From a gamma proteobacterium HTCC5015 (GTDB lineage: Bacteria > Pseudomonadota > Gammaproteobacteria > HTCC5015), in the NCBI GenBank assembly GCA_000155715.1, contig DS990601.1:124001-188000 (forward strand): a stretch of 64,000 nucleotides of DNA. Reading direction: 5' to 3'. This document shows, piece after piece, positions 1 through 64,000 of the stretch; within the stretch, counting starts at the first letter, position 1, and each line of letters begins with the position of its first letter. The notes under the pieces are model-generated. The model worked only from the letters and a program-made list of their open reading frames with translations, had not been told where the DNA came from and made no database searches. The position numbers and the translations under genes were made by a program.

Positions 1-195
1 TTTTTGCTCGATAAAAGGCTCGCGGCTGCCGTCAGATTTAACGATGCGCGGCATCGACAGCTCGGCATTTTCATAGGTCGTAAAGCGCTCTGAACACTTG
101 AGGCATTCGCGGCGTCGACGCACCTGCTCGCCATCGTTGGCGAGGCGCGAATCAATTACCTTGGTGTCATTGGCTCCGCAAAAGGGACAGCGCAT
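1..195 (-). CDS. nrdR: Transcriptional repressor NrdR (N-terminal part, cut by window edge)
   Basis: The first 65 codons are present and read out of the window. They start [17 protein letters not shown] and carry a second cysteine pair in ECLKC, together the four-Cys zinc ribbon of NrdR, followed by RFTTYE, where the ATP-cone domain begins. NrdR is the ATP/dATP-sensing repressor that binds NrdR boxes upstream of ribonucleotide reductase operons. The position just downstream of glyA on the same strand is a common gammaproteobacterial order (glyA, nrdR, ribD). The ATP-cone core lies beyond base 1, so completeness cannot be judged. Confidence 0.95.
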
Positions 196-282
196 ATGGA
201 ATTCCTTGGTCAGTCCATCAAATTGATGGACTGTATTGTGGTCCACTCAACGCCAGACCACAAGATACGGTGAGATATCGCG

Positions 283-882
283 CTACTGAGCCAGTTGTTG
301 GAGCAGTGCCTCATCTTCTAGGGCGCTTTGCAGCGTTTTGCCCAAGGCTTTATTGATAAACTCGGCGTTGTCGTCGGCCATGGGCGCAAAGGCCATATTT
401 TCCTCGCGCTCAATAATGTAGCTCTTGCGCACCACTTTGTCGGACAGCGCCACTACGGCGCGCAGCTCGGTGTCGAGCGTCATTTTGGCTTTGACGGCAG
501 CGGCATCGGTAATGTAATCGGTTTTTACGATTTGTAGCTCGTAGTGCGGTACGCTGGATTCGGCGGTCCCCGTGGGCTTAAAGCCCTGTAGAGCCAACCC
601 TTCCACCAACAGAGACTCTAGCGTCGTCGCCAGTGGACTCTCGGCGCTGATATCCGCCTGCTTGTCCGAAATTCTGCGATAACCGAGACGCGAATTCTCG
701 CGCTGATCGACTACTGTCACCGCAATTTCTTTGCCCTGTCCGATGTTCGTTTGCGGCAAGGCGATATCGGGCTGGACGGCAATTTTCAACGGCTTAAAAG
801 AACAGCCCACGAACGCCAGCGCGAGCCCAGCGGCTACAGACGCCATCAGTACGCGTTGAATCATTGATACGGACGTATTCAT
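283..882 (-). CDS. YajG-family lipoprotein
   Basis: The 199-residue protein begins with a charged start, a hydrophobic stretch to about residue 25 and a lipobox-like FVGC at residues 24-27, so it is probably a lipid-anchored envelope protein. The body (for example AVTVVDQRENSRLGYR and the C-terminal NAEFINKALGKTLQSALED) resembles the YajG / uncharacterised lipoprotein family; function unknown. A clear AGGTGGAG ribosome site precedes the ATG. It sits between glyA and nrdR on the same strand and may be co-transcribed with nrdR, although a glyA terminator lies just upstream. The family call is by recognition of overall pattern, not by search. Confidence 0.7.
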   Translation of the reverse strand: MNTSVSMIQRVLMASVAAGLALAFVGCSFKPLKIAVQPDIALPQTNIGQGKEIAVTVVDQRENSRLGYRRISDKQADISAESPLATTLESLLVEGLALQGFKPTGTAESSVPHYELQIVKTDYITDAAAVKAKMTLDTELRAVVALSDKVVRKSYIIEREENMAFAPMADDNAEFINKALGKTLQSALEDEALLQQLAQ

Positions 883-926
883 AAAGACTCCACCTAAATT
901 GGGATTATTCAGTCATAACAATCGGT

Positions 927-975
927 AAAAACACGAAAGCCGCTCCAGCGCACTCAAGCACACTAGAACGGCTCT
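927..975 (-). terminator. Rho-independent terminator of glyA
   Basis: Read on the minus strand, AGCCGTTCTAGTGTGC and GTGCGCTGGAGCGGCT form an imperfect long stem around TTGA, followed by a short T run. It lies 18 bases beyond the glyA stop codon. Confidence 0.7.
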
Positions 976-992
976 CAACGGCATTTAAGCCA

Positions 993-2252
993 CTAGCCCG
1001 CTGCGTAAACGGGGAAGCGTTGGCACAACTCCAATACTTTTTGTTTGATCTCGCTTTGCAGTTGCGTATTTTCCACGTCGTCCAGAATATCGGCAATCCA
1101 GCCCGCCAGCTCAACCGTCTCCGCCTCGCCAAACCCACGCGAAGTAATCGCGGGTGTACCCACTCGAATACCACTCGTTACAAAAGGTGATTGCGGGTCG
1201 TTGGGCACGGCATTTTTATTCACCGTGATATTGGCCGCACCCAGTGCCGCATCGGCGGCCTTGCCAGTTAAGCCCTGCTCGATCAAATCCACCAATAAAA
1301 GGTGGTTTTCCGTGCCGCCGGAAACGATCTTGTAGCCGCGCTCTGTCAGCGTTTTTGCCATGGCTTTCGCGTTGGCAATCACTTGCGCTTGATAGTCTTT
1401 AAAACTGGGCTCTAGAGCCTCTTTAAAGGCCACTGCTTTGGCGGCAATCACGTGCATCAAGGGTCCGCCCTGCGTGCCGGGGAACACCAGTGAATTGAGC
1501 TTTTTGTTCACATCTTCATTGGCATTGGCCAAAATCAAGCCGCCGCGTGGGCCGCGCAGCGTTTTGTGCGTTGTCGTCGTCACGACATCGGCAATTCCCA
1601 CGGGGCTGGGATAGAGGCCGGCGGCGACTAGGCCCGCGACGTGGGCGATATCACAGAACAGATAGGCGCCCACCTTGTCGGCAATTTCGCGCATGCGCTT
1701 CCAATCCACCACTTGTGAATAAGCGGAAAAGCCGCCGACAATCATTTTGGGCTGGTGCTCGTCTGCTAGGCGCTCCATTTCGTCGTAGTCGATCAGACCC
1801 GTATCGGGGTTCAAACCGTACTGAACCGCATTAAACACCTTGCCCGAAAAATTCACCTTGGCGCCGTGAGTCAAGTGACCGCCGTGAGCCAAACTCATGC
1901 CCAACACGGTGTCGCCAGGCTGCAGCAGTGCGAAGTACACAGCGGCGTTGGCCTGCGAGCCCGAGTGGGGCTGTACATTGGCATACTCTGCGCCGAACAA
2001 CGCTTTGGCGCGATCAATCGCCAACTGCTCGGCCACGTCGACATATTCGCAACCACCGTAGTAGCGCTTGGCGGGGTAGCCCTCAGCGTATTTATTGGTC
2101 AACTGCGAGCCTTGCGCTTCCATGACGCGAGGGCTGGTGTAATTTTCTGAGGCGATCAGCTCAATGTGCTCTTCTTGGCGACGGTTTTCCGCCTCGATCG
2201 CTGCGGCCAGCTCATCGTCATAGCCTTTGATACGCATAGATTGTGTAAACAT
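993..2252 (-). CDS. glyA: Serine hydroxymethyltransferase
   Basis: This 419-residue protein is full length for the family. It interconverts serine plus tetrahydrofolate with glycine plus 5,10-methylene-tetrahydrofolate using pyridoxal phosphate, in the cytosol. Visible hallmarks are [20 protein letters not shown] near the N-terminus, [11 protein letters not shown] around residue 95, and the PLP lysine motif [16 protein letters not shown] around residue 230. The ATG start has CGGAG upstream. A terminator follows, and the lipoprotein and nrdR genes come next on the same strand. Confidence 0.98.
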
Positions 2253-2466
2253 GATGTGACTCCGTCGATAGTAGAAATTCAGACAAAGGCGCCTCTAACT
2301 CGGCCTTGCGTCGCGCGCCACCCTTGTCTCAACTTCCACTCAAAGCGTCTATCGCGTTAAAGAGGCGACATTCTACGCGAAAGCGAACCAATCGGCATGT
2401 CAATTTGTTCAAGTCCTCCCCAAATTTTTAACAAGTTGCGTCAACATATATTTACAGAGACAAAGG

Positions 2467-2495
2467 TGTGCATAGAGCGCCAAGCTGTCTATAAT
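2467..2495 (+). promoter_or_regulatory. Possible sigma-70 promoter of the downstream RHH-like gene
   Basis: A perfect TATAAT lies at 2490-2495, 33 bases before the ATG at 2528; the -35 region at 17 bp spacing (TGTGCA) is poor. The rest of the 275 bp gap between glyA and this gene shows no other structure that I recognise; it must also hold the glyA promoter on the other strand. Confidence 0.35.
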
Positions 2496-2527
2496 CCGCT
2501 CAAGCAATACTCAAGAGCGGCAATGGT

Positions 2528-3037
2528 ATGGCCATCAAGGCAAACATCAGCAAGGATCAGAAGAAGGAGCTACAAACGGCTCTCAACAAGCTCAAAGTGC
2601 CCAAAGAGATTAGCGAAGAAATGCTCTCCAGCCAAAATGCTTCGAACACCTACAAAGCTTTTCGCCAAGGCAAAAAAGTCGAAACCAAAAAAGGCGATTG
2701 GGTGATTCACTTCGGTAGCAAGTGGGCGCGCCCCAAAGACAGTAAAGCCCACACCCCACGAACCGCTGCAAACCGCGGAGGCGATGTACCCCCCGAACCT
2801 CAGATAGACGACCTTCCCTCTATCGACGAAGAGAGCCTGCCGGACTCTCCGCCTATCGAGGTAGAAATGCCGTCGCTTACGGGCGACACCAGCCAAAGTA
2901 AAGCCACGGGCATGGTCATGATTTCATTTCAGATTGAACGCGAGCTGCTGATGGACATGCAAAAACTGGCACAGAAACAAGGCTTGACCGTCAATCAACT
3001 GTCGCGCCTCGCCATCAAACGCTTCCTCGACAAGTAA
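2528..3037 (+). CDS. Uncharacterised protein with C-terminal ribbon-helix-helix-like segment
   Basis: Not a gene I recognise. The 169-residue protein has three parts: a Lys-rich helical N-terminus (residues 1-60), a Pro/Asp/Glu-rich low-complexity linker (about 75-125), and a C-terminal 40 residues, MVMISFQIERELLMDMQKL then a helix ending AIKRFLDK. That order (one strand, two helices) matches the ribbon-helix-helix DNA-binding fold of Arc/CopG/MetJ-type proteins, so DNA binding is possible. A TATAAT box precedes it. It is a single gene between glyA (divergent) and ettA (same strand, 136 bp downstream). Confidence 0.65.
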   Translation: MAIKANISKDQKKELQTALNKLKVPKEISEEMLSSQNASNTYKAFRQGKKVETKKGDWVIHFGSKWARPKDSKAHTPRTAANRGGDVPPEPQIDDLPSIDEESLPDSPPIEVEMPSLTGDTSQSKATGMVMISFQIERELLMDMQKLAQKQGLTVNQLSRLAIKRFLDK

Positions 3038-3173
3038 TCCAGCGCGCCTGCCATCACTTCACTTTTGCAGGGGCCGCCCTTTATGGCGCATAATCCGCGC
3101 ACTCCAAAACAATTGATCAGCGATGCATCGGCGTCGCCCCAATTTTCATTGCAGACATAGAAGGTAGTCATCC

Positions 3174-4838
<1,665 letters not shown>

Positions 4839-4850
4839 TGAACTGCATAC

Positions 4851-4924
4851 CGTCATTGCGAGCAGCGCGAAGCAATCTGCCCGATCAGGCAGATCGCCAC
4901 AGCGCCGCGCGCTTCGCGATGACG
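4851..4924. repeat. Intergenic palindromic repeat (CATTGCGAGCAG family)
   Basis: An imperfect inverted repeat whose outer arms are CGTCATTGCGA and TCGCGATGACG and whose inner arms are CAATCTGCC and GGCAGATCG. It fills the gap between ettA and the DUF815 gene. Related, more degenerate copies (CAATCTGC ... CAGATTGCC) lie near 49.70 kb and 52.45 kb. Confidence 0.7.
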
Positions 4925-4949
4925 GCTTTCCGCAAAGGCTTGACCCAGC

Positions 4950-5852
4950 ATGGCTGACGAGGCTTTTCAAAACGCGCTGCTGGAGCGGTTGGACCGACTG
5001 ATCGAGCGACTCGATGGCGCCGCCCTCCATCAGGCACCCGAGCAATTGAAGCCCTCACTGCCCGACAGTGAATCCACCACTGCTTGGCGCTGGCAAAGCG
5101 GGCAACTGCGACCCGTTCCACAACCCAGCACCGCCCCCTTGGATCAACTGCTCAACATCGATCGCCAAAAAGCGCTCATGGTGCGCAATACTGAGCAGTT
5201 CCTCGACGGCAAGCCCGCCAACAACGCACTGCTCTGGGGCTCGCGCGGCACGGGTAAATCGACGCTCGTCCGCGCCCTACTCGGCACCTACGCCGAAAAA
5301 GGCCTGAGACTCATCGAAGTCGAAGGGCACGATCTCGTACACCTCCCCGACATCGTCGTCGGACTACAAGGCCGAGACGAACGCTTTGTCGTTTTCACTG
5401 ACGACTTGTCGTTTGAGCAGGACGACCCCAGCTACAAGGCGCTCAAATCGGTACTCGATGGCAGCATTGCCGGCACACCCGAGAATGTCTTGATCTACGC
5501 CACCTCGAATCGCCGTCACCTAATGCCCGAGCGCATGAGTGAAAACCGCGAGGCGAACATGGCCGACGGCGAGCTGCACCCTGGAGAAACCAGCGAAGAA
5601 AAGGTGTCGCTCTCCGAGCGCTTTGGCCTGTGGCTAGCGTTTCACCCCTTTGTGCAGGATGAATACCTCGCAGTCGTCGATGCCGAGCTCCAAAAATACG
5701 GACTGAGTACCACCGAAGACGACGAAGAAACCCGCATCCGCGCCCTACGCTGGGCACGACAGCGAGGCAACCGCAGCGGTCGCGTGGCCGAACAATTCGC
5801 CCGCGATTGGTTAAGCATTAACAACGATAACGATAAGGACCCCATAAAATGA
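4950..5852 (+). CDS. DUF815-family P-loop ATPase
   Basis: The 300-residue protein carries a Walker A GSRGTGKSTLVRALL around residue 96 and a Walker B-like VVFTDDLSF around residue 148, then NVLIYATSNRRHL, a pattern typical of the AAA+-like DUF815 / COG2607 family. Members have no settled function. The C-terminal RALRWARQRGNRSGRVAEQF is a basic helical segment. The stop codon overlaps the start of the next gene (ATGA), so the two are translationally coupled, and a third gene overlaps in turn. Confidence 0.85.
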   Translation: MADEAFQNALLERLDRLIERLDGAALHQAPEQLKPSLPDSESTTAWRWQSGQLRPVPQPSTAPLDQLLNIDRQKALMVRNTEQFLDGKPANNALLWGSRGTGKSTLVRALLGTYAEKGLRLIEVEGHDLVHLPDIVVGLQGRDERFVVFTDDLSFEQDDPSYKALKSVLDGSIAGTPENVLIYATSNRRHLMPERMSENREANMADGELHPGETSEEKVSLSERFGLWLAFHPFVQDEYLAVVDAELQKYGLSTTEDDEETRIRALRWARQRGNRSGRVAEQFARDWLSINNDNDKDPIK

Positions 5853-6727
5853 AAAGGAACCAGTTATTGGCACATGCCTGCCTTTTAGTAGCATTTCTCA
5901 CTGCCGGGTGCGACAGCGGCTCCCTCTCTGAAAATATAAAATACAACCAGACCAAACCCAAACGCATTTCAAAAACTGTTTACCAACAAACTGGAAATTA
6001 CCGATACAGGATAGAGAGTGAATATGAGTATGACGCCAAGGGAAGACTAACCAACATCAGGCAAGACCATGGGTTTTCCGAATACATCTACAACTTTGAG
6101 TACGTGAATAAAGGTCGAGTGAGCAGAATCACTGCCCCGAATAATTTTTTGCTCCCTGGAATCACTAGTGATGCAGAAGTCATTGATGTTTTGTATACAG
6201 AGAAAAACGACTTACCCGAGCGTTTTGTCTTCAATGAAGAACCACTCCATTCACTGGCGTTCACCTACAAACCCTCCGGGCAGCTTGAGAAAAGTGATTA
6301 TCGCAATCAAACGGATACAACTGATTCAGGCATCGACAATATCGTTTACAACCCCTATATGCTCTTTGGTATGAGAAGTATTGTTTATTCATATAATGAG
6401 CAAGGGATGATCAGTGCCGCAAAAACGATCCACTACGTGGACAACTGCCCCTCAGAAGAGACCCCTTGTTACCAGAAAAACGGGCAATATTCCGAGTACT
6501 ACAATTATCAAACAGTTACGGGCGACACCACCTTCGCCATAATCGATCAACCAGGCTCTATAACAACCATCATTACTAGCGAGAATTTTGGAAAACCTGT
6601 TATACATCAGAATCAGGCTAACGAATTTTATATAGAAATCACATACGAAGAAGCTATATGCCAAGAGGTATTCCCCGCTGGCTTTAAAATACCCAGCGTC
6701 TACGAATTGTCCCCATGCGCCGAATAG
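5849..6727 (+). CDS. Lipoprotein with YD-like repeats, function unknown
   Basis: The 292-residue protein begins with a lipoprotein signal peptide ending LTAGC at about residue 21. The body contains short tyrosine/aspartate strands such as YEYDAKGRLTNI and YSYNEQGMISAAK, which resemble the YD/RHS-type beta repeats, though I see too few for an RHS shell. Base composition is noticeably more AT-rich than the flanking genes. Its ATG overlaps the DUF815 stop (ATGA), and its own stop lies inside the following gene, so it is the middle of a three-gene operon. The lipoprotein at 58693 shares the same style of repeats. Confidence 0.75.
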   Translation: MKRNQLLAHACLLVAFLTAGCDSGSLSENIKYNQTKPKRISKTVYQQTGNYRYRIESEYEYDAKGRLTNIRQDHGFSEYIYNFEYVNKGRVSRITAPNNFLLPGITSDAEVIDVLYTEKNDLPERFVFNEEPLHSLAFTYKPSGQLEKSDYRNQTDTTDSGIDNIVYNPYMLFGMRSIVYSYNEQGMISAAKTIHYVDNCPSEETPCYQKNGQYSEYYNYQTVTGDTTFAIIDQPGSITTIITSENFGKPVIHQNQANEFYIEITYEEAICQEVFPAGFKIPSVYELSPCAE

Positions 6728-7767
6728 CAGCCACTATACTCGGCTTTCTGGCCGTCTGTTTTGTTCTGACAGCCTGGTTAAATTACGACCGTCCTGACAT
6801 TAGTACCCTGTTGCCAGCCACCGTATCGAAAACCACAGTCAACGATACCCAAAACGGCCTCCATGTCACATTCCTCGGCACAAGCACTGTGCTGTTGGAC
6901 GATGGCGAAACGCAGCTGCTGACCGACGGCTTTTTTACTCGTCCAAGCCTGCTTTCTCTGCTGGGTGAAATAAGTCCCGACCGACAAGTTGTGGAAGATG
7001 CGCTGCTTCAATACGGCATTAACGAAACGCTAGCGGCCGTCATCCCGGTGCATAGCCACCACGACCACGCCCTGGACAGCGCCCTCGTCGCCCAACTCAC
7101 GGGGGCAACACTGCTCGGCTCTGAATCCAGCGCGATGCTGGCTCGCGGTGAAGGTTTAGACAAGCGACAAATACGCGTCGCCGAGACTAAGCAGCCCTAT
7201 CAGTTTGGCAATTTCAGCGTCACGCTCATCGAATCGGGCCATGTGCCTATGCCCAACGCCATCGCGGGCTGGATCGGCCTCGGCGAAGACATCGAGAAAC
7301 CCGTTTCACCGCCCGCCAAACTGGGTGACTACCATCAGGGAATCGCCTACAGCGTCTTGATTGAACACCCCGAAGCGCGCCTTCTGATTCAGGGCAGCGC
7401 GGGTTTTAAAACCGATCAATTCACACACTTTCAGCCCGACGGCCCCGTCGACATTGTGCTGCTCGGTATCGCCGGCCTCAGTAAACAAAGCGATGACTAC
7501 CGCGCACAATACTGGCGTGAAATGGTTGAAACCATAGGGGCGATCACCATCGCCCCCATTCACTGGGACGACTTCACACAGCCTCTCAGCGCCGATTTAA
7601 TCGCCCTGCCAAGCTTAGTCGACGACCTCTCCGCTACGCTCGAAGACATTCAAGCTGCTCTCAAACCCGAGCAATCTATGCTCTATATGCAGCCCACCCA
7701 ACGCCACAGCATCAAAGACCTGCTCTCGCCTACCAAGCAGGCACCCACATCAAACACATCACAGTAG
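6715..7767 (+). CDS. Membrane-anchored metallo-beta-lactamase-fold hydrolase
   Basis: The 350-residue protein has an N-terminal hydrophobic anchor (about residues 4-21) followed by a metallo-beta-lactamase fold: FLGTSTVLLDDGETQLLTDG near residue 55 and the metal motif VHSHHDHALD near residue 112, with later histidines in SGHVPMPN and PIHWDDF. The arrangement resembles UlaG/RomA-like lactonase or phosphodiesterase members; the substrate is unknown. The start overlaps the preceding lipoprotein by 13 bases. The stop codon TAG is part of the GTAG head of the first REP palindrome, so the repeat array begins inside the last codon. Confidence 0.85.
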   Translation: MRRIAATILGFLAVCFVLTAWLNYDRPDISTLLPATVSKTTVNDTQNGLHVTFLGTSTVLLDDGETQLLTDGFFTRPSLLSLLGEISPDRQVVEDALLQYGINETLAAVIPVHSHHDHALDSALVAQLTGATLLGSESSAMLARGEGLDKRQIRVAETKQPYQFGNFSVTLIESGHVPMPNAIAGWIGLGEDIEKPVSPPAKLGDYHQGIAYSVLIEHPEARLLIQGSAGFKTDQFTHFQPDGPVDIVLLGIAGLSKQSDDYRAQYWREMVETIGAITIAPIHWDDFTQPLSADLIALPSLVDDLSATLEDIQAALKPEQSMLYMQPTQRHSIKDLLSPTKQAPTSNTSQ

Positions 7768-8088
7768 GAGCCGACCCAGCCGGCGAACAGCTTATGTACT
7801 ACCGTTCAGCGTTCGCCTGCGTGGCAGGCTCCTACAACAAACCCGACCGTAGGAGTCGGCCCTGCCGGCGAACAGCTTATGTGCCACCGTTCAGCATTCG
7901 CTTGCTTTAAAGCTCCCACATCAAACCCAACCGTAGGAGCCGACCCAGCCGGCGAACAGCTTATGTGCCACCGTTCAGCATTCGCTTGCGAGGCAAGCTC
8001 CTACAACAAAGCCTACCGTAGGAGCCGGCCCTGCCGGCGAATAGCTTATGTGCCACCGTTCGGCGTTCGCTTGCTTTAAAGCTCTTAC
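7764..8088. repeat. BIME array, four units (left of the RAYT)
   Basis: Four units start at 7764, 7849, 7933 and 8018. Each is about 71 bp: a forward REP (GTAGGAGCCGGCCCTGCCGG then CGAA), a loop containing TTATGTGCCACCGTTC, and an inverted REP ending GCTCCTAC; 13-14 bp spacers give a period of 84-85 bp. The inverted partner has two stem versions, one with CCTGC/GCAGG-type arms and one with GCTTTAAAGC. The first GTAG supplies the stop codon of the upstream hydrolase, and the last inverted REP supplies the stop codon of the RAYT. Confidence 0.93.
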
Positions 8089-8540
8089 AGCCAAATGGCG
8101 TCCCACAGAGGATAATCGCCAACCCGCTTCACCAAGTTGGCTCTTACAGGATTCGCCACAATGTAGCGCGCTATCGGAAGAATATCCTTTTCAGCACGTA
8201 TCGCTCTATCGTAAAAGCCTCGCTGCCATAGAGGCTGATGGGAAAGCATCTGCCTGCCCCACTCTTTCCGCGTTATCGACTTTACTTTCTGAACCACAAC
8301 ACTCAGCGAAGCTTTTTCCGACAACTGAAAAAGCCAATGCACATGGTCTGGCATAACGACAAAACACAAGGTGTCAGCTTGTGATTCAACTTCTTTTAAG
8401 CCTTTAACAAAGCAGCGACCTGAATAGAAATCGGCAAAAAGTGCTTGTTTTTGATAGCACGCCAGAGTGACTGAATAGATAGCTCCCGCCTGACTAACGC
8501 GACCCAACCTAAGTCGATGAGCTTTTGCCATCCTTGGCAT
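8085..8540 (-). CDS. REP-associated tyrosine transposase (RAYT)
   Basis: A 151-residue member of the Y1/HUH transposase superfamily (TnpA-REP). It shows the HUH motif in MPDHVHWLF (histidines 66 and 68) and a candidate catalytic tyrosine at residue 110 in QRGFYDRAIRAEKD, followed by ARYIVANPVRANLV, typical of RAYTs. These enzymes nick single-stranded REP sequences next to a GTAG tetranucleotide, and this gene is surrounded by such REPs. The ATG at 8540 has a strong AAAGGAGG site 6 bases upstream; an in-frame extension upstream merely reads through a REP. The stop TAA comes from a GTAAGAGC variant of the REP head. Confidence 0.92.
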   Translation of the reverse strand: MPRMAKAHRLRLGRVSQAGAIYSVTLACYQKQALFADFYSGRCFVKGLKEVESQADTLCFVVMPDHVHWLFQLSEKASLSVVVQKVKSITRKEWGRQMLSHQPLWQRGFYDRAIRAEKDILPIARYIVANPVRANLVKRVGDYPLWDAIWL

Positions 8541-8568
8541 TACAACCTCCTTTACATTCACATTAACC

Positions 8569-9185
8569 GTAGGAGCCTTAAAGCAGGCAAACAGCCCATG
8601 TGGCAATGGTCAGCATTCGCCTGCTTGGCAGGCTCCTACAACAAACCCGACCGTAGGAGCCGGCCCTGCCGGCGAATAGCTTATGTACCGCCGTTCGGCA
8701 TTCGCTTGCTTTAAAGCTCCTACAACAAACTCTACCGTAGGAGCCGGCTCTGCCGGCGAATAGCTTATGTGCCACCGTTCGGCATTCGCTTGCTTTAAAG
8801 CTCCTACAGCAAACCCTGCCGTAGGAGCCGACCCTGCCGACGAACAGCTTATGTGCCACCGTTCGGCATTCGCTTGCTTTAAAGCTCCTACAACAAACTC
8901 TACCGTAGGAGCCGGCCCTGCCGGCGAATAGCTTATGTGCCACCGTTCGGCGTTCGCCTGCTTTAAAGCTCCTACAGCAAACCCTACCGTAGGAGCCGGC
9001 CCTGCCGGCGAATAGCTTATGTGCCACCGTTCGGCGTTCGCTTGCTTTAAAGCTCCTACACCAAACCCTGCCGTAGGAGCCGACCCTGCCGACGAACAGC
9101 TTATGTGCCACCGTTCGGCGTTCGCCTGCTTTAAAGCTCCTACATCAATACACCGCCGTAGGAGTCGGCCCTACCGGCGAATAGC
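8569..9185. repeat. BIME array, seven units plus a half (right of the RAYT)
   Basis: Units start at 8569, 8653, 8737, 8821, 8905, 8989 and 9073, an exact 84 bp period, followed by one unpaired forward REP at 9158-9185. Each unit has the same head-to-head design as on the left side of the RAYT. Most inverted partners carry the TTTAAA-centred stem; that of 8569 has the GCAGG-type stem. Because 84 is divisible by three, one frame stays open across the array and gives a meaningless 28-residue repeat. The array ends 19 bases past the purL stop codon. Confidence 0.93.
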
Positions 9186-9204
9186 CGCGCGTACCCGTCT
9201 GGCT

Positions 9205-12200
9205 CTAACCCACAAACACCCGCGCATTGCGGAACAGGCGTAGCCAGGGGGCATCCTCTTGCCAGTCATCGGGGGCCCAAGAGTGCTGGAGGGCGCGGAA
9301 GACGCGCTCGGGGTGCGGCATCATAATCGTGGCGCGGCCGTCCGTGCTCGTCAGCCCCGTCACGCCATCGGGTGAGCCGTTGGGATTATAGGGGTAGTGC
9401 TCGGTGGCAGCACCTTGGGGATCGACGTAGCGCATGGCCACGCTCGCCTGAGCGGCGTCGCCAGAGAACACCGCGCGACCCTCGCCGTGCGCCACGGCGA
9501 TGGGCATGCGGGAGCCCGCCATGCCTTGTAACAACACCGAGGGCGATTCCTGAACTTCGACTTGCGCCAAACGCGCTTCGAACTGCTCTGAGAGATTGCG
9601 CTTAAATTCGGGCCAGTGCTCGGCGCCGGGAATTAAATCTTTCAACTGAGACAACATCTGACAGCCGTTACAAACCCCGAGTGAGAAACTGTCGCCTCGC
9701 TCAAAAAACACTTTAAATTGTTCTCGTAACTCACTGTTAAATAAAACAGTTTTTGCCCAGCCTCCACCGGCACCGAGGACGTCACCGTAGGAGAAACCAC
9801 CGCAGGCAACCAGACCTTTAAAGTCTTGCAGCTTGTGGCGCCCCGCAATCAAATCGCTCATGTGTACATCCACGGCCTTAAAGCCGGCGCGATCGAAGGC
9901 GGCGGCCATTTCAATCTGACCGTTGACACCCTGCTCTCGCAGCACCGCCATGGCGGGACGCGCGCCTGTGTTGATCATGGGTGCGGCGATGTTGTCGTTC
10001 ACATCAAAGCTGAGGTCGGCCCTCAAGCCCGTATTGGACGAATCGGCGATAGTGGCAAATTCCTGCTCCGCACACTCGGGATTATCCCGTAACTTTTGCA
10101 TTTCAAAGCTCGTGCGCGACCACTCCTGCTGCATCGCTGTGCGCGTGTTGCTGTACGCCAGCGCCTCGCCGTGGTGAATATCGATACGCTCCGAGCTGTG
10201 CGGCTTGCCAATGGCGTGGGTGATGCTGCCGAGGCCATGCTGCTTGAGCACCGCCATGACGGCATCGCGATCTTCGCTACGAATTTGCACAACCGCCCCC
10301 AGCTCCTCGGCAAAGAGCAGCGCGTTGGGCTCGTGATCGCTCAAACCGTCGTCGAGTTGAATGTGCAAACCACAGCGGCCCGCAAAAGCCATCTCGGCCA
10401 GCGTCGCCATCAAACCACCGTCGGAGCGGTCGTGGTAGGCCAGCAGCTTGCCGTCGGCATTGAGCGATTGGATGGCCTTAAAAAATTGCGCAAATTGTTT
10501 GGGGTCGTCCAAATCGGGCGCATCGTGACCCAGCTGGTTATACACTTGCGCCAAGGCCGAACCACCCATGCGGTTTCGGCCTGCGCCGAGGTCAATCAGC
10601 AGCAGTTCGCTGTCGCCACAATCTAAACGCAATTGTGGCGTGAGTGTGCGGCGAACATCGCCGACGGGCGAAAACGCCGACACAATCAAAGACAGAGGCG
10701 CTGTCATCGTGCGGTCCTCGCCGTTTTGATTCCACACGGTTTTCATCGACAACGAATCCTTGCCCACGGGAATGCAGAGACCCAAAGCGGGACACAGCTC
10801 CTCACCGACGGCTTTTACCGTATCGTACAGTGCCGCGTCCTCACCGGGGGCGCCGCAAGCGGCCATCCAGTTGGCCGACAGCTTAATATCACTCAAATGC
10901 TCAATCGGCGCGGCGGCAATATTCGTCAGCGCTTCACCGATCGCCATGCGACCCGAGGCGGCGGGTTCGATCAAGGCCACGGGGGTGCGCTCGCCCATGC
11001 TCATCGCCTCGCCGCGATAGCCCACATAATCCGCGCAGGTCACCGCAACGTCCGCCACGGGCACTTGCCAAGGCCCCACCATCTGATCGCGCGCCACTTG
11101 TCCGGTAATCGTGCGGTCGCCAATCGTAATCAAAAAGCTCTTGTTAGCGACTGCGGGCAATCGCAATACGCGCTTAACCGCCTCTGCCGTGGGCACATCG
11201 GCCGCTTGAAACGGTGTGTAGTGGCGATGCAAATGTGTGACGGTGCGCTGCATTTTGGGCGGTTTTCCCAGCAGCACTTCCAAGGGCATGTCCACGGGGC
11301 GATTGTCGAAATGGCGATCGTGAACCGTCAAGCGGCGCTCTGCGGTAGCTTGGCCGAGCACGGCGTAAAGGCAGCGCTCGCGCTCGCAGAAAGCTTTAAA
11401 CGTTTCCAATCCCGCTTCGCTCAAGGCCAGCACATAGCGCTCTTGAGACTCGTTGCACCAGATCGCCATAGGCGACATACCGGGCTCATCGTTGGGAATT
11501 TCGCGCAGTTCAAACTGGCCACCCACGCCGCCGTCATCAATGAGCTCGGGCACGGCGTTCGATAGGCCGCCCGCCCCCACATCGTGAATCGACATGATCG
11601 GGTTTTTTTCACCCATGGCCACGCAGCGATCAATGACCTCTTGGCAGCGGCGCTCCATCTCGGGGTTTTCACGCTGTACCGAGGCAAAATCCAAATCCGC
11701 CGAACTCGAACCCGACGTCATCGACGAAGCGGCACCACCGCCTAGGCCGATCTGCATCGCGGGGCCACCCAACACCACGATGTGCGCCCCCTCACGCAAA
11801 GGCTGTTTTTCGATGAGCGGCTCGCGAATGCTGCCCATGCCGCCCGCAATCATGATGGGCTTGTGATACCCGCGCAGTTCATCGTCTACATTGGCCGATA
11901 CGCCGCTGTGGATATTCTCCTCGTAGGTGCGGAAGTAGCCGCCCAAATTGGGGCGGCCAAACTCGTTGTTAAACGCGGCGGCGCCAATGGGGCCATCGGT
12001 CATCACCTCAAGCGCCGAGGCCATGCGACTGGGCTTGCCAAAGTCCTGCTCCCAGGCCTGTTCAAAGCCGGGAATACGCAAATTAGAGACGGAAAAACCA
12101 CACAGCCCCGCCTTGGGCTTAGAGCCCCGCCCGGTGGCGCCCTCGTCGCGAATTTCGCCGCCCGAGCCCGTTGCCGCGCCCGAGTACGGCGAGATCGCCG

Positions 12201-13098
12201 TGGGGTGGTTGTGCGTTTCCACCTTCATCAAAATATGCAGCGGCTCGCCATTGGCGCTGTACTCGCCAGTTTGCGGGTCGCAGAAAAAGCGCTGAGCATC
12301 GCCGCCCTCAATCACCGAGGAATTATCGCTGTAGGCCACGCGCACACCCTCGGGGTTTTTCTCGTGGGTATTGCGAATCATTTTAAACAGCGATTTGGGC
12401 TGGCGCTGGCCGTCGATCACCCAATCCGCATTAAAAATTTTGTGGCGGCAGTGCTCGGAGTTCGCCTGCGCAAACATCATTAACTCGGCATCGCTGGGAT
12501 TGCGACCCAAGCGTTGAAAATTCTCTACCAAGTAGTCGATCTCATCCTCTGAGATGGCTAGGCCCATTTCCGTGTTGGCCGCCACCAGCGCCTCGCGCCC
12601 CTGCCCCATCACATCCACCGTCGCCACGGGCGCAGGCTCCTCACTCACAAACAGCACTTCGGCGGCGTGAAAACTGCCCATCACCACTTCGGTCATACGA
12701 TCGTGCAGCACGGCGGAAACGGCCTCACGCTCTTGGGCGTTCAGCTCGCCATCGCAGTGCAAATAAAAGGCTGTGCCGCGCTCGATGCGACGAATCGGCC
12801 CCAGCCCCGTATTGTGGGCGATATCCGTGGCTTTAGACGACCAGGGAGAAATCGTACCGGGACGCGGCGCCACCAGCAGCAACTCTCCGTCGGGCTGGCT
12901 GCTGTGAGACTGAAAACCATAATCGAGAAGCGATTCCAACTGAGTGCGCTGTTCACCACTCAGCTCGCCGTCCACGGACACAAAATGGACAAATTCCGCG
13001 TCAATTTTCTGCACCATTGGCGCCACACGGCGGACCTCCAGCAACAGTTTGCGCAAACGAAAATCGGACAGCGCCGCAGAGCCGCGAAGGTGAAGCAT
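9205..13098 (-). CDS. purL: Phosphoribosylformylglycinamidine synthase (large single-chain form)
   Basis: At 1297 residues this is the full-length single-chain enzyme of gammaproteobacteria. It makes FGAM from FGAR, ATP and glutamine in step four of purine synthesis. Visible parts are an N-terminal PurS-like domain, the two AIR-synthase-like halves ([20 protein letters not shown] near 300; [10 protein letters not shown]-type motif [13 protein letters not shown] near 780) and a C-terminal class I glutamine amidotransferase domain with the nucleophile in [12 protein letters not shown] and the partner HGEGR. It is a lone gene; REP units follow its stop codon. Confidence 0.98.
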
Positions 13099-13385
13099 TG
13101 CAATATCTCTTCAGTCAAAGAATTAAGCCGCGAATTTTACCAGACAAGTCACGCCTTTAGCAGAGCGAATACAACAAATACCGCGTTATTTGGTGAGGTG
13201 GGCAGATGCCAGCTTCCTAGTGCCAGCAACAAAACACCCCCTCGCAGGAACCTCTTTAAACCCAAACCACCAAGGCCTCGATGTAAACCCAACTGATTGG
13301 GCCAGGATAACCTGGTCTAAGTATTTTTTAAGAACAAAAAAGACGCCGAAGCGTCTTTTTAAAAGTGTGTTCGCTGATTGTAAGT
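13099..13385. other. Intergenic region upstream of purL
   Basis: About 290 bp with no credible gene. It must hold the purL promoter (minus strand), which I cannot place with confidence. Two small hairpins are visible: CCAGG/CCTGG at 13302-13315 followed by a T run, and the terminator at 13336-13361. The direct repeat of the ssrA-associated element begins at 13386. Confidence 0.6.
13336..13361. terminator. Bidirectional rho-independent terminator
   Basis: AGACGC and GCGTCT pair around CGAA, with a run of A before and a run of T after, so it can act on both strands. It lies just outside the left end of the ssrA-associated elements and may originally have served ssrA or an older neighbour. Confidence 0.75.
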
Positions 13386-13540
13386 TGGTGGCGGGACGGG
13401 ACGCCGGTTTGGTTCCCGCAATAGGAACTGAATTAGTCCCTCAATTGCTTTAGTAAGCCAATGCGGATCTATGCTTACGCAGGAGCTTCGGAACTCTGTT
13501 TGTCATTAGCTAGCAGGAACTTGGTTGACGATTGGCTTTG
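13386..13540. repeat. Distal end repeat, copy A (attachment-site-like)
   Basis: Starts with TGGTGG, followed by a shared GGGACGCCGGTTTGGTTCCC block and about 125 more bases, and aligns without gaps to 17061-17215 (offset 3675) at roughly 85 percent identity by eye. TGGTGG is also the mature 3' end of ssrA (complement CCACCA), so this looks like the far attachment site of the second element. Confidence 0.8.
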
Positions 13541-13670
13541 CGTTGGAGCTTCTCCATTTTGTTAACCAATCGCCTGATAGCGAAGTTTTCGCTTTATGAA
13601 TATGTGCTGCAGCATGGCGGTTTTCAGTAATTTCCTATCAAGGTATATAGAACTAATAGCTTTGCAAGCG

Positions 13671-15701
13671 CTACGGAGTCACGATATTGAAGGTGCCGGC
13701 AGGTTTATCAAACATCCCCACGAAACTCAGCACATCCAGTGAGCTACCATCGACGCTTAATTCATCACCCAAAAGTAAATCTTTGAGACTGGCCTGGCCC
13801 ACGGCGATATCCACAAATATTGTAAAAGTCAGATTCAGGGTAGCGTCAGCTGTCGCCTGAGCCGCGATCTTCTTATGATGCATAACGGAGTTCTTCACTG
13901 TGATCAAATGCTTTTCATTGACATCCGTAAAATTCAACAAAATGGAAAGTTCTTCGCCCTCTGCGTCCTCTGCATTTAAGCGCACGCTCATGCTCGCCAG
14001 AAGCTCTTCGACAGGGGTTGCCTTGAGAATTTCCTTCATTGAGACGGGTGTGATGATGCCATTGTCGGGTGAACCATGTCTCAACTCATAGGCGGCGCTT
14101 AAGTAAACATCACGCCAAGGGCCTGATTCGGCTTGATAGCCTAACTGGTCATAAACCTTGGCTAGCAGCGCTCTGGCATCGGTGTTGTCTGGTGCTGCGA
14201 ATACAGCCTGATTAAGTAGTTCTGCTAGCCAGCGGTATCGCTCTGTACCGGTTTCTGCATCGGCATTCGAGGCCTCTTCAAACTGTTTTTGTGCTTTTTC
14301 GACCACTGAGGATATACCGCCCATCATGTCCACATAGTGACTAGCAGACACCGATTCAGGCAAGGGGTGTAGTTTGGCCGGGTTGCCGGTATACCAACCT
14401 ATATAGAACTGATAAACAGCCTTTGAGTTATGTTGCACGGTGCCGTAATAACCCTGGTTGTGGAAGTCCTGATTCAGCGCTTCCGGCAGTTTTATCTGGT
14501 TGGCAATTTCATTGGGCGTATAGCCCTGGTTCATCATGCGTACGGTTTGGTCATGTATAAACTTGTATGTGTCGCGCTGAACTTCCAGAAAGTTATTAAT
14601 GTTGTCCTTACCCCATAGTGGCCAATGGTGACTTGCGAAATATACGTCTGCATCTGAAAATTTTACCCTGGCCTCTTCGATATAGGCTGTCCACAATCTC
14701 GCATCACGCACCTTGGCGCCACGAAGTGTATAGAGATTATGCATGTTTCGGCTCACTAATTCGGCGCCGCAAAATGCCTTTTGTTCTGGTAGGTAGAAAG
14801 TGAATTCGGAGGGCGCCTCAGAACCGGATACAACCTGAAACTCGAACGGCACCCCGTCAATGACAAGGTTCAGATTGTCGTGCGTGACGATCTCGGTGGG
14901 TTGCTTAAATGTAAAGCTTCCAGCCACAGGGAGCTTGCCCAGACCAGTGTCAACATGCCCACGAATGTCGTTCGCCAGGCGCTTGCCATACATAAACTCT
15001 GCGCGACGCCCCATCGCGATACCAGCGATGATATTTTCACTCGTTGCTTCCTCCACGAAGCCTTCTGGCGCGATGATTCTCAGATTGTTTTTTTCATCAT
15101 CAGTTAAATGCTCAAGGATTCCATCGACCCCGCCAAAATGATCCAGATGTGAGTGGGTAAACAAAATGGCTTTGACCGGCTTTTTACCCAAGTGTTTTTG
15201 CGCCAACTTGAAAGATGCACTTGCTGTCTCTCTGGCGGTGAGTGGATCCACTAATATCCAACCTGAGTCACCCTCAATAATACTCATGTTTGAAAGGTCG
15301 GTACCACGGATCTGATAAATCCCCTTCGAAACTTCGAAAAGGCCGTGGATGTTGTTCAGAGCAGCTTGGCGCCACAAGCTTGGGTTTACTGATGCTGGCG
15401 CATTCGACCCATCTTGGTCGACAAAGGAAAAGTCATCTGGCCTGAATAGAAGATTGCCGTTCTGGTCGCGTAATTCAAGCCCGTCTATCTTGGCAATAAA
15501 ACCTTTACGGGCATCCGTAAAGTCGCTCCTATTGGCGAATGGGCGCTCGCTCAGTATTTTTTGGTTTGCTTTCACTGTGGCTGCAGTTGGCGCTGTGTGA
15601 CCGTCTCTATTAGCCCCTTTTTCCAAAGGAACAGGCTCGGAGCATCCCGTGAATAAGCCAACTAGGCAGATCGTAATCAGTGCGGAGTTTATACTCTTCA
15701 T
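13671..15701 (-). CDS. Alkyl/aryl sulfatase, SdsA1-like (metallo-beta-lactamase fold)
   Basis: The 676-residue protein begins with a signal peptide ending FTGC at about residue 20, suggesting export and perhaps lipidation. The zinc motif LFTHSHLDHFGGVDGIL near residue 180, the later AELVSRNMHNLYTLRGA and ASHHWPLWGK, an alpha-helical dimerisation region and a C-terminal SCP2-like domain (about 550-676) follow the order of linear primary alkylsulfatases such as SdsA1 and yeast BDS1. These cleave sulfate from alkyl sulfates including SDS. It is divergent from a LysR regulator 96 bp away, which probably controls it. It sits inside the ssrA-associated element, so transfer is likely. Confidence 0.87.
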   Translation of the reverse strand: MKSINSALITICLVGLFTGCSEPVPLEKGANRDGHTAPTAATVKANQKILSERPFANRSDFTDARKGFIAKIDGLELRDQNGNLLFRPDDFSFVDQDGSNAPASVNPSLWRQAALNNIHGLFEVSKGIYQIRGTDLSNMSIIEGDSGWILVDPLTARETASASFKLAQKHLGKKPVKAILFTHSHLDHFGGVDGILEHLTDDEKNNLRIIAPEGFVEEATSENIIAGIAMGRRAEFMYGKRLANDIRGHVDTGLGKLPVAGSFTFKQPTEIVTHDNLNLVIDGVPFEFQVVSGSEAPSEFTFYLPEQKAFCGAELVSRNMHNLYTLRGAKVRDARLWTAYIEEARVKFSDADVYFASHHWPLWGKDNINNFLEVQRDTYKFIHDQTVRMMNQGYTPNEIANQIKLPEALNQDFHNQGYYGTVQHNSKAVYQFYIGWYTGNPAKLHPLPESVSASHYVDMMGGISSVVEKAQKQFEEASNADAETGTERYRWLAELLNQAVFAAPDNTDARALLAKVYDQLGYQAESGPWRDVYLSAAYELRHGSPDNGIITPVSMKEILKATPVEELLASMSVRLNAEDAEGEELSILLNFTDVNEKHLITVKNSVMHHKKIAAQATADATLNLTFTIFVDIAVGQASLKDLLLGDELSVDGSSLDVLSFVGMFDKPAGTFNIVTP

Positions 15702-15797
15702 ATTTCATTGGCCTTGATTGAGTGGACAAAGATAATGCATGAAGTCTAAAGTGCTAGGTAATATATATCTAATCAATAAATTATATATAAGATATTT
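15702..15797. promoter_or_regulatory. Divergent promoter region, sulfatase / LysR
   Basis: A 96 bp AT-rich divergent spacer. Near the LysR start, TAATATATAT and ATTATATATA face each other across about 11 bases, a plausible LysR-type operator overlapping the promoters. The assignment rests on position and symmetry only. Confidence 0.4.
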
Positions 15798-16700
15798 ATG
15801 AAGCTGAATTTAAGATCGGTTGACCTCAACCTGTTTCCAGTATTTGAAGCCATTATGGAGCAGGGTAGTTTGAATATGGCCGCGTGCCATCTTGGTATGA
15901 GTCAGCCTGCAGCAAGTGCCGCATTGAAACGACTTCGGCTGACCATAAAGGATGAGTTGTTTGTGCGTACGCGGCGGGGGCTGGAGCCGACTGCTCGTGC
16001 GCTGGAGTTGTATCCCGTCGTTCATCACTTACTTGAATCATTGCGCGGCGAAATGGAACGCGCGAATCAATTTGATCCCTTGTTTTGCGAACGTATTTTC
16101 AAAGTAGCAGGAGGCGACTATTTTGACATGGTTTTTATGGGACGACTGATGAACATGCTGAGGGAAAGCGCGCCAAAGGTGCAAGTTGAATCGGTTATAC
16201 ATGGGTTTCAGGAATCTCTTAATCTGATACAACGTGGAAAACTGGACTTATGTTTGCACTACGATAAAGAAATCGCTCACGAGTTGCCGACGCTCAAACT
16301 ATTTGAAGAAAGTATGTCTGTTCTAATGGCCGCGGATCATCCTTATGCTGATAAGCAGTTGAGTCTGTCGGACTATATCGCCTTGGAACATGTGGTGCTG
16401 CCAAAACTTTCTGGAAATGCGAATCAGCTTGATGTGATTCTCGGTGGTTTCAACGAAAACCGTTGCGTTCGTGCTCGTGTCAGTTCGGTATCTTCGATGG
16501 TAATGGCGATTAAACAGTCTTACTTGATTGGTACGATACCAACGCGTATGGCAAGTATCTTGTGTGAAGGGTATGATCTGGTGTTCAAACCTTTTCCGAA
16601 GGAAGCACCACCAATTCCAATTTACCTGTCGTGGGCGCCCTTCTCGGATAAAGACTCGGTTCACCGATGGTTTCGGAATATGATCGCGAGCTTGGAGTAG
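15798..16700 (+). CDS. LysR-family transcriptional regulator
   Basis: The 300-residue protein has the standard LysR layout: winged helix-turn-helix at residues 5-65 (VDLNLFPVFEAIMEQGSLN, then AACHLGMSQPAASAALKRL) and a C-terminal periplasmic-binding-like effector domain. The beginning DLNLFPVF and the LFVRTRRGLEPT segment resemble the NodD/LeuO-like subgroup. It is transcribed away from the alkylsulfatase, the classic arrangement of a LysR activator and its target. Inducer unknown; alkyl sulfates or alcohols are an inference from the neighbour. Base use is AT-rich like the sulfatase. Confidence 0.9.
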   Translation: MKLNLRSVDLNLFPVFEAIMEQGSLNMAACHLGMSQPAASAALKRLRLTIKDELFVRTRRGLEPTARALELYPVVHHLLESLRGEMERANQFDPLFCERIFKVAGGDYFDMVFMGRLMNMLRESAPKVQVESVIHGFQESLNLIQRGKLDLCLHYDKEIAHELPTLKLFEESMSVLMAADHPYADKQLSLSDYIALEHVVLPKLSGNANQLDVILGGFNENRCVRARVSSVSSMVMAIKQSYLIGTIPTRMASILCEGYDLVFKPFPKEAPPIPIYLSWAPFSDKDSVHRWFRNMIASLE

Positions 16701-16856
16701 TTGTAGTACGGTGTTGAGATAGTGATTCCTTAGGGCTGTTTGGTTTGAGGTTCATTTGTCGATGTCCGTTCCAAGCGGTTGATCAGGAAGGACTCGCAGC
16801 AACTCTCTAACGCAGCAGAAATATTTCAGATATATTATTGTGGGATTCTAATGACT
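16701..16856. other. Element interior, no gene seen
   Basis: About 155 bp between the LysR stop codon and the truncated HTH fragment. I see no open frame with a ribosome site and no strong hairpin. The sharp start of similarity at 16857 marks the point where the N-terminal part of the HTH gene has been lost. Confidence 0.5.
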
Positions 16857-16948
16857 TGAAACTGGACGGCCAAGTCAGCTACAGGCGAGAAGATGTGTTG
16901 GAATATGAGGCCAGTTGCTTGAGAAGGAGTGCGTTTGAAGCAGTTTGA
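16857..16948 (+). pseudogene. Truncated copy of the HTH excisionase-like gene
   Basis: The last 30 codons match the tail of the intact gene at 17997-18197 in frame (KLDGQVSYRREDVLEYEA, then the same C-terminus and TGA), but the start and the helix-turn-helix are missing and replaced by unrelated sequence. Substitutions are mostly silent or conservative, which suggests divergence of a once functional gene before or after the truncation. Confidence 0.8.
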
Positions 16949-17066
16949 TGAATAGTTAGTACGCAATTATCCGCATCAGCCCTAATTTCCTGATAGTAAA
17001 GTTGGGGGGCAATAAAAAGCCCTAATGGCTGTTGAGGGCTCATTAGGGCTATTTACAAGATGGTGG
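16857..17066. repeat. Proximal end repeat, copy 1 (HTH tail, terminator, TGGTGG)
   Basis: This 210 bp segment matches 18106-18315 at a constant offset of 1249 with no gaps and about 19 mismatches (about 91 percent). It includes the HTH gene tail, a spacer, a complete copy of the ssrA terminator hairpin (17017-17050) and the TGGTGG core at 17061-17066. Confidence 0.9.
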
Positions 17067-17215
17067 TGCCGTGGGACGCCGGTTTGGTTCCCATAATAGC
17101 AACTGAATTATACCCTCAATTACTTTAGTAAGCTAATGCGGATTTATGCTTACGCAGGAGCTTTGGAACCCTGTTTGTCAGAAGCTAGCAGAAACTCGGT
17201 TGACAATTGGCTGTG
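17061..17215. repeat. Distal end repeat, copy B (attachment-site-like)
   Basis: Partner of the repeat at 13386-13540, beginning at the same TGGTGG core and ending just before the higA stop codon. It marks the distal end of the first element and abuts the proximal end of the second. Confidence 0.8.
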
Positions 17216-17233
17216 CTTTGAAATCCATCAGCC

Positions 17234-17602
17234 TTAAGCATGCGCTTGCGGTGCTTTGATCAAGGATTCAGCAGGAATGCCTAAACCTTCATGCAGCTTC
17301 CAGATCATTTTTAGCGTGAGCGAGCGTTTATGATTGAGAATCTCATAGACCCGGTTGCTTTTACCAATCATTGGCTCGAGATCTTTCACTGTTAGACCTT
17401 TACGCTCCATCTCAAACTTGATGGCTTCAACAGGATCAGGCAGATCCATAGGGAAATGCTTTGCCTCATAAGCTTCGATAAGCGTGACCATGACATCCAG
17501 CTTTTCACCTTCGGGTGTGTCAGGGCCAGCCATCATCAGGCTTTCAATTTCTTTTAATGCCGCTCGGTAGTCGGCATCAGTTTTAATCGGTTTGATGTCC
17601 AT
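17234..17602 (-). CDS. higA: HigA-type antitoxin
   Basis: The 122-residue protein has an N-terminal helical region (DADYRAALKEIESLMMAGPDTPEGEKLDVMVTLI in two helices) and a C-terminal helix-turn-helix (VKDLEPMIGKSNRVYEILNHKRSLT), the arrangement of HigA antitoxins that neutralise HigB and repress their own operon. AGAGGAATTACA precedes the ATG. It follows higB by 32 bases on the same strand, toxin first, as in other higBA pairs. The 17 bp palindrome upstream of higB is its likely operator. Confidence 0.87.
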   Translation of the reverse strand: MDIKPIKTDADYRAALKEIESLMMAGPDTPEGEKLDVMVTLIEAYEAKHFPMDLPDPVEAIKFEMERKGLTVKDLEPMIGKSNRVYEILNHKRSLTLKMIWKLHEGLGIPAESLIKAPQAHA

Positions 17603-17634
17603 TGTAATTCCTCTCGTTTCTACCTTTGGGGCAA

Positions 17635-17937
17635 TTAAATAGTTTGTACGTCAATTCTATCGTATTGCGCATGGGTACCGATGAACCGGATATAGACCAC
17701 GCGATAGGCATAGTTGATCCACACGACCAAACGGTACTTGTTCCCCGCAATATTGAAAACCACTCGCCCATCTTTGAGGATACTGGCATTTCTGAAATCC
17801 TGCTTAACATCGGCAGGAGCGCTCCAGTCAGCCGCTAAGGCATGTCGATACCAAGCAAGCGTAGGCTCTTTTGCATCCATGTACTCTGGGTTTTCTTCCC
17901 AGAAAGTTTTCAGTGTCGATAGGGCAATGATTCTCAT
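17635..17937 (-). CDS. higB: HigB-type toxin (mRNA interferase)
   Basis: The 100-residue protein starts MRIIALSTLKTFWEENP and continues with ADVKQDFRNASILKDGRVVFNIAGNKYRL and IRFIGTHAQYDRIDV in separated strands, the RelE/HigB fold; HigB toxins cleave mRNA on the ribosome. The ATG at 17937 is preferred over an in-frame start 36 bases upstream because the palindromic operator lies between them and family members begin MRI. It precedes higA in a two-gene operon. Confidence 0.87.
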   Translation of the reverse strand: MRIIALSTLKTFWEENPEYMDAKEPTLAWYRHALAADWSAPADVKQDFRNASILKDGRVVFNIAGNKYRLVVWINYAYRVVYIRFIGTHAQYDRIDVQTI

Positions 17938-17949
17938 AGAGTTAATAAT

Positions 17950-17966
17950 AGTCCCAAAATGGGACT
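17950..17966. promoter_or_regulatory. Perfect 17 bp palindromic operator (HigA candidate)
   Basis: AGTCCCAAAATGGGACT: seven-base arms around AAA. It lies 13 bases upstream of the higB ATG and 31 bases upstream of the divergent HTH gene, so one repressor could control both transcripts. Confidence 0.65.
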
Positions 17967-17996
17967 TGTTCAACTAAAATATACAGGAGAATCAAT

Positions 17997-18197
17997 ATGA
18001 ATGAATATCAAGCACTTATGACGCAAAGAGAGCTATGTAATCGTTGGCAGGTAAGCGAGGCGACACTGGAGCGATGGCGATCTGAGGGTATTGGTCCAAT
18101 TTACGTGAAACTGGGCGGCCAAGTCAGGTACAGGCGAGAAGATGTGCTGGAGTATGAGGCCAGTTGCTTGAGAAGGAGTACTTTTGAAGCCGTTTGA
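17997..18197 (+). CDS. Small HTH protein, excisionase/AlpA-like
   Basis: This 66-residue protein is a single winged-helix-like HTH domain: MTQRELCNRWQVSEATLERW, then GPIYVKLGGQVRYRREDVLEYEA. That pattern is typical of MerR-like HTH_17 proteins that act as recombination directionality factors or phage/island regulators. AGGAGAATCAAT precedes the ATG. It is the gene nearest the ssrA junction, where excisionases often sit, and a truncated copy occurs at the same relative place in element 2. No integrase accompanies it in the window. Confidence 0.82.
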   Translation: MNEYQALMTQRELCNRWQVSEATLERWRSEGIGPIYVKLGGQVRYRREDVLEYEASCLRRSTFEAV

Positions 18198-18315
18198 GGG
18201 TGAGCTAGTACGCAAATATCCGTATCAGCCCTAACTTCCTGATAGTAAAGTTGCGGGTTAATAAAAAGCCCTAATGGCTGGTGAGGGCTCATTAGGGCTA
18301 TTTACAAGATGGTGG
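18106..18315. repeat. Proximal end repeat, copy 2 (ends in ssrA)
   Basis: Partner of 16857-17066. Its last six bases, TGGTGG (18310-18315), are the complement of the CCACCA end of the tmRNA, and similarity stops there: beyond the core this copy continues into ssrA, the other into repeat B. Confidence 0.9.
18262..18299 (-). terminator. Rho-independent terminator of ssrA
   Basis: On the minus strand AGCCCTAATG and CATTAGGGCT form a ten-base stem around a 13-base loop, followed by TTTTTAT. It lies 11 bases beyond the ssrA 3' end, on the element side of the TGGTGG core, and is duplicated at 17012-17050. Confidence 0.88.
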
Positions 18316-18682
18316 AGGCGGGGGGAGTCGAACCCCCGTCCGCGAGCACTCCGCCCTTGGCGCTACATGCTTAGCACCGTCTTTAAGTTTGACGCTTTAA
18401 CGAGCCGACGGTCAGGCTGACAAAGCGCGAGCCCCGGTTTGATTTAGCCACTATCCCCGAGACAGGAATAACAGCGAGTCTGCGTGCAATGACGCCTGAC
18501 TTAACTTCACGGTATTAGCCGATCAGAGCGAGACCACAGACAATCTCGGCCAGGCGCTAGCTTATGCAGCTAGGGCGTAAGTATCGTCGTTTGCGATTAC
18601 TTTAAATGCGGCTTTTTACAAGGCTCCGCACCTTGGCATGCTCCTCAGGTTTTGCTACCCACGTCGAAGCCATTGCGCCCCC
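18310..18682 (-). ncRNA. ssrA: Transfer-messenger RNA (tmRNA)
   Basis: The 373-base RNA rescues stalled ribosomes with SmpB. Its 5' end (GGGGGCGCAATGGCTTCGAC) pairs with the 3' end (CGCCTCCACCA) as a seven-base acceptor stem with one GU pair, and the T arm reads GGGGGTTCGACTCCCCC. The tag reading frame at 18562-18594 encodes ANDDTYALAA followed by TAA, close to the usual gammaproteobacterial tag. The CCA is genome encoded. The 3' end is the insertion point of the tandem elements to the left. Confidence 0.97.
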
Positions 18683-18774
18683 ACGGTGGTGTTCCTGCGA
18701 ACGAGGCTATTGTAACACGCATTCGAACTGGTGGGGTTCCCGAGCACTATCAAAAGTGCAATATTGGCTATTTA

Positions 18775-18807
18775 TTGACACAAGCCCTATACTCCCCCCT
18801 AGTATAT
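18775..18807 (+). promoter_or_regulatory. frmR promoter with FrmR operator
   Basis: TTGACA at 18775-18780 is followed by ATACTCCCCCCTAGTATAT at 18789-18807, an inverted TACT/AGTA pair flanking a six-base C tract. This is the operator type of the CsoR/RcnR/FrmR repressors, and it covers the likely -10 (TAGTAT, spacing 19). The repressor gene starts 18 bases downstream. Confidence 0.75.
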
Positions 18808-18824
18808 AAAACGAACTGACCTCT

Positions 18825-19100
18825 ATGCCGCACTCACCGCAGGAAAAGAAAAAAACCTTAACCCGAGTACGCCGTATTCGCGGCCAGGTTGAAGCGCTGG
18901 AGCGCGCGCTCGAGGCCTCCGCAGACTGTAGCTCGGTGCTGCAACAGCTCGCTGCTTTGCGCGGTGCCGTCAATGGCCTCATGTCGCAGGTACTCGAATC
19001 GCATATCCGCGAGGGCTTTGAGCCAGATATTGGCGATGACCCTTCTCGCGCCCAGCGCATAGAGGATATTACTCAGCTCGTTCGCAGTTACCTTAAATAA
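18825..19100 (+). CDS. frmR: Formaldehyde-responsive repressor FrmR
   Basis: The 91-residue all-helical protein belongs to the CsoR/RcnR family. It keeps the residues used for formaldehyde sensing in E. coli FrmR: Pro2 and Cys35 (in ASADCSSV), with His60 in SQVLESHI; the opening EKKKTLTRVRRIRGQ is nearly identical to the E. coli protein. Formaldehyde crosslinks Pro2 to Cys35 and releases the DNA. It leads the frmRAB operon and has its own operator just upstream. Confidence 0.95.
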   Translation: MPHSPQEKKKTLTRVRRIRGQVEALERALEASADCSSVLQQLAALRGAVNGLMSQVLESHIREGFEPDIGDDPSRAQRIEDITQLVRSYLK

Positions 19101-20282
<1,182 letters not shown>

Positions 20283-20292
20283 GGAGATAGCC

Positions 20293-21126
20293 ATGAAACG
20301 GATTGAACAATACGCCAGCTTTGGCGGCCGCCAAGAGGTGTGGGAGCACGCCTCGAAGACACTCGGAGTGGATATGACGCTGGGCGTCTATCTGCCACCA
20401 GCGGCCTTAAATGGCAAAGCTTGCCCTGTGCTCTACTGGCTGTCGGGGCTGACCTGTACCGAGCAAAACGTGATTACCAAGGCGGGCGCCCAGCAGTACG
20501 CCGCCCAGCACGGCATTATCTTTGTCTGCCCCGACACCAGCCCCCGAGGCGAGGATGTAGCGGATGACAAAGCCTACGACCTAGGCCAGGGCGCGGGCTT
20601 TTACCTCAACGCCACGCAAGCGCCCTGGGCGCCGCACTTCCGTATGGAGGACTATGTGGTTGAAGAGCTGCCCTCATTGATTGATCAGCACTTTAACACC
20701 CGAGGCCAGCAAGGCATCAGCGGCCACTCCATGGGTGGCCACGGCGCTCTCACCTTGGCACTGCGCCACCCCGGCGTGTACCAGAGCGTCTCCGCCTTTT
20801 CACCGATTGTAGCGCCGAGCCAAGTGCCCTGGGGGCAGAAGGCCTTTAGCGCCTACTTGGGCGACAATCGCGAGGCCTGGGCAGAGCACGATGCCGTCGA
20901 ACTCATTGCCCATGCCAGCGAACCGCTGCCCATACTGGTGGATCAGGGCGATGCCGATCACTTTTTGGAAGAGCAGCTCAAGCCCGAGCTGCTAGAGGCT
21001 GCCTGTCAGCGTGCGAACCATCCGCTGACCTTGCGCATGCAACCGGGCTACGACCACAGCTACTATTTTATTGCCAGCTTTATCGGCGACCACTTTGCCC
21101 ACCACGCCAAGGCATTCGCGCACTGA
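20293..21126 (+). CDS. frmB: S-formylglutathione hydrolase
   Basis: The 277-residue alpha/beta hydrolase releases formate and glutathione from S-formylglutathione, the last step of this detoxification route. The nucleophile motif is GHSMGGHGALTLALR near residue 150; YWLSGLTCTEQNVITKAG near residue 50 is the conserved oxyanion-region signature; the catalytic Asp and His are likely in DQGDADHFL and GYDHSYYF. It starts 10 bases after frmA behind GAGGAGATAGCC. Confidence 0.96.
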   Translation: MKRIEQYASFGGRQEVWEHASKTLGVDMTLGVYLPPAALNGKACPVLYWLSGLTCTEQNVITKAGAQQYAAQHGIIFVCPDTSPRGEDVADDKAYDLGQGAGFYLNATQAPWAPHFRMEDYVVEELPSLIDQHFNTRGQQGISGHSMGGHGALTLALRHPGVYQSVSAFSPIVAPSQVPWGQKAFSAYLGDNREAWAEHDAVELIAHASEPLPILVDQGDADHFLEEQLKPELLEAACQRANHPLTLRMQPGYDHSYYFIASFIGDHFAHHAKAFAH

Positions 21127-21135
21127 ACTCAAACT

Positions 21136-21160
21136 GCGGGGCGCCGCTGTGGCGCCCCGC
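21136..21160. terminator. Strong hairpin after frmB
   Basis: GCGGGGCGCC and GGCGCCCCGC form a perfect ten-base stem around GCTGT in the gap between frmB and the convergent tetR-like gene. No T run follows on either strand, so termination may be inefficient or Rho-assisted. Confidence 0.55.
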
Positions 21161-21196
21161 TGCCACTTCATGTACTCGATGGCTGTTATCCACGAT

Positions 21197-21847
21197 TCAA
21201 TCCGCGCTGTACTCAGACAGCGCTGCAAACAAAATGCGCGCATTGACGTCTACCAGAGTGGCCCTCGGCAACTGGTAGTTGCTTAAGTACCAATGCAACG
21301 CCGACTGGTTAACGCTGCCCACGAGTGCCATGCCCACCGCCTGGCGCTCCTCTTTTAGCAGATCGATGGTTGGCTCCATCATGGCGGCGTACGACAGCAA
21401 CAACTCGGCAAAGGCGAGTGTTTTTTGCGTGTAGAGCTGATCGATGCTGGGGCTCACGCCGAGTATTTCCTGCCAGCAGACTTTGGTGATCTGTGGGTCT
21501 TCAATCCCCTGAAAAAAGGCATCTAACCCTGCCTGAATTAAGCCCCGGTGATCCCGCTCTGCCAATTTTGGCGCCACGGCATCGAGAATTCGCGCCTCGA
21601 TATGCTCAAAGGCGCGACTGTAAACCGCGCTGAGCAGTGCTTCTTTATCTTTAAAGTTTTTGTAGAAATAGCGATCCGTCAGCCCCGCTTCGCGGCACAG
21701 TGCTCGTACGCTAGTGGATTGGTAGCCCTTGCTGCCAAAGAGTTTTAGGCCGGCCTTCAGAAATTGCTGGCGTTGTTTTTCAAGTCGTTCGTCTGCGGTT
21801 TCACCCGCGTAGACACGCCCCTTTTTATGTGTGCACTGATTGCTCAT
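21197..21847 (-). CDS. TetR-family transcriptional regulator
   Basis: The 216-residue protein has the TetR HTH at residues 22-70 (QFLKAGLKLFGSKGYQSTSV, then ALCREAGLTDRYFYKNFKDKEALL) and a helical ligand domain. It is transcribed divergently from the flavin monooxygenase, 69 bp away, the usual arrangement of a TetR repressor and its target. The effector is unknown; a hydrophobic ketone or similar substrate is an inference from the neighbours. Confidence 0.9.
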   Translation of the reverse strand: MSNQCTHKKGRVYAGETADERLEKQRQQFLKAGLKLFGSKGYQSTSVRALCREAGLTDRYFYKNFKDKEALLSAVYSRAFEHIEARILDAVAPKLAERDHRGLIQAGLDAFFQGIEDPQITKVCWQEILGVSPSIDQLYTQKTLAFAELLLSYAAMMEPTIDLLKEERQAVGMALVGSVNQSALHWYLSNYQLPRATLVDVNARILFAALSEYSAD

Positions 21848-21856
21848 AGCGGCATT

Positions 21857-21871
21857 TGACTACATTTGTCA
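21857..21871. promoter_or_regulatory. Candidate TetR-type operator
   Basis: TGAC and GTCA face each other across seven bases in the divergent spacer between the regulator and the monooxygenase. Short and based on symmetry and position only. Confidence 0.35.
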
Positions 21872-21916
21872 TCAGATTTAAAGTGACGACACATAACATC
21901 ACATGAGCTATTCACA

Positions 21917-23371
21917 ATGAAACAATACACGGCCCTCATTATCGGCAGTGGCTTTGGCGGCCAGTGCGCCGCCATTCGCCTGCAAAAGCAAGGCATTCAG
22001 GACTTCCGCATTCTCGAGCGCCGAGACTTTATGGGCGGCACTTGGTGCCAGAACAACTATCCAGGGGCGGCGGTGGATGTGCAGTCGCCACTCTACTCTA
22101 TTGCCTCGGAGCCCTACGCCTGGTCGCAAATGTTTGCCGAGCGCGATGAATTGGAGACCTATACACACGGGGTGATCAACAAGTACGGCCTGAGAGACAA
22201 AACCGATACGCAGACCAATGTTCAGAGCGTTACTTGGAATAATGAAGCGCACGGCTGGGATGTCGCCACCAACAACGGCCACTACCGCGCCAAGTATTTA
22301 ATCAATGCCTCTGGTCCCCTGAGCACCCCCGTTATTCCCAATTTCCCGGGGCGCGACAGTTTTCAAGGCGAGGCCTTCCACACCAACCACTGGAATCAAC
22401 ACTACGACTACCGCGGCAAGAAGGTCGCCATTATCGGCAGCGGTGCCAGCGCCGCTCAAGTGATTCCCGCCATCGCCGACCAAGTGGATGAACTGCACGT
22501 ATTTCAGCGCACGCCCCACTGGGTACTGCCCCGCCCCGACCGAAAGTTCAGCGCGCTACAGCGTAAGCTGCTCGGCATTAAACCCATCTACAAACTCTTG
22601 CGCTGGATAATTTATTGGGCGCTGGAGTCTCGCGTTATCGCGTTTAAATACTCACCCAAATTGCGCTTTTTATTCGCGCAAAGCCACGCGCTAAAATTTT
22701 TAAAAAAACAGGTTAAAGATCCCGAGCTACGCGCCAAGCTAACACCCGATTACGACATCGGCTGCAAGCGCATTATTCTCTCCAGTACGCTCTACCCTGC
22801 TCTGTGCCGCAGCAATGTAACGCTGCACGATAAAACCGACGGTATCGAGCAAATCAACGCCAGTGGTATTCAGACCGCCAAGGGTCAACAAGTGGATTTG
22901 GATCTTATTATTTGGTCGACGGGCTACGATGCCACAGACGGCGTGATTTCCTATCCTGTCATTGGCAAAAACGGCAACAGCTTGGCGGAAAAATGGGAGA
23001 TGTTCCCCCGCGCCTACTTGGGCACCAGCATGCCGGAGTTCCCCAATCTCTTTATTGTGACGGGTCCCAATACCGGCATTGGCCACACGTCGGCGATTTT
23101 TGTGATTGAGTCACAGATGAATTACATCATCGACTGTATTACTCGGTTGGAAAAGAACCGCAAAAACACAATTGAGGTCACCCCTGAAGCCGAAGCTGAA
23201 TACACCGATATGATTCACTCTGAAATGAAGAGAACGGTCTGGCACAACGGCGGCTGCAACAGTTGGTACAAAAGCAAGAGCGGTCATGTGATCGCGATGT
23301 TTCCCGGCTTTAGCTTTACCTATCGCTTCTTAGCGCGTCGTTTCAAACCCCAACACCACCACATTGCCTGA
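21917..23371 (+). CDS. Flavin-containing monooxygenase, Baeyer-Villiger type
   Basis: The 484-residue protein has the FAD motif GSGFGGQCAAIRL at residues 8-20, GGTWCQNNYPGAAVD around 38, the fingerprint FQGEAFHTNHW around 150 (fits FxGxxxHxxxW of type I Baeyer-Villiger enzymes) and the NADPH motif IGSGASAAQ around 175. Type I BVMOs insert oxygen next to a ketone using NADPH and O2. It is followed within 7 bp by a short-chain dehydrogenase and is divergent from a TetR regulator. The substrate cannot be read from sequence; an S- or N-oxygenating role is also possible. Confidence 0.9.
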   Translation: MKQYTALIIGSGFGGQCAAIRLQKQGIQDFRILERRDFMGGTWCQNNYPGAAVDVQSPLYSIASEPYAWSQMFAERDELETYTHGVINKYGLRDKTDTQTNVQSVTWNNEAHGWDVATNNGHYRAKYLINASGPLSTPVIPNFPGRDSFQGEAFHTNHWNQHYDYRGKKVAIIGSGASAAQVIPAIADQVDELHVFQRTPHWVLPRPDRKFSALQRKLLGIKPIYKLLRWIIYWALESRVIAFKYSPKLRFLFAQSHALKFLKKQVKDPELRAKLTPDYDIGCKRIILSSTLYPALCRSNVTLHDKTDGIEQINASGIQTAKGQQVDLDLIIWSTGYDATDGVISYPVIGKNGNSLAEKWEMFPRAYLGTSMPEFPNLFIVTGPNTGIGHTSAIFVIESQMNYIIDCITRLEKNRKNTIEVTPEAEAEYTDMIHSEMKRTVWHNGGCNSWYKSKSGHVIAMFPGFSFTYRFLARRFKPQHHHIA

Positions 23372-23378
23372 GGGAAGC

Positions 23379-24215
23379 ATGAAGAAATTTTTCAACAAAG
23401 TGATTGTAATTACAGGTGCGGGGTCGGGCATGGGTCGCAGCTATGTACAGGCCTTTGCCAAGCTGGGCGCCCACTTCGCCCTCAACGATTACGATGCCGA
23501 TGCACTCAAAGAGACAGTCGCCGAACTTAAGCGAGAACACCCACAGCTCAAAGTGATAAGTTCGGCGTTTGACGTCTCTCATCAAGATGCAATGGAACGC
23601 TTTGCCGAAGACGTACAGCGGGAGTTGGGCGGCGCCGACGTTGTTATCAACAACGCGGGGGTTGAAGGCCTAGGCCAACCCACTTGGGCAACGCCCAGCC
23701 AAAGCTACCGCCGCGTGATGGACATCAACTTCTTTGGCGTCGTCCACGGCACTCAAGCTTTTTTGCCGCAACTGCTGGAAAAAAGCGAAGGGGCGGTGGT
23801 GAATATCTCCAGCATTTTCGGACTCATCGGCCCACCGAATCACAGCGACTACAGCGCCAGTAAGTTTGCCGTTCGAGGCTTTACCGAGGCGCTGATGGTA
23901 GAGCTGTTAAACACCTCTATCAGCGTGCACCTCGTACACCCTGGCGGCATCGACACCAATATCGCTCGCGCCGAACAATCCCAAGCGTTTTCGCAAAAGT
24001 ACCTAACCACATCGCCTGACGATATCGTCGACTACGTGATTGACGCGATTCGCCACAAAAAAGCGCGCATCGTCTACGGCAATGACGCGTTAAAAACATG
24101 GCTGGGCAGTATCTTCGTACCGTTGAAGTGGCTTATTCGCTTGGTCTGGCGGGATATGCGCGACGTTATCGATCAGCGGAACTACCCCGCCAGAGGCAAC
24201 GGCAAGAGCCATTAA
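23379..24215 (+). CDS. Short-chain dehydrogenase/reductase
   Basis: The 278-residue Rossmann protein carries the cofactor motif TGAGSGMGRSY near residue 12, the structural NNAGVEG near 88, and catalytic SSIFG with YSASKFA near 150. The ATG at 23379 with GAGGGAAGC upstream is chosen over an in-frame TTG 15 bases earlier that would overlap the monooxygenase. A C-terminal segment (SIFVPLKWLIRLVW) is hydrophobic. The partner enzyme suggests conversion of an alcohol to the ketone used by the Baeyer-Villiger enzyme, by analogy with alkanol or cycloalkanol pathways. Confidence 0.9.
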   Translation: MKKFFNKVIVITGAGSGMGRSYVQAFAKLGAHFALNDYDADALKETVAELKREHPQLKVISSAFDVSHQDAMERFAEDVQRELGGADVVINNAGVEGLGQPTWATPSQSYRRVMDINFFGVVHGTQAFLPQLLEKSEGAVVNISSIFGLIGPPNHSDYSASKFAVRGFTEALMVELLNTSISVHLVHPGGIDTNIARAEQSQAFSQKYLTTSPDDIVDYVIDAIRHKKARIVYGNDALKTWLGSIFVPLKWLIRLVWRDMRDVIDQRNYPARGNGKSH

Positions 24216-24231
24216 GCCCGTCGCTGTAAAA

Positions 24232-24260
24232 AGTACGCCCTGCCGAGTGCTGGCAGGGCG
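24232..24260 (-). terminator. Terminator of the Cys-rich secreted gene
   Basis: CGCCCTGCC and GGCAGGGCG form a nine-base stem around seven bases; on the minus strand a TTTTT run follows shortly after. It sits between the SDR gene and the convergent small gene and may act on both. Confidence 0.65.
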
Positions 24261-24296
24261 CGAACGAATCGACACGTTTAAAAGTGCCTCGAACCG

Positions 24297-24665
24297 TTAC
24301 TGATAACTCTCAGCGAGTTCTCGGTATTTCTGACACTCTGAGGTTTGGTGCATCCCAGCGTCCCCTCCCATGAGCTGAGCGCAGCTTTTTTGATGCAAGC
24401 TGCGCAAACAGCGCGCGCCCGCCTCGATAATCTCTTGATGCTCGCTATTGGCCGCCGCATCAAAACTCTTTTTCACGCTGGCACACATTTTATTCATGGT
24501 GCCCATCATCATCTCCCGCATGCCTTCAGGCATTTCCGTCTGACCCATTTGGTCAAGGGCGCAGCTTTTTACCTTGTTGCAGTAAGTGTCCCACTCGGTT
24601 TGAAAACTGTCGGCCTGCGCTGCAGCAGGCAAGATCAAAACCAGCGTTAGTAGTAGATATTTCAT
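24297..24665 (-). CDS. Small Cys-rich secreted protein, unknown function
   Basis: Not recognised. The 122-residue protein has a clean signal peptide (MKYLLLTLVLILPAAAQA) and a helical, Met-rich mature part with six cysteines (in TYCNK, KSCAL, KMCAS, ARCLR, KSCAQ, SECQK), an even number suited to disulfides in the periplasm. The ATG at 24665 has AAGGAATGATT upstream; upstream in-frame starts lack a ribosome site and would break the signal peptide. It stands alone between the SDR and the RNA helicase. Confidence 0.75.
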   Translation of the reverse strand: MKYLLLTLVLILPAAAQADSFQTEWDTYCNKVKSCALDQMGQTEMPEGMREMMMGTMNKMCASVKKSFDAAANSEHQEIIEAGARCLRSLHQKSCAQLMGGDAGMHQTSECQKYRELAESYQ

Positions 24666-24781
24666 AATCATTCCTTGTGATTTCATCAATTTTTGTGCGT
24701 CTAGCCTAAAACGCGACGGTAGGCTTTAGCAAACGCTTTTCATACAGCCATATTATCCACAGCAGTCCAGCACAAAACCTG

Positions 24782-24787
24782 TATAAT
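24782..24787 (+). promoter_or_regulatory. -10 element upstream of the RNA helicase gene
   Basis: A perfect TATAAT, preceded directly by TG, lies 62 bases before the deaD start. No good -35 is seen at 17 bp. The leader is GC-rich with no certain structure. Confidence 0.35.
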
Positions 24788-24849
24788 ACGGTCTTTCTTT
24801 TGGCAGAGCGGCGCTAGAGTGCCCCTGCCCCCTGCAGGCTCTCCTCATC

Positions 24850-26610
24850 ATGTCCCACACCGCTGTCTCCTTTGCAGAGCTCGCTCTGCCTGCTCCCCTG
24901 TTGAAAACACTGGCGCACATCGGCTACGAACAACCCTCTCCCATTCAGGCAGAGAGCATCCCGCCTTTGATGGAGGGTCGCGATTTGCTCGGTACCGCGC
25001 AAACCGGTACGGGCAAAACCGCGGCTTTCGCTCTGCCGCTGCTCACGCGTATCGACACGGCGGTGGCCCAGCCACAAGTGCTGGTACTGGCTCCTACGAG
25101 GGAACTGGCTATTCAGGTGTCCGAGGCGTTTAAGAGCTATGCCGCTGGTATGAATCAATTTCGAGTGCTACCCATTTATGGCGGCGCCGATATTGGCGGG
25201 CAAATCAAAGCGCTCAAGCGCGGCCCACAAGTCATCGTTGGCACGCCTGGCCGCGTTATGGATCACCTGCGCCGAAAAACCCTCAAGCTCGATCAACTGC
25301 AAAGTGTCGTGCTCGACGAAGCCGATGAAATGCTGCGTATGGGCTTTATTGAGGACGTCAACTGGATTCTGAGCCACACGCCAGAGGAGCGCCAGATCGC
25401 TCTGTTTTCAGCGACCATGCCCGCGCCCATCAAGAAGCTCTCAGCTCAGTATTTGAACAATCCCGTCGAAATTAAAATCAAAGCCGATACCGCCACCGTC
25501 GATCGCATTGAGCAGTCTTACTGGCTCGTAAAAGGCACTAATAAACTCGATGCCCTCACGCGCATCCTGGAGGTTGAAGACTTCGACGGCGTGATTATGT
25601 TTGCCCGCACCAAAAACATGACCGTTGAATTGGCCGACAAACTGGAAGCGCGTGGCTATCGCAGTGCCGCCATCAATGGCGATATGACGCAAAAGATTCG
25701 CGAGCGCACGATCAAGCAACTCAAGGACGAAAAAATCGACATTTTGGTCGCCACGGATGTTGCGGCTCGAGGCATTGATGTCGCCCGAGTGAGTCACGTC
25801 ATCAATTTCGACATTCCCTACGACACCGAGGCCTATGTTCACCGCATTGGCCGCACTGGGCGAGCAGGTCGCGATGGCAAGGCCATTTTGTTTGTCGCCC
25901 CACGCGAGCGACACCTGTTGCGGGCGATTGAGAAAGCCACTCGCCAAACCATCGAACCCATGACCCTGCCCTGCCGAGAAACCGTGCAAAAGCAGCGCGA
26001 AGAGAAACTCGTCAAGCGCATTGTCGAAGCGGCCGAACAATCGCCTCGCGAGGGATCCAAAGAACTCGTACTGCGCCTATTGGAAGAAAACGGCATTGAT
26101 GCGCAACACTTGGCCGTCACGCTACTAGAGATGGTTCACACCGAACCCACACTGCCCGCGCAAGATTTTCCCGAACCGCGCGAATCAGCAGCAGGTAAAG
26201 GCAAACGCGAGCGAAAGGCGGGACGCAGAGAAGATCCCGTTCCCATGGAGAGCTTCCATATTGCCGTCGGGCGCAAACACAAAGTCAAACCCGGCAACAT
26301 CGTCGGCGCTATTGCCAACGAGGCTGGCATTGAGAGCCAACATATCGGACGCATCCAGCTCGGCAATGTCGCCAGCACGGTCGACTTGCCCATCGGCATG
26401 CCCAGCGAAGTCTTAGAGCATCTCAAAACGGTTGTCGTTTGTGGCCAAACACTCGATATGCAGCGCGTCAGTGCGTCGGGAAAAACCTCAAGCACCGCCA
26501 AAGCATCGCGGGCACCGAGTAAGCGCCCCGCCAACAATAAAAAGAACCCCAAAGACAAGGGCAAGCCCAATAAGAAAAAGGCAGCAAAGCGCAAAAAGCC
26601 TTCGGCTTAG
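24850..26610 (+). CDS. deaD: DEAD-box RNA helicase, DeaD/CsdA type
   Basis: The 586-residue protein shows the ordered motifs Q (YEQPSPIQAESIP), I (AQTGTGKTAAF), Ia (APTRELA), II (DEADEM), III (SAT), V/VI (ATDVAARGIDV, HRIGRTGRAGR), then a DbpA-like RNA-binding domain (about 470-545: FHIAVGRKHKVKPGNIVGAI) and a Lys-rich tail of about 40 residues. This is the layout of DeaD/CsdA, which remodels rRNA and mRNA, especially in the cold. A BIME pair lies just after the stop codon. Confidence 0.94.
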   Translation: MSHTAVSFAELALPAPLLKTLAHIGYEQPSPIQAESIPPLMEGRDLLGTAQTGTGKTAAFALPLLTRIDTAVAQPQVLVLAPTRELAIQVSEAFKSYAAGMNQFRVLPIYGGADIGGQIKALKRGPQVIVGTPGRVMDHLRRKTLKLDQLQSVVLDEADEMLRMGFIEDVNWILSHTPEERQIALFSATMPAPIKKLSAQYLNNPVEIKIKADTATVDRIEQSYWLVKGTNKLDALTRILEVEDFDGVIMFARTKNMTVELADKLEARGYRSAAINGDMTQKIRERTIKQLKDEKIDILVATDVAARGIDVARVSHVINFDIPYDTEAYVHRIGRTGRAGRDGKAILFVAPRERHLLRAIEKATRQTIEPMTLPCRETVQKQREEKLVKRIVEAAEQSPREGSKELVLRLLEENGIDAQHLAVTLLEMVHTEPTLPAQDFPEPRESAAGKGKRERKAGRREDPVPMESFHIAVGRKHKVKPGNIVGAIANEAGIESQHIGRIQLGNVASTVDLPIGMPSEVLEHLKTVVVCGQTLDMQRVSASGKTSSTAKASRAPSKRPANNKKNPKDKGKPNKKKAAKRKKPSA

Positions 26611-26620
26611 TTTCATCACC

Positions 26621-26775
26621 GTAGACGCCTGCCGTGCCGGCGAACAGCCTGTGGCAGTGGTTGGCATTCGCTTGCGTGGCAAGCTCCTACATCAATACAC
26701 CCCGTAGGAGCCGGCCCTGCCGGCGAACAAGCCATGCGGCAACGATTGGCATTCGCTTGCGTGGCAAGCTCCTAC
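26621..26775. repeat. BIME array, two units (after deaD)
   Basis: Units at 26621-26690 and 26704-26775, forward REP plus inverted REP with GCTTGC/GCAAGC-type inner stem. The first head is the variant GTAGACGCCTGCCGTGCCGG. The spacer between units is 13 bp. Confidence 0.9.
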
Positions 26776-26815
26776 AGCAATGTAGCCATCTATCGACGCA
26801 TCAACACGGGCTGGA

Positions 26816-28615
26816 TTACACCTCGCGCCCTTCGGCCTCGGCGCTTAATACGCGCTCAAGCTCCAAGCTGTTCTGTTTTGAACGCGTAATGTATTCCTTC
26901 TCGTCGTCAATATAGTCGACGAGCTGTAACAGATGCGCTTCGTCCAATGTGCGGAAGGTTTTTGCCGCGGCTTGCGAGTGCTCCTCGCTCACGCCCAGCA
27001 ATTGCAACGCCTGCTCCCCCATGTTCATAGCCGAGTGGAACGTGTCGCGAACCACCACATCTACGCCTGCCCGCAAGAGCTTTTGCGCTTCGTGACGCCC
27101 CATCGCACGAGCCAAAATCGTGATATTGGGGCAGCGCTTGCGCGTATATTTAGCAATACTGAGGACCTTTTCAGGATCTGCCAGCGCCAGCACTAATAGT
27201 TTGGCTTCATTGATACCTGCCGCCTCTAATAGATCGTGCCGAGAGGCGTCACCAAAAAACACCTTCTGGCCAAAGCGCCGCACCAAATCCACCTGCTGGA
27301 CGCTGTGTTCCAGTACCGTGACATCGAAACCATTGGTGCGTAAAAAGCGGCCAACAACTTGACCAAATCGGCCGTAGCCCGCAACGATTACTGGTGTTCT
27401 ACCATCATCGATGGTATCTGCCTCTGGCTCGCTGCTGCGGCTCGGTACGTCTAAACGCGGCAGTAACACTTGCTCGTAAAACAGCATCATTAAAGGTGTT
27501 ATCGCCATGGTCAGCGCCACTGCCAATGTCAGTGGGGCGACTGTTGTCGCATCGAGTACCGCCACCGACGTGGCGAATGTGAACAGTACAAAAGCAAACT
27601 CGCCACCCTGAGCCAGCGCCACGCTAAACAGCCAACGCTGATCGCGGGCCAGTGAAAACACCTTGGCAATCACAAACAGTACCGCGAATTTAATCGCAAT
27701 CAGCCCCACCACCAGTTGGGCAATCAAGATGGGGGAATCCGCCAACAGCGCAAAATCCATGCTGGCGCCGACGGAGATAAAAAACAGGCCGAGCAACAAG
27801 CTTTTAAATGGATCAATCTCTGCCTCTAGCTCGTGTCGGTACTCGCTGTCGGCCAAAACGACGCCTGCCAAAAAAGTCCCTAGTGCGGCAGACAGGCCCA
27901 CAAAGTTCATTAACAAGGTGATACCAATCACCAGTAGCAACGCCGTCGCCGTGAACAACTCGCGCATTTGCGCCGAAGCGACCATGCGGAAAAAGGGACG
28001 TACCAAAAAGCGACCCGCGAGAATAATGCCGACGATCACCGCCGTCACCAATAAGGCGCTCTGCCAGCCTTCGAGCTGCGCGGTAAACGAGTCCGTCTGC
28101 TTCTCAACGGCGTGAACTGCCAGTAGAGGTAGCAAAGCTAATAGTGGAATAACGGCGATATCTTGGAACAGCAACACCGAAAATGCCGAGCGGCCACCCT
28201 CGGTTTTCATCAGGCCTTTCTCGCTCAACATTTGCAGTACGATCGCCGTTGACGACAAGGCCAGAATAAAGCCGATGGCTAAGGCCTCTCGCCACACCAC
28301 CCCCACCGCAATGGCAACGCCAAACAGTAAGCCGGCGCTCACAAAGACCTGCGCACCGCCCATACCGAGAATCGACATGCGCATCCGCCACAGTTTGGCG
28401 GGCTCCATCTCCAACCCAATGAGAAAGAGCATCATCACCACGCCCATTTCAGAAAAGTGCATGACATCGTGGATGTCATGCCCCACCAACTGCAAAACAT
28501 AGGGCCCGATAACGGCACCGGCGATCAGATAGCCGAGCACTGACCCCAGACCGAGACGACGAGCAATGGGTACCGCCACAACGGCGGCCAACAAAAAGAT
28601 AAAGGCTTGATACAT
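26816..28615 (-). CDS. Monovalent cation:proton antiporter, Kef type (CPA2 family)
   Basis: The 599-residue protein has about 12 membrane segments in the first 380 residues (GLGSVLGYLIAGAVIGPYVL; ALSSTAIVLQMLSEKG; AQGGEFAFVLF) followed by a cytosolic TrkA-N/RCK domain (VIVAGYGRFGQVVGRFLRT). This is the KefB/KefC layout, potassium or cation efflux in exchange for protons, gated by nucleotide or glutathione adducts. The ATG at 28615 is used; the frame extends six codons upstream to a TTG, but neither start has a clear ribosome site. REP arrays flank the gene on both sides. Confidence 0.9.
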   Translation of the reverse strand: MYQAFIFLLAAVVAVPIARRLGLGSVLGYLIAGAVIGPYVLQLVGHDIHDVMHFSEMGVVMMLFLIGLEMEPAKLWRMRMSILGMGGAQVFVSAGLLFGVAIAVGVVWREALAIGFILALSSTAIVLQMLSEKGLMKTEGGRSAFSVLLFQDIAVIPLLALLPLLAVHAVEKQTDSFTAQLEGWQSALLVTAVIVGIILAGRFLVRPFFRMVASAQMRELFTATALLLVIGITLLMNFVGLSAALGTFLAGVVLADSEYRHELEAEIDPFKSLLLGLFFISVGASMDFALLADSPILIAQLVVGLIAIKFAVLFVIAKVFSLARDQRWLFSVALAQGGEFAFVLFTFATSVAVLDATTVAPLTLAVALTMAITPLMMLFYEQVLLPRLDVPSRSSEPEADTIDDGRTPVIVAGYGRFGQVVGRFLRTNGFDVTVLEHSVQQVDLVRRFGQKVFFGDASRHDLLEAAGINEAKLLVLALADPEKVLSIAKYTRKRCPNITILARAMGRHEAQKLLRAGVDVVVRDTFHSAMNMGEQALQLLGVSEEHSQAAAKTFRTLDEAHLLQLVDYIDDEKEYITRSKQNSLELERVLSAEAEGREV

Positions 28616-28674
28616 GGCGAAAATGTATCGCAAGTGGCTCAGGGGGGAAAGCCGATTTTTGACCGAACCTTACC

Positions 28675-29384
28675 GTAGGAGCCGGCCGTGCCGGCGAAAA
28701 GCCCATGTGGCATCGGTCGACATTCGCCTGCTTTAAGCCTCCTACATCAATGCATTCATTTGTCGACGCATCACACCACCGTAGGAGCCGGCCATGCCGG
28801 CGAAAAGCCCATGTGGCACCGGTTGGCATTCGCCTGCTTTAAGGCTCCTACATCAATGTATCCATTTATCGATGCATCACACCACCGTAGGAGCCGGCCG
28901 TGCCGGCGAACAGCCCATGTGACACCGGTCGGCATTCGCCTGCTTGGCAGGCTCCTACGTCAATGCATCCATTTATCGATGCATCACACCACCGTAGGAG
29001 CCGGCCGTGCCGGCGAAAAGTTCATGTGGCAGCGATTGGCATTCGCCTGCTTGGCAGGCTCCTACATCAATGTATCCATTTATCGACACATCACACCACC
29101 GTAGGAGCCGGCCGTGCCGGCGAAAAGTTCATGTGGCAGCGATTGGCATTCGCCTGCGCGGCAGGCTCCTACAGCAATGTATCCATTTATCGATGCATCA
29201 CACCATCGTAGGAGCCGACCGCGCCGGCGAACAAGCCATGTGGCACCGGTTGGCATTCGCCTGCTTTAAGGCTCCTACATCAATGTATCCATTTATCGAC
29301 GCGTCACACCACCGTAGGAATCGGCCGTGCCGGCGAAAAGCCCGTGTGGCACCGGTCGGCATTCATCGGCTTTAAAGCGTCTAC
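28675..29384. repeat. BIME array, seven units with long spacers
   Basis: Units start at 28675, 28781, 28887, 28993, 29101, 29208 and 29314, a period of 106-108 bp. The 71 bp unit is the same as elsewhere, but the spacers are about 35 bp and share the text CCATTTATCGACGCATCACA. The last inverted REP is degenerate and its GTAGACGC head, read on the minus strand, provides the TAG stop codon of the neighbouring lipoprotein gene. Confidence 0.93.
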
Positions 29385-29794
29385 TCCTCTTCGGGCACCC
29401 ACCAAGTGATTTGAATGTCTTTTTTCTTACCCCACTCGCGCGCGGCTTCAACATCCGTACCCATGAACACATCAATTTTTTTCTTCCAGCGCTTATTCAT
29501 TTTATCGCGCACGACATAGTAGCCATTGAGGCCTTCGATTTTCACTTTGGCCTCGTGACCCAAGCCCATCGGAATCAAATCGCGCGAGACTGCAATAGAT
29601 TTCATACCCGGCTCCAATTGATCGCCCCAAGCGGCGAGCCCAATATTGCCTTTTTTGGTTTCCTCTTCACGCATGGTGTAGGCAGTAGCCGTGACGGATA
29701 GGGTTTTCTTAACGCCGTCGGGCTCTCCCGAGCAGGCGCTGAGAAAAAAGCTCGTCACCACAACGGAAATCAATAACATTATCTTATAAATCAT
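29381..29794 (-). CDS. 3D-domain lipoprotein
   Basis: The 137-residue protein has a lipoprotein signal ending LSAC at residue 21 and a 3D domain: VTATAYTMREEETKKGN, then SIAVSRDLIPMG and YVVRDKMNKRWKKKIDVFM, with the aspartates that name the domain. The domain forms the double-psi barrel seen in lytic transglycosylase MltA and in RlpA/Rpf-like cell-wall proteins, so a role in peptidoglycan is likely but not shown. Its TAG stop lies in the GTAG head of a REP. Confidence 0.85.
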   Translation of the reverse strand: MIYKIMLLISVVVTSFFLSACSGEPDGVKKTLSVTATAYTMREEETKKGNIGLAAWGDQLEPGMKSIAVSRDLIPMGLGHEAKVKIEGLNGYYVVRDKMNKRWKKKIDVFMGTDVEAAREWGKKKDIQITWWVPEEE

Positions 29795-29831
29795 AAATTT
29801 ACTTATATTGTTTTATTCAAAATAACGACCC

Positions 29832-29877
29832 GAAAAATGGAGCGCGGCTGTGGCGCCAAGCGCTTTAACCGCGCTCC
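29832..29877 (-). terminator. Terminator of the cop operon
   Basis: GGAGCGCGG and CCGCGCTCC form a nine-base stem around an A/G-rich loop with inner complementarity (GCGC parts); on the minus strand ATTTTT follows. It lies about 95 bases past the copB stop codon. Confidence 0.7.
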
Positions 29878-29971
29878 TGAGTCTCGTCGTGCTGTCACAA
29901 GACAAGAACTAATCAAACTACCCTAGTGGCGTGAGTTTTTTATCAAGGTGTGCCGTACCTATTTACCTGTT

Positions 29972-30688
29972 TTAAAACCACGCCGACACCCCCAGTACCC
30001 AACGCGTGCTCTCAGTGTGCTCACCGGTTGAACGCCGTTCCTGCGCCGTATCACCGAGACTGCTCTCGTGCTGGACGCCAAGGTAAGGGCCTATTTCCGG
30101 CTCCCATTCGTAGCGTAACCTCAAGCCCAGCTCCGCTTGACTGAAACCACTCTGTTCTACGTACTGAGGGCGATCACTGCCATTGGCGACGAGCTCAGCA
30201 CTGGGAACTAGCACCCAGCGTTGAGTCAGCATCCACTCGTACTCGCTTTCAAGTACCAGTTGGCTGTGACCTTCGCCATCGCTGTAGAGGGCCAAATCTG
30301 TATCAAAGTAATACGGTGCCAAACCCTGTATACCGATACCCAGCCACTCGGTATTGTCTTGGTGGCGGTAGTCGTCGATGCGCACGGAGACAAAGTAGTC
30401 CCAGAAGGTACTGAAAGCGCGGGCGTAGCGCAGCTCTTGGCGACTCGATTCGTACTCGCCCTCTTCGGCTTCACCGTGGGAAAGCAACCACCATTTTTGC
30501 AAGTCATAGCCAAGCCAGAGTTCGGCATCCCAAGTCTGGATGGTTTCGTCACTGCCATTGACCTCGCCCTGCTCTAACTCGTGCAGCATCGCTTTAAATA
30601 CCAGGGGATTATCGTTGCCCATGGCCGATACTTGGTTTACGGCCAGCGCCAAACCACACAGAACGATCGATTGAATTCGCCGTTTCAT
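29972..30688 (-). CDS. copB: Copper resistance protein CopB
   Basis: The 238-residue protein has a signal peptide (MKRRIQSIVLCGLALAVNQVSA) and an outer-membrane beta-barrel pattern with alternating aromatic strands ending in W-F (RWVLGVSAWF), as in PcoB/CopB. Family members often carry a His/Met-rich N-terminal extension; this one is the short core form. It starts within the copA stop (ATGA) behind GGAGGTACAGC, so both are translated together. Presumed outer-membrane partner of the oxidase CopA. Confidence 0.92.
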   Translation of the reverse strand: MKRRIQSIVLCGLALAVNQVSAMGNDNPLVFKAMLHELEQGEVNGSDETIQTWDAELWLGYDLQKWWLLSHGEAEEGEYESSRQELRYARAFSTFWDYFVSVRIDDYRHQDNTEWLGIGIQGLAPYYFDTDLALYSDGEGHSQLVLESEYEWMLTQRWVLVPSAELVANGSDRPQYVEQSGFSQAELGLRLRYEWEPEIGPYLGVQHESSLGDTAQERRSTGEHTESTRWVLGVSAWF

Positions 30689-32487
30689 GCTGTACCTCCC
30701 TCAACACGCACTTCGCGGAACATTCCCAGCATGTGGTAGAGCAAATGGCAGTGATAGGCCCAGCGCCCGACGGCGTCGGCACTGACCAGATAGGATATTT
30801 TAGCCCCCGGCTGAACAATCACCGTGTGTTTGCGGGGAATGTAACCGGCATCTCCCGTTTCTAGGTCGCTCCACATGCCGTGCAGATGAATGGGGTGATT
30901 CATCATAGTGTCGTTGACCAGAGTTATCCGCACTCGCTCACCCTGCTTCAAACGCAAGGGCTGGGCATCGGCGAATTTGATGCCATTGATCGACCACATA
31001 TAACGGCTCATATTACCGGTGAGATGTAACTGGATCTCTCGATCTGGCTCGCGGGGGTCTGGCGTACCGTAGCGATGCTTCAAGTCGGCGTAAGTCAGCA
31101 CCTTTCGCCCTAGCTCGCGGTGCTGGCGCAGGCCGACACCGGGATCATCCAAGCGATACTGAGGGGCTTCAGCCCGCATGTCGATATGTGGTCCAAACTC
31201 ACTCTGGCGATGCATTATCTCTCGAGCAGAGCCAAAGCCCGCACGGCCATCGCCCATGGATAGCTTTTCCATGCCATGGTGGGCGTGGTGGTCCGCCATG
31301 CCACCGTGGTGTGCCCCGTGGCTCATATCGTGTCCCATCATGGCCATTCCCATATCCCTGTGAGTCAGCTCGGGCGCGGCATCCATGGCGGGAATGTCGC
31401 CGAGCAACTCAGGGTCGGGCGTTAATGTGCCGCGAGCGTAACCACTGCGATCAATCGCCTGCGCAAACACGGTATAAGCTTGCTCACTCTCAGGCGTGAC
31501 CAGCACGTCGTAGGTTTCCGCAACACCTAGGCGAATATCGTCGACTGAGACGGGTTCGATGGGTTGTCCATCGGCCTCGATCACGCGCATTTTGAGCCCT
31601 GGGATGCGTACATCAAAAAAGGTCATAGCCGCCGCATTGATGATTCGCAGACGAACCGTCTGTCCTTTTTTAAATAGGCCGACCCAACCTGAATCGGGCG
31701 TCTGCCCATTCATCAGAAAGGTGTAGGTATAGCCCGTGACATCAGAAATATCCCGCGAACTCATGCGCATCTCGTTCCACATCGACCGATCGCGCCAAGT
31801 TTTCAACACCCCTTTTTGCTCAATGTCTCGCATCAAATCGCCCGCTGTGCGCTCTCGGCGGTTGTAGAAATGGGGCAGTTTTTTTAGCGTGCGATAGATG
31901 TCCTCAGGATCGTCGTCGCTCCAGTCGGAGAGCACCAGCGAATAGTCCACATCGGCTCGCATGGCGTCTTGCTCGGCGGGCTCAACCACTAGCGCCCCGT
32001 ACAATCCCGTTTGCTCCTGAAAGCCAGAGTGACTGTGATACCAGTAAGTGCCGCTCTGTTCGAGCTTGAACTGATAGCGAAATGTCTCGCCCGGCGCAAT
32101 ACCGTCAAAACTCAAGCCTGGAACACCGTCCATCCCCGTTGGCAAGATGATGCCGTGCCAGTGAATCGAGCTGGTCGCGGACAGTTGGTTGGTGACATCA
32201 ATCGTTACCGTATCGCCCTCTTTAAAGCGCAAGGTCGGAGCGGGCAAGCTGTTGTTGACGACCGTGGCCATGCGCTCGCTCCCCGTAAAATTGACGCGTT
32301 TTTCGCCAATCGACAAGCGAACGTGCTGCCCTCGCACCTCAGTGGGGCCGTTGTGCGACTGCCGCTCCAACAACGATGAGAAAGAAGCGGCCGATGCCAA
32401 TTTGTGAACGCCGAGCAAACTTAAGCCCGCGGCGCTTGAGGCGCCCAGTACGAAGCGGCGCCGATATAAATCAATAGAATGTGTCAT
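30685..32487 (-). CDS. copA: Copper resistance multicopper oxidase CopA
   Basis: The 600-residue periplasmic protein begins with a twin-arginine signal (YRRRFVLGASSAAGLSLLG). It has three cupredoxin domains with copper motifs SSIHWHGIILP, YWYHSHSG, HPIHLHGMW and HCHLLYHM, and a His/Met-rich insert around residues 375-405 (MAMMGHDMSHGAHHGGMADH) that can bind extra copper. PcoA/CopA oxidises Cu(I) and sequesters copper in the periplasm. It is the middle gene of a three-gene minus-strand operon. Confidence 0.96.
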   Translation of the reverse strand: MTHSIDLYRRRFVLGASSAAGLSLLGVHKLASAASFSSLLERQSHNGPTEVRGQHVRLSIGEKRVNFTGSERMATVVNNSLPAPTLRFKEGDTVTIDVTNQLSATSSIHWHGIILPTGMDGVPGLSFDGIAPGETFRYQFKLEQSGTYWYHSHSGFQEQTGLYGALVVEPAEQDAMRADVDYSLVLSDWSDDDPEDIYRTLKKLPHFYNRRERTAGDLMRDIEQKGVLKTWRDRSMWNEMRMSSRDISDVTGYTYTFLMNGQTPDSGWVGLFKKGQTVRLRIINAAAMTFFDVRIPGLKMRVIEADGQPIEPVSVDDIRLGVAETYDVLVTPESEQAYTVFAQAIDRSGYARGTLTPDPELLGDIPAMDAAPELTHRDMGMAMMGHDMSHGAHHGGMADHHAHHGMEKLSMGDGRAGFGSAREIMHRQSEFGPHIDMRAEAPQYRLDDPGVGLRQHRELGRKVLTYADLKHRYGTPDPREPDREIQLHLTGNMSRYMWSINGIKFADAQPLRLKQGERVRITLVNDTMMNHPIHLHGMWSDLETGDAGYIPRKHTVIVQPGAKISYLVSADAVGRWAYHCHLLYHMLGMFREVRVEGGTA

Positions 32488-32529
32488 AAATCACCTGTAA
32501 TGATTTGAAAAGAGTCGAACTCGTTACTT

Positions 32530-32907
32530 TCAAAACAACAGGTGATGAATCGGCGGTCTGAGCAGGCGCTCTCGTTCCGTGGTGGGAAAGGGCTGAGAAG
32601 CACTCAGCAACAACATAGAACCGCCCTGCCCCACGGGGAACAAGTCGGCGTTGAGTAAAGCACTTGCACTCGAGCAGCCGCCATAGCAACAGCCACACTG
32701 CTCTTGGCAATGCTCGTGTTGTGGCGCGCTATCCGACGCACTAGATGCGTCGTGGCAGGATGCGTCAGCGTGCTCTTGGGCAGACATTTCGACCGCCATG
32801 GCGGCTTCCGTCGGCTTTCCATCTAGGACCAACAGCACACCCGCCACCGTCTGCGTGCTCAGCAGCAGCGTCATCAACAATAAAACGGTGGCATGAAGGC
32901 GCTTCAT
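32530..32907 (-). CDS. CopL-like small exported copper-operon protein
   Basis: The 125-residue protein has a signal peptide (MKRLHATVLLLMTLLLSTQTVAG) and a His/Cys-rich centre (ASCHDA, PQHEHCQEQCGCCYGGCSS) able to bind metal, then a non-cysteine tail. Its place as first gene of a copAB operon and its composition match CopL / DUF2946-type proteins, which in Xanthomonas are needed for copper induction. The ATG at 32907 follows AGGTG; a longer frame upstream runs into a REP. The exact family is inferred from context and composition. Confidence 0.72.
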   Translation of the reverse strand: MKRLHATVLLLMTLLLSTQTVAGVLLVLDGKPTEAAMAVEMSAQEHADASCHDASSASDSAPQHEHCQEQCGCCYGGCSSASALLNADLFPVGQGGSMLLLSASQPFPTTERERLLRPPIHHLLF

Positions 32908-32950
32908 AACACCTATTGTCGCTAGCGAGTACGCAAACCTCAAGTGCTTT

Positions 32951-33297
32951 GGCATTCGCCTGCGCGGCAGGCTCCTACAGCAATGTATTCCTCTATCGAT
33001 GGATCATCCTGCCGTAGGAGCTGGCCGTGCCGGCGAAAAGCCCATGTGCCATCGGTAGGCATTCGCCTGCTTTAAGGCTCCTACAGCAATGTATCCATTT
33101 ATCGACGCGTCACACCACCGTAGGAGCCGGCCCTGCCGGCGAACAGCCCATGTAGCACCGGTTGGCATTCGCCTGCTTTAAGGCTCCTACATCAATGTAT
33201 CCATTTATCGACACATCACACCACCGTAGGAGCCGGCCCTGCCGGCGAACAGCCCATGTGGCACCGGTAGGCATTCGCCTGCTTGGCAGGCTCCTAC
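32951..33297. repeat. BIME array, one half unit and three full units
   Basis: An unpaired inverted REP (32951-32978) is followed by units at 33013, 33120 and 33226, a period of 106-107 bp with the long CCATTTATCGAC-type spacer, the same class as the 28.7 kb array. It begins 44 bases upstream of the copL-like start, so any cop promoter must be very close to or overlap it. Confidence 0.92.
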
Positions 33298-33344
33298 CAT
33301 CAGCTGCAGCAAGCGCGTTTGCCTCATCAACTGCCCATCGGCAC

Positions 33345-33430
33345 GTTACTGTCGGGCCAGGCAAGTTCTTGTGGCTTCGGTTTCATGTCGGCCTAAAAGC
33401 CGACCCACGGTGTGTGGGGGGTGGGGTTGA
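33345..33430. repeat. Dispersed repeat with GTCGGC hairpin, copy 1
   Basis: Contains CAAGTTCTTGTGGCTTCGGT, then the hairpin GTCGGC-CTAAAA-GCCGAC (33387-33404) and CCACGGTGTGTGGGG. The same series occurs at 52535-52612 with a compensated stem (GTCGGGC/GCCCGAC). Confidence 0.75.
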
Positions 33431-33481
33431 AGTTTGAAGGAACGACGGCAGGATAAAAAAGATTCATAGTTTAACGCCCGA

Positions 33482-35461
33482 CTACAGTAGAGAGGCGAGC
33501 AGTCTTTGCACAACCGTTTCTTTAATACCTTGGGGTTGCCATAGCCCCATGCGTTCTAATGCCGCGCGGTGGGATTCACTAGGCTTCTGTGGCAAGGCGC
33601 GCACCAGCGCTTTCGCCATGGCTCCTTTTGATGTCGACAACGCTTTCAGTTTTTTCAACGCGGGTAGTAACTGCAGCTCGGTATCGTCAAAGTCGGTTCC
33701 CAGAGGAAATTCCGGAAACAGCACCTCCCTTTCGAGGCCTTTCAGGTGCTCTCTTAAAGCGTCTGGCGTGTTGTTTCTAAAGGCAGCGGGAATCTCATAA
33801 TCTTGAGGCAGTTTATGCGCTTTTTTCGCCGCCGCTAACAGCTCGGGCTGAAAGCGAGAATCCGCCACATTGAGCATTTGCGCATACACCTCGCGATCGC
33901 TGCGCCCCCGTAAATCGGCAATGCCGTATTCGGTAATGACGATGTCTCGCAAATGCCTTGGAATCGTCGTGTGGCCATAGAAGAAACGAATATTGGAGAC
34001 CCGCTCGTCGCCGCTACCTCGGGTAGCGCGCACCAGTAAAATGGAACGCGCGTCGGCGAGCTGGTGAGCCATGGCCACAAAGTTGTACTGACCGCCCACG
34101 CCGCTGAGTACGCGACCGTCCTCTAAACCGTCGGAGACAACAGCACCAGACAGCGTTGCCATCAACCCCGTATTCACAAAGCGCGCGTGTTTGCGCTGCG
34201 CCCGCAGCAACGGTGGATTGTCGGTCAATTGGTTAATAAGGCCGACGCTGCTCATATTGATTTTTGCCAGCAACTCGGGGCTGGCGTCTCGCAACCACTG
34301 ATAAAAATCCCGCGGCCCGAGAAAAAAGCCGCCATCGAGAATTTTACCCCGAGCCTCACTGGGGGCGGATTCGCCACGGTTGACTGCCAGCTGCGTATCT
34401 AGATCGTCGTACACCTCACGCTTGATAACCCCCGCATCAATCAAGAAGCGAAACCCGTTGACGAACATTTCGCTGGAACCATAAAGGCCCTGCTCAAAGG
34501 GATCGAGGCCACCGTCTTTTTCCACCAAATCGGCATAGCGAGACTCAATGTTTAGCTTCTGAATAACGCGGCGATATTGCTCAGGCCGTTGCTGGCGCAA
34601 GAGTAGCGCGTTCACAAAGGCATCCGACATGGCACCAATGCCAATTTGAAGCGTGCCGCCCTCTTTCACCAAAGCGCTGGCGTAGACGCCCATCATGTGA
34701 TCGACGAGACCCACGCTATCGTTAGGCGTGGAAAACAAAGTGCTCTGGGCCTCTTCGCAATCGATCATAAAATCGAGATGGCGATGTTCGACCTCGGCAT
34801 CGTTGGGCATAAACGGCAAATCGCGATGCACCTGAGCCACCGTGATCACCTCGTGCTCCGAAAAGTGGGGCTCGCGCTCCATGCATTCGATAAGATCGAG
34901 TGTGACATCGGGATTGCAGCTCAAGCTGATGCGGTAGTCGCCCCGCGAGACGTCACCCTCGACTGCCACCATCTGCGCCAACAAATTGACGCCGTGACTG
35001 ATTAAATCTCGCGCCACATGGGTGTAATTGCTGGATATATAATGCTGTTGCGCGTAAGGCGCTCCCAACATATCGCCCGGCTTGAAGAAAAACTCACACA
35101 CTTCGATGTGATCGGGCACTTGGCCGCGTTTGACATCGTACAAATACTCTAGGGCTTCATAATCGCCGAAGACACGCTCAAAAAAGGGTTCGGCAAAACG
35201 CCGTTCGATATCACTTTGGGTCGCGGGCACGGCAAGGCTGAGTGCCGTCACAATTTTTAGGCGAATCGATGTGTTCTGCTTAGCTCGGCGATATAAGGCG
35301 TTAACAAAGGCATTGGGCTTACCTAAACCGAGGGGAATGCCGAGAACAATATTGCCCCCAAGGCGCTCAATCACCGCATCAACGCACCGATCAACACAGG
35401 TAAAGCGCTCGGGCTGTTGGCCCTGCGACAGGCTAGCCTGCCTTGCATTATTTTCACTCAC
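33482..35461 (-). CDS. Acetyl-CoA hydrolase / CoA-transferase family protein
   Basis: The 659-residue protein is a member of the acetyl-CoA hydrolase / 4-hydroxybutyrate CoA-transferase family, with GGNIVLGIPLGLGKPNAFVN near the N-terminus, GTLQIGIGAMSDAFVNALL in the middle and ITEYGIADLRGRSDREVY with its conserved glutamate late in the chain. It probably transfers or hydrolyses CoA on short acyl groups; the length exceeds the usual 430-500 residues through an N-terminal extension and inserts. The GTG at 35461, overlapping the mscS-like stop by eight bases and preceded by AAAGGAAACAGACC, is preferred to an in-frame GTG at 35518. Confidence 0.85.
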   Translation of the reverse strand: MSENNARQASLSQGQQPERFTCVDRCVDAVIERLGGNIVLGIPLGLGKPNAFVNALYRRAKQNTSIRLKIVTALSLAVPATQSDIERRFAEPFFERVFGDYEALEYLYDVKRGQVPDHIEVCEFFFKPGDMLGAPYAQQHYISSNYTHVARDLISHGVNLLAQMVAVEGDVSRGDYRISLSCNPDVTLDLIECMEREPHFSEHEVITVAQVHRDLPFMPNDAEVEHRHLDFMIDCEEAQSTLFSTPNDSVGLVDHMMGVYASALVKEGGTLQIGIGAMSDAFVNALLLRQQRPEQYRRVIQKLNIESRYADLVEKDGGLDPFEQGLYGSSEMFVNGFRFLIDAGVIKREVYDDLDTQLAVNRGESAPSEARGKILDGGFFLGPRDFYQWLRDASPELLAKINMSSVGLINQLTDNPPLLRAQRKHARFVNTGLMATLSGAVVSDGLEDGRVLSGVGGQYNFVAMAHQLADARSILLVRATRGSGDERVSNIRFFYGHTTIPRHLRDIVITEYGIADLRGRSDREVYAQMLNVADSRFQPELLAAAKKAHKLPQDYEIPAAFRNNTPDALREHLKGLEREVLFPEFPLGTDFDDTELQLLPALKKLKALSTSKGAMAKALVRALPQKPSESHRAALERMGLWQPQGIKETVVQRLLASLL

Positions 35462-36788
35462 GGTCTGTTTCCTTTGCCTCTTTTTCAGCAGATTCAGTGT
35501 GTTGTGGTGGCTTTTCACCGGGAATATCGCCCTTGGGCTTCGCGCTCATATCGGGCGCTTCCTCGACATCGGGTACCGCGGGATCTCGACTGGGTTTTTC
35601 ATCGATTTTGTTATCAACACTCTCGGCTTTCTCCTGCTTACCCTCTTGCTGTTTTCTGGCCTGCGCTTTTTTGGCTTGCTCGCTGCGCGGCTCCGCCACA
35701 GATACAGGCGTTTTTTGAGGCTGGGCCTTGGCAATCGTATGCGTCATCGGTGTCGCCAGTTGAATGTCGTGCTCGCGGGAAGTTTCCAGAATCACCTCCC
35801 TCAGTAAACGGCGAATCTGCAAAATTTTATCCACCGATTTGATGTGATAGAAAAAGCCCCACTGCACGGCGTGATCGCCGGTTTCTAAAACGCGAATCTC
35901 CGGCGTGTCGTTTTCCTCAAGCGACACATCGCCCGACTTTTTCGCCCGCTCATAGGCATCTTCCAACATCGAGCGCACGGCTTTTGCCGTCACCTCGTAA
36001 CCAATATTGAACTTCAAACACTCTCGCAAGCCCCTCGCCGAAGCAAACTTGGACAGGTTGCGTACGGTCATATCTCTGAGTTTGGTGTTCTTCACCATCA
36101 TTCGATTGTTGCTAGAGAGGTTTAAGAACTCACTGTGGAACAACTTGGTCTTGTAGACGCGTCCATACCAAGGCTCACCGCCCTCTTGAAGGCAAACAAT
36201 ATCGCCCTCTTCAAACAAGTCACTATTGAGAATAATCATGCCACTGATGATGTCTGGCGCCCAAGCCGCTTGGGTTAAACCCAGCATCACGCCAATCACA
36301 CCGAGCACGCCCCCCGCTTGTAGCATGCTTTCAAAACCCAATATTTGAATGATGCTGACCGTGCAAATAATGCCAATAAAAATATTGGCCATAATGCTAA
36401 ACAAGCGGGTTTGATACGTGACACCGTATTCAATGCGATCATTGACTTCGCGCTTTCGGCCATAGCGGCGGTAGATAAAAAAGCGAATCACATGGCTGCT
36501 TAGGTAGGCCAAATACACCACTACCACAATCGACAACGCCTTAATGGCAATACCGTCACCCTCTTCCTGTTGGTAGAGATAGCGATAACCGTATACGCCT
36601 AAAATCAATAAATTGAGGCCGCGTAGTAGGCTTAAACGCCATGGCAGTGCCGCGTTTTCCTGATGGTTTCGAAATAAAAACTGCAGCACAGGCCGCGCAA
36701 AAATAAACAGCAGAGCATTGACCAGCAGCACGAGCCAATCGACCCAATCGAGGCGCTCTAGTAATTGATTTAGCAAATCCCAATTCAT
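35454..36788 (-). CDS. MscS-type mechanosensitive channel
   Basis: The 444-residue protein has several N-terminal membrane segments, then an MscS beta-domain core (GVIGVMLGLTQAAWAPDIISG near residue 165, followed by LFEEGDIVCLQ) and a C-terminal cytoplasmic part ending in a Lys/Glu/Pro-rich tail of about 100 residues. Such channels release solutes under hypo-osmotic shock. The ATG at 36788 with AAAGGTGGA is chosen; the frame extends to a TTG upstream without a ribosome site. Its stop overlaps the following CoA hydrolase gene. Confidence 0.9.
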   Translation of the reverse strand: MNWDLLNQLLERLDWVDWLVLLVNALLFIFARPVLQFLFRNHQENAALPWRLSLLRGLNLLILGVYGYRYLYQQEEGDGIAIKALSIVVVVYLAYLSSHVIRFFIYRRYGRKREVNDRIEYGVTYQTRLFSIMANIFIGIICTVSIIQILGFESMLQAGGVLGVIGVMLGLTQAAWAPDIISGMIILNSDLFEEGDIVCLQEGGEPWYGRVYKTKLFHSEFLNLSSNNRMMVKNTKLRDMTVRNLSKFASARGLRECLKFNIGYEVTAKAVRSMLEDAYERAKKSGDVSLEENDTPEIRVLETGDHAVQWGFFYHIKSVDKILQIRRLLREVILETSREHDIQLATPMTHTIAKAQPQKTPVSVAEPRSEQAKKAQARKQQEGKQEKAESVDNKIDEKPSRDPAVPDVEEAPDMSAKPKGDIPGEKPPQHTESAEKEAKETDRE

Positions 36789-36867
36789 GCGTATATCCAC
36801 CTTTAGATGTGACTTGTTTTTACGCGAAGCACGCTGCAATTGCTAGCCTTTGCTAAGCATGTGGGTC

Positions 36868-37136
36868 TAGGGCCTGTTAACACAAATTTTATGATCTCTG
36901 CTGGAAGCCATTTTCTTGCCCAGCAAGGCAGAAGGCGTGCCGTGTAGTACGCCTACACAAACAACGGATAACGCAGCTGGGCGGAAAATAGCTCCAGCCC
37001 TTCGGGTTGTGGCTAAAAAAGCGCCACTCATCGTTGCTCGTCGCTCATTTGGATTCACCAAACCACGCTCCTTGCGCCTTGATTGGCGCTTTTTTAGTCA
37101 CAACAGTGACCATCAAATTTGTGTTAACAGGCCCTA
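36868..37136. mobile_element. MITE-like element with 20 bp inverted ends and TA duplication
   Basis: The 265 bp body is bounded by GGGCCTGTTAACACAAATTT at 36870-36889 and its exact complement at 37115-37134; TA flanks both ends (36868-36869, 37135-37136), as left by IS630/mariner-type transposases. A second inverted pair inside, around GTTGTGGCTAAAAAAGCGCC (37006) and its near-complement (37084-37104), makes a stem. No open frame is present, so it is non-autonomous. Confidence 0.85.
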
Positions 37137-37441
37137 ACACAGAGGTCACAGAGAACACAGGGGCTTAAACGTGAAGAATATCGGACTGGTTCCGACATAA
37201 ATGCGTGTACCGGTGTATGTCTAGACTTAAAGCACCCTAAAGGGCACAAGCACCCCAAAGGGCAAAGGCACCCCGAAAGGCATAGAACCAATCTACGCAG
37301 GGCAAGTGCCACGCAGTCACTCTCTCGCCATCACCACCATGGCCGAGCCACAAACGTCATTCCCGCGCAGGCGGGAATCCAGCGTCTTTACCTTAAAAAT
37401 TGAGTGGCTGTAATACATCAAGTAATACATCTATGATAAAC
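37137..37441. repeat. Intergenic repeats upstream of the mdh terminator
   Basis: No gene seen. The stretch contains ACACAGAGGTCACAGAGAAC (a motif recurring near 53.22 and 59.73 kb), short tandem direct repeats of CACCCCAAAGGGCA type at 37233-37280, and the palindrome TCATTCCCGCGCAGGCGGGA at 37358-37377 followed by ATCCAGCGTCTTT, which recurs at 49789-49820. Confidence 0.7.
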
Positions 37442-37471
37442 AAAAAAGCCGACTCTCAGAGTCGGCTTTTT
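37442..37471 (-). terminator. Rho-independent terminator of mdh
   Basis: AAAAAAGCCGACTCT and AGAGTCGGCTTTTT pair with a very short loop, 24 bases beyond the mdh stop codon; A and T runs on both sides allow action in both directions. Confidence 0.9.
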
Positions 37472-37494
37472 CAACAACGAAGTGAGAGTTGGAA

Positions 37495-38472
37495 TTAGAA
37501 CAACTCAGACACTGCGTCTTTTTCTTCTTTAAGCTCGTCTTCAGTGGCCGTCATGCGCTCGCGGCTAAAGTCACTGATTTCCAAGCCTTCAACGGGTGTG
37601 TAATCGCCGTTTTCACAGATCATGGGGAACGAGTACACGATATCCTCATCGATACCGTAAGCATTGCCTTTTGAGTAAACACCCATGCTGACCCACTCGC
37701 CGTCTGAACCCAGTGCCCAGCTGCGAATGTGGTCAATGGCAGCGGATGCCGCCGAGGCAGCCGATGACGCACCACGGGCTTCAATAATAGCCGCGCCGCG
37801 CTTTTGTACCGTGGGGATAAAGTCTTCGACCAACCAGTTCTCATCAACTAAATCAGCAGCGGCCTTACCGTTGACTTCAGCAAAGCTAACGTCGGGGTAT
37901 TGCGTCGCTGAGTGGTTGCCCCAAACGACCATCTTTTGGATGTCGGTTGTGTGGCTGTCCGTTTTGCCCGCCAACTGAGACAGCGCGCGGTTGTGATCTA
38001 AGCGCATCATAGCCGTGATGTTGCGCGGATCGAGATCAGGGGCGTTTTTCAGCGTAATCAAAGCGTTTGTGTTGGCGGGGTTGCCTACAACCAATACTTT
38101 CACGTCGCGGCTAGCGTTGTCGTTCAGCGCCTTGCCCTGTGCCGAGAAAATTTGCGCATTCGCTTGCAGTAAGTCTTTGCGCTCCATGCCTGGGCCGCGA
38201 GGACGCGCGCCGACGAGCAAGGCGTAATCCGCATCTTTAAATGCGACGTTGGCGTCGTCTGTGGCGACTACGCCCTGTACCAGAGGGAAGGCACAGTCGT
38301 TCAATTCCATCACCACACCGTTCAGGGCTTCCAGTGCGGGCGTGATTTCCAGCAGTTGCAAGATAACGGGCTGATCTTTACCCAGCATGTCGCCAGAGGC
38401 GATGCGGAAAATCAAAGAGTAGCTAATCTGACCAGCGGCGCCAGTGATGGCTACGCGAACGGGTGCTTTCAT
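37495..38472 (-). CDS. mdh: Malate dehydrogenase
   Basis: The 325-residue NAD-dependent enzyme of the TCA cycle converts malate and oxaloacetate. The N-terminal cofactor motif is [19 protein letters not shown], the substrate arginines lie in [17 protein letters not shown], and [12 protein letters not shown] and MTRLDHNRA-like [14 protein letters not shown] follow, with the catalytic His in [13 protein letters not shown]. This is the MDH type 3 / cytosolic-like form found in Pseudomonas-related genera rather than the E. coli type. It is monocistronic with a strong terminator. Confidence 0.97.
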
Positions 38473-38605
38473 GGTTGTCTCCTAAATCGTGTTCTCAGCT
38501 TTGAGCCGAGCGGTGAAATCTGGCCCCAACTGCATTGTTGGAGTCCGTATGGGTATCGACAAGGGGCGGTATTCTACTGTTTTTGGCCCCATTTGGGAAT
38601 TGTTA

Positions 38606-39211
38606 TCAAATGCTTACTGACCAGATAAAGTTGTTTTCTCGCCACTTTTCCCCGTGCAGTGCCAGCCACTGAGCGGCGATTAAGGTCATCGCGTTGTCAA
38701 TTTCGCCCCGCTCTAACTCCTGCAACCACTCGAGACGAGGCTTGATACAAACGCGAATGTCCTCCCCCTCGCTTTCAAGCCCCGCGTACTCGGGTAAATT
38801 TTGGCTATCACAGATTGCTACAAACAGGGTCAACTCTTCGGTAGAGCCACCTGGCGAAGTTAAATAGTGCGCGACTTGTGATATCTGACTCAGCTCGCAA
38901 CCCGCCTCCTCTAGCGCCTCACGGGCGACCACTTCTCTCGCTTGCTCGCCCTTTTCAACGATTCCCGCAATCAGCTCTGTAACCCACGCTCCGCGATGCC
39001 AACGGTGAGCGCCAGAGCGAAACTGCTCAACCAAAACCACGGCATCGCGGTCGGGATCGTAAGCGAGCACAGCGGCCGCCGTGCCGCGTTCAAACACTTC
39101 GCGTTGGATATCAATGCGACCTCCTCGAAACGTCTCGTGCTCAAAATGGTATTCCACCATTTGAAAGAAACCCGCAAATCGCGTGATAGACTCTTTAATT
39201 CGCCATTTCAT
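38606..39211 (-). CDS. nudF: Nudix hydrolase, ADP-ribose pyrophosphatase type
   Basis: The 201-residue protein carries a Nudix box GIVEKGEQAREVVAREALEE AGCE (residues about 93-115), with EQFRSGAHRWHRGAWVTELIAG just before and LTSPGGSTEEL after, the pattern of NudF/TrgB, which split ADP-ribose into AMP and ribose-5-phosphate. The ATG at 39211 is chosen over an in-frame TTG four codons upstream. The divergent small gene starts 22 bases away, so the promoters overlap. Confidence 0.92.
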   Translation of the reverse strand: MKWRIKESITRFAGFFQMVEYHFEHETFRGGRIDIQREVFERGTAAAVLAYDPDRDAVVLVEQFRSGAHRWHRGAWVTELIAGIVEKGEQAREVVAREALEEAGCELSQISQVAHYLTSPGGSTEELTLFVAICDSQNLPEYAGLESEGEDIRVCIKPRLEWLQELERGEIDNAMTLIAAQWLALHGEKWRENNFIWSVSI

Positions 39212-39233
39212 TGTTTTATCCAAGGTAGCTCAC

Positions 39234-39545
39234 ATGCCCGACCATTCCGTTCTATTGCAACTCGCTCACGACCTTGTCGGTGTTCGCGGCGTGTACCGTG
39301 GACGAGAGTTTACCTTAATTGAAGTCATGGACGATGGCCCTAGTGTCGTGCTGGAGCCAACAGAAACCGACAATGTGGTTCAGAATACCGCGCAAGGTGA
39401 AGCCAAACGCTACGCTCAAAGCAGCTATACCCTGCCCTTTCTATCGCCCGTCAATGGCGACATCCACCCTGTGCTACAAGATTTCTTAGGTAATGATATT
39501 TTGGCGGTGCTGCGCGAATCGATTGCCGACACTCAAGCACCTTAG
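39234..39545 (+). CDS. Conserved-looking small protein, unknown function
   Basis: Not recognised. The 103-residue soluble protein has no signal peptide or membrane segment; it shows a beta-rich middle (VRGVYRGREFTLIEVMDDG, then SVVLEPTET) and a terminal helix (FLGNDILAVLRESIAD). The ATG at 39234 has AAGGTAG upstream. It is divergent from nudF with a 22 bp gap and convergent with kdsB through a shared terminator. Confidence 0.75.
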   Translation: MPDHSVLLQLAHDLVGVRGVYRGREFTLIEVMDDGPSVVLEPTETDNVVQNTAQGEAKRYAQSSYTLPFLSPVNGDIHPVLQDFLGNDILAVLRESIADTQAP

Positions 39546-39554
39546 ACCCGACAC

Positions 39555-39578
39555 AAAAAAGCCACGCAATGCGTGGCT
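39555..39578 (-). terminator. Terminator of the kdsB cluster
   Basis: GCCACGC-AAT-GCGTGGC with an A run on its left, so a T run on the minus strand. It lies between kdsB and the convergent 103-residue gene and may also serve the latter. Confidence 0.8.
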
Positions 39579-39600
39579 TAGTGTGCCGTTTGTAACGCGC

Positions 39601-40398
39601 TTAGACGGCGAGTAACTTACTGACGCGCTCTAAATCCTCGGGCACGTCGACACCGGGACCCGGTGAAGCCACCGCATGGGCGACAAAAATCTTAGCGCCG
39701 TGGCGCAGTGCCCTCAGCTGTTCAAGGCACTCGATCTCTTCAAGCCGCCCCATCGACATGCTGGTGTAGCGCTTCAAAAACTCCGCTCGATAGCCGTAGA
39801 TACCGATGTGGCGCAAGGCATAGCGCGGCGGCTCTTCGGGATCGCGATCGCGGATGTAGGGGATGGAAGCACGGCTGAAATACAGCGCATAGCCGCGGTT
39901 ATCGTGCACCACTTTGACAATATTGGGATCGTCGAGATCTTCGTAATTATCGATTTTGGCACAGAGCGTCGTCATATCCGCGTCGCGGTGCAAGTCGAGA
40001 TCCGTCGCAACTTGTGTCAGCAGTTGTGACGGCGTCAAAGGTTCGTCGCCTTGTAGATTGACGACAATGGCATCGTCGTCCCAACCACGCTTCGTGGTGA
40101 CTTCAGCAATGCGGTCACTGCCCGACTCATGGGAGCTCGATGTCATTTCCACATCGGCGCCAAACCCCTTGGCCACTTCGGCAATGCGATCATCATCGGT
40201 GGCAATCAAAACTTCTGCCGCTCCCGATTCGCAACCGCGCTCCCACACGTGCTGAAGCATCGGTTTGCCACAAATATCTTCTAGTGGCTTACCGGGAAAA
40301 CGGTTTGACGCATAACGAGCGGGAATAACCACTTTAAAATCGACCGTGGCAGTGCCAAGTTGACCACGCTCACTAGGACTGATGGCTTGAGAGCTCAC
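39601..40398 (-). CDS. kdsB: 3-deoxy-manno-octulosonate cytidylyltransferase
   Basis: The 265-residue enzyme activates Kdo with CTP for lipopolysaccharide core synthesis. The signature [17 protein letters not shown] near residue 24 and [12 protein letters not shown] near 105 are the CTP- and metal-binding motifs. The GTG start at 40398 overlaps ycaR by 26 bases but has AGGAGGAAGCGC upstream, which decides it. Last gene of the exbB-exbD-msbA-lpxK-ycaR-kdsB run. Confidence 0.95.
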
Positions 40399-40549
40399 GC
40401 GCTTCCTCCTCTAACATAACGGGAATCCCATCGCGGATGGGATAAGCCAAACCAGCTTTTTCACTGATCAGCTCTTGGTGGGTCTCGTCGTAAACCAGCT
40501 TTTCGCCCGTTTTGGGACAGACCACAATATCTAGGTAATCTTTATTCAT
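40373..40549 (-). CDS. ycaR: UPF0434/Trm112-like small protein YcaR
   Basis: A 58-residue protein, [20 protein letters not shown], then [20 protein letters not shown], typical of the YcaR/Trm112-like family with a degenerate zinc ribbon (only one cysteine remains). The ATG at 40549 lies within the last codons of lpxK. It is found between lpxK and kdsB in many gammaproteobacteria; function unclear. Confidence 0.93.
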
Positions 40550-41552
40550 GCGATGCTTGAAAAAGTTGTTGCACACGAGCTAACAAGCGCTGTTCAAAGC
40601 TCTTGGGCAGCTCGGCGGTTACGGGCAGATACCATAGCCGATCTAGACCCAATTGGCGACACTTAACCGCGTCTTTTTCAGTCATAATCACAGGCAAATC
40701 GTCATCAAATTCGAGTTCGCCACTCGCAAAGATGTGATGGTCTGGAAACGCGTGCTCTATCGGCTCTAGACCCGCGTCCCTCAAGGTATTAAAAAAGCGC
40801 TGGGGGTGACCAATACCCGCCACGGCGTGGACCGTTTTACCTTGCCATTGAGATAACGGCTGACCGCCTTCCCCAGAGAGAGGCATAACGACAGTCGGCT
40901 TTAAATGCATAATCGGAGCCTGGCCGTAAGCGGCGCTATTGGCCACCGTAAAATCCACAGTTTCGAGTCGCTCGGCGGGTTCGCGCAAAGGCCCAAAGGG
41001 CAACAGACACCCATTGCCCAAACCGCGCAGCCCATCCACCATGACGATTTCCAGATCGCGAGCCATTGCGTAATGCTGCAAACCATCGTCACTCAGTATG
41101 ACGTCGACACTCGACTCGCTGAGCAGCTGTTCAATCGCATCACCCCGAGCGGGCCCAACAACCACGGGGACTTTAGACTCGCACGCATCGCCGTTGAGCG
41201 CTTGGTACAGCATCAAGGGCTCGTCGCCGACCTCTGCCGCCGAGCTCTCAGCGCGGACACTGCGCGGAAACAATCCCCGCCGCGCCCCATACCCTCGCGA
41301 GACAATGCCCACGCGTAGGCCCGCACCATCCAACAAGCGCGCCAAGGCAATCAAAAACGGCGTTTTTCCCGTACCGCCAACACTGATGTTACCCACGACC
41401 ACCACCGGCACGGGTGCGCGGTAAGCGCGCTTTTCAATACGTCGACGCCGCCAAGCAATCAGTGGTTTAAGCAATGCGGTTTCGAAGGGCTTGGCTAGGG
41501 CCCGAACGGGCCCGCTTTTCGCCCTGTCGTACCAAAACGATTCGAGGCTCAC
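40542..41552 (-). CDS. lpxK: Tetraacyldisaccharide 4'-kinase
   Basis: The 336-residue inner-membrane-associated kinase adds the 4'-phosphate to the lipid A precursor. Walker A is [13 protein letters not shown] near residue 53, and [15 protein letters not shown] near 150 is the LpxK signature. The GTG start overlaps the msbA stop (GTGA), and ycaR overlaps its end, so translation is coupled throughout. Confidence 0.96.
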
Positions 41553-43309
41553 GACTCGCCCGAGTGTTTAAATTGGGTGCGGTAGAGTTTGGCGTAGGCG
41601 CCCTCACTTGCCAGTAACTCGCTGTGACTGCCACTCTCAATGATCTTGCCGTCTTCCATAACCACAATCACATCGGCGTGTTCGATAGTCGATAGTCGGT
41701 GAGCAATAATCAATGTCGTGCGATTTTCCACCAAGGCTTCTAAGGCTGCCTGAATATGCTGTTCCGACTGGCTGTCCAAGGCGGATGTCGCCTCGTCGAG
41801 AATCAAAATCGGCGCATCTTTCAGCAGCGCTCGCGCAATGGCTACGCGCTGTCGTTGGCCGCCCGATAGCTTGCCGCCGCGCTCGCCCACCGAGCTGTCC
41901 AAGCCCTGCGGCATTTTATTGATAAAGACATCGGCGTGCGCCGATTGCACGGCCTCTTCCAATACTTCATCACTGCAATCACTCAATTCGCCGTAGGCAA
42001 TATTATTGCGCAGCGAATCGTCGAACAGAGTGAGGTCTTGCCCCACATAGGAAATCTGGCGGCGCAAATCTTTGAGTGCGTAGGCGTCGATTGGTTGACC
42101 GTCCACCTTGATGCTCCCTTCACTGATATCGTAAAAGCGCGGCAACAAGCTCACTAGCGTGGTTTTGCCACTGCCCGACTGGCCTACCAAAGCCACCTTC
42201 TGGCCGGGCTCAATCTGCAAATTGATATCGTGAAGCACAGGCTCTCCGCCCGCATAAGCAAAACTGACGTGGCGAAACTCAATTTGACCGCGAGCGCGCT
42301 CTAGGGGGGTTTCGCCCTGGTCGATCTCGCTGTCATTATCAAGTACTTCGAACACAGCCTGAGCGGCCGTCACGCCTTTTTGAATATCCATATTCACCTT
42401 GGTCAAGGAGCGCAGCGGTGCAAACAACCCCCCGGTGGCAAAGAAAAAGGTCATGAAAGCCCCCGCCGTCAGCGGTGTGCCCAGCCAATCACTGGCCGCC
42501 ACATAGACAATCATACCGAGCGACGCCCCAACCAAAATCTGCACAAAGGGCGAGACCATGCTGTTGACCAAGCCCAACTTTAACTCCTGGCGTCGATTGT
42601 ATTGATTCACCGAGCCAAAGCGGCGCTGCTCAGCGCGCTCGCCGCCAAAAATCTTCACCGTGCGATGGGCGCCGACAACTTCGCCCACGACACGGGCCAC
42701 GCCGCCCATAGAGTCTTGGATGCGGCGACTGTAGCGACGCACGGCTTTGTTGCCAGCGGCCACAAAAATAAACATCAAAGGCACAGCCCCAAAAAACACT
42801 AAGGCAAGCTTTGGACTGACGCTGACCATCACATACAGCAAGCCAATAGCAGTTAGGCCCTCTCTGAAGATGATCGAAACCGCTCGAGAGGCCGCGCGAG
42901 ACAATTGCGTCACGTTGTAAATGACCTTGGCCAAGGCATTGCCAGAAGATTCGTTATCGTGAATCGCCGCGGGCACACTCAAGTATTTATCAAACAGCTC
43001 TGCGCGCAGATCGCGCATGATGCTTTGAGCCACATAGGCCATGCCGTAGTCGCCCAAAATCGTGCCAAAGGCGCGCATGGCGACCATGGCAAAAATCATG
43101 GTGGGGACAAACCAAAGAGCGTGGGCGTCACGATTGACGAAGACATCCTCAACCAGCGGTTCGATCTGTTGCACGAACAAGGCGTTGGCCGCCGCCGAAA
43201 TCGCCATACCTACCATCGCCACATAAAACACCAAGCGATAGCGCTTGGTGTAACTCAATAGGCGTAAATAGACGGCGCCCGGCGTATATCGGCGCTCTAA
43301 TTCGCTCAT
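41549..43309 (-). CDS. msbA: Lipid A export ABC transporter MsbA
   Basis: The 586-residue half-transporter has a six-helix membrane domain (first about 320 residues) and a C-terminal ATPase with Walker A GQSGSGKTT, signature LSGGQRQRVAIARAL and Walker B ILDEATSALD. It flips lipid A-core across the inner membrane. The gene overlaps exbD upstream (ATGA) and lpxK downstream. Confidence 0.96.
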   Translation of the reverse strand: MSELERRYTPGAVYLRLLSYTKRYRLVFYVAMVGMAISAAANALFVQQIEPLVEDVFVNRDAHALWFVPTMIFAMVAMRAFGTILGDYGMAYVAQSIMRDLRAELFDKYLSVPAAIHDNESSGNALAKVIYNVTQLSRAASRAVSIIFREGLTAIGLLYVMVSVSPKLALVFFGAVPLMFIFVAAGNKAVRRYSRRIQDSMGGVARVVGEVVGAHRTVKIFGGERAEQRRFGSVNQYNRRQELKLGLVNSMVSPFVQILVGASLGMIVYVAASDWLGTPLTAGAFMTFFFATGGLFAPLRSLTKVNMDIQKGVTAAQAVFEVLDNDSEIDQGETPLERARGQIEFRHVSFAYAGGEPVLHDINLQIEPGQKVALVGQSGSGKTTLVSLLPRFYDISEGSIKVDGQPIDAYALKDLRRQISYVGQDLTLFDDSLRNNIAYGELSDCSDEVLEEAVQSAHADVFINKMPQGLDSSVGERGGKLSGGQRQRVAIARALLKDAPILILDEATSALDSQSEQHIQAALEALVENRTTLIIAHRLSTIEHADVIVVMEDGKIIESGSHSELLASEGAYAKLYRTQFKHSGES

Positions 43310-43740
43310 CGTTTCTCACCCGAATCCACAGCGGGCTCAGAGGTGGCAATCGACATGTGCAACAAGCCCAGCTTGGCCGCCACATCCATCGCCGTCACTA
43401 CGGCTTGGAAGTTCACTCCAGAGTCGGCCCGCAGCACTACGGGGCGATCCTTGCGGCCCACGGTCAACTTGTTTAACGCCGCACTCAATGTATCGGGGCT
43501 AGAGTTGACCAGCTCGTGGCCATCAACGAAGTAGCGACCGCGGCTATCGACAATAATCTCCAGCGGCGCCTGTTTATCCTCCACCGCTTGGGCTTCGGCC
43601 TCGGGCAGGTTCACTTTTAGCTCTGTCTCGCGCTGGAAGGTGGTGGTCACCATAAAAAAGATCAGCAGCAAAAACACCACATCAATCAGCGGCGTTAAAT
43701 TGGGATCGACCTCTTCGCGCTGTCGCGACTTAAAGTTCAT
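43306..43740 (-). CDS. exbD: ExbD/TolR-family biopolymer transport protein
   Basis: The 144-residue protein has one N-terminal membrane helix with the proton-path aspartate in TPLIDVVFLLLIFFMV, then a periplasmic domain. With ExbB it forms an ion-driven motor energising TonB or a related transporter. Coupled by overlap to exbB and msbA, an arrangement common in Pseudomonas-like genomes. Confidence 0.93.
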   Translation of the reverse strand: MNFKSRQREEVDPNLTPLIDVVFLLLIFFMVTTTFQRETELKVNLPEAEAQAVEDKQAPLEIIVDSRGRYFVDGHELVNSSPDTLSAALNKLTVGRKDRPVVLRADSGVNFQAVVTAMDVAAKLGLLHMSIATSEPAVDSGEKR

Positions 43741-44348
43741 GCTTCGCGCTCGCCCTGCAGTACTTCCACCAGCTTAATCGCCTCTTGCTCCATGCCGATG
43801 ATCAAGGCATCGACGCGAGCGCGGAAATAGCGATAAAAAATCATAGAGGGAATGGCGACGCCGATGCCCGCGGCGGTCGTAATCAAGGCTTGAGAAATAC
43901 CACCCGCCAGCGCGCCGGGATCCCCCACACCCGATGACGTAATCACGGCAAACACCTGAATCATCCCAATCACCGTGCCCAACAGCCCCATCAGCGGCGT
44001 AATCGCGGCAATCGTTCCCAGCGCGTTCAAAAAACGCTCCAGCTCGTGGGCGACGTGGCGCCCCGTTTCTTCGATAGTTTCTTTCATCACTTCGCGGGAG
44101 TGCTCGCGGTTGATCAAGCCCACCGCCAGAACGCGCCCCAGAGGCGAGCCCTCGTAGATATTTTTAATGCGCTGATCGTCGACCTCGTCGTTTTTGACCA
44201 TTTTCCAAATATCGGCCACCAGCGATTTAGGCAGTACGCGGTCGCCTTTCAGTGCCCAAAAACGCTCAATAATGATGCCCAAAGCCAGCACCCAGCTCAG
44301 CAAAATGGGCCACATCAGCCAGCCACCCGCTTTAAAAATTTCTAGCAC
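43737..44348 (-). CDS. exbB: ExbB/TolQ-family proton channel protein
   Basis: The 203-residue protein has three membrane segments, with conserved ATPLMGLLGTVIGMIQVF-like sequence (AITPLMGLLGTVIGM) and LITTAAGIGVAIPSMIFY. The GTG at 44348 (VLEIFKAGGWLMWPI), behind GGGGAATCAAG, is chosen because homologues start LEIxKAGGW; the frame remains open 60 codons upstream into comEC but that part has no family likeness. Confidence 0.93.
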   Translation of the reverse strand: MLEIFKAGGWLMWPILLSWVLALGIIIERFWALKGDRVLPKSLVADIWKMVKNDEVDDQRIKNIYEGSPLGRVLAVGLINREHSREVMKETIEETGRHVAHELERFLNALGTIAAITPLMGLLGTVIGMIQVFAVITSSGVGDPGALAGGISQALITTAAGIGVAIPSMIFYRYFRARVDALIIGMEQEAIKLVEVLQGEREA

Positions 44349-44407
44349 AGTCTTGATTCCCCGAGGTTTGTCTTTAATGCAGCGGATAATACTGGATATG
44401 CCGCCGC

Positions 44408-46897
44408 TTAAAAAGCCGAGCCCACTCCCAAACCTAAGCGCTGACGCCAATGCTGACCTTGTGATTGGCGATAGCAGCGCACCCCAACATCGTGGGATTT
44501 GAAGCCACTCCAACGCAGTTCGCCACACACGGCACTGCTAAACACGCGGCTGCCCTGTTTGCGGTAGCGCGCGACCACCGACGGCGCCGGCAGGCCAAAT
44601 CGGTTGAGGTAACCCGCTGAAAACCACGCCACACGAGGGCGGATCGCCTCCACCCAGCGCTCGCTCGACGAGCTCTCACTGCCGTGGTGAGGCACCAACA
44701 AAAGATCCGCCTGTAACTGGGGGTATTGCTGGAGCAACTGCCGCTCGACGGTCGATTCAATATCCCCTGTTATCAAACTCACCCCCTGTGGCGACTGAAC
44801 TCGCAACACGCAAGAGCGATTATTGCCCGCACGGGCAAAGCGTTCGGGATTCGGCCACAACACCTCAAAATGCACGCCGTCCCACTGCCACCGCTGTCCC
44901 GCTCGACAGCGCTTCATCCGCGCAGCACCTAGACGCTCGACCTCTCCGCTATAGACGGCACTGACTGCGACACCCTCCAAAAAGGGCTTTAAAGCGCCGC
45001 TGTGATCACTGTCGCCATGGGAGACGATCAAGCGATCGACGCGGCCGATGCCCTCGTGTTTCAGCCAGGGCTGCACCACTGCTTCGGCGGTATTAAACCC
45101 CGAGGGAAAGCGCGGCCCAAGATCAAAAACCAGAGTGTGATGCCGCGTTGTCACCACAGTGGCCAAGCCCTGCCCCACATCTAACTGGCTCACACGATAG
45201 TGCCCCTGTTCGAGGCTGGGCGGCTGTTCGAGTAACACGGCCAAACCCGCCAAGAGCGCCAAAAATCGAATCGCTACCGTCCAACTGCGAGCCAACGGCC
45301 GCCAGTGCCACAACACAAAAAACAACAGCGCGCTGAGTAGTGCCGCCTGCTGCCAATGAATCGCCGCTTGACTGGCCTGTGCCAAAGGCTGATCTGCCAC
45401 CCACGCCATAGCGCCGTGCAACGCCCTCACCCCCTCGTCGGCCAGTGGCAGAATGGCCTGAGTCGCGGCTGGCCACAGCCAAGACAAAAGGCCAATCAAA
45501 CATGCCAACGGTAGAATGAGTAAGGCCGTAAGCGGAATTAACACGATATTAGACAGCGCCCCTAGTACCGCGCCCTGCCCAAACCACAATTGGGTAATCG
45601 GCCACAGACACAGCGGCAACACACACTGCATCGCTAGCGTCTTCTGCCAACGCGGCCAATGCCGTGGCAAACGCGATAAGATGATTAAAATCCACGCAAC
45701 AGCGGCAAACGACAGCCACAAACCCGCAGAAAACACAGACATTGGCTGCAATAGCAACAGCGCCACGAGAGCTGCCGCCCAAGCGTTTAAACTGCTCGCT
45801 GAGCGCCGCAAACACTGCGCTAACACCAACAGTGACAGCATCACAAAGGCGCGCTGGGTGGGTAGAGTCCACGCCGCCAAGCTGGCGTAGGCAGCCGCGC
45901 TCAGCCAAGCAATCAACCAATAGCCAACAATCGGCGAAACGCCCGCCAATGAGAGAGACAAGCGCTGAACCACTTTCGACTCGGGATATCGGCGCCGCGC
46001 TAGCGTCAGCCCTCCAATAGCCATGTAGAGCGCACTCTTGGCCAGCCAAAACCCCATGGCCGCCGCCATACCCACATGCAATCCCGAAATAGCCAACAAG
46101 TGCGCCGTGCCGGTATCGATAAAGGCCTGCTGTAAATCCTCATCGAGACGATCCCTGACTCCCAGCACCAGCGCCGCCGACAAAGCCGCCGCCTGCCCCT
46201 CAAAGGCGGATAAAGAGTGCCAGAGGCGTTCGCGCACACCTCTGCCCCCTGCCTCTAGGCGTCGAGCCTCCCCTCGGATATAGCCTTTGCCTTGAATGCC
46301 TTTCGAGACCAGCCAGCGCTGATAATCAAAGCCGCCTGGGTTTAAAAAGCCGTGGGGGCGTTTTAGCCGAACGCGAAATTGCCACACATCGCCAGCTCTG
46401 GGGCGCGCCTGTGACGGAGGCTGCCCGTCGCGGCTGCGCCGATACCAGTTGAGTCGAATGCGTTTTAAATCATTTAATGCGGCTTGAGCACTTTTCGAAT
46501 CCACTGAAATTACATCGAGTGAAAAACGATAGCCAAATTCCGTTTTTTGGGGGATGTCACTAATGCGGCCCTGTAACAAAAAATCGCGCTGTTCCCACGC
46601 TTGGGGCAACAACCCCGACTGATAGCGCGACAAGGCGTTATCCGCCACTACTGCGCCGACCCCAAACGCCAGTAAAAACACCGATACCGACCTCAGCAGC
46701 CGCCAGCGCGCAATCAATTGTCGCGGCGATTGTTGTAGGCGGATTACTAAGAGGACAGTAGTGAGTAAAACGACAACCGACGCCGCCCATAGTGTCGAGC
46801 CACTAAGCTGCAAACTGCGCGCAAGCGCGCTAGCCGTCACCGGCCACCAAAAATAAGAACAAAGGCCCAAGAAAAAGGCCATCGCCGCTATGAGCAT
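44408..46897 (-). CDS. comEC: ComEC/Rec2-family DNA uptake protein
   Basis: The 829-residue protein has an N-terminal soluble OB-like part, a multi-pass competence domain (HLLAISGLHVGMAAAMGFW near residue 270) and a C-terminal metallo-beta-lactamase domain (LDVGQGLATVV, then SHGDSDHSG and VPHHGSESSSS). ComEC forms the inner-membrane channel for single-stranded DNA uptake and may degrade the other strand. It begins behind GGAGAGCAGGG and ends 59 bases before exbB on the same strand. Confidence 0.94.
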   Translation of the reverse strand: MLIAAMAFFLGLCSYFWWPVTASALARSLQLSGSTLWAASVVVLLTTVLLVIRLQQSPRQLIARWRLLRSVSVFLLAFGVGAVVADNALSRYQSGLLPQAWEQRDFLLQGRISDIPQKTEFGYRFSLDVISVDSKSAQAALNDLKRIRLNWYRRSRDGQPPSQARPRAGDVWQFRVRLKRPHGFLNPGGFDYQRWLVSKGIQGKGYIRGEARRLEAGGRGVRERLWHSLSAFEGQAAALSAALVLGVRDRLDEDLQQAFIDTGTAHLLAISGLHVGMAAAMGFWLAKSALYMAIGGLTLARRRYPESKVVQRLSLSLAGVSPIVGYWLIAWLSAAAYASLAAWTLPTQRAFVMLSLLVLAQCLRRSASSLNAWAAALVALLLLQPMSVFSAGLWLSFAAVAWILIILSRLPRHWPRWQKTLAMQCVLPLCLWPITQLWFGQGAVLGALSNIVLIPLTALLILPLACLIGLLSWLWPAATQAILPLADEGVRALHGAMAWVADQPLAQASQAAIHWQQAALLSALLFFVLWHWRPLARSWTVAIRFLALLAGLAVLLEQPPSLEQGHYRVSQLDVGQGLATVVTTRHHTLVFDLGPRFPSGFNTAEAVVQPWLKHEGIGRVDRLIVSHGDSDHSGALKPFLEGVAVSAVYSGEVERLGAARMKRCRAGQRWQWDGVHFEVLWPNPERFARAGNNRSCVLRVQSPQGVSLITGDIESTVERQLLQQYPQLQADLLLVPHHGSESSSSERWVEAIRPRVAWFSAGYLNRFGLPAPSVVARYRKQGSRVFSSAVCGELRWSGFKSHDVGVRCYRQSQGQHWRQRLGLGVGSAF

Positions 46898-47039
46898 TCC
46901 CTGCTCTCCTTTATAATCTGCCGCAATAATAACGGCGGTTTCCTTATCAGGCTGTAAGCCTGAGCACGCAATGGGTTTTCAGCAGCCAGTTACGGGCTTA
47001 CGCAACCTTCACTCTAGCCGCTAGACGACTGAGAATAAA

Positions 47040-47603
47040 ATGTCGCTAAAACATCACTTACAACGCTGGCTCCCCAACCCCGAGAAGCTGAAACAGGACC
47101 GACGCCTCAAGATTCTGGGCGAGTGGCTGCACGACCCCAACATCTGGCACATCAACCGCAACTCCGTATGCGGCGCCGTGGCCATCGGCTTTGGTTTTGC
47201 CTGGATGCCCATCCCGGCGCAAATGCTGCTGGCCAGCATCGCCGCAATCTACTGGCGCAAAAATCTACCGCTGGCCTTTGTCTCCACTTGGATCACCAAC
47301 CCGATCACCATGGGGCCAATGTTCTATTTTGCCTACTGGCTCGGCACGTTATTTTTAGACACGCCCGCCATGCATTTGGAAATCGAACTCAGTTTAGATT
47401 GGGTGTTTACCGAATTGGGCGCTCGCTGGCGACCTTTCTTCTTGGGTTGCGCGATTCTCTCCGTGTTCTCTAGCGCGATCGGCTACTTTGGCATGCAGCT
47501 CATGTGGCGCTACCACGTTCTCACCAAACTCAAAAAGCGCCGTCAAGCTCGCCTAGAAGCCCGCCAGCGACGCAGAGCCGAGCAACACAACAACGACCAT
47601 TAA
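47040..47603 (+). CDS. DUF2062 membrane protein
   Basis: The 187-residue protein matches the DUF2062 pattern: NRNSVCGAVAIGFGFAWMPIPAQMLLA, then VSTWITNPITMGPMFYFAYWLG, and a C-terminal membrane segment with a basic tail. Two to three membrane helices; function unknown. It is divergent from comEC and convergent with lolD, 25 bp away. A small TCAGGC/GCCTGA hairpin lies upstream at 46947-46963. Confidence 0.9.
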   Translation: MSLKHHLQRWLPNPEKLKQDRRLKILGEWLHDPNIWHINRNSVCGAVAIGFGFAWMPIPAQMLLASIAAIYWRKNLPLAFVSTWITNPITMGPMFYFAYWLGTLFLDTPAMHLEIELSLDWVFTELGARWRPFFLGCAILSVFSSAIGYFGMQLMWRYHVLTKLKKRRQARLEARQRRRAEQHNNDH

Positions 47604-47628
47604 GCGCTATTTCGCCACTAATCTGCTG

Positions 47629-48315
47629 CTACTCAGAGAGAACGCCCGTGTCGAGGCGCAAGGTGCGATCGAGGCGGCTGGCGAGCGCTTCATCATGGGT
47701 AACCACAATAAAGCTGGTGTTTTTCTCTCGCTGTAGTTGCATCAGCACCTCGAACACGCCATCGGCGGTCTGCCGATCGAGATTGCCGGTGGGCTCATCC
47801 GCCAGCACGCAGCTGGGTTCGGTCACCAGCGCCCGAGCAATCGCGGCGCGTTGGCGCTCGCCACCAGACAACTCACCGGGCTTGTGAGACAAGCGATGGC
47901 CTAGACCCACCTGCTCCAGCAGCTCCTGCGCTTTAGACGTCGCACTGGCCACGCTCTCTTTGCGAATCAGCAAGGGCATAGCGACATTTTCCTCGGCGCT
48001 AAACTCGGGCAGCAAATGATGAAACTGATAGACAAAGCCCAAGTGCCGATTGCGCCAGCGCCCGAGCGCCGTGGCGCCCAAGTTGGATAAATCCGTTCCC
48101 GCTACCGCCACTGAGCCGCGAGTGGGCGCATCCAAGCCGCCCAGCAGCTGCAACAAAGTCGACTTACCCGACCCCGAAGCGCCCACAATTGCCACACTCT
48201 GGCCAGCGGGCACCGACAAATCGACGCCCTTCAATACGGGCGTGCGCACGCCGTCTTCGTAATCTTTATACAGCGACTGACAGTGCAGCACCGGTGAGCC
48301 GTGTAAATCACTCAT
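47629..48315 (-). CDS. lolD: Lipoprotein-releasing system ATPase LolD
   Basis: The 228-residue ABC ATPase has Walker [19 protein letters not shown], the LolD-typical [18 protein letters not shown], signature [15 protein letters not shown] and Walker [12 protein letters not shown]. It powers release of outer-membrane lipoproteins from the inner membrane. The ATG at 48315 overlaps the permease stop by eight bases; 20 further codons upstream in frame lie inside the permease and are not likely used. Confidence 0.96.
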
Positions 48316-49558
48316 AACGCAGTGCCTCCGCCGGTTGCACGCGAGCTGCCCGCCAAGCGGGGTACAGCGTCGCAAGTATCGAGACTAAAAAGGCAAAACC
48401 GCCCGCCATAAACACATTGGGCCAGCGCAACTCCGAAGGCAAATCGGAAATGTAGTAGACATCGGGCGCCAAAAATTTGAATTGAAATAGCTGTTCCACG
48501 TAGGCGATGACATCGCCGATATAGGCCCCCGACAGAGCGCCCGTCACCATGCCAATCAGTGTGCCCAACACACCCACCATGGTGCCCTGAATAATAAAGA
48601 CCTTCATAATGCTGCGCGGCGAAGCGCCCAGCGTGCGCAGAATCGCAATATCCGATTGCTTATCCGTAACCACCATGATCAGCGTGGAAATAATGTTAAA
48701 CGCCGCCACCGCGACAATGAGCGTGAGAATAATAAACATCACGCGGCGCTCTGTTTTAATGGCTTTAAAGAAGTTGGCGTGGCGCTGTGTCCAATCGCTC
48801 ACCCAGTATTGCTCACCCACCTCATTGGCCACTTCCTCGCCGATGCGTCCCGCTTCGAACATATCCGTGAGCTTTAGGCGCACACCCGTAACACCACCCT
48901 CGGGCATGCGCATCAGCTTGCCGGCATCGGCGGCATGCAAAAACACCAAGCCACTGTCGTACTCATTCATGCCAAGCTCAAACACACCCGTCAGCGTGAA
49001 TGTCTTTAATCGGGGAATAAAGCCCGCCGCCGTGATATTGGTTTGCGGAGACACCACCGTCACTTTATCGAACAACCTCAGGCGCAGCGCGCGCGCCAAC
49101 TCAGACCCCAGCACGATGTTCCACTCCCCCGCTTTGAGGGAATCAAAGGAGCCGACGACCATTTTGTCTTCGACATCGGCCACTTTGCGCTCTTGTTGCG
49201 GAAGTACACCGCGGGCAATGGCACCGTTGACCTCGCCGCCTTTGAGCAGCATCAACTGGCTCTCGACATAGGGCGCCGCACCGATGACTTCAGGATGCGT
49301 CTCCGCCTGCTGGATCACGCTGTCCCAATCGCGCATGGCGCCGTTGTAGGCGCTGATGGTGGCGTGGGAGGTCATACCTAAAATGCGTTCGCGCAACTCG
49401 GACTCAAAGCCATTCATCACCGAAATCACAGTGATCAAGGCCCAAACACCCAAGGCGATACCGAGTATCGATATCAAGGAGATAAACGATATGAAATGGT
49501 TGCGGCGCTTGGCGCGGGTATAGCGCAGGCCAATAAATAATTCGAAAGGCTGAAACAT
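48308..49558 (-). CDS. lolC: Lipoprotein-releasing system permease LolC/LolE
   Basis: The 416-residue MacB-like permease has one N-terminal helix ([21 protein letters not shown]), a large periplasmic domain, and three C-terminal helices with the FtsX-like [19 protein letters not shown]. Only one permease gene accompanies lolD here; there is no second LolC/E copy in the window. It starts the two-gene lolC-lolD operon next to a repeat-rich gap. Confidence 0.93.
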
Positions 49559-49603
49559 GGGCGGCGATTACATCACAACTGGCTTAAAAGCGCACCAACC
49601 CGA

Positions 49604-50030
49604 TTCAATTTAACAAGCCCCCTCCCACAGCGTTTTACGCTAAATCCATCCTAACTTGTGGGAGGCCTGCCCCCGGGCCGACGAACGCAGTGACGCAATC
49701 TGCCCATCGAATACGCCAACAGATTGCCGCGTCGGCTGCGCCTCCTCGCAACGACGCGTTTTAAGCCGTGCCTACTTTAAAAAACGAGTCATTCCCGCGC
49801 AGGCGGGAATCCAGCGTCTTTGAGTGAGTGGGGTCGTAAAGCCACTGGGCTCCCGCCTGCGCGGGAGCGACGGTGGAGGGTGCGGCGCGTAGAAGAGCGC
49901 CTTTATGCCCTTGAGTGCTTGGCCTGATCCTGTGACGGTGACACGCTACGCGAATCCATCCCAACTTGTGGGAGGCGCCTTTATGCCCTTGGGTGCCCGG
50001 GCCGACGAACGCAGTGACGCAAAGAGAAAT
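49604..50030. repeat. Repeat-filled gap between lolC and sfsA
   Basis: No gene seen in about 475 bp. AATCCATCCTAACTTGTGGG with AGGCC and the following GGGCCGACGAACGCAGTGAC (49646-49694) recurs as a near copy at 49952-50021. Between them are a degenerate CAATCTGCC/CAGATTGCC element (49694-49757), the palindrome TCATTCCCGCGCAGGCGGGA (49789-49808) and a second CTCCCGCCTGCGCGGGAG (49850-49867). Confidence 0.75.
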
Positions 50031-50033
50031 AAC

Positions 50034-50744
50034 CTAAGTCGCCACATCCATCGGCAAGCTGCGCACCACTGAAATACCACGGGGCGACACATCGCAGCCC
50101 ACCGCCATCACCTCGACGCCTCTGTCGATGGCCTCGGCCAGTGTTTTTGCGTAATCGGGGTCGAACTCCGGCGCCACGCGGATGCGATCACAGTCGCCGC
50201 GCTGCACGACAAACAGCATCGCCACATCCACACCTTCGGCCTTGAGCGCCATCAACGCTTCGAGATGTCGCCGCCCACGCTGCGTGACCGCATCGGGAAA
50301 CAAGGCCACACCGGGCTCCTTGCTGGCCGTGACACTTTTCACTTCTACATAGCACTGCCTGCCACTCTCTGAGTGTGCCAGCAAAAAGTCGAGGCGCGAA
50401 TCCGCGACGGACACTTCGCGGCGCCAAGACCAGCCCGCCTCTGCAAAGCGCTCAATAGCACCTTGCGCGAGCGCCTCTTCAACAAGGGCGTTGGCATAGG
50501 CCGAGTAGATGCCCACCCACTGGCCGCCATCAGAGGCCAGCTCCCAGCGGTAGTCGAGTTTTCGCTTCGGCGAGGGCCGATGGCTCAGAACCACAGCGCT
50601 CCCCTCCTTCTGGCAGCCCAGCATGCCGCCCGTGTTGGGACAGTGAGCGGTCACGCGCTCGCCACTTTCTAGCTCGACATCGGCGAGAAAGCGTTTGTAG
50701 CGCCTCAGTAAAGTGCCATGTTTTAGGGGAGCGTCAAACTTCAT
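50034..50744 (-). CDS. sfsA: Sugar fermentation stimulation protein SfsA
   Basis: The 236-residue protein matches SfsA along its length: VTAHCPNTGGMLGCQ near residue 37, RLDFLL with the following YVEVKSVT, and GRRHLEALMAL. The E-V-K core sits in a nuclease-like fold with an OB-like N-terminus; DNA binding has been described, the true role is unsettled. The ATG at 50744 with GGAAG upstream is preferred to a start seven codons earlier. Confidence 0.95.
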   Translation of the reverse strand: MKFDAPLKHGTLLRRYKRFLADVELESGERVTAHCPNTGGMLGCQKEGSAVVLSHRPSPKRKLDYRWELASDGGQWVGIYSAYANALVEEALAQGAIERFAEAGWSWRREVSVADSRLDFLLAHSESGRQCYVEVKSVTASKEPGVALFPDAVTQRGRRHLEALMALKAEGVDVAMLFVVQRGDCDRIRVAPEFDPDYAKTLAEAIDRGVEVMAVGCDVSPRGISVVRSLPMDVAT

Positions 50745-50856
50745 CAAGAACTTCCAAAAAATCAATCAACTACTATGCTTTCTTAAAGTGAAAGGCCTTG
50801 ATATAGTTTGCTCATTCAGGACTTGATAAGGCCGCACCACTTGGGGGAATTGCGCC

Positions 50857-51321
50857 ATGGTAACAAGAAAAAGTGCTCTACGAACCGCTCTACTCAGCGC
50901 CGTTATCGGATTGACCAGCGGCGGCTTAGCTCACGCTGAACTGCCCACAGCGGGTACAACAATGGATGCAGTGCGCGGCGAGTTTGGCGAGCCCAACGAC
51001 ACCACGCTGCCCATTGGCCAGCCCGAGATCACGCGCTGGGTCTACGAAAGTTTTAACGTGGTGTTTGAAAACGATCGCGTCGTCGAGGCGTTTCCGCGCA
51101 TCGAATCGGTGGAAAAGCGCAGCCATTCGGAAATTCCCGAGCGCCCCGAGTTCACGCAAAAAATCGATCAAAGCATCAACAAACCCAGCGCCGCCACGAC
51201 CGCGCCGACCACCTCGGTTGAAGCCACTTCTGACAGCTTTGAGCAAAAAGTAGAAGTCAAACAGGCGGACGAAGCGGCAGCGGCCGTTGACGCACCCGAA
51301 GCGGTCACCTCATCTCAGTGA
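50857..51321 (+). CDS. Periplasmic BamE/SmpA-like protein
   Basis: The 154-residue protein has a signal peptide ending AHA at about residue 27, a short domain (AGTTMDAVRGEFGEPND, then ITRWVYESFNVVFENDRVVE) that follows the BamE/OmlA strand-helix-strand pattern with the M-x-x-V-x-x-x-F-G-x-P motif, and a Thr/Ala/Glu-rich tail. Its stop overlaps the aguA start (GTGA), but there is no obvious functional link. Confidence 0.75.
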   Translation: MVTRKSALRTALLSAVIGLTSGGLAHAELPTAGTTMDAVRGEFGEPNDTTLPIGQPEITRWVYESFNVVFENDRVVEAFPRIESVEKRSHSEIPERPEFTQKIDQSINKPSAATTAPTTSVEATSDSFEQKVEVKQADEAAAAVDAPEAVTSSQ

Positions 51322-52343
51322 ATCGCGGTGTTCCCGCAGAGTGGCAGCCCCAAAGCGGGCTGATGCTAACTTGGCCCCACGATATCGAATTGTGGGGCCA
51401 AGCGCTTTACCAAGCGGTTGAAGATAGCCTGCGGCATGTCGTCGCCCTAACCGCCCCCCAACAAACCGTCATCATTGCCTGCAACGATGCTGAACTCGTC
51501 GGCCGCCTCGCCATCGAACTCGGCACGATCCAAGGCGATTTGCGCTTTTTGTACGCCCCCAGCAACGATATTTGGGCTCGTGACCACGGCCCCATTAGCT
51601 GCCAAAGCGACAGCGGCAGTCACTTTCTCGACTTTCAATTTAACGGCTGGGGCAAAAAATACGACTACCAACTCGACAACCGCATTACCGCCAATCTCGA
51701 AGAACAGTGCGTATTTCAGGGCGAGTTAGTCGCCCGCAATTTTGTTCTCGAGGGTGGCAGCATCGATTCCGACGGCCAGGGCACACTGCTGACAACAGCC
51801 AGCTGCTTGCTGCACCCCGAGCGCAACCCCGACTATCAGCGCAGTGAAATCGAATCTTATTTAAAGCGGCACCTGCACGCCGAGCGCCTACTCTGGCTTG
51901 AACACGGCTATTTGGCGGGAGATGACACCGATGGCCACATCGACAACCTCGCGCGCTTCGCCAGCGCCGAGCATATCCTCTACACCGCCTGCAACGATCC
52001 GCAAGACGAGCACTATATCGCCCTGACTCAAATGCGCGAAGAGCTCGAAAAGCTGACCACCTTGTCAGGCCAGCCCTACCAACTTACCCCTTTGCCTCTG
52101 CCCGCCGCACAGAGAGATGCCGAGGGTCGTCGACTGCCCGCCAGTTACGCCAACTTTCTGGTTACCAACCAGCATGTCTTCGTACCACAGTTTAACGACC
52201 CGCAAGACCGGCATGCCCTCGACGTACTCGCCGAGTGTTTTCCCGAACGACAAATCGAAGCCGTCGACGGTCGCGCACTGATTCACCAAGGCGGCGGCCT
52301 GCACTGCGCCAGCATGAATTTGTTTGCCGCCGTCACCCAGTGA
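51318..52343 (+). CDS. aguA: Agmatine deiminase
   Basis: The 341-residue enzyme of the peptidylarginine-deiminase fold converts agmatine to N-carbamoylputrescine and ammonia. Motifs: WARDHGPISC near residue 85, FVLEGGSIDSDG near 145, GDDTDGHIDNLARF near 200, and the catalytic cysteine in HQGGGLHCASMN near the C-terminus. The GTG start overlaps the upstream stop codon. The partner aguB lies 1.15 kb downstream. Confidence 0.95.
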   Translation: MNRGVPAEWQPQSGLMLTWPHDIELWGQALYQAVEDSLRHVVALTAPQQTVIIACNDAELVGRLAIELGTIQGDLRFLYAPSNDIWARDHGPISCQSDSGSHFLDFQFNGWGKKYDYQLDNRITANLEEQCVFQGELVARNFVLEGGSIDSDGQGTLLTTASCLLHPERNPDYQRSEIESYLKRHLHAERLLWLEHGYLAGDDTDGHIDNLARFASAEHILYTACNDPQDEHYIALTQMREELEKLTTLSGQPYQLTPLPLPAAQRDAEGRRLPASYANFLVTNQHVFVPQFNDPQDRHALDVLAECFPERQIEAVDGRALIHQGGGLHCASMNLFAAVTQ

Positions 52344-52744
52344 CGCCACCCCGTCATTCCAGATTTGAGCTAGAATCTCCATAGCAGGGCCTCGGTCGGG
52401 AGGTCTTGAAGCTTCCGCTCCTACTCACGCCCCTTGCCTACAATCCCTGTAGGCAAAGTAATCTGCTCATCGAAGAAACCAAACAGATTGCCACGTCGGC
52501 GGCGCCTTCTCGCAGCAATGATGGCAACCTACCGTGGGTCGGGCAAGCTCTTGTGGCTTCGGTTTAATGTCGGGCTGAAGCCCGACCCACGGCGTGTGGG
52601 GGGGGAGTAAGGTCGGCTCGAGCATCCAAGGGCATAAAGGCACCCCTCCCACAGCCAACAGTCGGGGCGGAAGCCCCCTGCCACAAGCACCTGTGATAAA
52701 CTTCGTTCACACCTTACACAGAACTACAAAGCACTTTAAATAAA
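52344..52744. repeat. Repeat-filled gap between aguA and the flavodoxin gene
   Basis: No gene seen. Contains a degenerate CAGATTGCC element (52455-52530), the second copy of the GTCGGGC-CTGAA-like hairpin repeat (52535-52612; hairpin 52569-52586) also found at 33345, and CATCCAAGGGCATAAAGGCA with CCCTCCCACAG, text shared in reverse with the 49.9 kb gap. Confidence 0.7.
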
Positions 52745-53197
52745 ATGCCTAAGATATTGATTTTAAATGATTCAGTTTATGGTAGCGCCTTCGATTTAGG
52801 CGACCGCATCACAGAAGTGCTTGCCGACAAAGGCCACTCCATCACACGAGAAAAGGCCCCTACAGATGACACGCTGCGCCAGTCCGAATTCGACGCCGTG
52901 CTGGCCATTACCTCGACCACAGGCAGCGGCGACTTGCCCGAAAACCTGACCCAATTCTGGTTGCAATGCCAAGAGACCTTTCCCGTTATTACCGGAAAGC
53001 CCTACGGCGTAATTGCTCTAGGCGACAGCTCCTATCCCGAATTTTGTGGCAGTGCCGACAAACTCGACACACTGTTTCAAGAGTTGGCGGGCACCCGTGT
53101 TAGCGAGCCCTGCCGCATTGACGCCCTAGAAACCCCCGATCCCAGTGAACCCGCCCTCGAATGGCTGCAAGAGTGGCTGGCGCTGTCTGGTCTGTAA
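52745..53197 (+). CDS. Small flavodoxin, MioC-like
   Basis: The 150-residue flavodoxin-fold protein keeps the FMN phosphate loop region at the N-terminus (NDSVYGSAFDLGDRI, in which the usual T/S-G-N-T is replaced by SVYGSA), ITSTTGSGDLPEN for the 60s loop and ALGDSSYPEFCGSA for the 90s loop. This resembles MioC and the FMN domain of sulfite reductase. The electron partner is unknown. It sits between aguA and aguB without coupling to either. Confidence 0.88.
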   Translation: MPKILILNDSVYGSAFDLGDRITEVLADKGHSITREKAPTDDTLRQSEFDAVLAITSTTGSGDLPENLTQFWLQCQETFPVITGKPYGVIALGDSSYPEFCGSADKLDTLFQELAGTRVSEPCRIDALETPDPSEPALEWLQEWLALSGL

Positions 53198-53244
53198 CCC
53201 CCTCATTTAACACAGCGGCCACAGAGAGCACAGAGCTTTTAGTC

Positions 53245-53382
53245 TTAAAGTTCGTAATATTTCATCTTGCTCATCCAAGTAGCCTCTTGTCGCAAGCGAT
53301 GATAAGCCTTTTTATATTTTTCTGAAAAATAGTCTGCCAGCACATCACTTTGCGCCCCTTCAAGCAAATTCACTCTCGGCAT
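53245..53382 (-). CDS. Possible 45-residue protein
   Basis: A short open frame beginning MPRVNLLEGAQSDVLADYF and ending in KMKYYEL, with balanced, protein-like composition rich in Tyr, Lys and Glu, and AT-richer than its surroundings. The upstream GGAAGAG is too far for a typical ribosome site. It lies in the 297 bp gap between the flavodoxin and aguB. It could be a gene remnant; no family recognised. Confidence 0.35.
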   Translation of the reverse strand: MPRVNLLEGAQSDVLADYFSEKYKKAYHRLRQEATWMSKMKYYEL

Positions 53383-53494
53383 GACTACATTTTCTCTTCC
53401 ATGCTTTTCATGTCCTTTAGAGGGTTTATGCCCTTGAGAGCACTGTAGCTAACACGCCTAATCGCCTTTATAATCCACCGCCCGAGGAGACACT

Positions 53495-54391
53495 GTGAAA
53501 GTTGCTGTCGTACAAGCTGCTGCACGCGAGACGCCGAAGGCCATGTTGGCCTATTTGGAGGCCGAGTTGCGTCTAGCCGCTGCGGATGGCGCCAAACTGG
53601 TGGTCTTCCAAGAGTTGCACAACACGCCCTATTTTTGCTGCGAGCTCGACCCCGCACACTTCGATTTAGCCGAGCCCATTCCCGGCCCTAGTACTCAATT
53701 TTTAGGCGCGCTGGCCAAGGAGTTGAATCTAGTCATTGTGGCATCCTTGTTCGAGCGTCGCGCCGCTGGCCTCTTTCACAACACCGCCGTGGTTTTAGAT
53801 CAGCGTGGCAACATCGCGGGGCGCTTTCGCAAAATGCACATCCCCCACGATCCGGGCTTCGAAGAAAAATACTACTTCACCCCCGGCGACGCCCGCGAGG
53901 ATGGCTTTGAGCCCATCGCCATTGAAATCGATGGACGCCCCATCAAACTGGGTTTGCTGGTCTGCTGGGATCAGTGGTATCCCGAGGCGGCTCGCATCAT
54001 GGCACTCAAAGGGGCGGACCTATTGATCTACCCCACCGCCATCGGCTGGGACCCCGAAGACACTCAAAGCGAGCAGCAGCGGCAACTGCACGCTTGGCTC
54101 ACCATTCAACGCAGCCACGCCGTGGCCAACGGTTTGCCTGTGGTCAGCGCCAATCGCGTGGGTTTTGAGCGCGGCGGAAAAGCCACCACGGCGGGCACCC
54201 AGTTTTGGGGGCACAGCTTTATCTGCGACAGCTTGGGGCAGGATCTCGCCATTGCCGCCCACCAGGACGAGGCGCGCCTGATCGGCGACATCGACCTCGA
54301 TGCCAGCGAGCGCGATCGCCGCATCTGGCCCTTTTTGCGCGACCGCCGCGTCGACGCCTACGACGACATTCTCAAACGCTTTAACGACTGA
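53495..54391 (+). CDS. aguB: N-carbamoylputrescine amidase
   Basis: The 298-residue nitrilase-superfamily enzyme hydrolyses N-carbamoylputrescine to putrescine, CO2 and ammonia. The catalytic triad is visible as Glu in VVFQELHNTPYFC, Lys in GRFRKMHIPHDPGF and Cys in LGLLVCWDQWYPEAAR. The GTG start follows GAGGAGACACT. With aguA it forms the two-step route from agmatine to putrescine. Confidence 0.95.
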   Translation: MKVAVVQAAARETPKAMLAYLEAELRLAAADGAKLVVFQELHNTPYFCCELDPAHFDLAEPIPGPSTQFLGALAKELNLVIVASLFERRAAGLFHNTAVVLDQRGNIAGRFRKMHIPHDPGFEEKYYFTPGDAREDGFEPIAIEIDGRPIKLGLLVCWDQWYPEAARIMALKGADLLIYPTAIGWDPEDTQSEQQRQLHAWLTIQRSHAVANGLPVVSANRVGFERGGKATTAGTQFWGHSFICDSLGQDLAIAAHQDEARLIGDIDLDASERDRRIWPFLRDRRVDAYDDILKRFND

Positions 54392-54424
54392 GCCAGACTC
54401 AGCCCTCTCACTTTCGGCCGTATT

Positions 54425-57400
54425 ATGACGCAACAGCTACTGACGCTTCCCCATCTTCCCCAGCACGCGGGAACGCACTTCCAGTGGGGCCAGCTCTACG
54501 GTAACAGCATGGCGCTGGCTATTGCCCAAGCCGCATCGCAACACAAAGGCTTGAGCGTCGTCATCGCCGACAGTCCGCAGCAAGCCTGGCAACTCGAACA
54601 AGCCATTCGCTTTTTCTATCGAGCCGAACGCCTAGGGGACGAGTCCGAGGCGCCCGTACTGCACTTTCCCGACTGGGAAACCCTGCCCTACGATGTGTTC
54701 TCGCCGCACCAGGATATTATCTCTGAGCGCCTCAGCACGCTCTACCAACTGCCGCGCCTCCAGCGCGGCTTGCTGATTATTCCAGCCACTAGCCTGCTCC
54801 AGCGCATCGGCCCCGTGGACTACATCGAACAACAGGCTTTCGTCGCCTCTGTGGGCGACACCGTCGATCTCAACCAGCTGCGCCAGCGCCTAGAGCAAGC
54901 GGGCTATCAATGCGTGTCGCAAGTGATGGAGCACGGTGAATTCGCCGTGCGCGGCGCCCTGCTCGACCTCTTCCCCATGGGACAGGCCCAGCCCTTTCGC
55001 ATCGACTTATTCGACGACGAAATCGAAACCATCCGCACGTTCGACCCCGAGACCCAGCGATCCACCGGCCAGCACCAGCACATCAACTTACTACCCGCGC
55101 GGGAGTTCCCCTTTAATCCCAGCGCGATTGACGATTTCCGCAGCGCGTGGCGCGAGCGCTTTGAGGGCGACCCCCAAAACGCACTGATCTATCGCAATAT
55201 CTCTGAGGGCCAACTGCCGTCGGGCATCGAATACTATCTGCCCCTGTTTTTTGAGCGCACCGCAACACTGTTCGACTATCTGCCGGAGAACGCGCTGCTG
55301 TTCTGTGCGGGGCAGTTTGAAAGCGCGGCGGAACACTTTTGGCAGCAGCTCGACCACCGCTACGAGCAGCGACGCCACAATACCGAGCGCCCACTACTCA
55401 GCCCGCAAGAGCTGTTTATCGAACCCGAGGCGCTGACTCAGGGCATTGCCGCCTTTCCCCGTATCAGCTTGCAGGCCGTCGAACTCACCGATGGCGAGCA
55501 GCGCCACAATTTTCAAACGCGCCAGCCGCCGCGCTTGCAGCTCGAATCCCGCGCCGAGACGCCCAGCGAGCGCCTGCGACAACATATTGACCAGTGCCGC
55601 CGCGACAACCGCCCGCTCCTCTTTGTGGCCGAATCCGCCGGGCGCCGCGAAGGGCTGAGCGAGCTGTTGCGCGACCTAGGTTATATCGCTCACAGCTTGC
55701 AAAGCTGGGACGAACTCGACGCCGCACAGCATCCGATTTCGATCAGCGTCGCGCCGCTGGACAAAGGACTAGAGCTGCCCAACTTGTCCATCGTCTGCGA
55801 GCAGCAAATTTACGGCGAGCGCGCCGCACAAAAGCGCCGCCGCAAGCGCAGTGGTCAGCGCGACGCCGAGGCCATTATCAACAGCTTGGCCGATCTCAGC
55901 ATCGGCGCCCCCGTCGTGCACGAACACAGCGGCGTCGGGCGCTACCTCGGTTTGCAAACCCTCACCATGGGTGAAATCGAGCAAGAGTTTTTAACCCTGG
56001 AGTACGCCAACGAAGACAAGCTCTACGTGCCTGTCAGCGATCTGCACTTAGTCACGCGCTTCTCTGGCGCGTCTCCCGAGTCGGCCCCGCTACACAAACT
56101 CGGCTCGGACACCTGGGGCAAGCAAAAGGCCCGAGCTGCCAAGCAGGCCCGGGATGTCGCCGCCGAGCTGCTGGCCATTCACGCCCGCCGCGCCGCGCGG
56201 CAGGGTCGCAGCTTCCAAATTCCACAGCCCGAATACAATTTGTTCGCCAGCGACTTCCCATTTGAGGAGACGCCCGACCAGCTCAATGCGATTGAGGCCG
56301 TGCTCGACGACCTAGTCAAAATCCAGCCCATGGATCGCGTCGTCTGCGGCGATGTCGGCTTTGGCAAAACTGAAGTCGCGCTGCGCGCCGCCTTTGTCGC
56401 CGCCATGAATCAAAAGCAGGTGTGCATATTGGTGCCCACCACCCTGCTCGCCCAGCAGCACTTCCAGAACTTTAGCGATCGGCTGGCCGACTGGCCCATC
56501 CGCGTCGAGTCGCTGTCGCGCTTTGGCAGTAAAAAGCAGCAGGACGCCGTGATTGCCGACATGGCCGAGGGCAAGGTCGACATTGTGATTGGCACACACA
56601 AGCTGCTGCAAAGCGATATCCGCTTCAAGGAGCTCGGCTTGGTTATTATCGACGAAGAGCAGCGCTTTGGCGTGCGCCACAAAGAGAAAATGAAGCAACT
56701 GCGCTCTGAAGTAGACATTTTAACGCTCACCGCAACGCCCATTCCGCGCACGCTCAATATGGCCATGTCGGGCCTGCGCGACCTTTCCATCATCGCCACG
56801 CCGCCCCAGCGGCGCACCGGCGTGAAAACCTTTATCAACGAGTGGAACGACGAGCTGATCCGCGAGGCCTGCCAGCGCGAGCTCTCGCGCGGCGGTCAGG
56901 TCTACTTCGTGCACAACAAAGTCGAAAACATTCAAAAAATTGCCGCCCAGATTGAAGACATCGTCCCCGAGGCGCGCACAGCGGTCGCCCACGGGCAGAT
57001 GTCCGAGCGCGAACTGGAACAGGTGATGCTGGATTTCTACCACCAGCGCGTTAATTTGCTGGTCTGCACCACCATTATCGAAAGCGGCATCGACGTGCCC
57101 ACCGCCAACACCATTATTATCAATCGCGCCGACCGCTTTGGCCTGGCCCAGCTCCACCAAATGCGCGGCCGCGTGGGTCGCTCGCACCACCGCGCCTACG
57201 CCTATTTAATGGCGCCGCCCGAGAAAGCCATGACCCCCGACGCCGCCAAGCGCCTAGAGGCCATCGAATCGCTAGAGGACTTGGGCGCCGGCTTCACCCT
57301 CGCCACCCACGACCTCGAAATTCGCGGTGCGGGCGAGCTACTCGGCGCCGAGCAGAGCGGCCAAATACAAGAAGTGGGCTTTACCCTGTACACGGAAATG

Positions 57401-57913
57401 CTCGACCGCGCCGTTAAGGCCTTTAAAAACGGCGAGGAGTTCGACGCCGAACTGCCCACCGACAGCGGTCCCACCATCGACCTCGGCATCCCCGCTCTAC
57501 TGCCCTCGGACTTTGTGCCCGACGTCCACATGCGCTTGATGCTCTACAAGCGCATTGCCGGCGCCGAAGATGCCGAGGCACTCAAAGACATTCAAGTCGA
57601 ACTCATCGACCGCTTCGGCCTGCTGCCAGACGCCGCCAAAAACCTCATGGCCGTAAGCGACTTTAAGCTACAGGCCAAACGCCTAGGCTTAACCAAAATT
57701 GACGCCGGCCGAAAAGGCGGTCGTGTAGAGTTTGCCAAGAACACCCATGTGGAGCCGGTTACTTTGATTCAGATGATTCAAAAGCACCCCGTGATCTACA
57801 AATTCGCCGGTGCCGATGTGCTGCGATTTAACGCCGAACTCGACACCGATCAGGAGCGACTCGAATTCGTTTCTGATATGCTTCAAGACTTTATTTCAGA
57901 CGCAGTTGCCTAA
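54425..57913 (+). CDS. mfd: Transcription-repair coupling factor Mfd
   Basis: The 1162-residue protein removes RNA polymerase stalled at DNA damage and recruits UvrA. Domains in order: UvrB-like N-terminal modules, the RNA-polymerase-interacting domain around 480-550 (VHEHSGVGRYLGL), RecG-like helicase motor with GDVGFGKTEVALRAAF and IIDEEQRFGVRHKEK, and the TRCF C-terminal domain. It ends in a TAATG overlap with csiV, the usual order. Confidence 0.97.
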   Translation: MTQQLLTLPHLPQHAGTHFQWGQLYGNSMALAIAQAASQHKGLSVVIADSPQQAWQLEQAIRFFYRAERLGDESEAPVLHFPDWETLPYDVFSPHQDIISERLSTLYQLPRLQRGLLIIPATSLLQRIGPVDYIEQQAFVASVGDTVDLNQLRQRLEQAGYQCVSQVMEHGEFAVRGALLDLFPMGQAQPFRIDLFDDEIETIRTFDPETQRSTGQHQHINLLPAREFPFNPSAIDDFRSAWRERFEGDPQNALIYRNISEGQLPSGIEYYLPLFFERTATLFDYLPENALLFCAGQFESAAEHFWQQLDHRYEQRRHNTERPLLSPQELFIEPEALTQGIAAFPRISLQAVELTDGEQRHNFQTRQPPRLQLESRAETPSERLRQHIDQCRRDNRPLLFVAESAGRREGLSELLRDLGYIAHSLQSWDELDAAQHPISISVAPLDKGLELPNLSIVCEQQIYGERAAQKRRRKRSGQRDAEAIINSLADLSIGAPVVHEHSGVGRYLGLQTLTMGEIEQEFLTLEYANEDKLYVPVSDLHLVTRFSGASPESAPLHKLGSDTWGKQKARAAKQARDVAAELLAIHARRAARQGRSFQIPQPEYNLFASDFPFEETPDQLNAIEAVLDDLVKIQPMDRVVCGDVGFGKTEVALRAAFVAAMNQKQVCILVPTTLLAQQHFQNFSDRLADWPIRVESLSRFGSKKQQDAVIADMAEGKVDIVIGTHKLLQSDIRFKELGLVIIDEEQRFGVRHKEKMKQLRSEVDILTLTATPIPRTLNMAMSGLRDLSIIATPPQRRTGVKTFINEWNDELIREACQRELSRGGQVYFVHNKVENIQKIAAQIEDIVPEARTAVAHGQMSERELEQVMLDFYHQRVNLLVCTTIIESGIDVPTANTIIINRADRFGLAQLHQMRGRVGRSHHRAYAYLMAPPEKAMTPDAAKRLEAIESLEDLGAGFTLATHDLEIRGAGELLGAEQSGQIQEVGFTLYTEMLDRAVKAFKNGEEFDAELPTDSGPTIDLGIPALLPSDFVPDVHMRLMLYKRIAGAEDAEALKDIQVELIDRFGLLPDAAKNLMAVSDFKLQAKRLGLTKIDAGRKGGRVEFAKNTHVEPVTLIQMIQKHPVIYKFAGADVLRFNAELDTDQERLEFVSDMLQDFISDAVA

Positions 57914-58671
57914 TGTCGTTTCGCTACGCTTTGATTGCCGTTTCCGTACTGCTCAGCGCTGGGGCTATGCCACAAGCCGCCCAGGCCAGTGGCGACGTGT
58001 ACGATGTCGAAGTGGTCGTGTTCAAACACGCCCGCGGCGAGTACTTTGACTCCGAGCGCTGGCCCTCTGAGCCCGGTTTCCCATCGCTGGAATCGGCCAT
58101 CGACTTTAGTGATAGCAGCGATGACGCCGTCGACATCCCCAGGGGCTACACACAGGGCAGCCATGTCGCCAATCAGCTCAGCGGCATTGTCGACACACTC
58201 GAGAAGTCGAGCCGCTACGGCGTGCTCAGCTACCAGCGCTGGCGCCAGCCCGGCGTCTCGCTAGAGGAAACCCACCCGATTCGCATCGCCACGGCCGAGA
58301 GCTTTCCGCCCTCCACGGCGGAGAGCCTGCCCCAGTTTTTTGCCACCGAGGGCGAAATTGAAGAGGCGCAGCAAGCGCTGAGAGTTCTCGACGGCACTAT
58401 CACCATCGAGCGCTCGCGCTTTTTGCACATCCACGCCGATTTGAGCTATCGCGCCCCTGTAGAGACCTACTCCGTCCAGGGCACTGGCGCCCAAGGCGAG
58501 GTTAACGGCAGCGAGAAAAAACAACGACTACTGCAAAATCCAACCGAAAACAGTTACATTCAGAGCTTTCGCCTGCAACAACAACGCAAAACGCGCAGCG
58601 AAGAGATACAATTTTTGGATCATCCGCTCTTTGGAGTGATCGTCCTAATCACGCCCGTAGAGGGCGGGTAA
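57913..58671 (+). CDS. csiV: CsiV-family periplasmic protein
   Basis: The 252-residue protein has a signal peptide (to about residue 26) and a mature part opening DVYDVEVVVFKHARG and ending LDHPLFGVIVLITPV, both typical of the CsiV family (named for c-Myb... not implied here; known as a periplasmic factor needed for D-amino-acid-related stress in Vibrio). It starts on the last base of the mfd stop codon (TAATG), so coupled. Mechanism unknown. Confidence 0.82.
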   Translation: MSFRYALIAVSVLLSAGAMPQAAQASGDVYDVEVVVFKHARGEYFDSERWPSEPGFPSLESAIDFSDSSDDAVDIPRGYTQGSHVANQLSGIVDTLEKSSRYGVLSYQRWRQPGVSLEETHPIRIATAESFPPSTAESLPQFFATEGEIEEAQQALRVLDGTITIERSRFLHIHADLSYRAPVETYSVQGTGAQGEVNGSEKKQRLLQNPTENSYIQSFRLQQQRKTRSEEIQFLDHPLFGVIVLITPVEGG

Positions 58672-58692
58672 ACGCTAAATCAGAGGTAAACA

Positions 58693-59709
58693 ATGAAAAA
58701 TCCATGGGGGAAAACGGCCATCACTGTCGGTGTGGTCAGCTTGCTATTAAGCGGATGTTCGACGCTAAGGGACTTCTATCTCGATCGCCCCGACGACGTC
58801 GCGCGCCAGCCCAATCACCTAATGCCCACCAAGCAGATGCTGGGCTTAAAAGGGCCCGTTAAATCGGTCACCTATCAGATGACGCGCCCGGACTTTACCG
58901 GCCAGCCCGTCGCCAACGAAGTACACCTTGAGTTCAACCAGCTGGGCTACATTACCGATATTGAAGGCAAGGAAGAAAGCTTGTCGAAATACGGCCAACT
59001 GCGCCACTGGGATTTACCCGCCAATACTGAAATTCGCTATCAAGACAACGACATTCTCGATGGCATCGAAGACGGCGGCGCCGATCCGCGCTATTCCTTC
59101 AAAGGCGAGCCCCACCACTACGGCGACAATTCAAACAACCTAAAAGGCTTTTACATCGACCACGTAAAAGATGCGGGAACCAGTGCCGAGAAAAAATACC
59201 GCACACTCGAGTACTACTTGTACGCGGGGCCGCGCTACATGGCACTCAAACGCGACAACCGCGAGCCCGATGTCACCGAGGCGCGCATTTTTGAGTTCGA
59301 CACAGAAAACCGTCTGGTAAAAATCTTCTCCCACGAAGACAACTACCCCGTGGAAGAAGGCAACCGAGCCGCCTACGACGCCATGTCGAAACCCGGCGAA
59401 TACCGTTTCTCGCTAGAAAAAGAGTTCGACTACGACTTTAAAGGCCGCCTCGTGCGCGTGATGGACACCAAAAACCTCGGCCGCTACAAAACCGAGTGGC
59501 GCTACACCTACATCATCAACACGGACTTCCCCAACCTCGTCTCAAGCTACGACGACGAAGGCAACCCCATGCACAGTTTGGAATACTTGGATTACCAAAA
59601 AGATGCCTACGACAACTGGGTAGAGCGCACCGTCAACAGCCGCAGCGGCCAAGGCAACCTCAACGGCAACGACAAACGCATCATCACCTACTACCAAGTA
59701 GAAGACTAA
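58693..59709 (+). CDS. Lipoprotein with YD-like strands, function unknown
   Basis: The 338-residue protein has a lipoprotein signal ending LLSGC at about residue 22. The body has repeated strands such as LEFNQLGYITDIEG, FEFDTENRLVKIF and FDYDFKGRLVRVM, which resemble YD/RHS-type repeats and the lipoprotein at 5849. It starts 21 bases after csiV behind AGAGGTAAACA and may be the last gene of the mfd operon. Confidence 0.8.
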   Translation: MKNPWGKTAITVGVVSLLLSGCSTLRDFYLDRPDDVARQPNHLMPTKQMLGLKGPVKSVTYQMTRPDFTGQPVANEVHLEFNQLGYITDIEGKEESLSKYGQLRHWDLPANTEIRYQDNDILDGIEDGGADPRYSFKGEPHHYGDNSNNLKGFYIDHVKDAGTSAEKKYRTLEYYLYAGPRYMALKRDNREPDVTEARIFEFDTENRLVKIFSHEDNYPVEEGNRAAYDAMSKPGEYRFSLEKEFDYDFKGRLVRVMDTKNLGRYKTEWRYTYIINTDFPNLVSSYDDEGNPMHSLEYLDYQKDAYDNWVERTVNSRSGQGNLNGNDKRIITYYQVED

Positions 59710-59792
59710 GCCTGCATATCTTGGTGATTAGCCACAGAGAACACCAAGGCTTTAACAGCAAACAGCCTAGGCTAATAGTCAACATCAAACGC

Positions 59793-59916
59793 CCTCTCCC
59801 ATCACGGGAGAGGCTAAATCCCAACATCCCCGCTATTTATCCAGAGGCGCCGAAAAACACACACTTCGCGGGAGAAACTGAAAGCCACACACTCCCTCTC
59901 CCTTGACGGGAGAGGG
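59793..59916. repeat. Palindromic repeats CCTCTCCC/GGGAGAGG
   Basis: Two perfect or near-perfect hairpins, CCTCTCCCATCACGGGAGAGG-type at 59793-59813 and CCCTCTCCC-TTGA-CGGGAGAGGG-type at 59894-59916, in the gap between two convergent genes. This sort of palindrome is common in gammaproteobacterial intergenic DNA and may help terminate both transcripts. Confidence 0.75.
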
Positions 59917-59944
59917 TGAAAACCCACTCTCTCCTGTTGAAATA

Positions 59945-60661
59945 TCAGAAAGCCAAACGAACGGAATGCTCTTTCAGCCAATCCTTGTGAGACTGATAGT
60001 CACCGGCCACCAGCCTCAATTGATCCCAAAAAGCCTGGGAGTGATTGTGGTGAAGCAGGTGGCACAGTTCGTGGAGCACCACATAGTCCACCACCGAATT
60101 GGGTGCCATCATAATGCGCCAGTTAAACTCCAGGCTCCCCTTTGCGGTGCAACTGCCCCAGCGCGAACGGAAACTTTTAATGGCTACGCCAGCGGGCTCA
60201 ACGCCCACCCGGGGCGCAAAGCGCCGCACCTTGTCTGTCAATTTGATATCGGCCTGACGCTTGTACCAGCGAATCAAGGCGTTTCGAATAATGTGAGGTT
60301 GCTCAGTGCCTTGCGGGACCGTCACCAGCAAACGGCCGGCTGACAATTTAACCGGAGCGTAGGGGCCGCGAACCACCTTCAGGCGGTAGTGCCGCCCCAA
60401 GTAGGCAAAGGCCTCTCCGGAGACCATGCGCTTTTCCGTCACCGGCGCCTGTTCCTGGTGAAGTGCCATTTTCCGTTTGATCCAGCGGCGTTTTTCCCGG
60501 ATCAATTCGTTTATGCGCGCTTCCGTGGTATTCCTTGGCACCACCACTGAGACCGCCCCCTCTTCCACGCGAATGTCGGCGGTTTTTTTGCGGTCGGTGC
60601 GCAATACCTCGACGATAAAACCGTTTCCGTCCAGATATTCAGACTTCTTTTCCACCATCAT
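59945..60661 (-). CDS. YgjP-type (DUF45/M48-like) metallopeptidase
   Basis: The 238-residue protein carries the zinc-protease motif VVLHELCHLLHHNHSQAFW near residue 190, preceded by SFRSRWGSCTAKGSLEFNWR, the hallmark of the YgjP/WLM-like family. Its ATG overlaps the hsdR stop (ATGA), so it is co-translated with the restriction subunit. Such peptidases are often found next to type I restriction genes; the substrate is unknown. Confidence 0.9.
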   Translation of the reverse strand: MMVEKKSEYLDGNGFIVEVLRTDRKKTADIRVEEGAVSVVVPRNTTEARINELIREKRRWIKRKMALHQEQAPVTEKRMVSGEAFAYLGRHYRLKVVRGPYAPVKLSAGRLLVTVPQGTEQPHIIRNALIRWYKRQADIKLTDKVRRFAPRVGVEPAGVAIKSFRSRWGSCTAKGSLEFNWRIMMAPNSVVDYVVLHELCHLLHHNHSQAFWDQLRLVAGDYQSHKDWLKEHSVRLAF

Positions 60662-63600
60662 GAGTCAAACTTGGTTCTGGCCAAATCCATAAAGCGGTCC
60701 TGTACCGCCCGGACAATGGCTCTGTCGCCAAAGGAACAATCGAGAATGGCCCGCTTGATAGCCTTTTTCATGCGCTTGATTTCCACCGACTTCTTGAAGA
60801 AGTCGACAATTTGCGTGGCTTCCTCAAACATCTCCACCAGGACTCGTGTGGTGTCCCTGATTTCTTCATGTACCGGGCCGCTGACAATGGCGTCACCACT
60901 GTGCTGGGTCACTTCCGCCATCAGAATGTTGTAAAAAGCGTATTCGGTTTCGCTCAGCCCCAAATCGTCTGCGGCTTGTTTGTGGCCGGTCTCGAGGTCG
61001 CTGACCATTTCCAGCAGCAATTCAAGCTGTTGTTCCCATTTGCCGTTGGTGCGTTCGATAATCTCGCGCAAGCGCAAGCTCAGGGATTTATAAAACTCGG
61101 GGTCCTCGTCCAGCTTCACCGTAATATGATGCTTGATGGCACTCTCGATTTCGGACGCTCTCGACTCGGGCGATTGAATGCTCTCCACCGCCTCGCGGAA
61201 GTGGGCGTCCATCAAATCGACCGGCGGAATCCTGGGATCAACCCCGGTGCTGATAATGTGTTCTTCCACCAGGCGCCGCACCTTTTCGCCGGCGCCGGCA
61301 ATGCTCAGGCCGAGATCGCGGTAGCGGTTGCGGGCGGCGTTTTGCACCTTGCCCCACAAGCGCAGGTCCGGAATAAACGGCTTGGCTGCCGCATCGGGCA
61401 GGATGACATCCATCTGTTTGGCAAAACGCTCAAAGGCCAGCTCAAACTGTTGCCGGATGTCCTCGTCCTTGAGAAACAGCACATAGTCGTCCACATCATC
61501 GCCTTTCACCGGCTCCAGAATCTTGGCAACACGGGTGTGAGTGGCCTCAAGCCGAGGAATTTCGTCTTTCAGACTGTAGTAAGTGCCCTCCACATCCTCG
61601 CTGCTGTATTTGTCGAGAGCGTCCGTCAGGTGGTCCGATAGCCCGTAGTAATCCACCACATAGCCGGCCTGTTTGCCCTTGTAGGTACGGTTCACCCGGG
61701 CAATGGCCTGCATCAGCGTGTGGTCTTTCAGGTTGCGGTCGATGTACATAACCTGGGCAATGGGGGCGTCGAACCCTGTCAGCAGCATGTCCTTTACAAT
61801 CAAGAACGCCGTGGGGTCTTCGTCCAGAGGCTTTTTAAAGTGGGCAATGGCCTTTTTTTGAGTTTGCTTGTCGGTGAACTTGGCCAGATAAGGCGGGTCG
61901 TTGTGACTGCCCGAAATCACCACTTCGGAGGGCGGCGCCTCCAGTTCATCCAGCGTTTTCTTATAGAGCGTGGCGGCGTAGCGGCTGCCCACCACAATCA
62001 TGGCTTTAAAGCCGTTGGGCTGGATGTGTTCGCGGTAGTGTCCCAGCAAATCAATACACACCCAGCGAATGCGGGCGGGGGCCTCGCGCACGGCGCGCTC
62101 CACACCGTATTTCTTGCGAATCTCGCGCTTTTGTTCATCGCTATAGCCTTTGAAGTACGCTTCAAACAGTGCATCCAGCGATTCTCCGGCGACATCGGTT
62201 TTTACCTGTCGGCCCTCGTAGATAATTCGAACCGTGGCGCCGTCTTCCACCGCTTCATTGATTTTGTACTGATCAATATAGCCGCCAAAGGCGTGGCCCA
62301 TCTTTTGGCTTTTCAGCAAGGGCGTGCCGGTAAATCCGACTTTGGGGGCGTTGGGCAAGGCCGCGTTGATGGTGGCGGCCAAACTGCCAAACTGCGTTCG
62401 GTGCGCCTCGTCGGCCAGTACAATGATTTTCTCGCTGGGGTTCAGGTCGGTGAAGTCGCCCTGCTCTTCCGCCTCCTGAAACTTTTGCACCATGGCGGTC
62501 ACAATGTCGGAAGAATCTTTAGACAGCAGTTCTTTCAGTTTCGCCACCGAGCCGGCGTTATGGATGGTTTCTTCCTGAGCGCCGCGAAATGTCTGGGACA
62601 GCTGGCTGTCGAGCTGGGTGCGGTCGGTGACAAACACCAGCTTGTACTGTTTCAGCTCCGGGTCCCGGCGCATTTTGACCGCCAACATCACCATGGTCAG
62701 TGACTTGCCCGAACCCTGGGTGTGCCACACCACGCCGGAACGCTCTTTGCGGTTGCTACCGGTTTTCAGGCGCTCAATCACCTTGTTCACCGCCCGGTAC
62801 TGCTGGTAGCGCGCCACCTTCTTGATCACACGCCCCTCTTCGGCTTCAAACACCGTGAAGTTGCGGATCACATCCAGTAAGTGCTCCGGCGTTAGCAGAC
62901 CGGCCAGTAAGCGCTCCTGAGCCGTGGGCGCGTTTTCCCCCAGCATCAGGCCGGCGTCTTTCTGAAGTTGGGTGAAATACTCGCTGTTGCCGACATCGCC
63001 TAGGTTTTTATACGCCGCGTCGCCCATGGCCGGGCCACGCAGGGCCACCACCTCGGCATCCGTCATGGGATGGGCGTCTTTCCAGTCGGCGTAGTGCTGG
63101 GCCTGGGAGCTGATGGTGCCCACCCTGGCGCGGTCGCGGCAGCTGGTAATCATTAACTGGTTGTACCAGAACAGTTTTTGCGCGCCCTCCTGCTCCTCGG
63201 GGTAGCGCAGGTTGGCATAGCGGCGCAGTTGGTCGATGCCCGCCTCCAGCGGGTTGGTGGTATAGGGCGATTTGCACTCCATCACCACCAGTGGCAGCCC
63301 GTTCACAAAGCAGACCACATCGGGGATGACATTCTGGTTCAGCCCCTCCACCTTGAACTGGTTGCTGCACAAAAATTCGTTATTGGCCGGCTGGTCAAAA
63401 TCGATCACCTTGACCGTTTGTCCCTTACGGCCCTTGCCCAGGTCCTGTTCCACCGACAGGTAATCTACCAACAAGCGATACAGCGCCTGGTTGTACTCCA
63501 TCAACCCGGCGTGATTCGGGTGGGTGATTTCGCGCATTACTTTGCGGCGGTTTTCCTCACTGAGCCAGGGGTTCAGGCGGGTCAGCGCCGCTTCCAGTCG

Positions 63601-63780
63601 TTCGACCAGCACCACATCGCGAAAATAGGCGCGCTCGCCCTTCTCCGGGGCCAGGTCGGCGCCGGGCACATATTGCCAGCCCTGACGAATCAGTTGCTCA
63701 ATGGCGGGGGTTTCTACTTTGTCGGCTTCGTCCTGATACACGGAGTACTCTCTATTTTTATTGCTGTGCAGCCAGCCCAC
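60658..63780 (-). CDS. hsdR: Type I restriction enzyme, R subunit
   Basis: The 1040-residue protein has an N-terminal endonuclease domain (FVNGLPLVVMECKSP around 165, part of the PD-ExK site), a superfamily 2 motor with VWHTQGSGKSLTMVM around 350, VLADEAHRTQFG around 455 and ARVNRTYKGKQAGYVVDY around 690, and a helical C-terminus. It translocates and cuts unmodified DNA with HsdM and HsdS, which are not in the window. The start is uncertain: a GTG at 63780 or another GTG at 63741. Confidence 0.95.
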   Translation of the reverse strand: MGWLHSNKNREYSVYQDEADKVETPAIEQLIRQGWQYVPGADLAPEKGERAYFRDVVLVERLEAALTRLNPWLSEENRRKVMREITHPNHAGLMEYNQALYRLLVDYLSVEQDLGKGRKGQTVKVIDFDQPANNEFLCSNQFKVEGLNQNVIPDVVCFVNGLPLVVMECKSPYTTNPLEAGIDQLRRYANLRYPEEQEGAQKLFWYNQLMITSCRDRARVGTISSQAQHYADWKDAHPMTDAEVVALRGPAMGDAAYKNLGDVGNSEYFTQLQKDAGLMLGENAPTAQERLLAGLLTPEHLLDVIRNFTVFEAEEGRVIKKVARYQQYRAVNKVIERLKTGSNRKERSGVVWHTQGSGKSLTMVMLAVKMRRDPELKQYKLVFVTDRTQLDSQLSQTFRGAQEETIHNAGSVAKLKELLSKDSSDIVTAMVQKFQEAEEQGDFTDLNPSEKIIVLADEAHRTQFGSLAATINAALPNAPKVGFTGTPLLKSQKMGHAFGGYIDQYKINEAVEDGATVRIIYEGRQVKTDVAGESLDALFEAYFKGYSDEQKREIRKKYGVERAVREAPARIRWVCIDLLGHYREHIQPNGFKAMIVVGSRYAATLYKKTLDELEAPPSEVVISGSHNDPPYLAKFTDKQTQKKAIAHFKKPLDEDPTAFLIVKDMLLTGFDAPIAQVMYIDRNLKDHTLMQAIARVNRTYKGKQAGYVVDYYGLSDHLTDALDKYSSEDVEGTYYSLKDEIPRLEATHTRVAKILEPVKGDDVDDYVLFLKDEDIRQQFELAFERFAKQMDVILPDAAAKPFIPDLRLWGKVQNAARNRYRDLGLSIAGAGEKVRRLVEEHIISTGVDPRIPPVDLMDAHFREAVESIQSPESRASEIESAIKHHITVKLDEDPEFYKSLSLRLREIIERTNGKWEQQLELLLEMVSDLETGHKQAADDLGLSETEYAFYNILMAEVTQHSGDAIVSGPVHEEIRDTTRVLVEMFEEATQIVDFFKKSVEIKRMKKAIKRAILDCSFGDRAIVRAVQDRFMDLARTKFDS

Positions 63781-63818
63781 ACCTTACCCATAAACGCCTT
63801 GCTGCAACAGGGCTCAAG

Positions 63819-64000
63819 CTATGGGGGTGACCATTTCTTAATACGCTGCCTGCACTCTTGTTCTGGTAAGCGGGCGTTACTGCTCAGCATCTCCTGGAGC
63901 GCCCTAGCCAAATCCGGGGCACTCACTAATTCCAGACGGGCCAATTCATCCAGAATCCACAGTACACCCCTGATCTGAACCTTCTCTTTCTCCCCGGCTG
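63819..64000 (-). CDS. 3' end of a gene upstream of hsdR (possible PIN-domain protein)
   Basis: The last 60 codons of a minus-strand gene: KVQIRGVLWILDELARLEL, then helices ending KKWSPP before TAG. The spacing to hsdR is 38 bases, so it is probably in the same operon. The helical ending with a G-V-L-W-I-L-D-E-L pattern vaguely recalls DUF3368-type PIN nucleases, often toxin partners, but too little is visible for a firm call. Confidence 0.55.
   Translation of the reverse strand, partial: AGEKEKVQIRGVLWILDELARLELVSAPDLARALQEMLSSNARLPEQECRQRIKKWSPP

Follow-up and report, generated by a model that had tools for sequence, protein, structure and literature searches.

RAYT genes and the REPs around them have been described as REPtrons in Nunvar 2010 (PMC2817692), which reports inverted REPs flanking the gene, a REP near the stop codon, BIMEs surrounding one gene in three, and REPs gathered near rayt in three marine gammaproteobacteria and in Thauera. 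E. coli BIME-2, covered in the same source, is likewise made of several tandem units of two inverted REPs, although its REP sequence differs from the one studied here. In P. fluorescens SBW25 a higher-order REPIN cluster lies beside each of three RAYTs (Bertels and Rainey 2011, PMC3116915), and the largest ordered cluster reported there comprises four REPINs and one REP. Nunvar 2013 (PMC3686654) describes the orthoswitch, in which a new class of REP multiplies without displacing the old one from the genome. It has thus been described already that RAYTs can sit in BIMEs, that tandem REPIN clusters can adjoin them and that REPs can gather near them (Nunvar 2010; Bertels and Rainey 2011). The multiplication of REPs is still a matter of models in the part of the literature covered here.

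Here we analyse a RAYT locus of the gammaproteobacterium HTCC5015; coordinates are those of the window, the whole stretch of 64,000 nucleotides that was analysed. The locus shares with the REPtrons of Nunvar 2010 the flanking inverted REPs, the surrounding BIMEs, the REP close to the stop codon and the local accumulation of REPs, and with the SBW25 clusters the ordered, near-identical REPINs that carry flanking sequence. It differs from the SBW25 clusters in size, its arrays holding 7.5 and 4 units, and from the REPtrons in that its core units pair a strong with a degenerate REP and its local class of head REP lies one or two compensated base pairs from the scattered classes. A REP class confined to the surroundings of a RAYT offers a test of local spread, and of what moves as a unit, a lone REPIN or a segment that includes a spacer.

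The RAYT locus and its two arrays

The features of the locus are as follows.

6715–7767, + strand: neighbouring gene for a metallo-beta-lactamase-fold hydrolase (Pfam Lactamase_B_3, 25.2 bits, cut-off 24)
7764–8088, + strand: left REPIN array, units L1 to L4, with head REPs beginning at 7764, 7849, 7933 and 8018
8085–8540, − strand: RAYT (REP-associated tyrosine transposase, TnpA_REP), 151 amino acids, ATG at 8540, with matches to NF047646, Y1_Tnp and 4er8
8569–8639, + strand: unit R1, a REPIN divergent in sequence but with a well-folding hairpin
8653–9157, + strand: core right array, six units R2 to R7, each a 71-nt REPIN plus a 13-nt spacer (last spacer 14)
9158–9185, + strand: terminal half unit, head REP only
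9205–13098, − strand: neighbouring gene purL, for phosphoribosylformylglycinamidine synthase; it converges with the metallo-beta-lactamase-fold gene

Positions 7764–9185 hold the RAYT with four REPIN units to the left of the gene and 7.5 to the right, and the head REP lies on the + strand in all 11.5 units; the assembly is a 30-contig draft, and array counts are subject to possible assembly errors. An earlier note on this DNA had given 11.5 units in one orientation on both sides of the gene, and our recount agrees, as 4 + 7 + half. The left head REPs follow one another in steps of 85, 84 and 85 bp. On the right they begin at 8569, 8653, 8737, 8821, 8905, 8989 and 9073, six steps of exactly 84 bp each, and the half unit starts 85 bp after the preceding head REP. 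TRF scores are 461 for the left array (7764–8074) and 904 for the right (8613–9185), with a threshold of 50.

In each REPIN at the RAYT, a loop of about 24 nt joins the head REP to an inverted tail REP, 23 or 24 nt long, and the units are separated by 13-nt spacers of the AACAAACCCTACC type, the last of which has 14 nt. In the left array, a 23-nt tail of the TTTAAA type gives a step of 84 bp and a 24-nt tail one of 85 bp; the final right step of 85 bp results from the 14-nt spacer. The exact 84-bp step over seven right-hand units that the note described holds, though R1 (8569–8652) reaches 84 bp by other part lengths, with a 23-nt head and a 24-nt tail, the reverse of the other units. We also considered helical phasing, 84 bp being 8.0 turns of 10.5 bp, and rejected it: basic periods of RAYT-adjacent arrays in other species span about 61 to 182 bp and, judged by eye, do not favour whole turns.

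Eight units (L2, L4 and R2–R7), which we call core units, are 90–99% identical to one another, whereas R1 is 68–71% identical to them. L4 and R6, on opposite sides of the RAYT, are 99% identical. The head of R1 is a short TTAAAG-type REP, inverted relative to the REP at the RAYT stop codon. That stop codon, TAA, falls inside the tail REP of L4, and the TAG stop of the metallo-beta-lactamase-fold gene is supplied by the first GTAG of the left array.

Read from its sequence, the RAYT gene is intact and a predicted domesticated transposase. It matches NCBIfam NF047646 with 135.5 bits (cut-off 80; scored on the longer frame 8085–8606) and Pfam Y1_Tnp with 34.4 bits, and scores 29.1 bits against the IS200 model NF033573, under its cut-off of 55. 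The product carries an HUH motif (H66-V67-H68) and a putative catalytic residue, Tyr126; in the match to PDB 4er8 (E = 1.5e-6) this tyrosine aligns, by count, with chain position 115, and Y115 is the catalytic residue of E. coli TnpA_REP (PMC8266576). By eye, AAGGAGG precedes the start codon. The gene is flanked by inverted REPs at 8066–8088 (−) and 8569–8591 (+), both of which match the short REP pattern with a single mismatch.

An IS200/IS605 insertion sequence was rejected as an identity for the gene, near-identical copies being absent: the genome holds three RAYT-like genes, and the best paralogue is 50% identical. This second RAYT (7700–8500 of L166, contig C30) has its own REP family (GTRGGAGGCCCGCC...CGGGCCGA). 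The third RAYT-like gene (5619–6053 of L167, contig C5) has the best NF047646 match in the genome, at 188 bits; no good REP of family A was found on the 10 kb of contig C5. Base composition offers little evidence that the RAYT is foreign: its GC content of 47.6% ranks at the 7.5th percentile among 456-bp pieces of the window.

REPs near the RAYT and elsewhere in the genome

REPs of the RAYT-array family are concentrated near the gene. Of 106 counted, 43 lie in the 25.5 kb that start at the RAYT array, 0.97% of the genome, and by locus 4 of 28 fall inside this stretch against 0.27 expected (P = 0.00015). Such clustering is unlikely to be a general property of the genome, since the REP family beside the C30 RAYT is dispersed, with one of 21 exact matches to a strict pattern near that gene. 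The long REP pattern found no match in six further genomes, of which three belong to the same family and three to the same class.

Across 37 distinct long REPs, 96.4% of cells in the GTAG-tag palindromes are paired, and the stem covariation score is 0.387 against 0.108 in shuffles, none of 500 of which reaches 0.387. Both sides of the stem have changed at two of six base pairs; the search pattern fixed the REP ends, but neither of the two covarying pairs. The covariation is consistent with ordinary GTAG REPs.

Three more REPIN arrays in the window, absent from the earlier note, stand without a RAYT.

26619–26781, + strand: REPIN doublet, period about 85 bp
28672–29375, + strand: REPIN array of 6.6 units, period 106–107 bp, with its own 35-nt spacer; 704 bp, TRF score 1050
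32951–33297, + strand: REPIN array of 3.3 units, period 106 bp, with the spacer type of the array at 28672

Taken together, the two RAYT arrays have more units (11.5) than any other array seen in the genome, which bears out by half the idea, put up for testing in the note, that the largest array sits at the RAYT; taken singly, the longer of them (6.8 units, 573 bp by TRF) is equalled by the array at 28672–29375, 20 kb away. The note's description of the RAYT as the source gene is supported only locally, by the concentration of REPs in the 25.5 kb that begin at its array. Speaking against it are the equal array without a RAYT, the TTAAAG type of the two REPs that touch the gene and, in Alcanivorax sp. 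24, a large array with no RAYT detected nearby.

The 35-nt spacer has eight matches in the genome (up to three mismatches), all within the arrays at 28672–29375 and 32951–33297. These arrays, 3.6 kb apart, both contain two spacer variants, in opposite order. Between them, at 30685–32487, lies a gene whose translation reads as multicopper-oxidase-like. The sequence at 26776–26815, after the doublet, resembles by eye the 35-nt spacer of the arrays farther right.

The concentration is sharper for one class of REP, with a CCGGC stem. Allowing one mismatch, 23 such REPs occur in the genome and 22 of them in the 25.5-kb stretch, all 22 on the + strand; by locus, the class is present at 4 of 4 within the stretch and 1 of 24 elsewhere (Fisher P = 0.0002). 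The lone distant copy, at C25:131027, is closest to R2 (86%) and L3 (85%). It is possible, though we regard it as rather unlikely, that an orthoswitch-like change is in progress here, in which the stem of head REPs near the RAYT passed from a scattered type, CGTGC or CCTGC, to CCGGC by one or two compensated base-pair changes and the new class then took over or founded every REP locus in the stretch, in one strand orientation, and reached one other place (C25:131027). If so, the spread would be short-range and would proceed by copying of spacer-bearing segments. This reading is weakened by the two REPs that touch the RAYT (8066–8088 and 8569–8591), which are of the short TTAAAG type and thus fall outside the new class; the CCGGC REPs lie farther out. 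In an orthoswitch the REPs flanking the RAYT would themselves be of the new class; in HTCC5015 they are not. Whereas the orthoswitch as described in PMC3686654 was inferred by comparing genomes, the HTCC5015 class is largely confined to a single stretch. The case adds to the described systems this contrast between loci near the RAYT and elsewhere, and perhaps an orthoswitch that is still local; no account of one still confined to the surroundings of its RAYT was found in the literature searched, whose scope excluded most subscription journals and cited additional files.

Orthologous RAYT loci in other genera

We extended the comparison to 80 named RAYT loci, the best of 576 and mostly from Pseudomonas; the relatives searched were 35 other genomes, all from genera other than that of HTCC5015. 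Of the 80 loci, 14 have a tandem array no farther than 1.5 kb from the RAYT, where random placement in the same loci gives 7.2 and reaches 14 in 5 of 5,000 trials; this enrichment is about twofold, and placements at locus ends see less sequence, which lowers the expectation somewhat. Arrays flank the gene on both sides in five loci (L047, L067, L068, L102 and L113), and by eye the first in-frame RAYT stop lies within GTAGGAG in five (L049, L067, L071, L085 and L092).

Orthologous loci of sister species differ in their arrays. The distance from the RAYT to the next conserved flank is about 70 bp in P. congelans and about 750 bp in P. cerasi, where TRF finds 6.3 units of 125 bp; in strain KUIN-1 the same interval spans about 3 kb, and an array of 8.2 units of 182 bp by TRF takes up about 1.5 kb of it. 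In Amphritea, A. atlantica carries a single RAYT that lacks a tandem array within 1.5 kb. Relative to this locus, that of A. pacifica (L068) carries about 1 kb extra on each side of the RAYT, with arrays on both sides and, in the extra sequence of one side, a second RAYT copy; the copies, at 8001–8423 and 8801–9223, form a direct repeat 800 bp apart in the REPIN array and give the same tblastn alignment. RAYT-adjacent alignments among these orthologous loci are 88–96% identical. Thus, in Pseudomonas and Amphritea the RAYT stays in place and the array differs greatly between sister species. These loci are the nearest substitute for the count of units across strains that the earlier note had suggested, and array sizes vary among them. 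With a fixed RAYT and widely differing arrays, the two syntenic sets (P. congelans, P. cerasi and KUIN-1; A. atlantica and A. pacifica) could also be used in culture.

In Alcanivorax sp. 24, the array next to the RAYT has 8.8 units, and three larger ones, of 9.8–10.9 units, share its 11-kb locus. A further array in this genome (L179, 3557–4594) has 11.3 REPIN units of 92 bp, and a tblastn search of its 8-kb stretch with the HTCC5015 RAYT found no RAYT within about 3.4 kb. The genome gives 1,087 matches to a degenerate REP pattern, on several contigs among the matches listed. The metallo-beta-lactamase-fold neighbour of the HTCC5015 RAYT was not found in three genomes of the same family, two of them 63% and 73% complete, in a search that had no positive control.

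Growth of the arrays

We think it probable that the REPINs beside the RAYT grew into two arrays by tandem duplication and local copying, with the RAYT as the probable origin of the REP family. Tandem duplication is favoured over separate insertions because the spacer repeats along with the unit. The earlier note had preferred serial amplification to single insertions, and the in-register spacers back that preference, as do the array-size differences between sister species at orthologous RAYTs of other genera. The locus is read as a REPtron, an intact RAYT between the metallo-beta-lactamase-fold gene and purL with its own REPs on both sides. A REPIN and its spacer would have been duplicated in tandem by replication slippage or unequal recombination, and segments copied further, locally, across about 25 kb. 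By nicking single-stranded REP beside its own gene, the RAYT might promote repair or slippage there, and in this way its cleavage could drive array growth. An array can nevertheless be large without an adjacent RAYT, and growth may owe nothing to the RAYT, because equal or larger arrays occur without one. Growth at the HTCC5015 locus may be recent.

The folding of the REPINs bears on how they were copied. As whole-REPIN hairpins, the eight core units average z −1.6 and the remaining 30 of the 38 units −3.7 (P = 0.0007, computed on non-independent units); 15 of these 30, including L1 and R1, reach z ≤ −4. Weak folding is a consequence of the short type of tail (mean z −2.0 over the 15 units that have it), and the folding energy of the L4 tail REP is −1.6 kcal/mol, compared with −7.8 for a head REP. 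Because well-folding units make up all or part of other arrays (z −4.5 to −5.2 at C28:90331–90497; z < −5 in three of six units at 28.7 kb), weak folding is no mark of amplification. Nonetheless, the core units do fold weakly, and a strong hairpin was therefore no requirement for copying.

These observations tell against the idea that the RAYT excises single-stranded REPINs and inserts each by an existing GTAG site, so that an array is built unit by unit. TnpA_REP does cleave and join single-stranded REP in vitro (PMC8266576), all 22 CCGGC-class heads on contig C27 lie on the same strand, as strand-biased insertion predicts, and some other arrays are made up of well-folding REPINs. However, the spacer was copied together with the REPIN, and the core units combine a degenerate tail REP with weak REPIN folds, so that we consider this route improbable. 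Insertion of the RAYT gene into a pre-existing array would account for the gene replacing a spacer between two complete REPINs, for the common orientation and spacer type of the two sides and for the near-identity of L4 and R6. It is nevertheless very improbable: R1, at the RAYT start, lies outside the core array, and in other genera an orthologous RAYT can have few or no units (P. congelans, A. atlantica), the array being the variable part there.

Selection might instead keep the array as a 3′-end element that serves in transcription end, mRNA protection or gyrase binding between convergent genes, with the RAYT incidental. The position of the array and the gene stop codon inside the first REP are in keeping with such a role, and it is reported that gyrase binds BIMEs and that REPs influence transcription and mRNA (PMC2817692, PMC3686654). 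Array size is, though, not a conserved feature among orthologous RAYTs of other genera, and one REPIN would presumably be enough as a terminator; we judge this explanation quite improbable. Tandem duplication with local copying remains our preferred account.

The variants within the right array bear on the size of a duplication step. R4 and R7 lie three units apart and have in common two variants exclusive to them among the eight core units, as well as a third that also occurs in L2. Over whole 84-bp blocks, spacers included, R7 differs from R4 at 10 positions and R2 from R4 at only 5; because R2 is thus nearer to R4 than R7 is, a step of three units is weakly supported. Elsewhere in the genome, the arrays on contigs C28 and C23 have an 11-nt spacer of the AGCAC type in common.
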